Notes under the pieces: model-generated
What the model saw: only the letters and a program-made list of their open reading frames with translations
Database searches by the model: none
Told to the model about the DNA's origin: nothing
Assembly (NCBI GenBank): GCA_021432605.1
Contig: MU271143.1
Location: 257,277-321,276 of the forward strand
DNA: 64,000 nucleotides
Reading direction: 5' to 3'
Source: Coniochaeta sp. PMI_546
Lineage: Eukaryota; Ascomycota; Sordariomycetes; Coniochaetales; Coniochaetaceae
Shown here: one piece after another, positions 1 through 64,000 of the stretch
Layout of the letters: each line of letters begins with the position of its first letter
How positions within the stretch are numbered: position 1 is the first letter of the stretch
Program-made: the position numbers and the translations under genes

Positions 1-3000
1 TGTCGACCAAGATTTCAAGATGTCGAGGCGAGATTCAGAATTTAATTGGCTCAAGCAAGGACGAATCAAGCCGTAAGAGCAGGCTTTTGCCCCAAAGGCG
101 GTATGGGCCAAGAAAACAATAGGACTCAATATCGCAAAGTTCGATAATGAAGTGTCTGACGTCTGATAGGAAGGCCATTTCGGAAAGAAGGCCAGACTTT
201 GCCGTAGAGCACTCCAGACAAGCATGGTTACTGTGTAGAAGGCCGAGATACCTATCACATACCAGTTTTAGAATCGAGACCCTGGTAAGCGGATCTTGGA
301 CAGGGGTTAGCGACTCGTAGGGCTGAAGGATGATTGACAGCCACCAAGCGGACCGTTCGGATCCTTGTCAACCCTTCCCAAGACTCCGCAAATTTGGCCT
401 CTTTGGGGAGCGATCGAGAGGCTGCCTGCTGACAAGCCGGAAATTCAACCAAGTAAATTGAGGGTAAGCACCAGTGTTCGCTTGGCTCGTAGACAAAGGT
501 CGAGAGGGTGTGTTACTCGGGACCGAGATGCAGTGAGGGAGTCTAAAATAAGCACACCGTCGTGGTTCATCTGTGGGATTCCGATCCGATCCCAACACCG
601 GCAGCGGGATGGAGACCAACAGTACATGATCTGTGCTACAGAAGATGCGAGGGACCAGCGGGGCCTTGGAGAGCAGAAGGACGCGCAAGCTGGCTTCCCA
701 GCTATGAAAGCCATCCACTGTGATACATAGTAAATCTTGATTGAAAGAGGCGCAGCGGAGAAGGCAGTCGCCACGAGGAATAGACACGATCCCATCGGTA
801 TGCTGACATGCAAGAATGGCGCAATAAACCCGGACAGGCTGACGGAGAGTCATTAAGCCGCATCTTTGCCCAGTAAGCCAGCAGCTTAGGTTGCAATGCA
901 ACATCTCGAGAGAAGCTACCAGGTATGGAACAGTTGATGAGATCGTGCATAGCAGGTGAATCAGAGATAGACCAATAGTGGATGGAGTATGAAGGAGCTA
1001 CAGGGGCAGCTGGCGATAAGTACCTATCAAACCTTTACCCCGCGAGGCATCAAGCCGTGACATTCATTGCAAAGTAGCACTTCCATGTGACCATCTTGTT
1101 GAGCCTCAACCCATATGAGCCAATAGCAAGACAAGACCTTCCACCTGATATGGCAGATCTCGTATGATGGAAAGTACGTCAAAGCTGCCTTGCGCTTGCC
1201 TGTTCTAGCTTGGAGCTTCGCAAGTTGATCTAGAGGCAGGAGTGGTCAAGTCGAGCATCTGGTACACATGTAGGTCTAAGGTACCTTAGCGTTGCCCATC
1301 TCCCCACCTTATCTCATGCCTCCAAGATATCAGTTGAGAGTCCTCAGAGTCAGGTTTGCGAGCAACATGTTTTCGCCGTCTTCCCAGTTCACCAGGGTTA
1401 AATTAGATTAAACTTTCCTTCTAGTTCGAAGTCAACCTGGAACCAACTTCATCATCTCTCAATTGCCATAAAATAAGGTACCGTGGTGGTGCACTCTATG
1501 TTCTTCTAGACTCAGAGCCGCCCCATATCGAAAGTCCTGAGGGTGCCGAGGCCCAATCAATTGCCTGATAGTCGCGGCGTTTTCAGCTGGCTACAACCTG
1601 GTGTGTATCACCGTAAGGTAGTTCCGCGTCGACCCTTGCATGCACTTTGCCCTTTCCGCGTGCCACCTGCAACTTTAATTCGCAGTCGTTTGGGGTGAGG
1701 GACTTCCAAGGTTGTATGCGAGCTGAGAAAGTCCCAAGGTTTCCCACCCACATGCCACGCACTGTTCGCCATCAGCAAGGATCATGAGTCTCAGCATCCG
1801 TACGTAACTCTACGGTAGCGTCGATATGGATTTTATTGATAATAGCGCAGTTCTTTGTTGATTTGCAGGCTTTAAATCGGCCTCCACAAGCGCTCGAGGC
1901 CTTCTCAATGAGGTATGGAGTGGTCGGCGAAATGGCCTTGGGCTGGCTGACGGAGGAAACCCCGTAAGCTCATTCGCCTGTCTCTAGCTTTCAATCGTCG
2001 ATGTCGAGGCATTCGTCCAGCTTCAAGATCCCAGATTCCTGTCTCACTATGGGGAGTGACACCGATTCAGTACATGTTCCCTGCCTTCTGCAAGTCTTCG
2101 GCAGGCTTAGCTGGATTGGCGGGCCCTGTCGCTTGTAGGGCTCTGTGATTCTGGCGATCCTAAGCTGAATAATCCCCACAAACCTCCACGCTAGAGCTGA
2201 CACGATATGTACTTGTTCAACCTCAATCAAGCTCAATTGCAACGTCGGACGCGAGCCGGGCGTTGTCATTGGAGGTGTCGCCTTCCAGCGCATGTCGTTA
2301 TCTACGAGGCCATCATCAACACTCTCCGGGACCCGACGCCTCAAAGGGTGACGCCCTTGCGTCGGTCAATGTGTCGGTGTAAATTGCAGGATGGTATTAA
2401 AGTAACAAGGGGAGCGGGAGCAGCTTCATTCAGAGACCTGTCCGCCAGGGTCCAGGGACCATACTGGGCTGAACGACAAGGATCAGGCCGTTATCGAAAT
2501 GCGTTGGTGGCTGCTTTGCCCCGACTTGCCCCTCATGCCCCTCGTCTTCTATCGAGATTCGGCCATGTTTTCTGTTCCACAAGCTCGCCATTTTCAGCTC
2601 CGTTTCCACGAAGGGCGCCTGGTCTGTTCTGCTGATATGGTAGCCCGGTACGCCGACTTGTTTTTCTTGGCATCGTCGTATTTCACTAATGGTACCGCTG
2701 GAGGAGGAAAGGGAGGGGGGCGGGGGGGTTACTTTGCCATCCTCACCCTGATCGCCTGAGGAGCGCTCCAATGGGCGGCCAGGTGTTGTCGGGCAAATGC
2801 CCTCTACCGTATCGCTCGCTCTCATTACCGCTCGCCGCGTCTCTTGACCTTTCACAGACCTTTCCGTCAGGCAAGAGTCTCCCCGAGTTGCCGATTCGCC
2901 TCCAGACGCCGGCTAAGCAGGCCATGGGTCCGACAGACATGATGACCGCATCAACAGAAGTCCCATGGCAAGTGTCTCTGTGCGATCCTCCACGGCGGTA

Positions 3001-4310
3001 AATGACCCACCTCTAATTTCTTCACACCCCGGTCAGTGCTACGGCTACCAACAACCAAAGTGCCGCCTTACCTTATTCTCGCCGTCCTTGAACAAGCACA
3101 CCTGTTTGCCGTCTTTGATCTCCTACAATCACACCCTGTCTGAGTTTGTTCCGGGGTATTGTTCGCATGACAGGCCGGAACATGTCAGCTATTCACTGTC
3201 TCCGCGATGGGAGCTCTATGATAATCTCAGTGAAACAGAACTGAACGAGGACAGCTGAGGGCGCGCAACTTGGACGCGCCTCAATGGCAAGATGTATACA
3301 ATAGGCGAAAGTTCCTCCTGGCCCGCCTGTGCCTGCTAGACAGACACCCTTGAGTCTGAACTTGATTAGACTGTAGGACATCCAAGACTCCAGGTCTAGC
3401 CTCCCTTGCGGCAATCGAACTGATCTACCTTGCTACTTTGTCGGGGGGTCATGCTTGCGGTATGTGGTTGGCCTAGTCGCACTTGCACAACGGCACTCCA
3501 CATATAAGTCTCTTTTCTGCCCATCCAACATCCTTCGTCCTAGCCCTCCTGAGGTCCTGGTTATCCACGTTGATTCACATTGCTTCTTATACGGCACATC
3601 GGCACATGAGCACTTGCTAGACGAAACCGGAGCATCGTCTCGTCAATATCAAACCAAACTATCATCCCCAAAGACGCCAGTGCTCTTTGCATGCTGTACC
3701 ACCTGGCTTGTCTATACGCAAACGTGCGCTTGTTCGAGTGCTCTCCTGTTGTACCGGCTGTTCTTTTTTTGGGTTGTAAGTGAACCTTTCTTCACATCTC
3801 ATTGGGCAATCCATACTATTCCCCAGTCCTTCCTCATGAGCTGTCCCGCACACCAATTTCCAACTCTCACGACCCACGATATTCCATCGTATCGACAGAG
3901 GGGAGCTGGTCCGGTTTGTCATGGCCACTTCGGCCCCTGCTGGGGTTGGTGATATCCCTGGTGGACGTGATGGCTTGCGTCGGCATTTGGCACTAGACTT
4001 GGCAGAAACTCGCTGGGAATGTCGACTACTTCACCAAGAAGGACACACGCCACTAGAAGTTGACCCATGTGATACGATTTATCAAAGCATGTGTCCAACC
4101 AGGACCAGTTGCCTCTGATCATCATTACCACCACGAAGACAGTGTCCAGGTGCTTCGATAGCGCCGGGATTGGCCCAGGCCGAGGCTGACATCGGACCTG
4201 AAATGGCCCCAATACACCGACCCCAAGGCACCGCTAATCTCCCTAGAATCCCAGAACTCGGTCGCCATATACTGCGGTGCGCACGCTGTCACCCTTCTAT
4301 CACTGCAGGC
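1..4310. other. Gene-poor region, 5' of first gene
   Basis: I see no gene I can support here. Short open frames occur on both strands (longest about 178 codons, minus strand near 370-900), but none resembles a known family and none joins through plausible introns. A G-rich stretch lies near 2703-2728. The last several hundred bases, which are pyrimidine-rich and open in several frames, are probably promoter and 5' leader of the gene starting at 4311. An exon of an unrecognised gene could be hidden here. Confidence 0.45.
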
Positions 4311-5672
4311 ATGCCCACCGTCAAGCTGCTGCACGACAGTAACGTCACCTTAAAGCCGCCTTCGCCCACGTCGCATGCTTCAGCCCACCAACAGCACTTT
4401 GCGCCGCAGGGCACTCATATATACTTTGCCCTCGCTGCCCTTGCCGTCATTCTCCTCATCCGTCTCGCAGCCCGGTATTTTTCGCTCCATCTTCCCTCCT
4501 GGGCGCAAGGGACGCGGCGATCAGAGCGCAGGAAGCCGGAATTTCCGAAGGATTTCAAGTCTTACTCGTGGGTTTCATCAGCACCAACATCAACTAGCAG
4601 CACGTCTAAGCCGCTATTTTACCGTCCGGGCTTTGAGAAGGGAGCGCAAACTGTTTGGGCGGCGGGTCTGCTAGGGCCCCCCGCTGATCAACTGCGTACA
4701 GGGCTGACTGCTAGCGTGCTGGGGATGGAGGATCAGAGGGATCGGACAGGGTCACGTGGAGTCAGCACCAGTGCCGAAGGGTCAAGACGTCAGGGTTCGT
4801 CGTCCCCTACTGACCCTGGCTCAAGGAAATCCAGTCGCTCTCCACGCTCACGCAATTCGCGCTCCTCATCAATAAGACAAAGCAGCAGCTCGGATGGGTC
4901 TACCAGGGCGCAACGTAAGGGCAAGGGACTGATGGATGGCGATAGCTGGGGTGGAAGTCTGAACGAGGACACCGCGGTCGAGCATATGTTCGACCGCACC
5001 GACGGCACATTGCGCTCACAAGACGGCGAGAGCTCTGACTACGAGCATGGCGTCTTAGCATCGACGCCGAGGTTCTCACTGCCCGTACCACCGCCACCTC
5101 TGACACCTCCAACTCTGTACACTGGCGTGTTCACTTTTGAAGATCGCCGGCCCAGCTACGCCGTCTCGATTCCAGCTCAGCTGAACGCGAGCTTCATTCA
5201 CCAGCCTAACCCTGACTACATGTCATCTTCAACATCGGCTGAGTACCAGCACAACTCTAGCCCGAAAAGCGCCATGACGACTCCCCGGCGGCGGTCCTAC
5301 ACCAAGTCTGTGCCTATCGGCATCCCAATGCCCTCCGGCTCCAGTTCATCCTCGTCTCATCAGTCGCAAGATATGGCCTGGGGAGCATCTTCCACAGACA
5401 CCTTCTCCCCCGCTTCCTACCCTCCGTCGTCTCCTCACCTGCCGCCCCCGCCACCAGGCTCTTATGATGAAGTGGTCTATGACTACGACGGCCATCAGCA
5501 GGAAGAAATCGATCTACAGGGAGAGATCATCTCCGTGATGGACGACGCTGGACACGGCTGGAAGAGACACACCAGGGTCTATGGAGGCGGTGTTTGCTTA
5601 GCATGTGTCGCGGCTGGAAGTCGGGAGGGTGGCTTCTATGGTGATAAGGTGCCACTCAACGAGAGGCGATAA
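4311..5672 (+). CDS. Fungal-specific single-pass membrane protein, Ser/Pro-rich
   Basis: An uninterrupted frame of 453 codons from ATG 4311; an in-frame upstream ATG at 4170 would give 500 residues. I chose 4311 because the segment before it is low in coding character while a hydrophobic anchor follows shortly after. The anchor (about residues 37-52 from 4311, rich in Ala, Leu, Ile and Val) is followed by a basic segment, then a long disordered part dominated by Ser, Pro, Arg and Asp with poly-Pro runs. The last 45 or so residues are less biased, contain two Cys spaced C-x2-C (GVCLACVA) and look like the conserved end of an uncharacterised filamentous-fungal family. No enzymatic motif is visible. 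Likely a type II or tail-oriented membrane protein of unknown role. Confidence 0.7.
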   Translation: MPTVKLLHDSNVTLKPPSPTSHASAHQQHFAPQGTHIYFALAALAVILLIRLAARYFSLHLPSWAQGTRRSERRKPEFPKDFKSYSWVSSAPTSTSSTSKPLFYRPGFEKGAQTVWAAGLLGPPADQLRTGLTASVLGMEDQRDRTGSRGVSTSAEGSRRQGSSSPTDPGSRKSSRSPRSRNSRSSSIRQSSSSDGSTRAQRKGKGLMDGDSWGGSLNEDTAVEHMFDRTDGTLRSQDGESSDYEHGVLASTPRFSLPVPPPPLTPPTLYTGVFTFEDRRPSYAVSIPAQLNASFIHQPNPDYMSSSTSAEYQHNSSPKSAMTTPRRRSYTKSVPIGIPMPSGSSSSSSHQSQDMAWGASSTDTFSPASYPPSSPHLPPPPPGSYDEVVYDYDGHQQEEIDLQGEIISVMDDAGHGWKRHTRVYGGGVCLACVAAGSREGGFYGDKVPLNERR

Positions 5673-7798
5673 GCCGCTCTGTTTAGGGCGAAGTACGTAG
5701 GTCTTGCGCTCGTTGGGGGACCATGTGACGGAGGCTGAGCACAATATGTTAACGCGCTACGACCTGCTATTACCGACTCTACGACTCATGTTGATCACGA
5801 TTGCGTTTTCACAGCATTTACGGTGGCGGCTTGCTGCGCATCTACGTTTGTTGTTATGGTTCGCTGGACCTTTCGCCTGATGAGCATGTGTATACCAACT
5901 ACTGTTGGTCGATGGAAACGGCGCGCTGTTTCTACTACCTTAGTTTACTTCAGGATATACCGGAGATAGGGCTGGCTTTGATTGCTGCATAATCAAAGCT
6001 GCATTTTATGTAACTGAGCTATACATTACAACTACGATGCCTGTAGAGCCAGCGCACCGCGCTCTACGAAGATACAAACGCCTCGACTGGCAGATATTTT
6101 TTGTTCTGCCTGTTACTCTGATATGACAGTCAGTCTACTATCCAGTCTCTGGTTACGAGGCTGTCGATATCACTCACGTTCACGTCATTTCTCACTCAAG
6201 ATTATCTCAGCCAGATAAGGGACATGGGAGCTGGTCGATGGCGCAACTGACCTTGCTGACAGTTACAATGCTGCGTCCATATAAGGCTGCATGCTAGGAC
6301 GATGCTTGTCACGATCAGCATCTAAGGCCCATCAAACAGCACCTTCACGAACAGTAATTCCGTCAACCACCTTTTGCTCCTCTCCGGCACGCAGATAGCC
6401 AGTCCTGACAATCACGTCCTGTTTCATTCGCAGCCGTGGCTAACCCCCCGAAGCATCTCACCGGATGACGTAAAGGACCGAACCCTGTCCGTAAGGCTCA
6501 CTCCGGCAGATGAAACTGCGTCTCACGCCCTCTACACGCGAACGTCGTTTACCAGCCATTTCTAATAGAAGACATATCGAAGGGCAGCCGCGGTCCCGAA
6601 AGCCTCTTTCCCCGCGTAAGCTCGGAAGCAAGACCTTCGGATGGGAGCCGATCATCAGGGCTGTCAGCTGAGCCAACTCCCGGAGGGCTGAGTGAGGTTT
6701 TGCTCTGGCTTGTCATCATCTGGTCGGGCCAGGTCGCCGATCAAACCTTGTGATTTAGAACGTAAGCGGCCATCTAGTCTTGGGGCTCACACTACCTACA
6801 GCCCATGTCATGGGAATGAGATTGAAACTAAGCCCTATGGATGCATCCTTCGAAACAAGTAATCCTTCCCGCTTTGGCCCACCCTGGGTCTGTGATAATC
6901 CCCCTTCGGATATTCCTCCGATATGGGTCGATATGACGGCTTGACCGAGGTCCCTCACCTTGACCGGCAGGCGGATAGAAACCTGCAAGGGGGGGCCAAG
7001 ATCCCCAGATGACAACCCTGCTCGACACGAGTCAAGACAAGCTTGATCAGGCAGTGAGGCCGCGAAAAGGGTTTACGAATCACATGTGATCGACCGGAAT
7101 CACCGCAACACTCATTGTTGTGATGCTTGAACCTTCAAGGTCCCGAGCCTTCGGGTACGGGCCGATTCCGAGGATTTACTTCCCTGTCCGGGCGGTCGCG
7201 GAATAGTATACACATACGAGGACTGCATCTTCATACGTTGCAACCGCGGCATGGGAGGCAACAGTATTGCGTATATCGTGCGAGAAATCATGAAATTTCT
7301 GCTGTAGTTGGGGGCCATGAGGAAAAGATGTTACTCCATCTCTCGAGAGTTGTGTACATGAACCGCTTCCGGCCAGGGACGGGACGTCATCGAGTTCTCG
7401 GATGGGTATCTCCGGATACGCATTCGCATACTGCCTGCCTCGAGTGATATGCCTGAGAGAGGACGTCTGCTTGTCAGTGAGGTGCATATGTCAAACCTGG
7501 GATGCTACACCCCTATACTGACTCGTGAGCCGCATATCGCCACGTCCGCTCTAGTCAACCTCTCATTCCGCATCTGTGACGTTCTCCGTGCCGTCCACCT
7601 TCGGAAATCAAAGTGAACAAGAACTCGCTCCAATTCTCGGTCGTCCCGCCCGCTGCAACTGTACGGTGAATTGTGCTTTGAGCACAAGGGTCGGCCGCCC
7701 AGGGCTCCCAGCTCTGAGGCAGGAACCACATCTCGAACACGAGTCGTGATATATCGTGTTACTGACAACTAGAAGTTTTCGGTGGCAATGTTTTCGAC

Positions 7799-7811
7799 GG
7801 GGGGGGGGGGG
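7799..7811. repeat. G13 homopolymer
   Basis: Thirteen consecutive G on the plus strand, isolated in non-coding DNA. The length may vary or be a sequencing artefact. Confidence 0.85.
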
Positions 7812-8446
7812 CAAGAATATGGAAGGCAGTACTGATAAACACTTAGACAAGGTGAGATATCCCAGGCTGCGACCCTCCTAGCTCCTCTCGTAGCTCTTGT
7901 CAAATCAAGTCCCCGTCACAGTGGACGATGATGCGAGCTTACTCACTGTGAATAGGGACAACACAAACGACACTCCGTCGGCCGTCAAATGCCCATATCG
8001 TCAGACCAAAAACAGCCACAAACCCGCCGTCTTGCACCTCACTGTGAGCCACGACGCCCACCCCGCCCCTTGATATCCGACAATGCCCAACCCTTCCAAG
8101 ACATGATGTTGAGCATCACCATCTTGCCAAGCACCCTTTATACCACAGCGTAAGTCGATTGGTCGCGGCAGGACAGTAATCTGCACTGCCGATCCCCAGA
8201 CATCAGTTTGCTTGGAGCCACGTTTCCCGCGCAGCCGGGCGGGCGGTAAGAGCGCTTGCTTTCCTGCTTTGCCTTTTAGACTCTACATGGTCCTTGCATG
8301 GGTTCGCGGCATGCAGGTCGCGGGAAGCACAAGCACTCGGCACACAAAAAAACGGTCCTAAGCGCTGTCGCCTGCATGGGGGACCAGGCAAGGCCCCCAT
8401 ACGCGCGCACCTGCAGAGTGCAGAAAGCCCCGATGCAAGTCTTTTC

Positions 8447-8460
8447 TTTTTTTTTTTTTT
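8447..8460. repeat. T14 homopolymer
   Basis: Fourteen consecutive T, preceded by TTTTC and followed seven bases later by the 78-bp duplicated unit. Read on the minus strand it is a poly-A run just downstream of the duplication, which could be the tail of a retroposed sequence, although no retroelement body is recognised. Confidence 0.85.
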
Positions 8461-8467
8461 CGCTGCA

Positions 8468-8623
8468 CCCTGCGGGGGCGTGCAGGTTGGTGATGCACAG
8501 ATAGCCAACGCTCTTGAGATTTCCGGGACCGGCTCAGTTTCTGTGCCCTGCGGGGGCGTGCAGGTTGGTGATGCACAGATAGCCAACGCTCTTGAGATTT
8601 CCGGGACCGGCTCAGTTTCTGTG
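8468..8623 (+). repeat. Perfect tandem duplication, 2 x 78 bp
   Basis: Two copies (8468-8545 and 8546-8623) are identical over 78 bp, and a third copy stops after its first three bases. The unit length is a multiple of three. On the plus strand one frame (within 8294-8644) reads through both copies, giving a 26-residue repeat beginning PCGGVQVGD, but the flanking frame is low complexity and I do not call it a gene. The perfect identity means the duplication is recent. Confidence 0.9.
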
Positions 8624-9833
8624 CCCAGCGATAACAGTTACTAGATAGAGGGCAGCCTTGCCCGATATGTGGTCAAGGGCAGCTCACTGAATAGGACAAC
8701 CCTCAACGTCATTGTGGTACATAGTGGACTGCTATCTCTACAATTAAAGTGTGAGTGAACAAGGGAGTCAGTTTGTGTGAATGCGTGGACTACACGATGG
8801 TATTTACAGAGTCGGAGCCATTACTACATCACATGGGAGGATGCCAGACACGGGGAATTGCTAACTACAACTTCATATTTTTCTTCTGCAAAAGAATGCA
8901 CATGGAATGTTCTAATGAAGGTGGACCGCAGATCTCTTGAGCCCTTGCACTGCCAAGTCATCAATGGTCAGGCCGCACCAATGACTTGGTGCCCGTACGA
9001 TAACGCAAGGCGAATGATTAGCAGGAAGGCATGCTCGAAGTATAGCTTTGCTCCTCCGCAGTGGGTAATCATTCCGAGGTGGCCTTGATCCAGTTCGTCT
9101 GTGTGATCATCCAGTGTCCAAAGCCTCTCTACAGAGTGACTGCGCGACCCTTCTGCGCCGAAGAGGGCAGTACATCCTCCCTTATAAACAGGTCAACCTC
9201 CTGAGCCCTACGATTCTTTTGCCCTTGCATGTTCCCAAGAAGTCGGAAAGTCGTCGCACGCCCAGCCGAGTTCCTTGTTGCAGTGAAGGGCGTAAACGAT
9301 CGGAAAGAGTGTCGAGAAAAGAAACCCATTCTTCTCAACAAATCATCCCCTTACTCCCGCTGGGAGCCGCGTTGCAGCTGCTTGCCGCAAACGACCAGTC
9401 GTGAAGATCTCGGTGCCAGACCATACGGCGCACCCATTCATGCCAAGAAAGGTAAACAAGTTCAGAACGTCCCAAATGCAAAAAACCACGCACCCCAACC
9501 ATGATGAGAAAATACAACGCAAAACACTCGACACGTAGAAATCTCATGGGCAAGGGGTCTGAACCATCCAGGGACGTGACTCCAAGATCCGGATTTCCAG
9601 TGCATCCTCCCCATCCCGTTCATTCGTAAAGTGTCTCAAATGGGTGACCGACCTCCGGGTTAGGACTTTGCGAATCCCCGATCCTCAAGATCGCCCGGTC
9701 AGAAGGAGCCCATCTACCGGCCCTGAAAGGAGACATCGTGGCATAATCGTTATTGACGTCAATGAAATCCCCCATGTACTATCGATTCACACCATGTACC
9801 GAATCGCATCTTGAAACATAAGATCCGCCGGGA

Positions 9834-11522
9834 TCAGGCAACAACCTTGCGCTTCTCAGCACTAGTGAGAACCAGCATCGGAGCCTTGCGCTGACCCTCG
9901 CTGTTGTCCGCCTTCGAGGCGCGGTTGGCGTTCTTGAGAAGGCTGGCAAAGCTGCCAGTCTCCTGACCGCTCTCGCTATCGGAGTTCGAGTCAGCACTGT
10001 TGCGGTCAACCTTCTGGCGCGAGCTTGGTCGATCAGAGCCAATAGCTCCCCAGCTGCCGGTGCTAGTCCGCGAGCTAGGCAGGCTGCACTCAGCGTCGTC
10101 GACATCCACCAAGCTGCCTGAACCGCTGCGTCCCGAATCCGAGCCATTGTCGGTCATGGGGGTCTCGACGAGTTCAGGCTCCTCTGCATCTTCGGAAATA
10201 GGGCTAATACTTCCGGAGCTGCGAGCCTCCTTGCGCCGTTCGAGACCAGCACGGACGAGGTTGTGAATAGCAGAGCGCCGGGTGCGTGCCACGAAGTTCT
10301 TGCTCCCTTCGTGCTTGGCTGTCGGCTTCGCCTTGAGCTCGTCCATGGATGGTGGGTTGCGGGGTTGGCGAACGGGGTGCTCACCAGCGCGAGCCTGACC
10401 AGGTCCATAGCCACCGGTAGCCGTCATTGGTGTCATGGGGAACGTCGCAGTCTTGGGACCAGCAGTTTTCAGCGGCTCCTCGGTGTTGATGCTCAAGGCG
10501 CCCTTGTTGGCGTTGTTGGCGAGCGAGTTGGACTTCTTGTGTCCACGGCGGAAGGCATTAGCGCTCGGAGGCGGCAATGGAGCAGGATTTTCAACCGGCG
10601 AGTCGTAACGGCGGGGCGGCGATGGGTTGCGGAAGCTGGCTTTGTTAGCCTCAACAGGCGGAGGTGAGACCTGAACCCGAGGAGTGGCAACCGGTTGCTG
10701 CTGCAGATTTCCGTAGCCATTGCTATACTGGCTCTGGTTGACAGCCTGCGTGTTCAACTGCTGCTGGCTCTGGTCAACGTATAACGTCTGCTGGCCGGTC
10801 ACAGGATCGTACACGGTATATATGCCTGGCTGAGACATGCCAGTGGCCATCACTGGTTGTTGGTTCCTAATCTGCTGCTGGTATGCGTTCGCGAAGGCCT
10901 GCTGCTGCTGCTGCTGGTATTGCGCATTCAAGTTCAGACCTTGGAACTGTTGGGCGGCTGCTTGAAGGTTGAGCAACTGTTGCTGCAATTGCTGCTGTTG
11001 AGCCTGAAGGTACTGGTTGGCAGCGAGCAACTGAGCCTGCAGATTAGGGTCCATCTCCTCCTGGATCTGATCGTCAATCTGTAGCTGCGGAGGAGCCAGA
11101 ATCTGGTCGGGCGTGAAATGCTGCTGGTAGCCCATCATCTGACCGAAGCCCTGTTGCTGGCCCATTCCGTATCGAGGCACAGAAGTCTTAGGTCCGCTGT
11201 ACATGGAAGAGTTGTCGTACATGGCGCCAGCCATAGAGTTTCTACCTCCACGCATGCTGGGCGGCATGTTGGAAGTCGGTGAGGCAAGACCACTGGCGAA
11301 GCTGGACGCAGTGGACGTCTTCGGAGCAGTCCTCAGCCCGGCGAGCAAATGCCCCCGAGAAGTGCGAGGCGTCGGAATGCCGTTATCATTTGGGCCGGTT
11401 GGGGATTTCAAGGCGTCCATGGACAGTGGCTTGATGTTTTGACCTCCACGCCGAGAGGCTAAGCCCGAGGCGGGCATGGCGAAGTTTTGGTGAGACATTT
11501 GAGCGAGACCGCCTGTGTCCAT
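9834..11522 (-). CDS. Conserved Gln-rich fungal protein of unknown function
   Basis: A single uninterrupted frame of 562 residues from ATG 11522 (574 if ATG 11558 is used). I prefer 11522 because the sequence just upstream (TTCAATCTCAG) resembles a 3' splice site, so the 11558 ATG may be intronic. The N-terminal third is Ser/Gly/Met-rich with a SRRGGQNIKPL-type segment. The middle (about residues 135-270) is strongly Gln-rich, with runs of Q mixed with L and A. A basic segment near RRGHKKSNSL and a patch around ARTRRSAIHNLVRAGLERRKE follow, then an acidic Ser-rich region ending in a short basic tail. The alternation of conserved basic patches with disordered Q/S blocks suggests a cytosolic or RNP-associated scaffold, but I recognise no domain. 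A long leader with no other gene lies upstream. Confidence 0.72.
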   Translation of the reverse strand: MDTGGLAQMSHQNFAMPASGLASRRGGQNIKPLSMDALKSPTGPNDNGIPTPRTSRGHLLAGLRTAPKTSTASSFASGLASPTSNMPPSMRGGRNSMAGAMYDNSSMYSGPKTSVPRYGMGQQQGFGQMMGYQQHFTPDQILAPPQLQIDDQIQEEMDPNLQAQLLAANQYLQAQQQQLQQQLLNLQAAAQQFQGLNLNAQYQQQQQQAFANAYQQQIRNQQPVMATGMSQPGIYTVYDPVTGQQTLYVDQSQQQLNTQAVNQSQYSNGYGNLQQQPVATPRVQVSPPPVEANKASFRNPSPPRRYDSPVENPAPLPPPSANAFRRGHKKSNSLANNANKGALSINTEEPLKTAGPKTATFPMTPMTATGGYGPGQARAGEHPVRQPRNPPSMDELKAKPTAKHEGSKNFVARTRRSAIHNLVRAGLERRKEARSSGSISPISEDAEEPELVETPMTDNGSDSGRSGSGSLVDVDDAECSLPSSRTSTGSWGAIGSDRPSSRQKVDRNSADSNSDSESGQETGSFASLLKNANRASKADNSEGQRKAPMLVLTSAEKRKVVA

Positions 11523-11558
11523 TTGCTCAAAGCGAAGCGTGCTGAGATTGAAAATCAA

Positions 11559-14500
11559 AGTTGAAGAGGATCAGGTCGAATCGCCCGGTCAATGTCTGGA
11601 TGCTCAAAGTCGGGTTGACAGACTGAAGACGGAGGGCAGAGATGCGAAGCTGACGAACCAACTCGAATTAAAGGAATATTTGTCCGAAGAATGGAAATTG
11701 ATGTATGATTATTATACGCAAAGGGGATATCCGTGGGATCGGAGCGCCAGAGATGATCGTTGTCGGAACAATCGATTGTCTGTCGTCGATCCGCTCTATG
11801 GGTTCTTCTCACCCGGAGGGTTCGCGAATCTTGAGATGACCGTGTTGATACTGGTGCCAAAAAGCCGATCCAAAATCCAAACACAGCTGGTGTCAGAGTA
11901 TTGGACCAGGGGATGTTGATGAATTAAAACTTGGTTTGTCCTTGGAGGGCGAAAAGGATGATAATGATCGTGGAGGCTGAAATTAGAGCAGCAGTAGAAA
12001 GTCGATACGAATTAATCGAATGTTCAGGGTAAGCTGGATCCGTCAAAGCCGAACTTGTCGTGCTACAGGCGAAACAGAGCGACCCAGGATTGTATTGCGG
12101 TAAGGAAAGTGAGGTGCAGACACGATATCGAGTGACGAAATCGTTGGCAAGAGCTTGACGATGGCGGCAAGCAGGAACTATCGGCGGGATACTGTCGAAT
12201 GGTCGTCCTTTGTTCACAAGCTCGAGTTGCTGCTGAGAAGTGCTTCCCGTTAATGAGGATTGCGAACTGGAGGAAGGCGACTGGCTTGCAGCAAGTCGAC
12301 CTGAACAATGCCCTAGTGATCTCTGCTTTTCTGATTCTGTTGTCGAAGTCGCGTTCAGAAAGAAATTAAGCTGCGATTTCCGTATATCGAACCAATTTGG
12401 AGTTTTTGCGAAAACCGCACGAAACGAAGGCAAAAAAAGCAGGGAGAAAAATAGACTACAAGGATTAAAATGTTTTGTGCAGAGTCGTCCTGAACTCTCT
12501 CTTTTTTGCTGGAAAGGCTGGAAAAAACGATAGCCGGACAAGGTCGAGAGAATGATATGGTGCTGACGGTCGATCCTTTCCGTCTAATTTTGGTTGTTGG
12601 GTAGGGTAGCGGCAAAGACAAGCAGCAGCGTAATCGAAGACGACTGCAATCGACGACGACCCTTGAGGTTCACGGAAAGGAACAGCAGGAAAGGAGGATA
12701 GAGAGAGAGAGGACTAGAAAAGGAAGGGCGGCGTTGTTGGCGATGCTGAAGGGAGGAGGAGTGGAAAAGGGAGAGGAAGGAGCGAGAAGCAGAAGATTAG
12801 CTGTGAACGAACCAATCCAATGGCACAGCAGGTTGTGGTGGAGAATGCTGGAAGAGCCAGCAAAGAGATGTGGGTCGTGCTCAACCCATTCACGCCTCTG
12901 CCTGGCCAAGAGGGAAACGCGATGTCCGCAAATGATTGGCCAGGGCACGCAAGGATCGCACTTCGCGACATGGGCCTAGCGGATAGCGGGCCATCGTGAT
13001 TGAATGAAGGACTCACGCAGCAGCGGAATCGCGTGAATTGGGCTGCCAGCAAGCAGGAACTGCTGCATTATCCAATCACGTCCTGGCAAATCGCACAGCA
13101 AGACATCACACGCTAGACCTGTTCGAGCGTATTCTCATGAACTTGAGGTACTGCACTATTGCACAGTGCATGCCACTTCTCATAATTCCGATAATACGAG
13201 ACCTCTCGTTTCTTGGATCTGGATCGCCCTTTCTCTCCGCTTTTCAGGGGACACACCTGGAGGCAGCGTGCTCGCTTCAGCGATCACCTGCCAATCAGAA
13301 ATCCTTAGAAGGCGAGAAGCTTGGACCATGATGGGGTGACTGGACGTCTCGGACAGAGACCCTGGTTTGATAGAGGACTCACAGGGGCTCGACCACGTCT
13401 GGAGGCTTATTGTATCAACAAGATCTTGAGCTCCAACAAAAGTCGAGTCACTGCGTTCGAGACCAAGCTGTTGCCTACGTGTAGTGTACATGTATTTCTG
13501 TCCAAGGACTACAATATACGAACTGCATATGGTTGTAAATTGATCTGACAGATGGCTTTGGACATCCGGCTTTGTGGCTTTGAAGCCTCGAGGCGATCCT
13601 CCATCAATTCTCGCCTCCTTGGGGAATATTCTTACCTTTCCCGGCCAACTGAAGAGATCGCTGCACAGAAGCATCATAATGAATGGGACGGCATAAACTT
13701 GGAGTCAAAGAGTCAGACGATCATTTGTTCAATTTTGGACAGCCACGAACATGATGCCGCGAACAAAGCCATCCCCTGCATAATGACCCATGTCATATAT
13801 TCTATGTGCTCGGTCTCGGTGGCCTTGCTCCGCAACCGAGTTGCTATCTACCTGCCTTAGTCTGTAACAAGACAGTCAATTCTTTCAGCGGACACGTACC
13901 TTACTTTGTACAACGCAGTCAGCCAACCTAAAACGGACACCTGAAACAGGACCTTGCCTGCCCTTGAGAGCAAAGCTCCGTGCTCACAGATGGCCACACT
14001 GTACATGAACGTATCAAAACTCAGTCCAAGCCCTGGCGACTTCTTAAGCCGTAGCAGACCATCTTCAACAACAATAACAGCCAAAACACCAAGCGCAAGA
14101 TTACGCTTCGGCATACGCCCCGAGTTTGGCCCTTTGATACTTGTAGTGTAGGTATCACGGCCCTCCATGTCCTGATATTGGACAACGCGCCTCGATTAGT
14201 GGAAGAACCGCAAGCATATGAGCTTCTTCCAAGCGATAGACATGTTTGACGAGAATCAAGTATTTCTTCAGCGGTCGCCAAGGCAAGTCAATATGCCTCT
14301 TATATCTTGGTGATTCTTTGCGTCAGCCCATCTATAAGATGCCACAGGACTCCGGCTCCAGCTTTGTGTCCTGCATCCTGAGATACTGAGGCTGCTGGTT
14401 CGTCTGAATGGCGTGCCTGTCAGCGTGCGTTGTCATGCAAACCCTCCGTTCTGTTCCAATTCCTTCCTTACTTGGCTGCCACCTCTTACATGCCATCTTG

Positions 14501-15123
14501 TTACAATATTCTACCTGACACTGCTCCACGACGTACGACGTGCAGCAGCCTGGAGTCGGCGTCCCATCTGTTCAATGCCCATATCGAACACGCCACAGGC
14601 ATCCAAACTCTCCATGGCCGGTTTAGTGAATGATGAAGAAGGACATCTCCTAAGCCCACGTTGATCCCTGGGGATGGTCAGGTCGAGAATATCAATAGCT
14701 TTCTATACAAGGTGTCTAGAACTCAAGATACCTCTTTCTAATTGAGAGTATAAATGTGAAAAGAAATGTAAGAGACAAGACAAAAGAAGTCGTCTATATA
14801 GGCGTCCAGTATTCTAAAAGTATATACGAGAAATGGGTAAAAATGCCCACCATTGCCACAGCCATTAAAAGGAGTAGAAAAGAGCATACCTCTTCCAGCG
14901 TAGAAGTGCCCAATGTCAGAGAAGACAGTCTAAGCCTAGGCTCCGTGTAATGCATTCACATCCCTCCACCCAACTCCTTGCTTCCCTCCTGCCACACTAA
15001 TAACGACGACGAACTTGACATAGAAGATCATGATGCCGGCAGGGACAGATATCGACCTTTGAACAATATCCCGAGGAAGAAACAAGAGGACTCGTAACCA
15101 TACATGCATTGTGCATAGTCGGG
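11559..15123. other. Intergenic: long 5' leader and unassigned DNA
   Basis: The first kilobase (to about 12.7 kb) is probably the promoter and 5' UTR, perhaps with a leader intron, of the minus-strand Gln-rich gene. The rest, to the 3' end of the TmpA-like gene, has only short frames that match nothing I know. No repeats of note. Confidence 0.45.
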
Positions 15124-16989
15124 TTACGAATCGAAAATAGCGCCGTAGGCCGGAACACCTCTGCTCTCGAGGCCATAGACGACCTTCTTCGTCACCTTCT
15201 GGTTGGAGATGATGACCACCGCCTCGCACTGGCCATGCGGCCTCGCGGCCTTGCCGAGCGCGTACTCCCGCGCCCCCTCCCACTTGCTGCTCTCCCACAT
15301 CCGGTACGCGATCTTGACGAGGTCCGGCCGGCCCGTCTTGCGGGTATCGATGATGACTGCGCCCGGGTCGGCGCGATACAGGAGGTCGATGACGCCCTGG
15401 CCGTACGTTTCGGCCGGGGAGGGTGCTGACCAGATGATGCGCACGGGGTGGTCGGGCTTCTGGACGAAGAGAGACAGGCAAGGCCCGATGCCGGAGCCGG
15501 TCGCCATTATGATTACCGGGGAGAACATGCCGGCTACACGCAGGACTCCATATTGCGGCGCGCCGCGGGTGTATAGTTGTTTTGGGGGGTTGCGGATCAT
15601 CTTTTGCGTCCAGTCGCCTGCGTTGGAGACAAGAACGGAAAACCCCTTTTGGTTCACAGGGAAGGAAGAGGCGGTCTTCGTGGGGCTCACGCACTCTATG
15701 GCTTCCTTCTCGGCCACAGTGATATCTGAGGAGATGGATGTCCGCGGGCTGTGCAGTACCACCGAGGCTTGCTCCTGGTTAAGACTTGTCGGTACGACGG
15801 GATTGGGAATGACTGCGAAAGCATGCGTCTCTCGGAGAGGTGAATCCGCGAGCCGCACGGCCTGGCCGTATTGGACGTTGGTGTACTTGAAGTTGAGCTT
15901 GACACAGTGATCCGAGAGAACCTCGGCCTCCACGTCCCGAAGACGCAGCCGCGTCCAAGGATAGGCGATTAGAAGCGTGATAGCTACGAGAATCCAGAGT
16001 GAAGGTGCCATGACCAGAGCCATGGCATAGGGAATGTGCTTGGCAGAAGCCGAGTCCGCGGTCAAAAGGAGGTTCTGCGCCCAGAACAGCAGGACGGCAG
16101 TCCATCCCATGAATCGGTGCATGCCTTCGAACCAGTTGTGCATGCGGACACGCATGCCGGGGAGAGCGAAGATAATAATAACGCAGAGGAGGACGATGAT
16201 CGCGTAGCTCACAAGGTAGATGTAGCCACGGATCACCGATAGATCGTTGCGAGCAAACTCTATCGTCATGAGGACGAGGAAACCAATGTACCACAGCGTG
16301 GCAGCAATACTGCAGCCGCTGTGGATACCACCATATGAGTATACCTTTGCGAAAATGCGCCTGATAGACAGGGGAAGCCGCCTGGGCCAAGTTCCAAAGA
16401 TGGTGAAAAGAGCGTTGACGACATGTTCATTACGGACAAGCATCGCGGCAAGAATGTTGGAAGAAGCAGCGGTGCATGCTGTCGTAAATGAGGGGCTCGA
16501 CCCAGACCAGAGGCACTGCAAGAGAACGAGTATAATGGCCACGACGTTGCCGAAGACCGAAATGCAGAATATGCGTCGATACACAGAGCCATAGTTCCAT
16601 CGTAGGAATCGGAAGAGCTTCGAGCCTTTCTTCGGCGGGAGTTTGGATGAGTCGATGCCATGAAGAGGGTGACGATTGGGTACGATAGGCTTCGACGGCT
16701 TCTCACACTCCGACTCCGTTTCATCGGAAGCAGTGTCCCTTGCAACAAGGGTCTCCATGGAAGCAGTGTTGTGTCTGTAGAAGCGACCTTCTTCCAGGTC
16801 CTGGGGCGTATAAAGAATGCTCTTGCGGCAGCCAAGAAAGAAAGCCCTCACAGGCCGTGTGATGGACGCATTGTACAGACTTTCCGAGTCGGAAGATTCG
16901 CAGTCTGATAAGTCCTCAACATTGGGAAGTGGCAGTGTGATGGCACCCTGCTCAAGGTATGGTTTGGCGTATGTCATGTTGTCGGCCAT
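15124..16989 (-). CDS. TmpA-like integral membrane flavoprotein (putative oxidoreductase)
   Basis: Single exon, 621 residues. A soluble acidic/Ser-rich N-terminus (about 1-125) precedes a membrane domain (about 138-350) with several hydrophobic helices, including GNVVAIILVLLQCLW and WILVAITLLIAYPW, and conserved His in MHNWFEGMHRFMGW. The C-terminal half is a ferredoxin-reductase-like module with a nucleotide-binding glycine motif ATGSGIGPCLSLF (about residues 496-508) and a final strand-helix ending VPAYGAIFDS. This architecture matches the fungal TmpA family, first described in Aspergillus nidulans as a membrane flavoprotein needed for conidiation. It is also related to the membrane-reductase tails of some NRPS-like enzymes. 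No adenylation or carrier domain lies nearby, so this is the free-standing type. Role inferred: redox signalling at the plasma membrane in asexual development. Length and ends look complete. Confidence 0.82.
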   Translation of the reverse strand: MADNMTYAKPYLEQGAITLPLPNVEDLSDCESSDSESLYNASITRPVRAFFLGCRKSILYTPQDLEEGRFYRHNTASMETLVARDTASDETESECEKPSKPIVPNRHPLHGIDSSKLPPKKGSKLFRFLRWNYGSVYRRIFCISVFGNVVAIILVLLQCLWSGSSPSFTTACTAASSNILAAMLVRNEHVVNALFTIFGTWPRRLPLSIRRIFAKVYSYGGIHSGCSIAATLWYIGFLVLMTIEFARNDLSVIRGYIYLVSYAIIVLLCVIIIFALPGMRVRMHNWFEGMHRFMGWTAVLLFWAQNLLLTADSASAKHIPYAMALVMAPSLWILVAITLLIAYPWTRLRLRDVEAEVLSDHCVKLNFKYTNVQYGQAVRLADSPLRETHAFAVIPNPVVPTSLNQEQASVVLHSPRTSISSDITVAEKEAIECVSPTKTASSFPVNQKGFSVLVSNAGDWTQKMIRNPPKQLYTRGAPQYGVLRVAGMFSPVIIMATGSGIGPCLSLFVQKPDHPVRIIWSAPSPAETYGQGVIDLLYRADPGAVIIDTRKTGRPDLVKIAYRMWESSKWEGAREYALGKAARPHGQCEAVVIISNQKVTKKVVYGLESRGVPAYGAIFDS

Positions 16990-19742
16990 GTTTGCGCCGT
17001 GAGGAGCGGGTAGTCTATGATGTCTCGGAACCGAGCTGCGGGCTGTTTGCTAAACCAGGTCCATGTTAGTCGCAACATATCAGACAATAAAGATGCATGA
17101 TATGGGGCTCACCTGGTAAGGAGAAACAGGAGACGGTACTGCTGAGAAGAAACCTTTGGTCTACGCTTTGAGTGAAGCAGAAGGGACGCCGCTGATGCTG
17201 TTGCAAACCACCCAGACAGAAGGAAGAACGACTAGACTCGAACCAATGACGTGAAGGGGAAAGAGAGCGTGAAGATATTACAAACCAGGCAGGCGGTCGA
17301 CGACAATGCAGGACATGTCCGTGACATTCAAGAGCGGACATGATGCAAAGCAGATCATACAACTTATAGTAAAGTCCGGAAACGATGCGAGAAGTAAACA
17401 TCCTCGTCCAGAGTGATTGATAGTGACTGGAATAGGAACAAAACTCTGCTTGCAGAAAATAGCACACCGAGATATTGAAGCTCAAGACCGAGCTGAAAGG
17501 CCACAGCTAAACAGGCTGCATGATGATCAAGAGTCGTGACATTGTTCGACGAGACATGATCCAATATCTCGGAGCTACCTTGAACTGAAGGGGTAGCTCG
17601 CCTCGCTCACTCGGGTATGCCAGCCTCTGATATTCTGTAAATAGGCACAGCGATGCGAGGTATGCAATCCCATAACTTGTTCATCGGTCCTCTTACCAGG
17701 AACTGGGATCGTCATTGTCGTCTTCCAAGAGGCTTACTTCGAGCATGGAGGCTCCACGGTCGATGTCTGGTAAGCAAGCAGGGATGGCTTAGTTTGACAG
17801 CAGGCCAGAGCTGCCCTTAGATCTGCAGCAAGGGTTATTTGCAGACACGGGAAGCCTCTGTGGGCCACTGGCAGAGCTTCCCGCGGTTGCTGCTCAATAC
17901 TGATGGCGGCTCTTTAACCAGCAATCGGCGTTATTCCCCGCATATTAGATTGATATGCATGGAAGAGATCCGCTCAGATTAGGAGCCCACGTCGCTCAAT
18001 AGACAGGATACGGCGATCTCCCGCGTCAACGCCCACCTTCGAGGCGCGAGAGGCAACCGCACACTCAGCAAACATTTTGCAATCAACTTCAGACAAGAAT
18101 ATCTAGAGCGAGTGGACCTGATGCTTGTATACTAGAGAGATGGGAGTCTTGAGCGGCGCAGCATATTGTTCTGAGTTGTGTGACTAAGGGTGCTGGCCGT
18201 TGTAAGTGTAGTCAGGAGCTGTCCTCTCCATATGAAGGCTGCAGCATACGTTTGCGGAGGTAGGTACCTCCTTCACAGGCCGAACTCCAGCACACATACG
18301 TGTCCCACCAAAGAGTACAGCACTGTTGGTGCTCTAGGACTGTTCCAGAGCCATGGAGCCGGCCTGGTTTTTGGTTCTTTAAGCTGTCTGGCCGCATGAT
18401 GCAGGACTTGGGATGGCGCCGGAAACCAAGCTGGGGACGTATCAAGGCTTGATGGGAGTGCGCTATGTCAACCGTCACAGGAGCGGCGAAGTTCGCATGT
18501 CTGAGGTTTCCACCTCAGGTTTCCGGCTGCACCCTTGTTTCAGAAGATCACAAGTCTTGGCGAGAGGAACACGCTTGACTCACACAGCATGGGTGGGAAT
18601 GACGGAACCTTCCGTTGCGTACCAAATAAGAACACTTCATGCTACACAAGGAGAACTTCGGCAGGAAAGGCCTATGTTCCGAAAGTGTGCGTGCTTGTGG
18701 TGACACGGCGCAAGAGCCAATCGAGGCGTCCGGCAGTCGTGGAAGACTCTTTGGTCAAGTCATGACCCTGCTCCCAATGACGTACTATTTGCTGCTGTGG
18801 GCTTATTTAGACCACCGCGGCGCCGCTGCCGAATTCGCTCGGATAAAAGGCAGTGACGTGGGCCTTGGAGGAGAACACCTGCGAGGTTGCACGACGTAGA
18901 TATTCTTAGCATAAAAAGAGAAGAGAATTGGGCAAAATGCGATGCAGGTTTGGGGCAAAAATAGAAGACCCCTGGCTCGAGTTGTCAAACCATAAGCGTC
19001 TCTGATTGGCCGACGTATCATCACCCCAAATTGTTCTGTTCATCATCCCCTCCCCGTGGAGACCGGCCGAGATCTAAACATCAACCCAATAATATCATCA
19101 TACCAAGGCAACCTTTTTGATGAGTTTCTGTTAGATCATCCCGATTGATGATAATACTTTACTTGTGCGACACAAGTGAAATCAGGAACGATAACCACCT
19201 GGCTTCCTCATTTCCCAGTCAACCCACATCAGTATTGGTACAAGGAGGAGGGCGCGCGACACCGCGGCGCAAGATATGGAGAGCAGGCTCTGCGCCCTAC
19301 TGATTGCTTTTGGTTTTTGCAGTTCGGGCCGTATCATTCGGCATTTCATTAAGGAGAGGCGAGCAGAGATGGCGTGTTTGCCATTCTCTCGGCCCCTTTC
19401 TCACTCTCGTACCGTGGCACCAGCTTCTCATCTTCCAGACCATTGTGTGCGTTCCAAGGAGCTGCACTGTCGGCCACTGATGGCGCAAATGATATACTGC
19501 GTTAAAGCGTGGCCACGGCGCGGTGTTGAAGTCCAACCACTCCAAAGTACGCCTATTTTAGCCCTGAATCAGAATACCGGTATCCTCGCGCAACTTATCT
19601 GGCAAACGCACCGAGCTTTTCCGAAATATGAGCCCTTGGTCTGGTTTCGAACGTCACTTTAGATTGGAGCTAAACTTATACAGATTGTTAACCATTCTTC
19701 ATCGGGTCGCTGTGCATCGTCCTCGCTTCGATCAGCCATCCC
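16990..19742. other. Intergenic region, no recognised gene
   Basis: The first few hundred bases after 16989 are the upstream region of the TmpA-like gene. A TGACTCA heptamer occurs near 18576 but no gene follows it, so it is probably chance. The remaining short frames are not supported by family resemblance or splice structure. Confidence 0.45.
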
Positions 19743-21773
19743 TCACTGCGCTACACCATCTATTCGCGGTAGATTGTCCTTCCTCGTCTTGCGCGAGTAA
19801 AACTCATCCACCCACTTCCTCATGGTCGCAACCGCGCTCTGCTGTGCGGCCCGTACACCGGCATTGACAGCTCCATTCTTAACAACGAGATCATTACAGT
19901 GAGTCGCGTCCCGGAGCAAAGATACTGGTGCCTCCTCCCTACTCAACAGGGGACCCCCCGGCCGGAACTCGCTTGACACTGAGGCGGAGCGCCAGGGGTC
20001 AAACTCGCTTCATTCACCATTGGTTAGCATATATATATCGCGCTCGTATCGTACGTGAGGAAGAGAGCTTTACCCGTTAACCCAGAGTAGGCGCGTTGTA
20101 TTAGTAAGGTTCCAACCCTGCGTCCAGGAGTTCAGAGTCTCCGCCGTCTTGCCGATGGCGGAGCCGTACGTGAAGTTGCCGTCACGGGGGAAGAAGAGGT
20201 CGCACTGCCGTTGGTAGTACTCGGCTGTCACGTAGCGCGACATGATCGACGGACGTTCCTTGGGCGCACCGCCTTGCCAGTAGTAGAAGGGCTCGTTGCA
20301 TGTCATCCAATACCACTGACGGTTAAGGGTGTTCTGGTAGTTCCAGTCTTTGAACATCACGCTGGTCGCATTGTAGGAGTCAAAGCAGCCGACGGATAAT
20401 GGATCGCTCCAGTCCTCGTATCCGTACGTATCGCTGCAGACTTAAGTTGGTAGAGTTATGATGTCAGTAATGTTCCTGGTCACGCTCAGGGGTGCAATCA
20501 GCTCACAGTATGGCAGAAATTCTGTCCTGAACCATGCGGCATAGTTCGGCAAAGCTTTCTCGACCCCAATGCCGCCAACACCTGGGACTGTTGCGTTCGG
20601 CGCACGCCGGTTTGTTCCATTAGCGGACGGAAGCCGCACGCCTTCCATGGTGTCGCACATCTGGAAGAAAGTACTATAGTTCGAGAAGAGCTGTGTGCCC
20701 TGCCACTCGCCCAGCGGCCAACCGATTGCTCTAGTGACCATGTTAGAACGCATTGCTCTGACGTAGGGTCGAAATCTAGGTAGCACATACGCAGTGAAAT
20801 CGTCGTCGTGAGAAAGATCCTCCAAGCGAAACAGAGCCTTCAGCTTGTTCACCTCCGTCGTATTCTTTGATGCAATAAGCCCATCGATGTAGTCCACAAT
20901 TCGCTCAAAATTTCGGCTGCAATTTTGGGGCATCCCCTTTTGGACTGGCACGAAGTAAGTCCAGTAGTCGTAAACTGCTTGCACTGGCGCGCTGCTGGCA
21001 TGATACGCCCAGTATGTCCCCGGCGATATGCTTTCTGTCCACGCCGCCAAGGCGCCGCTGTAGCTACCACCGACTTGAATCCATGGCTTAATGAACACAC
21101 CGAGGTCAGCACTGTCTCTCGTGAGGCACTTATACGTTCAGGACCTACCGCTTGTGGGGCATTGCATGAGCTGTTGGTGTCGAACGGCAGCTTGACGTTG
21201 CGCGCGAAGTAGACGAGATCGTGCACAGAGTTGTTTAGAGTCAGGTACTGGAGTGCCTTGTTGTCGAGCACTTCGTAAGGGGTTGACTCTCCCCAGAACC
21301 GGTCTAGACAGGGTGCTCTCAGATATCTGTTTGAGAAAATGGTTCACAACGTGGCAGACCTACGTTCAAGGAGAATGGTAGCTGCACCAATTTCCTGAGC
21401 ATACTGACCGATCATGGTGAGATTGGTAAGGTAGCCGGTATACCCTGGTGCTTCAACCTCACCCGGCGTGAACAGAACGACCTTTGTCCATGTAAAGTAA
21501 GCTGATGAGCTCAGGATGTCACAATTCTATGAGACATACCGGTGATCCAGGTCCTTTCCAGAACGTGGTATTCCACCAATACCATTGCGAAAACGTCCCT
21601 AGACTTGGATTGGAGTGGTCGATCAGTTGCTGAAACGTCGCGTTACCACCATTCGGCCCAGCTAGACTGGCAGCGAGTTTGTGAGCTACCGGATGAAAGG
21701 TGGCCACGGCATCTCCTCGACTTATCATGCCCGTAAAACCTGAGGCAAGACAGAGCAGATTGGAGGTCTTCAT
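19743..21773 (-). CDS. Serine peptidase S28, prolyl endopeptidase (secreted)
   Basis: Seven exons by my splice model: 21773-21540, 21481-21364, 21303-21149, 21086-20791, 20730-20507, 20440-20074, 20007-19743. The six introns are 58-66 nt with GT...AG ends, and the joined frame is exactly 553 codons (552 residues). The protein begins with a short hydrophobic signal-like segment. The nucleophile is Ser177 in GGSYSGALAAW, and the charge relay is completed by Asp468 in EFDPWRS and His501 in ATHCNDL. These match family S28 and in particular the acidic prolyl endopeptidases of Aspergillus (AN-PEP type), including the LEHRFWGES, CNEPFYYWQ and FRPGGPLL blocks. It would cleave after proline in secreted or vacuolar protein digestion. 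Many N-glycosylation sequons are present. The 60-nt fourth intron is in frame and stop-free, so it is easy to mis-annotate as coding. The intron 5 acceptor is the least certain boundary. Confidence 0.9.
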
Positions 21774-22779
21774 CTTGAAGAGCTCATAGAAATCACCAAA
21801 GCAGACAGACCGAGCGACAACTCGACAAATACAACGGAAAGGCAGAAGACGGATAAGACAGCGAGATATAAAGGATGTGCACTAGTCATCAATGCTAAGA
21901 CGCATACGTATATCATCGCGCAGGGCCTCAGCGAGGGCAAGCCTCCCAACATGTCACACTCATGACAGTGCTCCTGCACAGGGTACATGCCGTTGCGGGT
22001 TGAATAACTCGTAGAATTATCAACAATCTATTATGATAGGGACTCCGTGATAGGAGGTCTGAACTTTGCGGCTAAGGTACAGGGCGGGGATGATCTGCCG
22101 GGGCAGGCAGTCCAATTGCGCGGCTAAAGTCATCAGCCACGATGTAGAGTGACTCCCAGGTGTAAGCCACAAGAACCGTCTCTGGATGTATGTGTTAAAG
22201 ACATCGCGGCTGTGGCGACAGATTATGAACGAGCCACATAAGTGTCGGAGACAGGAGCGATCCTCTGTTGCGTTGTCTTTGTGCGCAAAACAAATGACGA
22301 TAGTATACTTGGCTCAGTATCGGCTTTGTTTAACATCACAATATGGTTGTTGCCCAGCAAGCCTGAAGTTGGAATGCCGTGGCAGGTGGTCAACCATGTT
22401 TGGATTCAAAGCTAAGCAGATATCAAGGTGTTCCAAGGGAGAATAACTTTCGAGGATGATCGGCGTTCGTACTAGAGAATGTCGTGGATCTCTACCTACA
22501 CCTCAGGATTTACAGGGTAAAGGTGCTATTGTATTACTTTGCTGGACGATTTGTAGTTGACACCAAATGAGGCTTCGCTGGTTGAAGTAAGGGATCCACG
22601 TGACAGTCGAATGACATAGGCTTGTCAGCGGCCCGAACTAATTCCGAAGACAGCGAGAAGAGCTCGGGCCACCTCGAAGCCGGGAGCTCCACTAGTGTTC
22701 GAACGTCAACTCCATCGAAGTCTATCTAGCCGACGATAATCTCGCGATTGGCAACCTAGCAGCGTCAATTGCACTCAAG
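21774..22779. other. Shared divergent promoter region: S28 peptidase / NDUFB7
   Basis: No gene seen. This is the 5' region of both the minus-strand peptidase and the plus-strand complex I gene. A CACGTG E-box (22597-22602) lies about 180 bp upstream of the NDUFB7 ATG; CACGTG is the core bound by Cbf1-type bHLH factors in yeasts, but its role here is untested. Confidence 0.45.
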
Positions 22780-23195
22780 ATGGCCCTCGGCGAATCAATC
22801 AACACTCCTCGGGGTAAGCGCAATTGTTGCCCGACGTCTTTCCCTCTGAAGACAACTGTGCTGACCGTCTCGTAGCTGCGACCCGGGAGGAGATGAGCGC
22901 TGCGAAACTGCCGCTCGCATACAGAGACAGCTGCGGACATCTTCTGATCCCTCTCAACCGGTGTAGATATGAGGAGTACTATCTTCCTTGGAAGTGCGAG
23001 GTAGGCCGCTGATCTCTTTGGCGAATCCTTAATCCATTGAGACAGCATCGATACAGGGGTCTCTGGTGCTAACCTGAATCATGACCATAGGACGAGAGAC
23101 ACACCTACGAGAAATGCCAATACGTCGAGTTTAAGAAGCGAGTGGCCAAGATGAACGAGCTCAGGGAAGCCAAGGGCGGTGCGCGGAGCAACTGA
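22780..23195 (+). CDS. NADH:ubiquinone oxidoreductase B18 subunit (NDUFB7)
   Basis: Three exons, 22780-22813, 22876-23000 and 23091-23195, separated by introns of 62 and 90 nt with GTAAGC/TAG and GTAGGC/TAG ends. They encode 87 residues. The protein carries the twin CX9C signature of the B18 family: a first pair in SCGHLLIPLNRC and a second pair spanning the exon 2/3 junction (KCEDERHTYEKC). These cysteines form two disulfides when imported by the Mia40 pathway into the intermembrane space. The subunit is an accessory part of the membrane arm of respiratory complex I. The short C-terminus is basic (KKRVAKMNELREAKGG). The gene is convergent with the ClC gene, whose stop lies about 305 bp downstream; I see nothing else in that spacer. 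No single frame shows the whole gene, because exon 1 is only 34 nt. Confidence 0.93.
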
Positions 23196-23501
23196 GGATG
23201 TTGATTGAGAGGGCGGCCGAGGGAATAAGCACCGATGTATATATTACGTGGGATCGCGGAGTTGGCTGGCACGCACATGTTAAGATACGACTAGATGCTG
23301 CTGTTCGGCGGAAATCGACGAAGTGTTCTTCGATCAAATTGCTCTGTCATGTCGCGAGGCCACAAAGGGCTGGTCGATCTCATCCGAGTGACCCTCAACC
23401 ATAAGGTTTGAGAACGCTCAGGTTTGAAATGCAACGTCCGGGTATCGTGGATGATTATATTTGCTATCGTATCGCACGCCGAGCACCTAATGTGTCATAG
23501 C

Positions 23502-25975
23502 CTAGTGCAAACTATCCAAGTAGTTCACCAGGCGTTTCTTGATAACCACCCCGAGCACCTTGGCCGTTTCTTCCTCAACGATGACGAGATATCTCAGGCC
23601 CAACTTCCCAAACATCTCAACAGCATATTCGATCGGCGCATGCGCAGTCACAGTCAGCGGACTACGGTCGATAAATTCAGCAAACACACCGTTCAACAGG
23701 TCAACCTCGACCGCATCCGCGTCAAGCTCATCCACCACCCCCAAGGCGAACTCCAGTTCTGCTTCCGGCAAATACCCGTGGCATATTAGGCGCTCGTTGA
23801 CCACCACGAGACCGGCATCCATCAGACCCCGCGCCTTTAGCTGGTCTAGTTTGTCCTTCAGTGTCTGCTTCCGGATGCGGTAGTCCGGCCCGGTGTAGAG
23901 CGTGATCTCCTCCATCGTGTTTTCCGGCGGGATCAGCTCGGCAACTGTCCCCGCACGGTCGGAGAGTGAGCGAAGCTTGGCGATGGCATGCTCAGCATCC
24001 AGAAATGGGTGTCCCAGCAGGTGCTGCGATAGGTCGTAGACGCTCTCCGCGCTGATAGCGTCGGCCACCCATTTTGCCGTCAAGATGGCGATCATGAAGG
24101 GTGGGATGAAGTTGACTTCGCCTGTAAGCTCGAACATAATCACAGCCAGGCTGACCGTCATTCGACTCACCCCGGCCAGGAAGGCTGCGGAACCCACCAT
24201 CGCGAATATTCCAGGCGAAATATTTGGAACGAGTTGGCCCGCCATCCGTCCGAAAAGCGCCCCAGCGTCTAAAGCTGGAATGATAATGCCCGAGGGTACC
24301 TTGCACCCGAACGTGATGATCGTCAGCAGGAGCTTCACGAAAGTCCCCGAGATCAGGAAGGCATAATAGGAAGACTTGTCCTCCTTTGCTTCCTCCTGGC
24401 AGACGTATGCCGTGCTCGGCCCGTTGCAGTCCACGAGCAGTTCCTCCATGACTATATCTCCCGTGTCACGGATGAGTCTATTAGGATACTGCAATAATGC
24501 TGTGGCGAGCACCACCAAGAGCAGTTCAAAGACGGGGTTGTTCTTGATCAACGGGTACTTGCGGAACACCTTTGACCAGGTGAAGTTTGCCTGGCAAAAC
24601 ACGCCGCCAAATACGCCACCGCAGATGCCGAGCAGGATGAAGACCAGGTAGTGAACGAAATCGTAATCCACGCCATAGTTCGTCTCGAAGAGCACCAGCT
24701 TCCCTGTTCCGGTAGGGTTAAACTCCTTGAGAGCTGCAGCAGCGACCAGAGAACAAAGGAACGATCTCCAGAGCACCCGCCGAGGGAAGTACGTGCTAAT
24801 TTCCTAAACGGTCATAAACAAACAGCTCATCCAGAATAAATGGTGTAGAGGCTCACCTCGTAACTAAACAGAACGCCTCCAATGGGCGCCCCAAACGCAA
24901 CGGACAGGCCAGCCGAACAAGCCACGCTCAGCATCTCCCGCATCTTCCTCTGATTATCACGGTACTTGGGAAAGCAGCTGGCAACCAGGTATCCCACGCA
25001 GGTGGAGATATGCACAAACGGCCCTTCCTTGCCCAGACACATGCCCGTCGCAACAGCAAAGGTTGCTCCAACCGCCTTGACGAGGAGCACCTTGAAATCC
25101 AGGAAGTGCGGTATCACGAAGCCAGATAGGATCGTCTTGATCTCTGGAATGCCGCTTCCGGCAGCCATATACATCGTCTTGCCCGACGCCGTCTCCGTGT
25201 AAGCGTCAGCGGCTCCGCTCACGGCCGGGAGGTTGGTCTTCGTCGTCATTGTCACGGATCCAGCCAGCAGCCCAAACAATAAAGCAAAGGCGACATAGAG
25301 ACCATACGAGCCTGCGTAGATCTCTGCCCACGGTTCCCAGTCGGTACACAGGCCGAGTTCATCCATCCCGGGACCGGCACAGCAAGCACGGCGATTCAAC
25401 CAGACGTTCCGCGAACAGTACCCCTCCTTCCAATCCGCGACGGTGGCCACACTGACGTCGACCACGAAAGCAACACAGGCCGTGAGGAGACCGATGATGG
25501 CCGCGGCAACCCAACCCTGTGCCATATCCCAGCGTTCTGCTATCCTGGAGCGGATGCCATGGCTGCGGGCACGATTGCGGGCCCGCACGGAATCCTTGAC
25601 GAGATCATGGAGCCAGTCGATGGTGGTGTAATCGTTGTAAGGGAGGCGCTCGCCTAATGGGGTCGAGTTCAGCGCTCGCTCGTCCTTGGAGAGATGGGAG
25701 GAGAGGATAGATTCGACGTCGGCGTCGTAGACGTGGTTGTGCTGGGCATGAGGATTGAGATGATGAGGCGCATGGGAGTGAGCTTGTAGGAGAGGTGTGG
25801 CATGCGATGGCTCGTCTTCGGCCATCGTGACTGGACCGACAACTCTGACGCGCTGAGGAGATCCTGCTGTAAGAGTGAGTGGAAGAGAGAAGCGTGAACT
25901 TGTCATCCAGCGGCTAGGAGATTCGCTCGAAGCACTTGCACTGACGATCGCACCGAGGCCAGACCCTGACATCAC
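23502..25975 (-). CDS. ClC-family voltage-gated chloride channel/transporter
   Basis: Two exons, 25975-24857 and 24803-23502, with one 53-54 nt intron (GTGAGC...TTTAG); 806 residues joined. The N-terminal cytosolic part is Ser/His-rich; an alternative start is Met51. The membrane domain shows the selectivity motif GSGIPEIK (about 273-280), the gating glutamate in GKEGPFVH (about Glu317) and the later GSAAFLAGVSRMTVSLAVIMFELTG-type helix region. Two CBS domains fill the C-terminus (about 600-806), which ends in a VIKKRLVNYLDSLH-type strand-helix. This is the eukaryotic intracellular ClC-3/Gef1-like subgroup, expected to exchange or conduct chloride in Golgi, endosome or vacuole membranes for pH and metal homeostasis. 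Complete length for the family. The start is the uncertain part, since 50 Ser-rich residues precede MAEDEPS. Confidence 0.93.
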
Positions 25976-28900
25976 TTGATGTCGAGGCAGAGATAAGACG
26001 AGAGATAAGGGCGCGAGCTAGCTGCCATGTGCCAGGACGCCACCGACGACCAGCTCGATATACATTGGCTAGTCGTAGATAGCCCTGCATCGGCATTTGA
26101 GGCAGTTATGATATTAGTACCGAATGTCTTGTGAGAAGGAAGCCACTTGGCGGGACTGCGGATGCTGCGTGTTGCGCGTGGATGAAGTTGGGTTTTAAGT
26201 GTGCGCTGAACTATGTACGGATTAAGGATTGCCATATGGTCTCTGCCGTGCGACAGGGTAAGAGCGTATCGTTTCCGTGGCAGGTTGCCAATTGTGGATT
26301 GGCCCAAACCCGCTGTTTTCAGCACGGAAGGTAAAGCCGAAAGGCAAAGGTCAATTGTCCCTATTTGGACGTCGACATAGATTAAGCTAAGGTACCCATT
26401 AGATACCACGAATGACTTGCTAATTATTACGCGAGAAATTCATAGAGATTGCCAGCTCCTAAAGAATGACAGATAATTGAGGAGCTTAAAACCACGAGCA
26501 GCAAGAAGAACAAATAACAGTACGATCACAATGTAAGGGATATCATGAGGGCTAGAGAATAACGATAATGAGAAAATACAATGGCATGAGGTTATCAGAG
26601 TGGAAAGAGTGTCACAAATAGCAATAAATCACTGAATATAATCAGCAGGTAATCAGAGCCTGACCTCTTAAAGTCTAGCCAAGTCTTACCGAGACATGGC
26701 AGCGGTAATCAACGCCTCCAGTGCTGAAGCTTGTTGCGTAGAACCCTGAACTCAGAGTGGACTATATATATATATATATATATATATATCTAGACTGTCA
26801 GGTCAGGAGTTACACCATCTGCTTATCGCCACTAGGAAATTCCAAGAGCCACATCTTAGCTCAACAATAAACGCGACGGCCGAAACCGTCGCAGTAGGTA
26901 CTAGTGAAGTGCTCCATTCACATCCGTCCACCGACTATGAGGTGGCACAATAGTGACACTCTCTGTAAGTCCCGTCACAACAAGGCATGTCACGTCGAGC
27001 AGAACTGTCTCTGCCAATGTAGGTTCAAAAGACCAAGCGGGTAATAGCACTGTTTGACTTACGAGATGAAGACAAAAGCAAAGGTCTTATAAACACATCA
27101 TATCTTCAGGGTCGAAGTTAGTTGGTGTATATGTGTGGCAAAGAGCTTCTTTTGACTGGCAGTAGCAAGTCTCGTAGCGGCCAGTTCCTTGTCCAACACG
27201 CCGTCTAGGATGGAATGCACCTTTTGGAACCGATATACATTGCCCCTGACTCACCTAAAGTTGAACAGTATATGTTCAAGGTTCTCGAGACACATCTCAA
27301 TTGCAAATTACTCAGGCCTCGGTATCCCTTGTATCTCGATCTCTTCACCGTCTGAACTGTAAACTTCTCTATGATAACTAAGATCCAGAAAGTTCTCATA
27401 AAGACCATGCCGCTTTCCATCTTCCGCTCGCGCAAAACTTCAATGCAACGGGTCGCCATTGCTGAGCGCCTTTCCCATGAATCTCCCAGATCAATGATCA
27501 CCCACATCCTCGTCTTCAGTGTCGGACAGGAAGCTTAGCAGCAAGGTATTCTCTTCAATGCTAAGTCGCCGGTAGATGTGACACATCTTTATAGCTACTC
27601 TGGTTTCGACACTGTGTTCTGGTGTGATGTTGACACTGGAAGTCGATGGGCGACAGACAGTCAATCATGATACTACGAGTGGTGTGATTACCTGGACATT
27701 CGAATCATTTATATCATACACCGAACGCATATATGCAGTCAGGCGGCGCCGCTGGGTCCACAAATGGCCTGGACTCTGATTACCTTATGTCTAACCTGGA
27801 AGGGTAAACGTGAGAGACCTTGGGCCCCGTATGTGTCTGACTGAGTGACGTGTAACTTTACGAACTACCTCTATACAGAAAGCCCACGTCTATAACTAGG
27901 TCACAGAGGCTTTATCATGGCACTTGCGTATAACATGTGTGAGCTTTTAGCTATACATTCCCGATCATGCTTAATCCTTCGCACGGTGCCTGCTATGGTG
28001 CTCCATTTCAAGCTTGATTTCGATGAACATAACCATGGGCCTCAGTACTTTGGTGGAATCGATCAGCTGCAAACCGCTGGTGAGAGCGTGTACGCATGTT
28101 ATAGAGTGTCAGCACTGGGAAATTCACTTCTTATTACCTCTCGTCATGGTCGTAAAGGTGCAAGCATACGAGATGAGGTGAAAGAAGTATATGTTGCCTG
28201 TTATCAGACAGCATTGAATGAGAGGGATTGATACTTTTCTTCTTCTGAAAAGAGGAATCCTGTTTCCCTTATGCTCGTGTATGATCATTGGCCGGCACTG
28301 GTGCCTTTATCTTGGTTAATGTAGACTTGAATTTGGTGACCACCATTCGTACAGTCTTGTACCGGCTGGGTCAGCAATCCAGCACGAGTCTCAGTCTCGC
28401 GATATGAATAGCTTGCGAACGGACGACACCTTTGAGCTTAATAACCGTGACATCTGTCTCATTGTTCTCATGTTGGTTGAGCGTCAGTCGTCATCAGGCT
28501 ATGCGTCGAGTTTCTCATTGACAACCACCGGGCACTGGAGCGATAACCGGCCATGAAGGAAAGGGTCCAGAACCGAGAGAGGACGGCAGCGGGTACGAAG
28601 GCCTTCATGTTAACTTACTGACTCTCGAGCTACCAATATTGGTATTAGGGAACGTGAACCCGGATTGGCGTCCCTCACTCAGATATCAATAGCAATTGTG
28701 TCTCGAAGGTACCTTGGGTGAAGTCGACAATGAATTTAGCACTTGCAGGGCGATAAGGTAGATAGGACGGTGCGGGGCAGGTGCTAAAAAGGTGACAATG
28801 TGCCAGCCAACCTGGAAATCCTGCGGCTATAAACGGCCTTGCGCTTCCACGCTCTGCACATTTACTTAGCACCTGCCTAATAGTATACACAGTAATCAGC

Positions 28901-29098
28901 AAAACTCCAATGCCCCGCACTTTTGTACCACCTTCGTTGATAGTCAGATCGACTGCACATTTGCCCAAGTCGTTTCCCATATCCTCGAGCTTTTGTTCTC
29001 GGTCCAACGCAAGAACCAAGCCGCAGCTTCATTCTCGGACTCTTCCCGCTACTCGAAACTACCTTACCGAAGCAGTCAGATCTCACCAAGCACGCAAG
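25976..29098. other. AT-rich intergenic region
   Basis: No supported gene. 26.4-26.8 kb is markedly AT-rich and contains a (TA)n microsatellite. Short frames near 27.2-27.5 kb (minus) and 27.9-28.2 kb (plus) match nothing I know. The last 200 bases before the Dug1 ATG are open in the same frame as that gene (see findings). Confidence 0.45.
26763..26789. repeat. (TA)n dinucleotide microsatellite
   Basis: About 13 uninterrupted TA units in AT-rich non-coding DNA. Confidence 0.9.
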
Positions 29099-30596
29099 AT
29101 GGCCGGTGCCCCGCAGCTCGACGGCTTCTTCAAGCAGGTCGACACCTTGTCCGACCACTTTATCGAGAGGCTTCGCAAGGCCGTCGCGATCCCCTCCATT
29201 TCAGCCGACGAGTCGCGCCGCCCAGACGTCTTCCGCATGGGCCATTGGCTTGCCGATGAGCTGAAGGCCCTCGGCGTCCAGGTCGAGCTCCGTCAGCTCG
29301 GCAAGCAACCCGATCACCCCCACCTCGACCTTCCCCCAGTCGTGCTCGGCCGTTACGGCAACGACAAGAACAAGCGCACCATCTTGGTATACGGACACTA
29401 CGATGTCCAGCCGGCGGAGAAGACCGACGGCTGGGCGACGGAGCCCTTCGATCTGACCGTCGACTCGGAAGGCCGCATGTTCGGCCGTGGCTCCACTGAC
29501 GACAAGGGTCCTGTTCTTGGCTGGCTCAACGCCATTGAGGCTCACCAGAAGGCTGGCGTCGAGTTCCCCGTCAACCTGCTGATGTGCTTCGAGGGAATGG
29601 AGGAGTACGGTTCCGAGGGACTGGACGAGCTTATCGAGGCTGAGGCGAAGAAGTGGTTTGCCGACGCCGACGCCGTTTGCATTTCGGACAACTACTGGCT
29701 CGGCACCGAGAAGCCATGCTTGACGTACGGACTTCGCGGGTGCAACTACTACTCCGTCGAGGTCTCTGGACCCGGCGCCGACCTACACAGCGGCGTCTTT
29801 GGCGGTACGGCACAGGAGCCCATGACGGATCTGGTGCGCGTGTTGGCCACCTTGGTTGACACCGACGGTAAGATCCAGATCCCTGGCATCAAGGAGCAAG
29901 TGGCTCCTGTGACGGCGGAGGAGGAGACTCTTTACGACGGCATCAGCTTCACCATGGACAACATCCACGAGTCGTTAGGCAGCAAGACCACCATCTTCGA
30001 GGACAAGAAGTCTACCCTCATGGCGAGGTGGCGGTACCCTAGCTTGTCTATCCACGGTATAGAAGGTGCCTTCTCGCAGCCCGGCGCCAAGACAGTCATC
30101 CCGGCCAAGGTCATTGGAAAGTTCTCCATCCGGACAGTCCCCAACATGGAGATTGAGAAGACCAACGAGCTCGTCTTCAAGTACGTCAAGGAGCAATTCG
30201 CCAAGCTTGGCAGCAAGAACACGCTCAAGGTCGATGTCCTGCACACGGGCAAGTGGTGGGTCTCGAGCCCGAAGCACTGGAACTTCTCGGCCGCTGCCAA
30301 GGCTGTCGAGCGCGTCTTCGGAGTCCAGCCGGATTTTACCAGGGAGGGCGGAAGGTAAGCTCGTCTAAGCACGCTGACCAGCGTCGACACCTGAATCGTA
30401 CTAACGAGCCTATAGCATTCCCGTCACTCTCACCTTTGAGCAGGCAACTGGCAAGAACGTCTTGCTCCTGCCCATGGGCAGCTCGACTGACGGCGCCCAC
30501 TCCATCAACGAGAAGCTGGACAAGCGCAACTACATTGAGGGTATCAAGCTGCTAGGAGCTTATCTCCACCATGTGGCGGTGGAGCCGACGAACTAG
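29099..30596 (+). CDS. DUG1: Cys-Gly metallodipeptidase Dug1 (peptidase M20)
   Basis: Two exons, 29099-30354 and 30416-30596, with a 61-nt intron (GTAAGC, CTAAC branch, TATAG); 478 residues. M20A/F hallmarks are in order: YGHYDVQP with zinc ligand His100 and catalytic-side Asp102, [10 protein letters not shown] with the bridging Asp135, and [11 protein letters not shown] with general base Glu168 and ligand Glu169. The DLHSGVFGG dimerisation-domain segment and the terminal [14 protein letters not shown] block with the last His ligand also match. This is the CNDP2/Dug1 type, a cytosolic di-zinc or manganese dipeptidase that splits Cys-Gly in glutathione turnover and, in yeast, works in the Dug1-Dug2-Dug3 pathway. 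The start at 29099 fits the family. The frame is, however, open upstream to an ATG at 28910, which would add a Ser/Arg-rich 63-residue leader. Confidence 0.93.
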
Positions 30597-31796
30597 ACGG
30601 TATTCCGCGTCGCGAAGATGAGCCCCTGAATGCCAGATGCCGCGACGTGAGGCAAATGTATTGAACTATGAGCAGGGATGTCGTGGGAACTGACTTCTCA
30701 GTTACATACCAGACAAATTGAAAAGATACAGAGGCCCTCATATCCATCGACACACTGGACTTTGCGTTGAACTTTATTCGATTGCTGCAGCATAGCTTCG
30801 ACAAGCTGATCGAGATTGAACTTACCTTTGTCCTTCACCGAACAGCGTGCCCTTTCCTTGATATTATTCCAATAGCGACCCGGTACAATACCCCTGGGAG
30901 CTTCAACGGATCGAAGCGTCACCACGTGAGAATCTGCATACAGCGTTAGACGCTACCTTAGTATAGTTGCTTAGCTCCCAGCGCCTCCCTTACCGATTGG
31001 GTCGAGCGTGAACCAGCCTGACCTTGCGGTCGCCGAATCAGCAATCACAGGAAGCAAATGCGTGTAAACGATCGTGCCAATGCCGTCGCACCCCCCTCCA
31101 ACGTCTGCCGCAGTTACACCACATGATCGTGCCGGCGAATAGAAGTATTGCCGCCCGTTCACCATGCTGCCTTTGTCATTCCTTTCTCATCTCCAACCAG
31201 CGCACGCGAACCAAAAAATGCATCATTTCGGGCAGCTCGGGCCATTGGCCCAGCTGCTGAACCTCGCTCCTCTGGTGCTTCCCCGGCCGGGGAATGGTGT
31301 CTTGGTATGCGGGGAACCTGGTCCAGTGAATTGGGGACCTCGATGCATCGAGACAAGCCTCCTATACCACGAATCCTAGCCCGTACCAACAAAAAAAGCT
31401 GGGGTAGACAAAGTGGTGCAGCTGCTTTGGTCACTTATGACACGGCCGGACATCACCAAGACTGCGTCCCACGGGAAGCTCTTCAATTTAAGATGCCGAT
31501 TCTAGATGGCACTTATGCGGTCGGCGGTGCGACTAGGGTATGAGCAGCCACCCATGCCACTGCACATCGTGTGTGTAACTTGTGTCTGCTGCTCTGGCCC
31601 CGAGACTTGCAAGCTTCCAAACCGACATTGCAGGAGGATGCGGGCGGACCTTGGTGCCGTGTATAAAGGGCTATATGTAGGCAGGCAGCGGCACCCCTTG
31701 CCGACCTCTTTGTGAGGCCTGGTTCTATGAAAGATTGCCGTTCACGCATAGAGTGTATACTGATTCTATCGTGTGTATCCATCCCTGCTTCCAAAT
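30597..31796. other. Intergenic: upstream region of acetate transporter
   Basis: No gene seen. The first 200 bases are likely Dug1 3' UTR. A 16-bp perfect palindrome lies at 31279-31294, and a TATAAA-like sequence (GTGTATAAAGGGC) near 31661-31670 lies about 130 bp upstream of the transporter ATG. Confidence 0.45.
31279..31294. promoter_or_regulatory. 16-bp perfect palindrome upstream of acetate transporter
   Basis: TTCCCCGGCCGGGGAA is self-complementary. It contains overlapping CCCCGG/CCGGGG cores resembling the SYGGRG site of the carbon repressor CreA/CRE-1, and an inverted CGG/CCG layout like a Zn2Cys6 dimer site. It lies about 500 bp upstream of the transporter ATG. Regulatory role is inference only. 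Confidence 0.35.
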
Positions 31797-32871
31797 ATGT
31801 CGTCCACTCCGGACCGCACAGAGGTCATCCACCACCAACATAGTGATGAGGAGAAGGGCTTGCACCGAACGGTGACGGGCGTCACCATGTCACCGGAGCT
31901 GTTCGAGAAGGTACTGACTTCTGCGCCTCAGACTTCGACTGTACCGGAGGTCTCCTCTATGTGAGCAGTCTGCTAACGACCTCTTTACAGCTTTACCTGA
32001 CTCCCAAGGTTCCTCATGTGGGCGACAACAATAAGAGATATGCCAATCCCACGGCACTCGGATTTGTTGGGTAAGTCCCCCCAGATACCTCGCCCTGAAA
32101 CCGCTGTCCTATCGTGGTAAAGCAGTAAACTAATCATCGACTGGTTGTAATCTGCATTTAGCTTCGTCATCTCGACGTTCACATTCTCAATGATCATGAT
32201 GGGCTGGGGAGGAGCTTCCGGACTGTCACCCGTCGTGTAAGTCACCCCAATTCACCGGTTTCGCCGGCCGAAGACAAAACCCGGTGCCCGTGACTAACAA
32301 ACCCACGCGAAGCGGCATCTTCTTCTTTGTCGGCCCTGTCCTCCTGATCTTCGCCATGGTCTTCGAATGGATAATGGGCAACTTCTTCCCGATGATGGTG
32401 ATGGGATTGTTCGCCGTCTTCTGGTTGAGCTTCGGCTGCCTCCAACTGCCCACCCTGCAGCTCGGCGCCAACTACGCCACCACCGCCGACCCGTCCGGCT
32501 ACGGCTCCCCGGAGTTCAACGCCACGGTCGCCCTGTACCTGATTGTCTGGGGCTTCGCTCTGTTCACCTTCTTTATCTTCACCTGCAAGATCAACGCCGT
32601 ATTCGCCGCCATCTTCCTGCTGGTCAGCACCGCGGCCTGGGTCCTGAGCGCGGCGTACTGGAAGGTCTCGCAGGGCGAGTTCGAGCAGGCCGGCAAGATA
32701 CAGAAGGCCGGCGGTGCGCTGCTCTTCATCGTGGCTTTGCTCGGATGGTACATGTGTTTCATAATCATGGCGGGCGAGATGCGGATCACGCTCAACTTGC
32801 CGGTGGGCGATCTGTCGCATCTGTGGCCCAGGACGGACGTCCCTCTTGCTGCTAGAGATCATGACGATTAG
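31797..32871 (+). CDS. GPR1/FUN34/YaaH acetate transporter
   Basis: Four exons, 31797-31910, 31991-32070, 32162-32236 and 32313-32871, with introns of 80, 91 and 76 nt (GTACTG/CAG, GTAAGT/TAG, GTAAGT/AAG). The joined frame is 276 codons (275 residues). The signature NPTALGF (residues 57-63, family consensus NPxPLGL) sits just before the first of six hydrophobic helices, ending with GWYMCFIIMAGEM and a polar tail. The family includes Ady2/Ato1 of yeast and AcpA of Aspergillus, proton-coupled importers or channels for acetate and other monocarboxylates in the plasma membrane. The hydrophilic N-terminus (HHQHSDEEKG) is typical. Full family length. Expression is usually acetate-induced and glucose-repressed in fungi, and the upstream palindrome would suit that, but this is unproven. 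Confidence 0.92.
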
Positions 32872-34001
32872 GGATGGTGGCACTGTCCATGATCTGGGAA
32901 GAATCTGGGAGCAGCTCGGATGTGAAAGCTGGGGACAAAAAGGGGTGTTGTGAGATTGGTCAATGTGTTGCGTCCAGAAGTTATTGGCCCTTATGCTCTA
33001 ATAGGAGTTGTCTTTAGAGACAGGTCTGAACATGTATGTCATTGCTTTCGATAATGTGTAAAGCTCTATGCTGGTCGCCAGTTGGCGATGACATGCTGTT
33101 CTTACTTGACCACACTACTTGCAAGGCTTTATGTGATTTTATTAGCTGGCTGTTTTCTGTTGTGACCTTGTTCTCTCAGAAGACTCCTCGGTGGTTGAGG
33201 CTCCATACCGACTCATCTAAGTCACAATGGACAGGGAGAATCTTGCCTCGATTCACACAAGACACCACTTTTCCTTGCCATTATTGACCCCCTTTCACAC
33301 AAAGCTGGCAACACTTCGGGTTCGCAAGCACATTAACCCAAGCAATCCAAGTCTCCTGTGGTCACAGAGAAGGGGAGCAGACTTCGCCGCTGCGATCCCA
33401 GATGCCGTGCAACGACAGCGGGTGCTCGACGCGTGTCAACCTTCTGCGCAAACCCGCAATGACACCTAAGATATCGGCATGCCATCTTGCAGGAAGCTAC
33501 GGCTTCTGTATCACAGTAACATAGATGTTTGTGTTGTATATCTCGAGCTTGATCCCGATAGTGTGAGCCGCTGTTGTGCATATGTACGCAAGCACGGTGC
33601 CGTCCTGTCGTCCAACACAAACGAACTCGAGACATTACCACGTGCATGTAGTGGTTCAAATTATACAAAGGGCCTAGGTGTAGGTGAATTCACACCCATG
33701 GAGTAATGCCAGATATCTGATTCTCAACTCTCACTGGGTAATTCATGATTGCAGATGATCCTGGCATCGGCATAGTTGCCTGCAAATAATGCAATTTGCC
33801 GTGGCTGTATCCTAGCCTCATGCCGTACTCCGCAAGATGTCGTACGACTGTACCATCACTGACTTGCTGCATCGACTCGAGGTCAAGCCAAGAAGCATTA
33901 TCTAGCACAATACAAGTATCATCAATCAAGCAATCTCTATTGTTCATTCTCGTAACAAGTCTAGGGTATCAAAGCCATGCAACGACCCTCTCTCCATGCG
34001 C
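32872..34001. other. Convergent 3' regions, no gene
   Basis: Lies between the ends of the plus-strand acetate transporter and the minus-strand Vps62 gene, so it contains both 3' UTRs. Short frames only; nothing recognised. Confidence 0.45.
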
Positions 34002-35675
34002 TCACCCATACCATGCACTCTTCTTCCCCGCCTCGATGCTAGTGACAATAGTACACCTATCCGTCTGACACACCTTCTCGCGATCCAGTTTCTTGAACTT
34101 GGGCCCCAGCGGACCGTCGACATAGTGGTACTGCCCAAACAGCCTCCACTGCCTCCGGTCGGCCAGGGGATACAGGTCGTCCCCCCACGAACCCCCGAAG
34201 TGGAACCAAGACGTCGGGGCGTCCGGGTTCGAAGCCGCGGGGACGAGGCTGGAGGAGGTGTTGCCGGCCGCCTCGGCCTCGTAATCGTAGAAGTAGGCGT
34301 ACGTGTTCTGGCTCGGGTCCCACAGGGGTCCGCGGTCCGTGACGTCCTTCAAGATGCCAAACGGCAGCACGTAGGGGTGCTTGCCAGAGTCGGCGTACAT
34401 GGCGTGGCTGCCGACGGCGGAGTAGAGGACCGGCCGGTCGACCTTCTCCTCGTGGCCCGACGCGCGGTGATATTTCGTGGTCTTCTTCTCGAGGGCGCTC
34501 CAGAGGTACGCCTTCCCGCCGGCATGCTCGCTGCAGAACAGCGCGCGCGGGACCCCGTTCTCGAACCGGATCATGGAGTGCTCCCAGTCGCCGATGTGGT
34601 TGCCGAAGCGGATGTCGAAGACGGTCTGGCCGAGGTTGTAGCTGTAGAAGAAGAACCAGAAGGCGTCGAGGATGCCGGAGCCCTTGTCCACCATGACCAG
34701 GACGGCGGGGGCCTTGGAGTATCCGTCTGCGTCGGGCTTGTGCATTGCCGTCGCTTGGAGGACGTGCTGCTGGTCCGCAGTTAAGAGCGAACGTCTGGCG
34801 CGCCATCGGCGAGATATCTTGCGTGGGTCGGATATCCGGTGGATGGGGTGGTCTTTGTCTACGGTCCACCATGTCGTCTTGTCCAGCGGGACGGGGGAAT
34901 ACGACATGCTCTGATGCGCTCTATGTTCTCGATCTGCCTCGCCGCCGTCGGAGTCGTTGCTGTATGGAAGCGGTGTGTTCTTGTAGCTGTGCAACCAGTC
35001 TGGCCTGGTCTCGACGTCTACTTCGCTGGTGAGGTAGATCTCTTCCGCCTCATCGTCTTCCAAGTCGCCCAGATTGTCGAGGTCAAGCGGCTCCGACAAG
35101 TTCATCGCCGAGCCGTTCGTGTACGGGTTCATATGTTTGATGAAGTCGGCGATATCGGATGGCCAGAAATGCTCGCCCGAGTACAGGTGTACCAGAGGCG
35201 CATACTTGAGGACGTAGTCGGGAATATCCCTCGCCCTCTGAGAGTCGCGCTGCGCTGTCCCATCCTGAAGTCTCCTTGTCGATGTCCACGCCTGTATATT
35301 TGGTCTCTCTCCGCTGTCGGATCGCTTCCGTAGATCGATGCGCTTCAGCTCGTCTCCGTCATCCGTCGTATTGTCCGGTAGAGTCGGACCGTCCCACCTA
35401 ACGTGGTGAGCCCCGCAGAGCATCAGCCATCGACAAGCCTGGCGGTCGACCCAGTATGGTGACGTCGAAACCCATTTCTTGTCTCGTTCGCGCTCTTCCT
35501 TGTTCGGCGGTGTAGGGTTGAGGACACCAGGGAGGATGGTGAGGACAAGGACTAGCGAGAGAACGCAGACCGCGGCTATACCCAGCCGGCGCAGGTGATA
35601 CATCGGATAAAAGGTCGCGGCCTGGCGCGACAAATCGTCCCGGACGACAAGAATCGAAAGACGAAGGGGCTTCAA
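34002..35675 (-). CDS. Vps62-like protein
   Basis: Single exon, 557 residues from ATG 35675; a start at Met25 (35603) directly before the hydrophobic segment YHLRRLGIAAVCVLSLVLVLTILP is equally plausible. This segment (about 25-48) is a signal anchor or cleavable signal. The remainder is the Vps62 domain (PF06101 family, yeast Vps62 and Tda6): YVLKYAPLVHLYSGEHFWPSDIADF near 165-190, AFWFFFYSYNLGQ, the GNHIGDWEHSMIRF block and the AVGSHAMYADSGKHPY block, and a final FGGSWGDDLYPLADRRQ segment. Yeast Vps62 was named from a vacuolar sorting phenotype; its biochemical activity is unknown. N-glycosylation sequons support a secretory-pathway location. The acidic, Asp-rich stretch at about 205-230 is a low-complexity insert. 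Confidence 0.87.
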   Translation of the reverse strand: MKPLRLSILVVRDDLSRQAATFYPMYHLRRLGIAAVCVLSLVLVLTILPGVLNPTPPNKEERERDKKWVSTSPYWVDRQACRWLMLCGAHHVRWDGPTLPDNTTDDGDELKRIDLRKRSDSGERPNIQAWTSTRRLQDGTAQRDSQRARDIPDYVLKYAPLVHLYSGEHFWPSDIADFIKHMNPYTNGSAMNLSEPLDLDNLGDLEDDEAEEIYLTSEVDVETRPDWLHSYKNTPLPYSNDSDGGEADREHRAHQSMSYSPVPLDKTTWWTVDKDHPIHRISDPRKISRRWRARRSLLTADQQHVLQATAMHKPDADGYSKAPAVLVMVDKGSGILDAFWFFFYSYNLGQTVFDIRFGNHIGDWEHSMIRFENGVPRALFCSEHAGGKAYLWSALEKKTTKYHRASGHEEKVDRPVLYSAVGSHAMYADSGKHPYVLPFGILKDVTDRGPLWDPSQNTYAYFYDYEAEAAGNTSSSLVPAASNPDAPTSWFHFGGSWGDDLYPLADRRQWRLFGQYHYVDGPLGPKFKKLDREKVCQTDRCTIVTSIEAGKKSAWYG

Positions 35676-36162
35676 GGTGGAAGAGTTTCCACTTAAGCAG
35701 GAAAGGAATGAATGAGAGTGGCCGGCACAGGCGGAACTGTCAGAAGAGAAGGGTGGTGCCGATGCTATAGGTGATATGATATGCGGAAAGTGTTGGTTGT
35801 CAGGAGGACTGGCTCCATGTCTCGTCGCAAGCTTTTAGGAGACAAGGTCAGGATCGTGGCGCTGCATGGTTTGCAGTTTGCCTCCTCGAAGTTGGAAAAA
35901 GGTGGGATGCGACGATGACGCTGACGCAGGTCCCCGGGCTTCGGGTGGGGCCTTGGCAGGGTCACGGGCCCGTCATCGGCAGGTACTTCTGGCTACTTGG
36001 CGCGGCTCGTTCTTGCGTGCCACTTGGATGTCCCTGAGAAGTACTTGCCTGGTTAACATGCATGTCGTATCGTACACAGTTGCACAGGATACCATAGTGG
36101 TAGTGGAAAAGGCATAAATGGCAACACTTTCCTACTCTTCTCTGGGTATCTTGGAAGTCTCC
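35676..36162. other. Spacer between Vps62 start and TFIIIC subunit end
   Basis: Upstream region of the minus-strand Vps62 gene and 3' end of the minus-strand TFIIIC subunit. Nothing recognised. Confidence 0.45.
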
Positions 36163-37434
36163 TCAATCACTGCCATCACTCCCTTCCGAGCCTGACTCCT
36201 CGTCGCTGTCCGCATCGTCCTCCACACCAAGACTACTACTCAGAGGAACAGTGTCCAGCTCATCCCATCCTGACGGCGTATGGTCGAACCTCGGCGGTTC
36301 TGGAATGCTAACATCAGCCAAGCGACTGCGACCGACTCGGCTCGGACCGCGAGGAGGTCCCCTGCCCTTGGCCCGGCCAGTCCTTCTCGCTCCGCGTCCG
36401 CGTTGCCCTCTCTTCGTCGCGCCAGAGAGCATGGCCAGGTTCCTGTTCCTCGCCCGATCCCTCTTGACCTTCTTCCGCCTCTGCACCTCGTCCAAGTCGT
36501 CGTGGAAGAGATCGTTGCGGGTTGTCTCGACCGTAGAGATGGTGACTGCATCTTTTTCGCCCCGCTTGCGCTTCAGCACGGTGAGGTCTTCCAAGAAGTT
36601 CGCCTGCGGGCGACGATAGCCATGCTTGTCGCTACCCACGTGGACATATACTCCGCCGTTCTCCCTGTACCGTTCAGTCGCTGCCTCTTCCCACTGCCGG
36701 TCGCTCTGTCTGTGGCTGCTTTCCTGCCCGCGTATCTCTAGCTTGACTTCCTTGAAGTTGACTCTTGCGCTGGAGGCGCAAAGCAGGTCGATTTTCTCGG
36801 GGAGATTGCGGAGAACCTGCAAGCCGCCGCCCTGGGGTTCGTGCCTTGCAAAGATCATTTCCGTGCCGATGTTTTCAGCCCAAGACCCTCGGAAGACCAT
36901 GCCTCGGTAGGAGACGAGGGGATTCGCCGAGTGCAGCTCCATGATCTGCATGGTCTCGGCCGGCCGTTCGGGGGTTGTGTCTGGCTGGTCCTCAGCGTCC
37001 GGTCCTTCCCGTGGACGGCGTCGTTGTCTCACAGCCTCTGACAGGGGATCGTTATCTTCGTCCTCATCGTCATCATCGTTGGCATCGGCATTCGACGCTT
37101 TGGTTCCAACCGCATCCCCATCGCCTTCGAGATTCTCGTCGTCGTTGCCTGATTTGACTGAGTTGTACCACACACGATAGCCTGCGCGCGTGCTGTGCAG
37201 CACATTCTCGTCGATCTTGTCCAGGAAGTCTCGCACCGACAGATCCAGGGTCAGGTAGTAAGTCTGCGGCTGGTCAGTTTTGCCATCACTCGAGATCCCA
37301 GATTCTTGTCTCACCTCTGTTTCTGTGGTAGAGTACTCGTATTCCCACTCATCATCAGTGTCATCATGACCGGGTGGCAGCTCTCGGATCCCATTGGTTG
37401 TCATTGTCAAATCTCTTGCTAGGAACGACTGCAA
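36163..37434 (-). CDS. TFIIIC tau55-type subunit, triple-barrel domain (Sfc7/Tfc7-like)
   Basis: Two exons, 37434-37315 and 37263-36163. The 51-nt intron (GTGAGA...CTGAC...CGCAG) is in frame and free of stops, so the unspliced frame also stays open. Splicing restores the expected EYSTTETETYYLTLDLS segment. The N-terminal half matches the TFIIIC subunit triple-barrel family (PF10419): the strand above, then NPLVSYRGMVFRGSW and GTEMIFARHE, interrupted by an acidic Asp/Asn-rich insert (about residues 85-115 spliced). The C-terminal half is basic and disordered, with an Arg/Gly run (GQRGRGARRTGRAKGRG) and an acidic tail. TFIIIC binds A and B boxes of tRNA genes to recruit TFIIIB and RNA polymerase III. 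The true start may be ATG 37404 (MTTNG). Divergent from HIS7. Confidence 0.82.
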   Translation of the reverse strand: MQSFLARDLTMTTNGIRELPPGHDDTDDEWEYEYSTTETEVRQESGISSDGKTDQPQTYYLTLDLSVRDFLDKIDENVLHSTRAGYRVWYNSVKSGNDDENLEGDGDAVGTKASNADANDDDDEDEDNDPLSEAVRQRRRPREGPDAEDQPDTTPERPAETMQIMELHSANPLVSYRGMVFRGSWAENIGTEMIFARHEPQGGGLQVLRNLPEKIDLLCASSARVNFKEVKLEIRGQESSHRQSDRQWEEAATERYRENGGVYVHVGSDKHGYRRPQANFLEDLTVLKRKRGEKDAVTISTVETTRNDLFHDDLDEVQRRKKVKRDRARNRNLAMLSGATKRGQRGRGARRTGRAKGRGPPRGPSRVGRSRLADVSIPEPPRFDHTPSGWDELDTVPLSSSLGVEDDADSDEESGSEGSDGSD

Positions 37435-38006
37435 AGAGTCTCATGCAGGATGATGACCGGGTAAAATATGCTGTGGATTGGAGCAGGTAATGAATGATAT
37501 GAGAACAACAAGTGAAGTCGTCACCTCAGTGTGACCAAGTCTTATCCGTTCGGATGAAGTAACGCGACTGGAGTGAGTTGAATGACAGTATATCCCATCG
37601 GATTGACCTCAATCGAGAACAGAGCACGCTGATACACGTTTGAAGGTCAATGATGATTGGCGAGGTTGTTGTCAGTTATGACAGTTAATAACCTGGAAGG
37701 TGTTTAACTTGCCCATCTCCCGAGGTCTCTCAGTAGATTACCTCTGGAGCTACCTTACCTCTATGTCGAAAGTTTAGCGGTCAAGAACGGCAGGATTAGC
37801 GACTTTACGTAGTGGCAGCGGGGCCGGAAACCCCGCCAGTCAACTTTTTGGGACTCGCCCGAGGTGGCATTGCATTGCATTGACTCATCTGTGCCACTTC
37901 CAAGTCTTGGTGTCTTGTTCCCCCCGTTGCATCTTGAGTGCATCGTGACAACAAACTTCACAGCCAGCTCCAAGGAATACCTTGCCTGAAAGGCGCGCCG
38001 TCAAAG
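37435..38006. other. Divergent promoter TFIIIC subunit / HIS7
   Basis: No gene. Bidirectional 5' region of 572 bp containing the TGACTCA site listed separately. Confidence 0.55.
37881..37887 (+). promoter_or_regulatory. CPC-1/Gcn4 recognition element upstream of HIS7
   Basis: TGACTCA is a perfect match to the site bound by the bZIP activator Gcn4 of yeast and its filamentous-fungal counterpart CPC-1/CpcA. It lies 119 bp before the HIS7 ATG. Histidine genes are classical targets of cross-pathway control, so position and gene make this site plausible. Confidence 0.6.
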
Positions 38007-39671
38007 ATGCCCACGGTACACCTCCTCGACTACGTCGCCGGCAACGTGCGCAGTCTGGCCAATGCCATCGAGAAGCTGGGCTACGAGGTCGAGTTGATCA
38101 GATCGCCAGAAGAGGTCGCCAATGCAGATAAGCTCATTCTGCCAGGCGTAGGACACTTTGGCCACTGCATGTCACAGCTGTCGGCCGCCGGCTATGTGCC
38201 CTATCTCCAAGCCCACATCGCCGCCGGCAAGCCCTTCATGGGCATCTGCGTCGGCCTCCAGGCCCTCTTCTCCGGCTCGGCAGAAGACCCTGCCTGCCCG
38301 GGACTTTCCCTCATCCCGGGATCCCTCGACCGCTTCGACGACACATCCAAGTCTGTCCCTCACATAGGCTGGAACAATGCCTCGTGTCCCACAAACCCGA
38401 CGCTCTACGACCTCCGGCCCGACAGCAAGTACTACTACGTCCACAGCTACAAGTTCCCCTACAAGCCCGGCGAGCTGGAATCCCTCGGCTGGGCCGTCGC
38501 GACCGGCTCCTACGGCGGCGAGACCTTCGTCGGCGCCATAGCCAAAGACAACATCGTCGCGACCCAATTCCACCCCGAGAAGAGCGGCGTAGCCGGCCTG
38601 CGGCTGATCCGCGCATTCCTCACCGGCACCGGCGCCGCAACCCTCTCCTTCCAGCCCCCCTCCGAAGCCCACATCTCCAACACATCCTCCTCCCTCGTAG
38701 CGCCGGAGGGCCTCACGCGCAGGGTGATAGCCTGCCTCGACGTGCGCGCCAACGACGCCGGCGACCTGGTAGTCACAAAGGGCGACCAGTACGACGTGCG
38801 CGAGAAGACGGACACGCGCGGGGTGCGCAACCTCGGCAAGCCCGTCGCCATGGCCAAGAAGTACTACGAGCAGGGCGCGGACGAGATCGCCTTCCTCAAC
38901 ATCACCTCCTTCCGCGACTGCCCCGTGGCGGACCTGCCCATGCTCGAGATCCTGCGGCAGACGTCCAGGACCGTCTTCGTGCCCCTGACCATCGGCGGCG
39001 GCATCCGCGACACCGTGGACGCGGACGGCACCAAGGTCTCGGCGCTGGAGATCGCCACGCTCTACTTCAAGAGCGGCGCGGACAAGGTCAGCATCGGCAG
39101 CGACGCCGTGCTGGCCGCCGAGGAGTACTACGCCTCCGGGTCGCAGCTGTTCGGCAACACGGCCATCGAGCAGATCAGCCGCGCCTACGGCAACCAGGCC
39201 GTCGTCGTCAGCGTCGACCCCAAGCGCGTCTACGTGCCCAAGCAGGACGCCACCCGCCACGCCACCGTCCGCACCAGCCTGCCCGGCCCCAAGGGCGAGG
39301 AGTACTGCTGGTACGCGTGCACGATCAAGGGCGGGCGCGAGACCCGCGACCTGGACGTCGTCGAGCTCACGCGCGCGGTCGAGGCGATGGGCGCCGGGGA
39401 GATACTGCTCAACTGCATCGACAAGGATGGCACCAACAGCGGGTTCGACCTGGAGCTGATCGCGCAGGTGAAGAGTGCTGTCAGGATACCGGTCATTGCG
39501 AGCAGCGGAGCCGGAAACCCGGGCCACTTCCAGGAGGTGTTTGAGAAGACCACCACGGACGCGGCGCTGGGGGCGGGCATGTTCCACAGGGGGGAGTACA
39601 CCGTCCAGCAGGTGAAGGATTACCTGGCCGAGAAGGGGCTGGTGGTCAGGAAGTTTGAGGGAGAGTTATAG
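38007..39671 (+). CDS. HIS7: Imidazole glycerol phosphate synthase HisHF
   Basis: Single exon, 554 residues from ATG 38007 ([16 protein letters not shown]). The frame extends upstream, but this start matches the family. It is a bifunctional fusion. The N-terminal glutamine amidotransferase (about 1-210) has nucleophile Cys81 in GICVGLQ and the His189/Glu191 pair in QFHPEKSG. The C-terminal HisF cyclase (about 235-554) is a (beta/alpha)8 barrel starting at RRVIACLDV with Asp245, followed by the phosphate-binding loops IGGGIRD and [11 protein letters not shown] and by NCIDKDG. Ammonia from glutamine converts PRFAR into IGP and AICAR, the fifth step of histidine synthesis, linked to purine recycling. 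Strong GC bias at third positions. Divergent from the TFIIIC subunit with a Gcn4-type site; convergent with antizyme 377 bp downstream. Confidence 0.97.
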
Positions 39672-40048
39672 CACCACCCACGTGTAAATCATGAATTGGT
39701 GAAGGTTGGAGTTGGGGAAAAAGGGATGGATAGACGTTTAACCATTTTTTGACGCCTCGAAAGGGCGGAAAACCTATAGAAAACAAGCTATACTTGTGAC
39801 TCCCCGACCAAATGTGCGGGCGGTCCAAATGATACCAATCCGATGCAACGACCGTGATGATTCAAACCGTAGATGCAAGACGTGATCAGCAACTGTGCAA
39901 TCCAGAGAAACCCTCATTCAACCAAGCGACCGACAATAACCAGATGAGACAGGCAAACCCAGACACAAGACAAGACAGGTGACCAAACCAACTTTCCCGA
40001 AAAGGAAGAAGAAGAAGAGAAAAAGAAAAACCCTGATCCGTTGCAACT
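39672..40048. other. Convergent 3' UTR spacer HIS7 / antizyme
   Basis: Both genes end here. A purine-rich tract (GAAGAAGAAGAAGAG) at about 40003-40030 is the only notable element. Confidence 0.5.
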
Positions 40049-41057
40049 TTAGACCTCCATGCCCATGAAAAGCCACCTCTCGCTCGTGACATCCATGCCG
40101 CCGGTCCAGAAGTCGAGCGTGGTGAGCGAGAAGCCGGCCCACTGCAGGCCCGTCAGGAGCGGCTTCCTCTCCTCCTCGGCGATGGACCGGTCGACGCAGA
40201 CGACCATGTGGGAGCAGGCCAGCGGGCTCTCGGCGAGCTCGATCAGCGCGACGAGGGCCTGCTTCAGGTCCCTGCCGAGCACGTTGGCGTCGAAGAAGAC
40301 GAAGAGGCTCTTGACCTCGCGGTCCTCGGCGACGAAGGCCCGGAAGCTGTTGCCGCCCGCGTAGTCCCAGATCTCGAGCCAGGCGGCGACGCTGCCCGGG
40401 TAGACGCCGGACATGCGTCGCTGGGCGGCGTTGCGGGCCATGACGGCGTGGTCGCCGATGGGGTAGTAGTCCGGCGGGGTCAGCTGGCCGAGCGCGTCGA
40501 CCACGGCGCGGCCGCTGCTGGCTCCGTCGAAGCCGGTGCTGTTGAATTGGTTGTGGTTGTTGTCGTATTGCTGTTGTTGTTGGTCGTGATGATAATAAAC
40601 ATCCGTCAGGCGGGAGACCCGCGCAGCCTCGTCCGTCTCACCCAGAAACGTGGCGCGCAGGGTCTCGCAGAAGAACCTCTCACATTCTCCCCTGATCCGA
40701 GATGTTGCCCCCCCTCGACGGTGCTGCCGAGTTGTAGTGTTGTTGTTGCTGCTGCCACTGCGACCGGAGCTGCTGTTGTAGCGGGCTGACTTGGCCTTGG
40801 GAGTCAGCGCGAGCTCGTTGGTCGCGGTGAGGGCCGCGAGGGGGGGGCTTGAAGGCGGCGAGGGTAGTCCCGTGGAAGGGACCTCAGGAATACCACTCGG
40901 CCCCTGTGACGCCCGTAGTGCAGTAGTGCAGCCCCTTGAGGGAGGCGGCCGAGGGGTCGACGACGTAGCAACTGGCGAGGATATTGGCCTGGCGGACAAT
41001 GCCCTCGCCGTAGTTACTACTACTACGATTATTATTATTGTGTTTCATGGGCGCCAT
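40049..41057 (-). CDS. Ornithine decarboxylase antizyme, two frames joined by +1 frameshift
   Basis: ORF1 runs from ATG 41057 to TGA 40886-40884 (57 codons, MAPMKH start, ending EWYS). ORF2, in the +1 frame, is open from 40999 and ends at 40049. Slipping one base after TCC (40889-40887), skipping T40886, resumes at GAG 40885 and gives an antizyme of about 335 residues. ORF2 carries the conserved antizyme fold at its end: SVAAWLEIWDY, SLFVFFDANVL, a helix with LIELAESPLACSHMVVCVDRS and a final TSERWLFMGMEV strand. Antizyme binds ODC monomers, targets them for ubiquitin-independent proteasomal degradation and inhibits polyamine uptake; frameshifting is stimulated by polyamines, closing the loop. 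Unusual are the long Ser/Asn/Gln-rich insert (QQQQQYDNNHNQFN) and poly-Asn in ORF1. ORF1 translated alone would give only a 57-residue peptide. Neither frame alone makes antizyme. Confidence 0.9.
40884..40895 (-). promoter_or_regulatory. Programmed +1 ribosomal frameshift site of antizyme
   Basis: On the minus strand this reads TGG TAT TCC TGA, followed by GGT. TCC-TGA is the same codon-stop pair used at animal antizyme shift sites, and a TGG two codons before is also shared with the vertebrate site. The base after the stop is G here, whereas it is U in vertebrates. The frame change lines up exactly with the ORF2 reading. Confidence 0.88.
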
Positions 41058-42858
41058 TGCTGCTGGGGGATGCCACGGTTGGAGATGGGGATGGGGATGG
41101 GATTGAGTTGAGGTTTAAGTTTGGATTGCCTTGGGTTGGGGTTTCGGTGAGAGGTGTCGAGTCGAATTGAAGCCTGGATTGGACTTTGCTGGATGGTTTG
41201 ATGGCGGTTCGAGTCGAGTCAAGGACTGAATTACTGGGAGATGATGGCACGAAGGTGATCTGTGATATATTTTCTCTTTGGCTTTTTTTTTGACGGGTCG
41301 GTGATGCTGATAATGTCGGTGATTGATGATAGCGAGACAGCGACGTCGTACAGGCGGTTGCAGCGGTGTCTTAGGTTGTGTGTGCGAGATCTGTGGTTGG
41401 GGGAAGGAGAAGCCGGTTCCAAGCGGTGACCGGATTGGAGTTTGGGCCTTAAAATGGAAACTTCGGACAGTCACTCCCTCACGTCACGTGACATGACCAC
41501 AACCACCTTTCTTTCCATCCTTCCAAGGATTTCTGCGCTGCTTATAGTGTTCAGTCCCGTCGGGTTACCTAGAGTACTTAGTACACAGTCGCTGACAGTT
41601 GCCAAACCACCCACGATCTCAAGTCTCGATTATCATACCATCACACTGATTCAGTGCCAAATCAAATTACTATTTGTATTTTCGAGAAAGTTCCTGATAC
41701 CGTAAACCATAGTATTTACGTGCGCAGTCTCTCTTCAATGTGCTTTTTGTCGCTCGATGAAATGGTTGCTTCCAGACCCGCCTATGGAGCTCCCCTCAAA
41801 TCCCGCTGATCAGCAAGTAAAGGGACAGCCAAGATCTGCAACTGGTTTGGTAAAGTTCAGCGGTGTGAAGGTCCATGTGACAGCTGGCAGCCAACCAATT
41901 CACCTCATGACCTGTAGTTCCAACTTCTTCCGGACAAAGACACAGGGGAGATAATGACGGTTCGAAAACACTCTTTTCAAGCAGATATGTCAAATTCATG
42001 CAGGTTGTTGTTCCTGTTATTGCTCTCTAACACAGCGGTCATGACATTCCCCTTCACCCCCGCCTACCTAGGTACTTTACACTCCAAGGCAGGTGCCCCT
42101 CATGGACCCTTCCACTTACCACGACCACAACTGTGATACTGCGCTGCTCTTCTGGGCTCTCCAAGGTTGACCCCACCAATGCCCCACCATCTTTAAGTGG
42201 TTGCTTCCGCTATCGATAACCGCTCTGGCCGGGGAATATCACATCAGCTATCGCAAACCTTACGACATGTTGGGCGCCCAAGTTTCATGTCCTCGTCATT
42301 ATGATTCCCATTCGACTACCGTAGATTAAGGCCTGAATCCAGTGCCGGATGGCCTGTTCCGGACATCTTGGATTCTGCTTGATGTCTACTTTAGTCCCAG
42401 TGCAAGCGCAGTAAACAAAGATCATTTGCGGTCCTTCCTTCCTTCAACATTGAACTGTTCTCTCATCCTCATCCTCAGCTTCAACTGCGAACTCGGAGTT
42501 CCGCGGAACTCTAACATCAGCCCAGCTTCCCCTCCACTACATGATCTCGTGCACTGTTTCACGGTGTATCACTCATCAGCACCTTCCGACGGCTCCGAAC
42601 CTTATTCACTCTGGGTCTTGGGGTCTTGGGGTCTTAAGGGATCTCGCGGAGAGCTTCCGCCACCGTGACTCGTGTACCGAGGTGCCCTTAAGACCGAGCT
42701 GTCCCTGCAGAACCACCATCAAACACGAGATTCAGCCTCTCTGCGCCGGGGGCCTGGGTTTAACTTAGATCTCGATAAGATTAAAGCCAGGCCGTTTCGA
42801 CCATCCTGAATGGTTCATAAGCATGTCACTCTCGTATTGAAGGATTTCAACTGTCGAG
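41058..42858. other. Divergent promoter region antizyme / Yippee gene
   Basis: No gene I would call. The near part is the antizyme leader, with a 71-codon upstream frame (41250-41035) that overlaps the antizyme ATG out of frame. A 10-bp palindrome with an E-box core is listed separately. The part near 42.3-42.8 kb is the Yippee-gene 5' region. Confidence 0.45.
41483..41492. promoter_or_regulatory. E-box palindrome GTCACGTGAC upstream of antizyme
   Basis: Perfect 10-bp palindrome centred on CACGTG, about 430 bp upstream of the antizyme ATG. CACGTG is bound by bHLH factors. Function is not shown. Confidence 0.35.
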
Positions 42859-43854
42859 ATGAGTCCCTCAACAAGCAGTGTTCCGCTATTCCCAACCTTT
42901 CTTCTCCCTAGCTTGCGTATACCCTTCCGCCGGCGACAGTCTAGCTCTACCTCGCCTCCCGAACGGCTCGGCCAAGATCCTATAGTCAGCACAAAACGTA
43001 GCACTGTGCCTTCGCTCTCTTCATCTCCGACGTCGACCATCTCAGACTCAGACCCTGTGTCTCCCTCTGACCTAGAAACGTTCTCTTTCCCTCTGGACTT
43101 GACCACAGAAGATGGCCAATGCAAATCGCCGCCCAGCAGAGCAGAGCTCGGTACTCTGCATCGTCCCCAGCCGGACACCATCCGATGCGGTACTTGCGCA
43201 GCCGACTTGGCCTTCGGCGCCCAGATAGTCAGTAAAGGCTTCACCGGCCGCTACGGTCGAGCTTTCCTCGTCAGCCCGCCCTCGTCGCTCTCCACGACCC
43301 CGGTTGAACTGGGACTCGACCTGCACCCTCATGGTATAAGTAAGCGCGACGTGGACGACCTGAACGATAGCGAGCTCCTCAATATCAAGATCGGAAGCCG
43401 GGAGAATCGGCAGCTCGTGACCGGCGCGCATGTAGTGGCCGACATTAGCTGCGCCGTGTGTGGTACTAAGGTCGGATGGAAGTACGTCGAGGCTGCCGAG
43501 GCCGCACAAAAGTACAAGGAGGGCAAGTACATCCTCGAGACGCAGCGTGTCGTCATCTTCCGCTCCTGGGAGGATGCGGAGGAGACCTCTGGCCTTGGCA
43601 GCAGAGAGAGCGTCGACGTTGCGGGTCAAAGGGACAGTGTGCTGTTCCTTAGGCAGAGTGTCGACTCGGAAAGCGACGGCAACAAGCTCATCGCTGAGGT
43701 GCCTCTGGGCAAGGATGACAACCGTGGCCAAGACATCGTCTTCGATTCCGAGGACGAGGAAGAATGCGAAGACATCTTCTCTGGGATATGGGATCCGGCC
43801 GTGGTGGTCAAGAGGCGGAAAACGAAAGTAGCTCGGCTCAGAGGGAAGAAATGA
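42859..43854 (+). CDS. Yippee-domain zinc-binding protein
   Basis: Single exon, 331 residues. The Yippee/Mis18 fold is recognised from two CxxC zinc knuckles, Cys110/Cys113 (IRCGTCAADLAF) and Cys198/Cys201 (ISCAVCGTKVGWKYV). Between them lie the family blocks SKGFTGRYGRAFLV and RQLVTGAHVVADISC, followed by AAQKYKEGKYILET. Between FLVSPP and LLNIKIG there is an insert of about 35 residues (Ser/Thr and Asp-rich) not seen in animal Yippee proteins, where the two blocks are close. The N-terminal 105 residues and the acidic C-terminal 100 residues are disordered; the very end is basic (KRRKTKVARLRGKK) and could be a nuclear signal. Yippee proteins are small zinc proteins tied to cell division in animals and to ubiquitin ligase scaffolds in fungi and yeast; a specific role here is not inferable. 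Divergent from antizyme. Confidence 0.85.
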   Translation: MSPSTSSVPLFPTFLLPSLRIPFRRRQSSSTSPPERLGQDPIVSTKRSTVPSLSSSPTSTISDSDPVSPSDLETFSFPLDLTTEDGQCKSPPSRAELGTLHRPQPDTIRCGTCAADLAFGAQIVSKGFTGRYGRAFLVSPPSSLSTTPVELGLDLHPHGISKRDVDDLNDSELLNIKIGSRENRQLVTGAHVVADISCAVCGTKVGWKYVEAAEAAQKYKEGKYILETQRVVIFRSWEDAEETSGLGSRESVDVAGQRDSVLFLRQSVDSESDGNKLIAEVPLGKDDNRGQDIVFDSEDEEECEDIFSGIWDPAVVVKRRKTKVARLRGKK

Positions 43855-45078
43855 TGTTGCTTGCCGCCAGCAGTCGCTATCACTGGCCCTTGGCATGCCA
43901 CACTAAGCTCACAAGGATGCATATCTTCGATTCGACGATCCCCTCCATGGGGACAAGGTCTATCGACGCATCTGCACGATCAATTTGGCACGGATGCTTG
44001 CTTTTACCGCTAAACCTCGGGGTGTAGTGGCACACATGGGTCCAGAGTTCGCAGGTGAACTACCGGACATTCGAGTCAGTGTGACAATCATGAACAGGGT
44101 GTGCTTACTTTGATTTTGTATGTTGGGACGTTTATACCCGAAGCTATTTGCATTCAGGAAGAGGGCACATACTGGGCGGTATCTCTTCTTATACGTATGA
44201 TGGAGTTCATGGGAATTGCCGTTTCATGTGGAATTACCACGCCTAATATTCTCTGCTATGGATTTGTTTTGCTTCGGAGGAACCAGGGGACAGATATAAT
44301 GCATCTTTCAGTCGTCTGCGATGTCTTGGTTTGATATCATTTGGGAGACCTCTTGGCTCCTACACACATTCCGAATATAGACAATGCTTGATACCCTATC
44401 TTCTCTTTCGACCCCCAAGCTGGCAGCTGTATCCCCACGATCGGATTATTTGCTAATGACCTTGCCACCCCTTACAAACAAGATTCAAAAACAAGCACCG
44501 CGACCGTTGACACGGTGACATCACCAAGAGCGAGTCCGGGGTAGAGAGACGCGGGGAAAGACAAGGAATCTCGGAATGTGGGGAGCAGCTTGCCGTATCG
44601 AGCATCAAAGCCGACCAAACCTCCACAGCCTCTCATTACACAGAAGGCGCTGCAGACCTGCCGGGAATGCTAGTTCGCCGCTATGGAAAACCAGGCGGTC
44701 TCCGCCCTGTTATTCCAGCAATCATGACTGGCCCCTGGGTCGATGGCCGACCTGCACGACGTTGGGCCATCTACACGTGTAGACATAGAGTTATTCCCCG
44801 AGCATTGCAAGTGCCGATCGTATTACCGGTCCCAGGGGTGTGGGAAATGTGACTACGCAGGAGTGACCCTTACTCTTGGGCCAGGACGCAGGAAGTTTAT
44901 ATAGCGGGCATACATGGACGCAGCATGGACGCGTTGTCGATCCTTACATGGAGCAGCCAGAGCTTCAGGTCTGCTCAATCTACTTTTTGTCTCTCCGCGC
45001 TCATCGGACGTATAATCGCTACGCATCATTCCATTGTGCGATAGGAATCCCGAGACTCCAACGCAAGTCACCAGTAGG
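43855..45078. other. Intergenic, no recognised gene
   Basis: 3' UTR of the Yippee gene and upstream region of the MFS transporter. A TATAT-type sequence (TTTATATAGCGGG) near 44894-44905 is about 180 bp before the transporter ATG. Confidence 0.45.
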
Positions 45079-46922
45079 ATGGACGAAAATCTAGATGAGC
45101 AGGCTCTCCGCGAGCTCGAGCAGGAGCTCAACACCAAGATCTACCCCGGCACGGAGATCATGAGAGACGTCGGGACGCACCACTTCGTCAAATCCGGACA
45201 CGGAAACCACAACGTTCTCGTGCCGCAGCCCTCAGACGATCCCCACGACCCGCTCAACTGGTCACCGTTTTGGAAGAACACGGCCATCTTCTGCGCGACG
45301 GCGCTGTCCTTCAGCCTGAACCTCGGCCCGCTCGCTCTGGCGCCCATGTTCGGTGCCTATATCGAGGAATGGAACAGGAGTCTGGCAGACGTGGTGCAGT
45401 TCACTGGTGTGGCCATCCTGTGTCTCGGATTCAGCAACTTCATCTGGGTCCCAATCATGGTGTGTTTCGGTCGCCGGCCCGTCGCCATCTTCGCGACGCT
45501 CATCTGTGTCGCCTCGTCGATATGGAGGGCTCTGGCGACGAGCTATGACTCGTTCATGGGCGCCTGTATTCTCAATGGTTTGGCCGCCGGCCCCTGCGAG
45601 AGTCTCATGCCGCAGGTGATCGCCGACGTGATCTTCCTGCACGACCGCGGAAAGTATCAGACTCTGTACTTTGCCATGTACTTCATATCGCTGATGGTCG
45701 GTCCTATCATCGCCGGAGCCATGGCCGAGCACACCGGCTGGAGGAGTTTCTGGTGGTTCAACACCGGTCTCCTCATATTCACCATGGTCGTCAACGTCTG
45801 CCTCTTTCCAGAGACTCGCTACAAACGCGCATACGAAGCACCAGGACCAGCAAAGGCGGGCCCCGATCCCTCAGCGGCTGGCAATAAACAAGTCCTGGCC
45901 GACGAAGACAACAATTCAGACAGTAAGGTCGAGCGCAACGACCACGCCGAGAACCTAGCCCGCGATACGACAAACACCTCGGCCCTTAAAGCCGCCGAAT
46001 CCGGCTCCCCCTTGTCCCCCCAACTCACCCACCAAGACCCCTACCTCGGCCGTGGCACCCCGTCCAAGTCTCAGTTCCTCCCCTGGCAGAAGCGCGAGGG
46101 CGAAACTGCCTCCAGCATCCTCCGTGAGCTCTGGCTCCCCCTCTACCTACACATCTACCCGATCGTCGAGTTCGCCTCCTTCATAGTCTCCTGGTCCGCC
46201 TCGGCCTTCCTAGTCGTCAACCTCTCCCAGACGCAAGCCTTCGCCGCTCCCCCCTACAACTACTCCTCCCAGACCATCGGCCTCTTCAACCTCGCCGTGC
46301 TGATAGGCGCCGTGATCGGGCTGTTCACGAGCGGGCCGCTGTCGGACTGGGTCGCCAGCCGGCTGACGGCGCGGAACGGTGGTGTCCGAGAGCCGGAGAT
46401 GAGACTCGTCGCCATGGTGCCGTATGTGCTCATCATGATTCTGGGCAGTGTGATCACGGCGGTCGGGTATGACCACCACTGGCCGTGGCAGGCGATTGTC
46501 GTCGTGGGCTATGCGTGCGTGGGCATGCAGGTTGCTGCGCTGCCGAGTATTGCTAGCACCTATGCCATTGACTCTTATAAGCCGATTACAGGTGAGTTTC
46601 ACAGCCTCTAACTTCTCTCTACCTTGTCAAACGCTGATCCAAAGATGCATCAGGGTCCATGTTTGTCACAATCACTGTCAACAAAAACGTGTGGGGCTAC
46701 GGTGTCAGGTATGTCGCTACGAGAATATCTACACAGAGGCAAGACTGACAATGCACCTGCAGCAAATTTCTTACACCTTGGGCTGAGGAGAGCGGCTTTG
46801 TGCCACCTATCTTGATGAACATGGCCATGCTTACGGTGTTTGCGAGCTGTGGTATCATCTTCTGGTTCTTTGGCAAGAAGTTCAGGGGCATCACCGCCAA
46901 CTCGTTCGTACACAAGCTCTGA
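45079..46922 (+). CDS. Major facilitator superfamily transporter, DHA type
   Basis: Three exons, 45079-46591, 46654-46708 and 46763-46922, with introns of 62 and 54 nt (GTGAGT/CAG, GTATGT/CAG); 575 residues. The motif DDPHDPLNWSPFWKN precedes the first helix, as in fungal drug:H+ antiporter-like carriers. Motif A-like CFGRRPVAIFATL lies between helices 2 and 3, and LAAGPCESLMPQVIADVIF and FWWFNTGLL follow. A hydrophilic central loop of about 110 residues (FPETRYKR to FLPWQKRE) separates the two six-helix halves. After the second intron come KFLTPWAEESGFVPPI and the last helix. Plasma-membrane export or uptake of a small molecule is expected, substrate unknown. Close homologues are often labelled synaptic-vesicle-type transporters. 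Start at MDENLDEQ fits the family; the frame is open upstream to 45034. Confidence 0.92.
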
Positions 46923-47713
46923 TACGGCGGACTACGGTTTGCTTTGGTATTATCTCAGACCAAGTCGAACAAATTGACACTTTTCTCTCGGGCAAAAAAC
47001 TCCAAATATGTCTTGGCATTCGAAACCGCCAGATCTGGGCGTAAGGATGTGGCCGTATGAACCAATTTGGCCCCTTAGCTTCATGCAATGCAGCCCAACT
47101 GGTTGGCTGCAGACTCTGTCCCTTTTCTCATTGGGGATGCCCAAAGCAGGCTCTCTGCGACTTTGAACCTGTGAAACCTGTTGTCTCATGCAGGCTACCT
47201 GCCCTCCATCCTATCATTGAGACGTTTCGTTTTTGTTTCTTTCCCTTCGAGCCTCCACTTCAGTCCTTTTTCAGCATTTGCTAGAATCCTGATAGGTGGC
47301 TCTAGCCAAAGTAGCTCTTGGTGCGACCCTTCTGAAAAGAGTTGCGCCCGGCTGTAAAGATCAGTCTCGCGGCTGAGGTGGTGCTTGTCGATGGTCGCCC
47401 ATAGCAGTTTGACGGAGCCTCGCCGCTTTGTCCTGTGGAAAAGTTTCAAGCCTGGGAGTTAGGACGAAGGCATCTCTAGCCATTGATGCACATAAATGCG
47501 ACTATCCTACTTTCCCTTGAACCAGCTAACCCCCCGACACATTCCTGGATCACCACCGGGTTCATAAATCCATCGCTGTCAGACGTCGACTCCACCATTC
47601 TCTCTACATCAAGCTCACCAATTCACTTTTCACGGCTTTCCAAGATCCTTGCTCACCCGGATCCCAAATCTCTGTTCTCGAGAGAGAGAAAAAGACACAC
47701 CGTATCACGCACC
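46923..47713. other. Intergenic, no recognised gene
   Basis: Transporter 3' UTR and upstream region of the next gene. Short frames only. The frame of the next gene stays open back to 47483, probably by chance in the leader. Confidence 0.45.
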
Positions 47714-48523
47714 ATGGCACCCCTCTACCAAGACCCCTCCTACGACTACACACCCTACACCTCCCCAAGCCGCACACGTACGCGGGACCGCAACCTCGAT
47801 CGCGACAACCCAATCTACTCCCCACTAGACTCCGGTCTTGACCGCGTGGGTGACTACGTCGCCCGCCGTCTGGTACCGGTGATGCTGAACCGCTCCGAGA
47901 GGCCGGTGCAGCTGGTCATGAACTTCGGGACCTTGCACCTGGGCGACGACGGATATGCTCGTCGGGCGGGTGCCGGGGGCGGTAGTAATGCTGTTGTCTA
48001 CAATGCGCCTGGATGTGTTATGACTATGGGGACTGGGGGTGGGGATAGGGGGATGACTGGTGTAATTAGCGGTCTTGGTGGTCGGCGGCCGAGTCTCCTG
48101 GGTGGGATAGAGGGGGACGGCGGGTATGGATATCGATATGGGGTTACTGAGAAAAAACGAGTTGCAATCTGCGATGGGTGCTACAAACGGCAACTGGTCG
48201 GGCTGAGTGGGTACTGTTCCGACTGTGAGTTGGGCATAGGGACGACGGAGAGGATTGGGTTGGATGGGGTGCGGCATGGGTATGGGAGGATGCCGGAGAG
48301 GAGGTCGGAGTGGGTGAAGGGGGATGAGAGGGAGGAGAGAGAGCGGGAGAGACTGAGGGAGATGGACGAGAGACTAAGAGATCTGCAAAGGGCGAGGAAG
48401 ATGCGGAGGGAGCGCGAGATGAGGTCGTCTGGTCTCGGCGGATACTTCAGTGACTACGAGAGGGACGAGTTGCAGTATGCGACTGACAGGGAGGGGTTCC
48501 GATACTCTGGAGAGCGCTGGTGA
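47714..48523 (+). CDS. Hypothetical fungal protein with one zinc-ribbon-like motif
   Basis: 269 residues from ATG 47714, the first good ATG (CACCATGGCA); an in-frame ATG at 47483 would add a biased leader. The N-terminus is Tyr/Arg/Asp-rich (RTRTRDRNLDRDN). A central Gly-rich part (GAGGGSNAV, GTGGGDRG) precedes four cysteines in the spacing C-x2-C-x12-C-x2-C (CDGCYKRQLVGLSGYCSDC, about 154-172), which could bind one zinc ion. The C-terminal 80 residues are a highly charged Glu/Arg helix (EEREREERLREMDE-type), likely a coiled coil, ending in Tyr/Asp-rich sequence. No family recognised. The strong G bias of the strand from 47.9 to 48.5 kb explains the Gly and Arg content. Confidence 0.65.
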   Translation: MAPLYQDPSYDYTPYTSPSRTRTRDRNLDRDNPIYSPLDSGLDRVGDYVARRLVPVMLNRSERPVQLVMNFGTLHLGDDGYARRAGAGGGSNAVVYNAPGCVMTMGTGGGDRGMTGVISGLGGRRPSLLGGIEGDGGYGYRYGVTEKKRVAICDGCYKRQLVGLSGYCSDCELGIGTTERIGLDGVRHGYGRMPERRSEWVKGDEREERERERLREMDERLRDLQRARKMRREREMRSSGLGGYFSDYERDELQYATDREGFRYSGERW

Positions 48524-49218
48524 GATGTCTGTTGCGCTGATGCAGGAGCGTTTCCTCTCTTGTTCAGATGAGAACTTGCGTAGGATTCAGGTATTCGGAA
48601 GGAGAATGTCAATTTGCTGGTCCACATATCTATTATGTTGCTGGATAGTAACACACAAGAGGCGCGCGGATGTGTAAGTCAGCGGATTGCTGTAATACAG
48701 GAGAGGTAACTGAACTTTAGCTGCTAGTATGCTTAACGCCTGGCTCTTTCTGTACATCCGTCTAAGGTGACCCCCGAAACTTGAATATCGCCGGTCCATG
48801 GACCAAAGTCGAAAGATCATGTGGAAATTCCGCAGTACATCCTACACTCCGTCCGGGGACGTGGGATCGGCTATATCAAGGTGACAAGCCGGGGAACGCG
48901 GAGCCGGCCAATGTCCATCAATTGTCCCAAAGCCAATATTGCTGAAGCCAGGATAAATCGGATCTTGGGTAGGAGTTTCCTGGTTCGATCCGGGTTCCGG
49001 GACAAAACAGGTAAACCCAAACAAATGTTGACCTGTCCCAATACAGGTTCGCCTGGCTTTGCACCGAGCAGTTGTATCCGGGACATGGCAACGGAATAAC
49101 TGACCGTCAGAACAGTGTAGAGTGCAACCCATAAAGAGTCACTGGAACTCAACTGCGTCCGACCATCACTGGAATCAACGTCCGAAATGTCAACGTAGAC
49201 TCAGCACTTGAAATATAC
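48524..49218. other. Intergenic, no recognised gene
   Basis: Nothing recognised. A B-box-like GGTTCGATCC at about 48982 lacks a matching tRNA body (see rejected items). Confidence 0.45.
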
Positions 49219-51009
49219 ATGACTATGCGCTTCTTACCGATTCTGTGCGCTATCGCGGGGGCTCTTGGCGCATCCAGCTGGATTGCGCCGGGAGCTGTGT
49301 GGTATGACACTGATGGCCAAAAGATTGACGCCCATGGCGGCGGCATAGTCCAGAGAGGAGACACCTTCTATTGGGTCGGCCAGAGCGCCAGCAGCAGTAA
49401 GTACTACATAAGTACTCAACCGCGTGTATGATGAAGCCAAGGCGTCTAAACGGCGGCAGATGAGACTCCCATGATGTACTCGTCGACCGACCTCCTCAAC
49501 TGGAAGAACCTCGGCAAGCAAGCGTCTTCAGTCACCGGACTCTGGAGACCGAAGATCGCAAAGCCCAATGGGTCGTTCTGGGTAAGAGGATGGACGAAAC
49601 TTGACAGGAGATGTGGCCCTGACACGAGCAACTCTCCAGTTATACGGACAACAAGACCGATATGTGCTTTCTCTGAAGTCGACCCAGATGGTCGGAAGCT
49701 ATAGCACCGTCAACAAGGTTCATCTGCCTCCGAGTGACTACTCGTACTCTGACACCGGCATGTTTTACGACGAAGCGTCGTGTGAGTCAGTCCGGATTCC
49801 CACACCATTTTCTGTGCAACTAACAGCTCTAGCCACTTGGTATCTGCTCACAAGCGCGGACCACAACACCGTACAGATCAACAAGATCAACTCCGATGGA
49901 ACCGTGGGCGCCCGTGCCTCAACCCTCAGTATGTACCGCAATCCTCAGCACCTCCGTTCGAGACCACCGTCCTAACATCGGTAGCTGGCGTTGCATACGA
50001 GGCCCCAGGCCTATTCTTCGCCGGTGGTGTATATTTTCTCATCGTGTCCGGAAAGACGGGATGGAGGGCAAATCCGAACAAGGTCTTCACGGCCACCTCT
50101 CTGTCAGGGCCGTGGACCGGGGGCTCAAACATTGCGCCAGAGTCGGAGAAGACGTACAACTCGCAAAACACCTTTGAGCTCACCATCAAGGGCTCCCAGC
50201 AGACGACGTACATCTACATGGGGGATGCGTGGGACTCAAAGGGCTCCACGGGGTCGAATTATGTCTGGTTGCCGATGGCTGTCAGCCCGAGGTAAGTCGT
50301 GACTCGATGTTTGTGCCAGACAACTCGAGATGGAGCAACTGACATGTGGACGGCAGTGCAAAGACGGTGACCCTGCAGTATCATGCCATGTGGAAGGTGG
50401 ACGTCAATACCGGCGTGGTCTCGTACCCAACAACGAAGAAGCGCTATGAGACAAGAGGCGCGCAGGTCCCGCGCGGAGCCGGCAGCCATACCGAGAGCTT
50501 TCCCCGCAAAAGTAAGTTCAGCTCATCGTTAGATCTGAACCTTACCGTGGCATGTACTGCCGGGCGTTCTAACCCGATATCAGTCAGAGCCGGGGAAGAG
50601 ATCGGATTTCACAACGTAACCGGCACCGGAGCTCGTCAATGGCTGTCGTTGCACTACACCGTCAGCAACCCCGAAGGTACACTGCAGCTTCCCCAGCTTC
50701 TGCTTCGAGATCTGTTTCTGACACTGATGGTTTGTGATTGCAGCCGGCCAAGCCCATTTGCGCATCAATGACGATGTGCAGCCGATGAATATCTCTGATC
50801 TGAACTCCCGCGCAGGCTACCACGGCGTGATCCCGGTTCAGCTCGTCCTCAAGCCAGGCGATGCAAACATTCTCCACTTCGGCGCTTCAGGAGCATCCGG
50901 TATGTACATGCGTCTCAAAGTCATCAATTCTTCCTCAGATCAACTGATGACATCCCTTCGTGCAGAATTCGAAGTTTCTGTTGATGGGTTGGAGCTGTAC
51001 GAGGATTGA
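49219..51009 (+). CDS. GH43 exo-beta-1,3-galactanase with C-terminal CBM35-like module
   Basis: Nine exons by splice reading: 49219-49396, 49460-49581, 49640-49781, 49833-49928, 49985-50291, 50357-50511, 50584-50676, 50744-50899, 50966-51009. The eight introns are 51-72 nt and the joined frame is exactly 431 codons (430 residues). A signal peptide (MTMRFLPILCAIAGALG) is followed by a five-bladed GH43 domain: IDAHGGGIVQRGDTFYWVG, LWRPKIAKPNGSFW, DTGMFYDEA, and YEAPGLFF with the likely acid Glu, then SGKTGWRANPN. The HGGG block in place of the usual Asp-Pro matches subfamily 24 (fungal exo-beta-1,3-galactanases), which lack the standard Asp base. From about residue 310 a beta-sandwich with FHNVTGTG, SNPEAGQAHLRIND and LHFGASGASEFEVSVDGLEL resembles CBM35. 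Expected to act outside the cell on the galactan backbone of arabinogalactan proteins. Confidence 0.9.
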
Positions 51010-51093
51010 CAGAGTGGGTGTTGGGCATTTCGGTCCCGGATACGGACAATGATTTCGTCATGTTATGCTTTAAGGCTTAGGCCGCCAATCAAC

Positions 51094-51174
51094 GCCCGCT
51101 TGGCTAAGTGGTATAGCGTGTCACTCGTAAACAGCGGCATGACAAGGTCATCGGTTCAATTCCGATAGTGGGCA
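51094..51174 (+). tRNA. tRNA-Thr (anticodon CGU) with 9-nt intron
   Basis: A full cloverleaf can be drawn. The acceptor stem is GCCCGCT/AGTGGGC with one G-U pair and discriminator A51174. The D arm is GCTA/TAGC with loop AGTGGTA, the anticodon stem TGTCA/TGACA and the T arm ATCGG/CCGAT around TTCAATT. The anticodon loop is split by a 9-base insert (51130-51138) one base after the anticodon CGT (51126-51128), the canonical intron site. The A box TGGCTAAGTGG (51101-51111) and B box GGTTCAATTCC (51153-51163) are present. It reads ACG threonine codons. It sits 85 bp after the GH43 stop. Confidence 0.93.
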
Positions 51175-51208
51175 GATGCTTACGCTTTTGCATTTTGCAA
51201 CGATGTTC

Positions 51209-51216
51209 TTTTTTTT
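51209..51216 (+). terminator. RNA polymerase III T8 terminator
   Basis: Eight T on the coding strand 35 bp after the tRNA. Two T4 runs (51185-51188, 51192-51195) lie nearer and may stop part of the transcripts. Confidence 0.7.
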
Positions 51217-51708
51217 CCTCTGGCAATCATTGAGCAATCACCAGAGAATCCCTCCAAGCAGGGACATGAAAGAGGTGATCGTAGTTGATGTTGGTAACCC
51301 TCTAATTGCGTGACGAGCCCATATTTCCCATCAACCCCCTGGATAGGCCGCGTCTTTTCCGTGTGCGTTGCGAATATTTGGGAGGACTGTTTAATGTAAA
51401 GTTGGTGTCCAAAAAGTACCAGTGCTTGCCACGAGGATATCTATGTCATCGAGGGACAAATTGCAGCTGTCATAGCACACTGCGGATATGGAGGAGATGG
51501 CACGCGACGCGCACACTGGTCGGAGATTGCGGCTGAGTCGAGGTAGAAGCATCGTGCAACGCTGACATAACGCGAGACTGCTCGACGCTCACGGGTATGC
51601 AGGATAGAGAGGATACTGAATGGCCCCGAATGTGGCCGGGCCTGGAACATTTTATGTCGCTACCTCACCCCTACCTACGCCCGGCCTCCACACCATTTGC
51701 GCACATAC
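51217..51708. other. Intergenic, no recognised gene
   Basis: Between the tRNA and the 3' end of the minus-strand permease. Nothing seen. Confidence 0.45.
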
Positions 51709-53489
51709 TCACTGCTTCACCTTGTCAAAAGTAGCCACGACAGTTCCATCATCCAGCCGCTCCTTGCGCTCCACAAGCTCATACTTGCCAATCTTGGGCA
51801 AGACTTTCCTCCAAAGAAACCAGTACACCACTCCGCTAACCAAAACAACGATACCAATGATCGGATACAGCCAATATGGCAGACTCGTATCTCCTTTACC
51901 ATTGGGCGGGTACAAGAACGGCGCCACGATGAGGAACAGCTGGCCGGCAAGGAAGAAACCCGCGACCGGCCACCATACCTTGAACGGGCGCGGTGCCTCA
52001 GGGAACTGCCAGCGGAGGATAAACAGCCCAATGACGACCAGGGCCGAGAGCACGCTCGAGGGATAACCCTCGACGTCAACGATGAAGTTGAACGCGTCGC
52101 CAAACGGAATAGCCACAATGACGATGAAACTCGGGATGAAATGCAACAGCAGACCCGCGCTCGGCGCACCAGCAGGCCAGGTCCCGGCCCAGAAGCGCCC
52201 GAAAGGGATCACGCCCTCCTTGGCGAGCTCCTGGTTGACTCGCGACTGAGCGAAAGTGATGGTCAGGACGTTTCCCAGGGCCGACAGCGCGACGAAGACG
52301 GACAGGACGCGCCGGGCCGTGTTGCCGAAGACTTTGCCGACGAAGTACGACGCCACCGTCACGCCCGATCCTGCGATCTCTTTTGGTGTGGCGGCGGAGA
52401 AGTAGGCGACGTTGGCCAGGAGGTAGAGGACGCTGCATATACCGAGGCCGAGGGGTCCGGCGATCTTCAGTGTGCGGACTGGCCGCTTTACTTCGTTGAG
52501 GACTTGATTCTTGTCAGCTCAAGCCGGGAGAATGACAGAGCAACTTGAAAATGGGAATGTTGGGAGTCAGTCTTACCGTACGCTGCATTCGACCACCCGG
52601 CATAGGAGTTCAAGACTTTGAAGAGTGCCGAAGCATACAGATTCCCCGACGTCGCGCTGCCAGCAAAGGAATTTCTGAAGCTCGCATGAGGGTCAGGGAC
52701 GGACTTGACGCCTCCGCCGAGGACCACCCAGCCTGTGATGACGATGTATAGCAGGATGATGACCTTGATGGATCCGATCACATTCATGAGCCACACGCCG
52801 GCCTTCGGCATAAAGGTGTGTACGCACGTCACAAACACAATGACAGCGATGGCGATGCCGCGCTCTTCCCACTCGCCGGGGTTGCGACCGCTGGCCACAA
52901 CAATATTGGAGGCGAACACTATGCAGCCGGAAGCCGTGAAGCCAAGCAAGATGGCCTGCACGGCGAATACGATGGTCGCAAGGAAGCGCGGGCGCCGGTA
53001 CACGGCCTCGAGGTAGACCTTTTCGCCTCCGCTGCGAGGGTACATACAGCCGAACTCGAGCCAGACCATGAGGCCGCAGTACGACAGGACGAGACCGAGC
53101 ACCCAGAGCATCAAGGCCGCGCCGACACTGCCGACTCCGGCGGTGATGGAAGATGGTGTCGAGAAAATGCCCGTTCCTATGATGCGACCGACTCTGTCAC
53201 ACTGTTAGTTGTCTGGCGACGTCTGACAGATATGGGGAAAGCCAACACACATCAAGAAGGTTGTCGAAAAGAGTCCAAGATGCCGTCCGAGACCGCCATT
53301 TGCCGACTCCTCGAGGGTCAGTTCCCCTGGCTGGATTGGCTGATGGATAACTGTCGCATCGATATCCGAGTCTTTCTCCGCTGTCGGGGTCCTAGCAGGA
53401 TCGGAAGAAGATGGAGATGACAGTGCTTCGCCCGACCGTGCAGCTCCTCGCCGGAGGGTAAGCTGTTCTTTTATGTCAAGCCAGCCCAT
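51709..53489 (-). CDS. Amino-acid permease, methionine permease (MUP1)-like
   Basis: Three exons, 53489-53251, 53193-52577 and 52502-51709, with introns of 57 and 74 nt (GTGTGT/CAG, GTAAGA/AAG); 549 residues. A cytosolic N-terminus (Ser/Thr/Asp-rich, with LTLEESANGGLGRHLGLFS) precedes helix 1, where splicing creates FLIVGRIIGTGIFSTPSS, the unwound substrate-binding helix of APC carriers. Eleven further hydrophobic segments follow, including GWSNAAYVLNEVKRPVRTLKIAGPL across intron 2, the canonical APC motif between helices 6 and 7. The family is the LAT-like fungal branch of high-affinity methionine permeases. Substrate is inferred from resemblance only; other neutral amino acids are possible. 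The C-terminal tail is short. Two Met codons (53498, 53489) precede the first exon body; the shorter is chosen arbitrarily. Confidence 0.9.
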
Positions 53490-54592
53490 CCTGTCCAAAT
53501 TTTCCCAAGATGTTGTTTAGATGGATGCACCTCAGAGCGGAAATACGTATGTGGACAGTCAGCTCTGGGGAGTCGCTCCTGCTCGTGCGGCGACACAAAC
53601 TTTCTGTTTCATTTTGGAAAAGAGAGAACATCAAGATGAACCCGGGACGGGGCAGTTTGGTTATAATTACCTTTGATCGTGATACCTGAGTTGGGGTAGA
53701 TACTGCAGTTCGGTGAGACCGCATTGCGTGATCACAGATCGTCTTGGCGTCACAGTTTCAGATCCATTCAGATCACCGCCCTCGGTCGTCCCATGTCCAG
53801 TGATGTCACCCTGGGGGACACTCGAAGCTGAAATAGGCATGTCACAAGTCCCAGGAAATGCTAGTAGCCGCAGGTCGGTAATTTTCTCGCAGTTCAGGTA
53901 GTCTTTTGATTTTCTCTTCTTATGATGTGCTGTGCCATCTCTGCCACTCTTTGTGCTGATCGCTGCGCCACACGACATGGCCGACTCTGACTTCGTTCTT
54001 ATCGATAATTTATGATGAGCCTTTATCCAGGGCTTTCCTCTGGTCTGGCAGATCAAGATGACCACACGCGAAACACTTGTATCCAGGAGTACTCAAGCTT
54101 TTTCCCTCTTGTTTCGAATATACATGATCGACTACTATCTGTCTTGGCTGGTGTTGTTCAGGGTCTAAAGCCTTGGCCCCCACGCCAAGTCGGGACCGTC
54201 CGTAGCCTGAAAGCTTGTCTGTCCACAGCGATCCACTGGAGAGAGCAGCAAAACAGACAGCAAACCGCTGGGCCACACAATGTCCTCGTCTGCTGTGATT
54301 TGTTCCTATGGCTTGAAGCAAATGTCTAATCCGTGATTCTTGAGGAAAGTGCAAATCACAAAAGATATTGAGTGATGTACTAAGCTTCCAGTGCGATTGC
54401 GACGGTATGCCAATCTAAATTATGGGGCACGCAAATAGCCAGAACGTTGCCGATTAGCCTCGAGTCCTCGACCTATTCGTCCCTATTGACGCTCCATGAT
54501 GACCTAGGAGATGGAGTCCAAGTGAAGTTTTCAAATATATGCCAGGAGGCCGCGGGATCGTTGGTCTTGCAAGACATTGACATGTACTCACA
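53490..54592. other. Divergent upstream region permease / secreted protein gene
   Basis: No gene recognised. Contains the promoters of the minus-strand permease and the plus-strand small secreted protein gene. Confidence 0.45.
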
Positions 54593-55372
54593 ATGCGCCT
54601 TCGCTCTCCCATTGCTATTCTATCACTCCATGGCCTCCGATGTTTCGAGTCCGCCGTTGTCGCTTTAGGATGTGCGCCATCAGGCGCAGGTATCCGTTCC
54701 GAGGACAGCAAACTCGTGCGAGCTTCAGTGCTCGCGCCTGCCAAGATGACGGCAAAGGCTCTCGCACGCCCGCCAGGAGCAGAGCAAGTTGGATGTGCAC
54801 AGAAGTCCAGATCTCCCAGCTGGGACATCCGTGGCCTCTACTACGACCGAGTAGACTTTGGTCCACCGTGCATCTCGCCATCCGGCACCTGTGGTGGCCC
54901 GTTTGGTCCTCCACAGACGCTCTACTACGGAGAGCTCGCGTTCGATGTCATCAACACGGCGACCGACGAAAGCCATCACTGCGATGTGCGTTACCTTGGA
55001 TTGAGTGACCTGGACACTGGCCACGAAGAGTGGCTACCATGCGTTGATAGCATCATCTTCATCAACGTACGGGAGCCTCCTGGGCTGGACCATATAACCA
55101 GTACTTTCTTTCGCTTCAACCATACGTCAAACATGTTGGAGTTAAATCAGACCTGGTATTGTAGCGATACGGACGATCACAATGAATACAGCTTCACCGC
55201 GTACGGTGCGGTCAGCTCAGCTTTGGACGCGTCCGCCGCGTATATCGGCAACCGGGCTCTTGGCCAGATACGCGTAAATGGCAGCTCGCCTAACATCACC
55301 GTATCTGCAACGATAGAAAGTGAACAACGACTCCCTCACAATACACACCAGCAAGCCTTTAGGCATAGCTAA
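54593..55372 (+). CDS. Small cysteine-containing, probably secreted protein
   Basis: An uninterrupted frame of 259 residues. The N-terminus (MRLRSPIAILSLHG...) is basic then weakly hydrophobic and could be a signal peptide, but it is not a convincing one; an undetected 5' exon or intron near GTATCC (54690) is possible. From about residue 78 the protein has a compact look: GLYYDRVDFGPPC, GTCGGPFGPPQ, several aromatic beta-strand-like segments, Cys in HHC, LPC and WYC, and three N-glycosylation sequons (FNHTS, LNQTW, PNITV). That cysteine and strand pattern is common in small secreted fungal proteins, some of which act as effectors, but I recognise no family and claim no activity. The gene is convergent with the PTH11-like receptor gene. 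Confidence 0.6.
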   Translation: MRLRSPIAILSLHGLRCFESAVVALGCAPSGAGIRSEDSKLVRASVLAPAKMTAKALARPPGAEQVGCAQKSRSPSWDIRGLYYDRVDFGPPCISPSGTCGGPFGPPQTLYYGELAFDVINTATDESHHCDVRYLGLSDLDTGHEEWLPCVDSIIFINVREPPGLDHITSTFFRFNHTSNMLELNQTWYCSDTDDHNEYSFTAYGAVSSALDASAAYIGNRALGQIRVNGSSPNITVSATIESEQRLPHNTHQQAFRHS

Positions 55373-55797
55373 GGTCGATCACGTGAGGTAGAAGCAAGAA
55401 TCACACAAGCACAACAATCGAGCAGTCGAGCAGTCGAGCAGTCGAGCAATCGGTAGTCAATTAAGCTGTCTATTGGATTCTTTAAGATCAATGTCCTCTT
55501 TACTTCGCTAAGTTCGCTTAGTTATGTTCTACTTAGTCGTATCTAGCAAGAGAAAGCGATTAGGGACAACCTCCCCATAAGAAGAAAGAAGTCACCACGT
55601 AGCACTGTCTTCTTACGTTCTCAACCTACACTATATTGAAGGCTGTGGTGCTAATGGCAGATACCCTAGGCGATAACCATGCAAGCCTCGTTATCTGATG
55701 ATCACTTCGAAGGCCTTCTCCAGATCTATAACAGCTTGAGGACGGGGGTATGTGGTCCTGAAACAGGTGGTTAGGTCGCGCCCATTACGTGGATAGT
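55373..55797. other. Convergent 3' spacer
   Basis: Holds an 8-bp microsatellite (listed) and a TCACGTGA palindrome at 55379-55386. A candidate final exon of the PTH11-like gene may reach into this region (to about 55725). Confidence 0.45.
55418..55449. repeat. 8-bp microsatellite, 4 units TCGAGCAG
   Basis: Three perfect TCGAGCAG units and a fourth with a final A, then TCGG. Non-coding. Confidence 0.9.
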
Positions 55798-57247
55798 TCA
55801 GCATAATCTTACACCTGCACGTCGGGGCAGGGCCACTTCCCCTGTTCTCTCCCCATCCTCCTCCACCTCTTTCAGATGGTACTCCTCCGTGGGCTCCGTC
55901 CCAGAATTTGTTATGGTTACCTCGATCGTCTTTCGTACCGCGGTCGCTGACATTTGTGTATCGCCAAGCTGTCCCCTTGGCGTTCCTGACTGTGCTGCCT
56001 CAATCGTACAATGATGGGCAGCCTTTGAATCTTCTGCTGAGACAGTGGTTGCCGCATAATAAAGGTCAGGTCGGAAACGCTGCATGCGGGTGGAGGAGAA
56101 TTCGCCAGTCTGAGTATAACCGGATCGAGATCGACCATGACCACGATTCCTCTGCCGCCAAGCGGGATTGCTCGGACCATTCTGAGAGAATCCGGTTTTG
56201 TAGCTCAGGAGCTGGAAAAGGGGTCGTAGGGTGGCCATAGACGCTGCGGCAATGCCGATACCTGGCTCGACCGTGCTCCATATGGCGACATCGGTGGTAG
56301 CATCTGGAAGCCAAGAGTCAGTACAACGTTAAATGACAGTATGCGTCCTAGGGAAGTCCTACAAAGAAAGTCGTCGCCGTCCATCAGAGTCCAGAGGACA
56401 GTGGAACGAAAAATGGTCGCACTACTTCCACTGTTTAGATCCCAAGTTAGAAACACTAATATGCTCCTAGAGTTGAAGTTGTTGCATTAGATGAGAAGCT
56501 TACACGGCAGCAAAGCTCAGAATAGCTGCCACCAGGATCTTGTTCTTCAATGACATTGTTAGGGACCACACAATGAAGGCGGGCAAAATGCCGAAGGTCC
56601 AATCAGCCACACAATTCAGACACGAAGCCGTGTAGGTCATGGTCATTAGGGCCTTTTCCGGTATGCAGTGTCCTTCCGCACGGGGATTCTGTTCCCAGAA
56701 GGAGGACACCGGCGAACACTGAAAGACCACCATGAAGAAATACGCGAGGCCGAATACTGCTGTCGAAACTAACAAGATACGGAGGGTCCAGATGTGTTTG
56801 GGATTGACGGCTATGCGGAGGAGGAAGAAGCCAACGGAGATTTTCAGCACAGATGTGCAACTAATGTAGAACAGCTCGCAGGCAAGCCACCACTGTCAAG
56901 GTTAGGTTCACCAAGATTCAGGGTGATGTCGGAAGGCTTACCATCAGAGCTCTGCTGTTGTTATCAGCGTCCAGATCTGCTCGATGTCTGCCAGTACCAA
57001 AGCGAACACCCAGCAGTTGGGTCGTAAGGTACGACATAAAAAGAAGCTGTTTCCTATTACTTTGTGGGCCATTGGAAGGGCTCAAGGACTGTGGAAGGCT
57101 TACCCATGTAACCAGCATCAGCCAGTCGTCGACACCAAAAGACCGTATGATCCATCCTCGGCAGAAGACTCGAAGCCCAACGGTGACAGTACACAGTACC
57201 ATAAAAAGGACGTTGACCGCAATTATCTGGCCGCTTCGATCATCCAT
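55798..57247 (-). CDS. PTH11-like G-protein-coupled receptor / rhodopsin-domain membrane protein
   Basis: Five exons: 57247-57104, 57046-56942, 56892-56504, 56430-56363, 56303-55798. Introns are 57, 49, 73 and 59 nt, and the joined frame is 404 codons (403 residues). The fungal rhodopsin domain (PF20684) is clear: VNVLFMVLCTVTVGLRVFCR, DDWLML, GTGRH followed by ALM, WWLACELFYISCTSVLKISVGFFLLRI (helix 4 region), FQCSPVSSFWEQ, the LNCVADWTFGILP helix, and DVAIWSTVEPGIGIAAASMATLRPL as the seventh helix. The C-terminal tail is polar. No CFEM domain precedes it, so it is the CFEM-less subtype. Relatives of Magnaporthe Pth11 sense surfaces, but most members have unknown ligands. Intron 1 is in frame and stop-free. 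The terminal residues may instead be spliced at 55810 (GTGTAAG) to a short exon ending near 55725. Confidence 0.87.
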
Positions 57248-59137
57248 GTTGACGAGGCCACCGTCATGTGTCAAAGGAAAAGGAGGCGGAGCTCGGAGAC
57301 TTATCCATCAGCATTTGGCGAGTGTTGCAAGGGCAAAGATATAGGGATGGTCTGGTGCTACACATGAAACCCGGGGTGTAAGTGTCCATGACACTTGCAG
57401 ACAGACAATCATGGATGGAATGGACTAACCGTAAAGATAACCATAAAGCAAGCCACATTTGGTATCGCTGCAGAAGATTGAGCAGACCTTAGCATGCAAC
57501 CGGGATCTCCTACAGGTGTGGTTACCGTTTCTCTCACATCAACACTCCTCTTCACATCGTTTCGCAACCTCGCTGCAAGACATCCTTCCCACCCTCCCTA
57601 ACAGCGCACAGGTAAATTGCAGAAGCCCTGTCTTCAGCCCCTGGCCTCACTTGGCTTCCGAGGTTTCGTCTACCGGTTCGCGTGCTACTGGCTGGTGAGT
57701 CCTGCAGTTTACCTAATGCATCGCATGTGACAAGCGATACCCGGGAAGGTGTAGCGTGCGGGGTTCAGCTGCGGACCGGATCGACCATCTCGGCTCTATC
57801 GTCTCAGATAGTCTCAACTTTAAAACTCTAACTTTTCTGAACTTCGTGAAAGGTTACAAGATACGTGTAACACTGCCTTCTTCTTCTAGTGCTCAAGTAG
57901 AATGAGAACGCCGTGCATGGTACGAAGGTGTGCACCTAGGTATAACTTTGCGTGTTGATCATGGGCAACTGACCAAACTCAGTATCACCTCAGATTTCTA
58001 GAAGTATTCTGGCCGTCTAAGCGTCTACACTACTCGCGTTACCGTCCGCTTGTTGTGTGGTCACAGTAGAATCGTGTGATCGTTTACTCCGGCTGTCTAG
58101 AGCCCAGTCCTGCGAATCAGAATCCATGACACACATGTTAAAGGCAGATGAGCGTCTGAATTAACCACACTACCATGGCTAGTTACACTTAACTTAAGAA
58201 CTAGCTTCAGTAAGGAGAAGGTCGGTCAGAATGTTTACCCGCGATGTTCATCGATATGTGTATCATCATTTCCCAAAGATTATATGAGGGGTCTCAGCAG
58301 ACTAGAGATGGCGCTAGAGACGCGATGCACACCGTTATCAGTTACTGTGGCCTGTGTGGCAATAGTCTTCAAGTTCACTCGTGCCTTGGCGCACTAAAAC
58401 TGCGTGTTCACTACCACTGTATGACACAATTGTAAGTCAAATATCCTTGTTTACAGGTGCCCTCTTTTAGTGTCTCTGCGCACAAGCCTTCTTCTGCACG
58501 CACGGTCGTTCCCTCTGTGACGTGGGCTTGTTCTCGGTGAACAATGTCTGCGGAAGCAAGCCTGTGGATTGTTGGGTTGAAGCGAGTGTCATGCCCGGTT
58601 AGACCTAGATCTCTTAATGTCCCCAGAAGCGATGTAGTTCGCTCAACTGGAATCTAAGTATGTGTACTCCGATGCAGCAGGTTGAGGTCCTGCCTCTGAG
58701 AGCCTAGTCCGGTACTTGCTTCGAATATCTGGCGATGCTGGACATCATCCTCTAATGTACTCGAGAAAGCTGGAGTCGCGTGAATTGACGTCTCCGCCTT
58801 TGCTGCCCTTGCTATGACCGGGCCGCCTCCCGATTGTCATATCTCGGCAGCGGGTATCAGCCAAGGAAATTGTCTGTACCGACTCTTATGCCAACACTAA
58901 GCTCGACGGTTCTGGAAGAGTTTCTCGAGAACAGAGAGAACTGCATACCTACGTCCCACCTCGTAATTACCAAACGACCGCAGTGAAAGGCGGTATGGCA
59001 CCGCTATAAAAGCAGGATCAGAACGAAGACCAGGGAGAAAAGCTTTTCTAAGAAGGAGGACGGAGCGTAAGCTGGTGAGATCCTTATCGTCGAGGGGAAA
59101 TGAAGAGGTCCTGTTACTAGGTAGCTATCATTCTATT

Positions 59138-59363
59138 ATTAGACTTTTAATAGTTATGTCGTCGTCTAATCGTTTAATCATATGGTTATATAATCTTTAT
59201 CTCTTAATCGTTATCTAATCGTCGTCTCTTAATCGTCGTCTCTCTTAATCGTCGTCTCTCTTAATCGTCGTCTCTNNNNNNNNNNNNNNNNNNNNNNNNN
59301 NNNNNTCTCTTAATCGTCGTCTCTCTTAATCGTCGTCTCTCTTAATCGTCGTCTCTTTTTATC
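59138..59363. repeat. 16-bp tandem repeat, degenerate at the left
   Basis: Units of CTTAATCGTCGTCTCT repeat head to tail on both sides of an assembly gap. To the left the array decays into AT-richer variants (TAATCGTTTAATCATATGG, ATCTAATCGTCG). The true length is unknown because of the gap. Confidence 0.9.
59276..59305. other. Assembly gap, 30 N
   Basis: Thirty N inside the 16-bp satellite, so the repeat was collapsed or could not be bridged. Confidence 0.97.
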
Positions 59364-60847
59364 GTATATTAAGGGAGAATCATCATCATTACTTAGGTAG
59401 GTCCTGAATAACTCAAGCATCAAAGGGCAATTGGTAAGCTGACATTAACGAAAAGCCACCCATCTATGATGTCTTCGTATTAGACCTCTGCACCGGTTTC
59501 CGGCATGCTTTGAAACGTCTGACGGTTCGAGACGCTTGACGAAGAAGGGCTTACTTGTTTCTCAATCCTCTCCGCGCTGAGATGGGTTTTGTCAACGGAC
59601 AGTAAGAATGTCACAACCTCGTATCCGATATCCGGCCTTTGCTCTCCGGTTTGACGCAACTGCATCAACACTCTTCGCCTTCCCAGCGATACAAATTCAT
59701 GAAGCTTATATCAACGCGCAGCTGCTCATGAAAACGTGGATTATCTATCCACCATGGTGATAAGGACGAGTTGCCATTAGAGGAACGGGGCATGTAGCTA
59801 CTTAAGACCCGTCAAGACTCCTACGCCACATACCATCCTATCCGGCTCATACGCCATCAAGATGACCTCATTCTAGATCGATCCTGTCACTTCAAGTCCA
59901 GCGTCACAGCATCACACTTCTGCAACTACGACGGCGTACTGCTTTCCACACTTCGGTGACGCGATTCTTTTTGTCCGCTGCTCGCAACATCGAGTCATTC
60001 AAATCACGTCCCCCTTCTTAAGTTCTGTCCACAATACGCCATGTTACTGGGAAGCCCTATAGTATTTGCCGCATTTGCTGACACCGCCTGGTCCGCAGAT
60101 GTCAAAGAATATCCCGGAGACAGAGGACGAGATTGGTGGCATGCCTAGTTTCCATATACCTCGAATTCCTAATCATAGGCGTGTCCTTAACGGACGCTCG
60201 TTGCAATAGATCTTCCATGCCACCCGCCGCGTTGTCAAAGCAGTTCTTGGAAAACCATTGTAGCTTCGTTATGTAACTCCTTCTATACGCTAAAGCATGA
60301 AGAAGGCGAGCTTCGACCACCTTGAACGAGGCATGACAACCGATAGCGAAACATACCATGAGCGTTGGTCGATCCAGAATGAGCTCCAGGATCAGCTCAG
60401 GGAGTGGCCTTGGTTGGGTGACAACATAATGACAGTGACTTTTCGACAACATACTGGTCAAAGAGACTGACAGCTACACGGCCGTGATTCTAGAGTCTCA
60501 TACAAATATAGACGAAAGCGTTCAGATGCCCGGCGGCCACCGGTGATTCGCCGGAATAGGGAGAAGAATTGAGTCAACGACTGTCTGAAGTACTACGCCT
60601 GCGCTAGTTGAATATCTGACTATAAACCAAATCTCGAATTGAACACGGAAACGCCAAGAGTGAATACATCGACTGGTTCTGGAATGAAACGGCGGCTTGA
60701 ATGTGGTGCCGACCGGAATATACAATGGTGTCACGCATGTTGACGGATGTCTAGTCAAATCAGAGGTCTCTGAGTACTGGTTAGGTGATGGTACGGAATG
60801 CGAAGCACAGGGTACTGGCTGTAGATGATCCCTCAATACGCTTCAAG

Positions 60848-61490
60848 TAAAGTAGAGATTCCTTACGCACGCTGTTTTCTAAGCGTATTTAGGCAAGGAC
60901 GCTCGCTAGCACGGCGCTATTGTAAGACCATCCCTGCCCATAGTAAAATAGGTGGTAAGCAATGCGATATCGGATTCCCACGCTTGCCACAGTCTGGTAA
61001 TAGATATCTGATGAAAACCTAGGTAGTGGAGATCGAAGCTATCACCAGAAGGAATTCCTACCCCAAGGCCATACAAAACCACAACACTCGCCGAGGCAAC
61101 CGAATCGCCCCCCACGAATGGCGCAACTCACCGCCGTCGAAACCAACACAACGAACACTGTAACGCCCCCACACCGACACCCACACGCGCGATGACCGCG
61201 AAGCCACGAAACCACAAAAGGACAACCCGCACACAAGCCAACATCGCCAACGACAAGCGGCAGATAGGCACACAGCCTACAAAACAAACCTGGCGATAGC
61301 TTCGACCTCCACTACCTAGGTTTTCATCAGATATCTATTACCAGACTGTGGCAAGCGTGGGAATCCGATATCGCATTGCTTACCACCTATTTTACTATGG
61401 GCAGGGATGGTCTTACAATAGCGCCGTGCTAGCGAGCGTCCTTGCCTAAATACGCTTAGAAAACAGCGTGCGTAAGGAATCTCTACTTTA
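60848..61490. mobile_element. Fold-back/MITE element with 201-bp inverted arms and TA flanks
   Basis: The left arm 60848-61048 and the right arm 61290-61490 are reverse complements over 201 bp with only two mismatches seen, both G-to-A when the left arm is compared with the complement of the right. The outermost bases are TA on both sides (TAAAGTAGAG...CTCTACTTTA), so a TA target duplication flanking an AAGTAGAG terminus is the natural reading, as for Tc1/mariner-type MITEs. The 241-bp centre has no transposase frame and only 15 T on the plus strand. Each arm carries the same unrelated 60-codon open frame, which is a by-product. It is non-autonomous. Confidence 0.85.
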
Positions 61491-61725
61491 TTGAGTCTTA
61501 TCTTAAACGGCTCGTTCATCTAGCCTCCTACCAAGTCCAAATCTTCCATCTTGTTCATTACTATAGGCGTCTCATATGTACCGCTTCGGTACGATTACTC
61601 CTAAGCTCAGTCAGGGTTGATACCAGGACGTACCCTTCAAAGGTAATTATCTCTCCTCTATAACCAGGGTGATTTTCCTAAACCTCAAGTCAGACACGTG
61701 TCGGCGCACGATCGGACTGAACATC
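61491..61725. other. Spacer between fold-back element and secreted gene
   Basis: 235 bp, nothing recognised. Confidence 0.5.
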
Positions 61726-62631
61726 CTAGTCCCGTTGACTGTCGGGACCAGGGTTGCAGGTTGGTGAGGCCGTCACTGTAATGACCGTCGTCGTCGTAGT
61801 GGTCGTGTACACGGTTCTGAAGGACAATTAGATTCACCTTGATCTTGGGGAGCCTATCAGTCAAGACCTACATCGTTGCAATCGCTCCAACAGTGACACT
61901 GGATAGAAGCTACGGTCAGATTACTTGCTCTCTACCAAGAGCATATCGCGGAGACACTTACGGGACAGTCGTGGTAACCGTAGCAGCGATGACGGTGACC
62001 GCGGCTACGGTCGTAGACGAAGTGATAGGTGAAATGGACGGTGCGTAGCTGCCAGAGAAACACGAGCAAGCACTCGAAACAGCCGATGCGCCGGGTTTCA
62101 GGTCCTTGATGCAGGCTAGGGATGTGGCCGGAGCCCGCTTGTAAGGGACAGCATCACAATTGCCTGGGGGACTTTGGTTAGTGATGGTACTCGTTCTCTT
62201 CACCTTCTCAGTGACGGTGATTGTTGTAGTAGGGGCTTGTATTGTAGTCGTTAGACTAGAGGCGGTGATCGTGCTGATGCTGGTCTCGGACACGGTGCTT
62301 ATACTAGTCGCTGTTGAGAACGCAGTCGAAGTTGCTGAAACTGAGCTGTGATGTGTCTGTCAATACTGTTTGTGTTCATGTCCATTTCCGTCTATCAAGA
62401 CTGGCGAGACATATTGACTTACGCGGTCGGCGACACAGTCACCCAGACTGTTGGAACCGTAGGGAAGATGCCGACCGAGGAGCTACAGAATGGGACTGCC
62501 AAGCTCGGCGTGCCGATCAGGCATCTCAAGAGGTTGTCGTGGGGGCATACTCTCTTCTCGAGGCCGAGGTGCTCAGGAAGAGCAGATACCACGGTGATGC
62601 CTGCAAGAGCGATCGGGAGGGCCTTCATCAT
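61726..62631 (-). CDS. Secreted Ser/Thr-rich fungal protein
   Basis: Three exons, 62631-62423, 62345-61962 and 61816-61726, introns of 77 and 145 nt (GTAAGT/CAG and GTAAGT/CAG). The joined frame is exactly 228 codons (227 residues). The signal peptide is MMKALPIALAGITVVSALP. It is followed by a small Cys segment (CPHDNLLRCLIG, FCSSS) typical of fungal wall-associated proteins with a C-x-x-DN-x-x-R start. A Ser/Thr-rich linker (ATSTAFSTATSIST, TTTIQAPTTTITVT) and a second Cys group follow (CDAVPYKRAP, ACIKDLKPGAS, SSACSCF), then another Thr-rich stretch and a short end with PTCNPGPDS. The linkers are likely O-glycosylated. No catalytic domain. The layout is what usually precedes a carbohydrate-binding module in such proteins, and the neighbouring gene carries one. 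The second intron is long for this window, so exon 3 is the weaker part. Confidence 0.66.
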
Positions 62632-63480
62632 GATTTGGGATTTGATTCAGCAGAGTATTCAACGAGTTCAAGCCAGAGATACCTTGGACTTTCTCACGAT
62701 GTCCTGTGACTAAAGGACTGAACACCCGGCGAATGACGTTCTGCCATCCGACACTATTTACGCTAGTTTCCCGATTCGGCAACTGGCGCATTGTGATTGG
62801 TGAACAATATCGTCTCCGGCCTGTGGGGTCGCTCGAATCGATATTAGGTGCTAGTGAGGACACTATTTGGCGCTGCAGCCTGCAGTTCGAATGGTCAGGC
62901 AGCTAAAGCAAACTGTGTTGAGGCGGTCTCTCCGAAAGCCCGCTCGGCCGAACGATCGAAGAAGAGCCCGTTGTTGAGGATGGGAAGGAGGCGATTCCGG
63001 TCGAGGGAAGTCGAATGCGGAGAGTGCACTGCTTGCTCCTGCCTGCCTTCGGCTGCTTATGAAGCAAGATCTGGAGACACCGCGGTACTTATTGGACGCT
63101 CACGTGACAATCACACCTCAATCCCAGGGCATCGAAAACTTCGGATGTAAGTGCGTACGATGGTCATCGCATTGACTTGAAAGGATTGAACCTGAAGAAG
63201 TAATACCATCAGGCAGGCATCCTTAACGAACTGACGTATATTATGTGAATCGAAAAATAAATAATAGAATATTAAGCCAATTCGTCAAGTGTCAGTCACA
63301 TCATCGCTGTTGACCTAAATGGTTGCCCAACCTGTCATGCCCAAATCGCCTTCTATCCCAATCCGCCCGTCGTCCAATCGCCTGTTTATCCTAAACATCT
63401 AAAATCGCATATGATAATGAGTGTGAAAGAAGGCGGGGATTTTTCTTCCCCCGCTAGAAAGGAGCTCAAAGTAGCGTCTC
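62632..63480. other. Intergenic between two secreted-protein genes
   Basis: Promoter of the 61.7-62.6 kb gene and 3' UTR of the last gene. 63.22-63.28 kb is AT-rich. No gene seen. Confidence 0.45.
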
Positions 63481-64000
63481 TTAACCAACAGTGACGAAGT
63501 CAAGATAGCCTCTGATGCCGGAAACAATGGTGGAACAATAGATCTCAGCGCTGATCGTAGCACTTGTGCCAGTGACGGGGCCCGTGACTTCATAAGCCAC
63601 ATATTCAGAACTGAGAGAAATCGTGCTGGAGCATGTAGTGCCAATGCACAGCCTGAGGAAGCATCCATTGGATGCGTTATCTTCAGCCCAAGCTGTGAGG
63701 GTGAGAGACGAGGTGCCAGGGCATAGCGTGATGGTCTGCGCAAGTTTGTTGCGGCTGGAGCTTGTACCAGCAGTCACACGAACCTGGTGGCTTCCCTGTA
63801 CAGGAGCGTAACCACCTGTGTCGGTACCGATGACGGCAACGGCGCCTCCGGAACCTGTGGTGACCGTCCAGTCAGGAACGCCGGTGCCTGTCGACTCGAA
63901 GCCATAGTTCTTGACATAGTTGCATGCAGCCGTGGCACTTTCAAACAAATATTAGCACAGTGAAAATAGTACGAGCGAGGACGGTTACTTACGTTGCCGT
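63481..64000 (-). CDS. Secreted protein with C-terminal CBM4/9-like module (partial)
   Basis: Truncated by the window edge. The last exon 63937-63481 (152 complete codons) joins through a 55-nt intron (63992-63938, GTAAGT...GAAAG) to the last 8 bases of an earlier exon at 63993-64000. The module reads ATAACNYVKNYGFES, then VPDWTVTTGSGGAVAV, GSHQVRVTAG, KLAQTITLCPGTSSLTLTAW, and four more Cys and strands to GIRGYLDFVTVG. The N-G-F-E-x(n)-P-x-W-x-V-x-S/G opening, with Cys pairs, is the pattern of fungal CBM4/9-like jelly-roll modules. The N-terminal part outside this window would show whether it also has the Thr-rich linker of its neighbour. Confidence 0.75.

Follow-up and report, generated by a model that had tools for sequence, protein, structure and literature searches.

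The described systems closest to the gene found here are the fungal antizymes of ornithine decarboxylase (ODC), proteins that hold polyamine levels within limits, i.e. SPA of S. pombe and the antizymes of Botryotinia fuckeliana and Emericella nidulans, two filamentous ascomycetes. Animal antizymes 1 and 2 share with this gene the UCC_UGA shift site and the antizyme domain, but the base that follows the UGA is a U in vertebrates and a G here. UCC_UGA is the usual shift site of antizymes (PMC5009743). Ascomycota are listed among the phyla with an antizyme (PMC4505036), fungi have a single antizyme each (PMC3982577), and the antizyme sequences of B. fuckeliana and E. nidulans are described without experimental study in these species (PMC3432380). 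YIP3, another frameshifted gene of filamentous ascomycetes, is dealt with in PMC3777964. The antizyme of the agaricomycete Coprinopsis cinerea has a fungal +1 shift in common with the present gene, but its shift codon is UUU, accompanied by a conserved stimulatory nascent peptide (PMC5009743 and PMC4505036), whereas UCC is found here. OAZ1 of S. cerevisiae shifts to the +1 frame at the UGA of its ORF1, as is proposed here; its site, GCG_UGA_C, is inherently shift-prone and is associated with negatively acting signals (PMC5009743 and PMC4505036). The preliminary description of this DNA had noted the G after the UGA in place of the vertebrate U. The base was read correctly, but the C of the S. 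cerevisiae site (PMC5009743) shows that a non-U base is not new in itself.

The gene is located on the minus strand of the window, i.e. the whole stretch of 64,000 nucleotides that was analysed, and has the layout of a frameshifted antizyme, with a short ORF1 closed by UGA and a +1 ORF2 without a proximal start codon. ORF1 (41057..40884) consists of an ATG, with a G at both -3 and +4, opening a frame of 57 sense codons, and of a TGA at 40886..40884. The encoded protein reads MAPMKHNNNN...YCTTGVTGAEWYS with the C-terminal end ...TGAEWYS, the final codons before the TGA being GCC GAG TGG TAT TCC. ORF2 (40885..40049) starts with GAG in the +1 frame and comprises 278 codons and a stop. After the skip of the T at 40886 its N-terminal reading is EVPSTGLPSPP..., and the earliest Met is residue 149 of the 278. 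A frameshifted product of ORF1 and ORF2 is predicted to have 335 residues. The shift site itself, TCC-TGA at 40884..40889 with the T at 40886 as the skipped base, is identical to the UCC_UGA of the antizyme family (compared with PMC5009743). An ORF1 of 57 codons ending in EWYS-stop, and a +1 frame resuming at GAG (40885) after a skipped T, had both been claimed in the preliminary description; both were recovered, with the exact junction seen, and the strand that was missing from it is the minus strand. By eye, a run of AAT/AGT codons (Asn, Ser) was also seen in ORF1 at 41016-41039, as well as a CAA/CAG run encoding five Gln in ORF2 at 40568-40582.

Comparison with Pfam matched ORF2 to ODC_AZ (PF02100) with an E-value of 1.2e-45 and 154.5 bits (curated cut-off 24.2) over residues 167-278, its last 112, corresponding to 40052..40387 on the minus strand. 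No Pfam match at E<=1 was obtained for ORF1, so that the domain is present in the +1 frame only, as had been stated before. A six-frame search of the same genome (33.5 Mb, 24 contigs) with PF02100 agreed on the place and returned one match, which is this locus; match counts of six-frame searches are lower bounds. A sequence search of the PDB with ORF2 as query found antizyme chains at E-values of 0.088-0.4 only, and these matches were rejected as stand-alone proof of identity because they are too weak. An AlphaFold2 single-sequence model of the antizyme domain (118 residues) had a mean pLDDT of 67.8, i.e. moderate confidence. The first two Foldseek ranks for this model were human antizyme 1 bound to ODC, with E-values of 1.3e-4 and 1.5e-4 and 19% sequence identity in the two alignments; on a model of moderate confidence they superposed poorly (TM 0.46-0.49, rmsd 10.9 and 11.8). 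The GNAT family came next after human antizyme 1, with a GNAT acetyltransferase at rank 3 (E 9.4e-4), and rat antizyme 1 was found at rank 14 with TM values of 0.62/0.59. A resemblance of antizyme to spermidine/spermine N-acetyltransferase has been described (PMC5009743). Because the PDB sequence matches are weak and the model superposes poorly, the identity rests on the Pfam profile, from which ORF2 is firmly predicted to encode an ODC antizyme. Relatives of ORF2 were also sought in collections of viral and prokaryotic contigs, where 2 and 24 pattern-matching stretches were found and none was confirmed; since these collections are viral and prokaryotic, this null result is uninformative on conservation in fungi.

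Codon usage was scored against 15 long open frames located elsewhere in the window, which are stop-to-stop frames and not verified genes, with every stop inside a tested frame costing 6 bits. Over the ORF1 stretch, the ORF1 frame scored +7.0 bits, the ORF2 frame -25.4 and the third frame -59.8. Over the ORF2 stretch, the ORF2 frame reached +73.9 bits, while both other frames were negative and contained stops, the ORF1 frame scoring -81.5. Sliding codon scores swapped sides across the junction; 25-codon windows between 40937 and 40815 were negative in all three frames, and the ORF2 frame had no clear lead between 40769 and 40647. Of 157 true-frame windows, 41 scored at least the 9.2 of ORF1 codons 17-57, as did 12 of 296 off-frame windows; the -14.5 of the ORF2 frame over the same codons was matched from below by none of the 157 true-frame windows and by 36 of the 296 off-frame windows. 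By this comparison, ORF1 has the appearance of coding sequence, unlike the ORF2 frame upstream of the shift site. Plain readthrough of the UGA was considered as well and rejected, as the ORF1 frame has 2 stops over the length of ORF2 in addition to the negative score mentioned above. Past its stop, the ORF1 frame is open for 67 codons (40883-40680).

The same scores bear on the possibility that translation of ORF2 begins at an internal AUG, Met149 or Met158, so that a short antizyme domain would be made with no need for a frameshift. The PF02100 match begins at residue 167, and a start at either Met would retain the whole matched domain. However, residues 1-148 show coding-like codon usage, the ORF2 frame scoring +18.3 bits there and the other two frames -51.5 and -45.6, and an internal start leaves unexplained why an ORF1 ends exactly at TCC-TGA in register. 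Such a start is regarded as highly improbable. Chance occurrence of the arrangement was assessed among the window's 254 ATG-initiated ORFs with 50 or more codons, both strands included. Five of them end in TCC-TGA, and 22 are followed by at least 100 open +1 codons after the stop; only one of these 22 ends in TCC-TGA, and this is the antizyme ORF1. The 12-mer TGGTATTCCTGA occurs at 6 places in the genome, compared to 4 for a reversed control pattern. By itself it is near chance, and the weight therefore rests on its context. A sequencing error or a pseudogene, with the extra T arising by artefact or mutation, would also have to be weighed, since a one-base indel taken in isolation would look identical. 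The break, however, sits exactly at the shift site of the family and all 278 codons of the +1 frame are open, and the genome search located no antizyme match other than this one, which leaves an error or a decayed gene with next to no chance of being the right account.

Splicing could bring the two frames together as well, by an intron that removes the ORF1 stop and makes recoding unnecessary. In total, 230 GT/GC...AG pairs (about 40-600 nt, 3' end before 40400) join the frames without a stop. The two most intron-like among these are the intron 41017-40786 (232 nt) with donor GTAACT (5/6 consensus), CTRAY 22 nt from its end and CAG, and the intron 40893-40773 (121 nt) with donor GTATTC (4/6 consensus), CTRAY 35 nt from its end and CAG; both donors, however, are without a G at position 5. 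The sole pair passing a filter of GTNNG, YAG and CTRAY at 12-45 nt is 40997-40571 (427 nt, donor GTCCGC), but it has a C at position 3 of the donor, and its excision costs more than one third of ORF2. None of the 11 GTs in ORF1 fits GTRNG, and no intron that would connect ORF2 to an ATG further upstream (from 42500 on) passes the GTRNG and CTRAY filter. A 64-nt intron that links the two coding frames of this genome's ODC gene, read by eye as GTAAGC...CTAAT...TAG, does fit GTRNG, although it is a single example. Moreover, all three candidate introns excise the shift site, so that its exact match to the family stays unexplained. Judged from the sequence, a frame-joining intron is unlikely because the GTs of ORF1 miss GTRNG, the donors of the candidates are weak and the ODC intron is consensus-like; as a full account of the locus that dispenses with recoding, splicing is given a very slim chance.

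A change of frame at TCC-TGA, as interpreted in the preliminary description, is supported because codon usage switches, no convincing frame-joining intron was found and the arrangement is a known one for antizymes (PMC5009743). The locus most probably encodes a standard fungal antizyme produced by +1 programmed frameshifting at TCC-TGA, a reading to which a probability of roughly 0.94 is assigned. Translation would initiate at the ATG at 41057 and ORF1 would be read up to Ser-57, where the ribosome would pause, UGA occupying its A site. Some ribosomes would then skip the U and so move into the +1 frame at UCC-UGA, with GAG (Glu) as the next codon, and would proceed through ORF2 to yield the antizyme of 335 residues. 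By analogy with the antizymes that have been studied, rising polyamines may enlarge the shifted fraction, and the product may bind ODC, block formation of the ODC dimer and send ODC to the proteasome. The occurrence of the shift, its efficiency, its response to polyamines and the effect of the product on ODC are points that we infer, the responsiveness to polyamines being presumed from the antizyme family. Since the UCC_UGA site and the antizymes of filamentous ascomycetes are already in print, the kind of gene and its mechanism are known, and the locus adds one further antizyme. It has a clear two-frame layout, and leaves the knowledge of recoding and of polyamine control unchanged. For annotators, it means that a gene caller which reads one frame will truncate or misstart the antizyme protein.

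Sequences flanking the shift site were inspected for stimulatory elements. On the 5' side, the codons TGG TAT (40890..40895, minus strand) adjoin the shift codon, which is the position of module A, a 5' stimulator adjoining the shift codon according to PMC4505036, and they can be considered a candidate by position. On the 3' side, a possible 6-bp hairpin, GGUCCC-UUCCAC-GGGACU, begins at the base after the UGA (40866..40883, minus strand) and is a candidate 3' stimulator. In a 24-nt window, the hairpin ranked 10 of 269 in ORF2; equal or greater stability was seen in 22 of 1000 synonymous recodings. A 43-nt window was unremarkable (189 of 1000 recodings, rank 178 of 263), and in longer windows the recodings at least as stable numbered 29/300 for 60 nt, 34/300 for 90 nt, 25/300 for 120 nt and 12/300 for 150 nt. 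As six window sizes were tried, the hairpin signal is only a hint. When six stretches were folded with a method that does not predict pseudoknots, the lowest z-score (-1.76) was located at 40700-40790, away from the site. Immediately 3' of the shift site, three stretches had z-scores of -0.96, -1.36 and -1.09, and the two stretches 5' of it both had 0.09. A search of 40000-42000 with Rfam at E<=1 returned no antizyme frameshift element; the two matches obtained, WT1-AS_4 and mir-1000 on the plus strand, were both unrelated and below threshold. The hairpin, beginning at the base after the UGA, would lie at a shorter distance from the shift codon than do the antizyme pseudoknots, which start 3 nt after the site (PMC5009743), or the agaricomycete structure, placed 19 nt downstream in PMC4505036. 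It is doubtful that the hairpin acts as a lineage-specific 3' stimulator; if it did, the G in the 3' context position would be explained as a base of the stem.

Other components of the polyamine pathway are represented in the same genome, where match counts are likewise lower bounds. One match to PF02784 was found for ornithine decarboxylase and one match for AdoMet decarboxylase, while spermidine/spermine synthase gave four, three of them exon-like and adjacent on one contig and a weaker one elsewhere. The minus strand has four ATGs within the 600 nt upstream of the antizyme gene. The one at 41518 may open a uORF of 15 codons (41471..41518), and that at 41494 a nested uORF of 7 codons with the same stop; these are relevant only if the transcript reaches there. 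The remaining two ATGs, at 41641 and 41636, open frames of 2 and 5 codons.

A filamentous fungus had been named as the source of the DNA, and this is likely. The largest exon of ribosomal protein L3 was best matched by the PDB chains 7r81, 8oo0 and 7olc, which we take to be from Neurospora crassa and Chaetomium thermophilum, and the organism is probably a filamentous ascomycete of the Sordariomycetes. Among ten long frames of the window that were compared with Pfam, six had a match, including a TFIIIC subunit and an MFS transporter. According to Pfam, the antizyme gene is flanked on the plus strand by a bifunctional histidine-biosynthesis enzyme at 37938-39668, which is convergent with it, and by a Yippee/Mis18 protein at 42841-43851, which is divergent from it.
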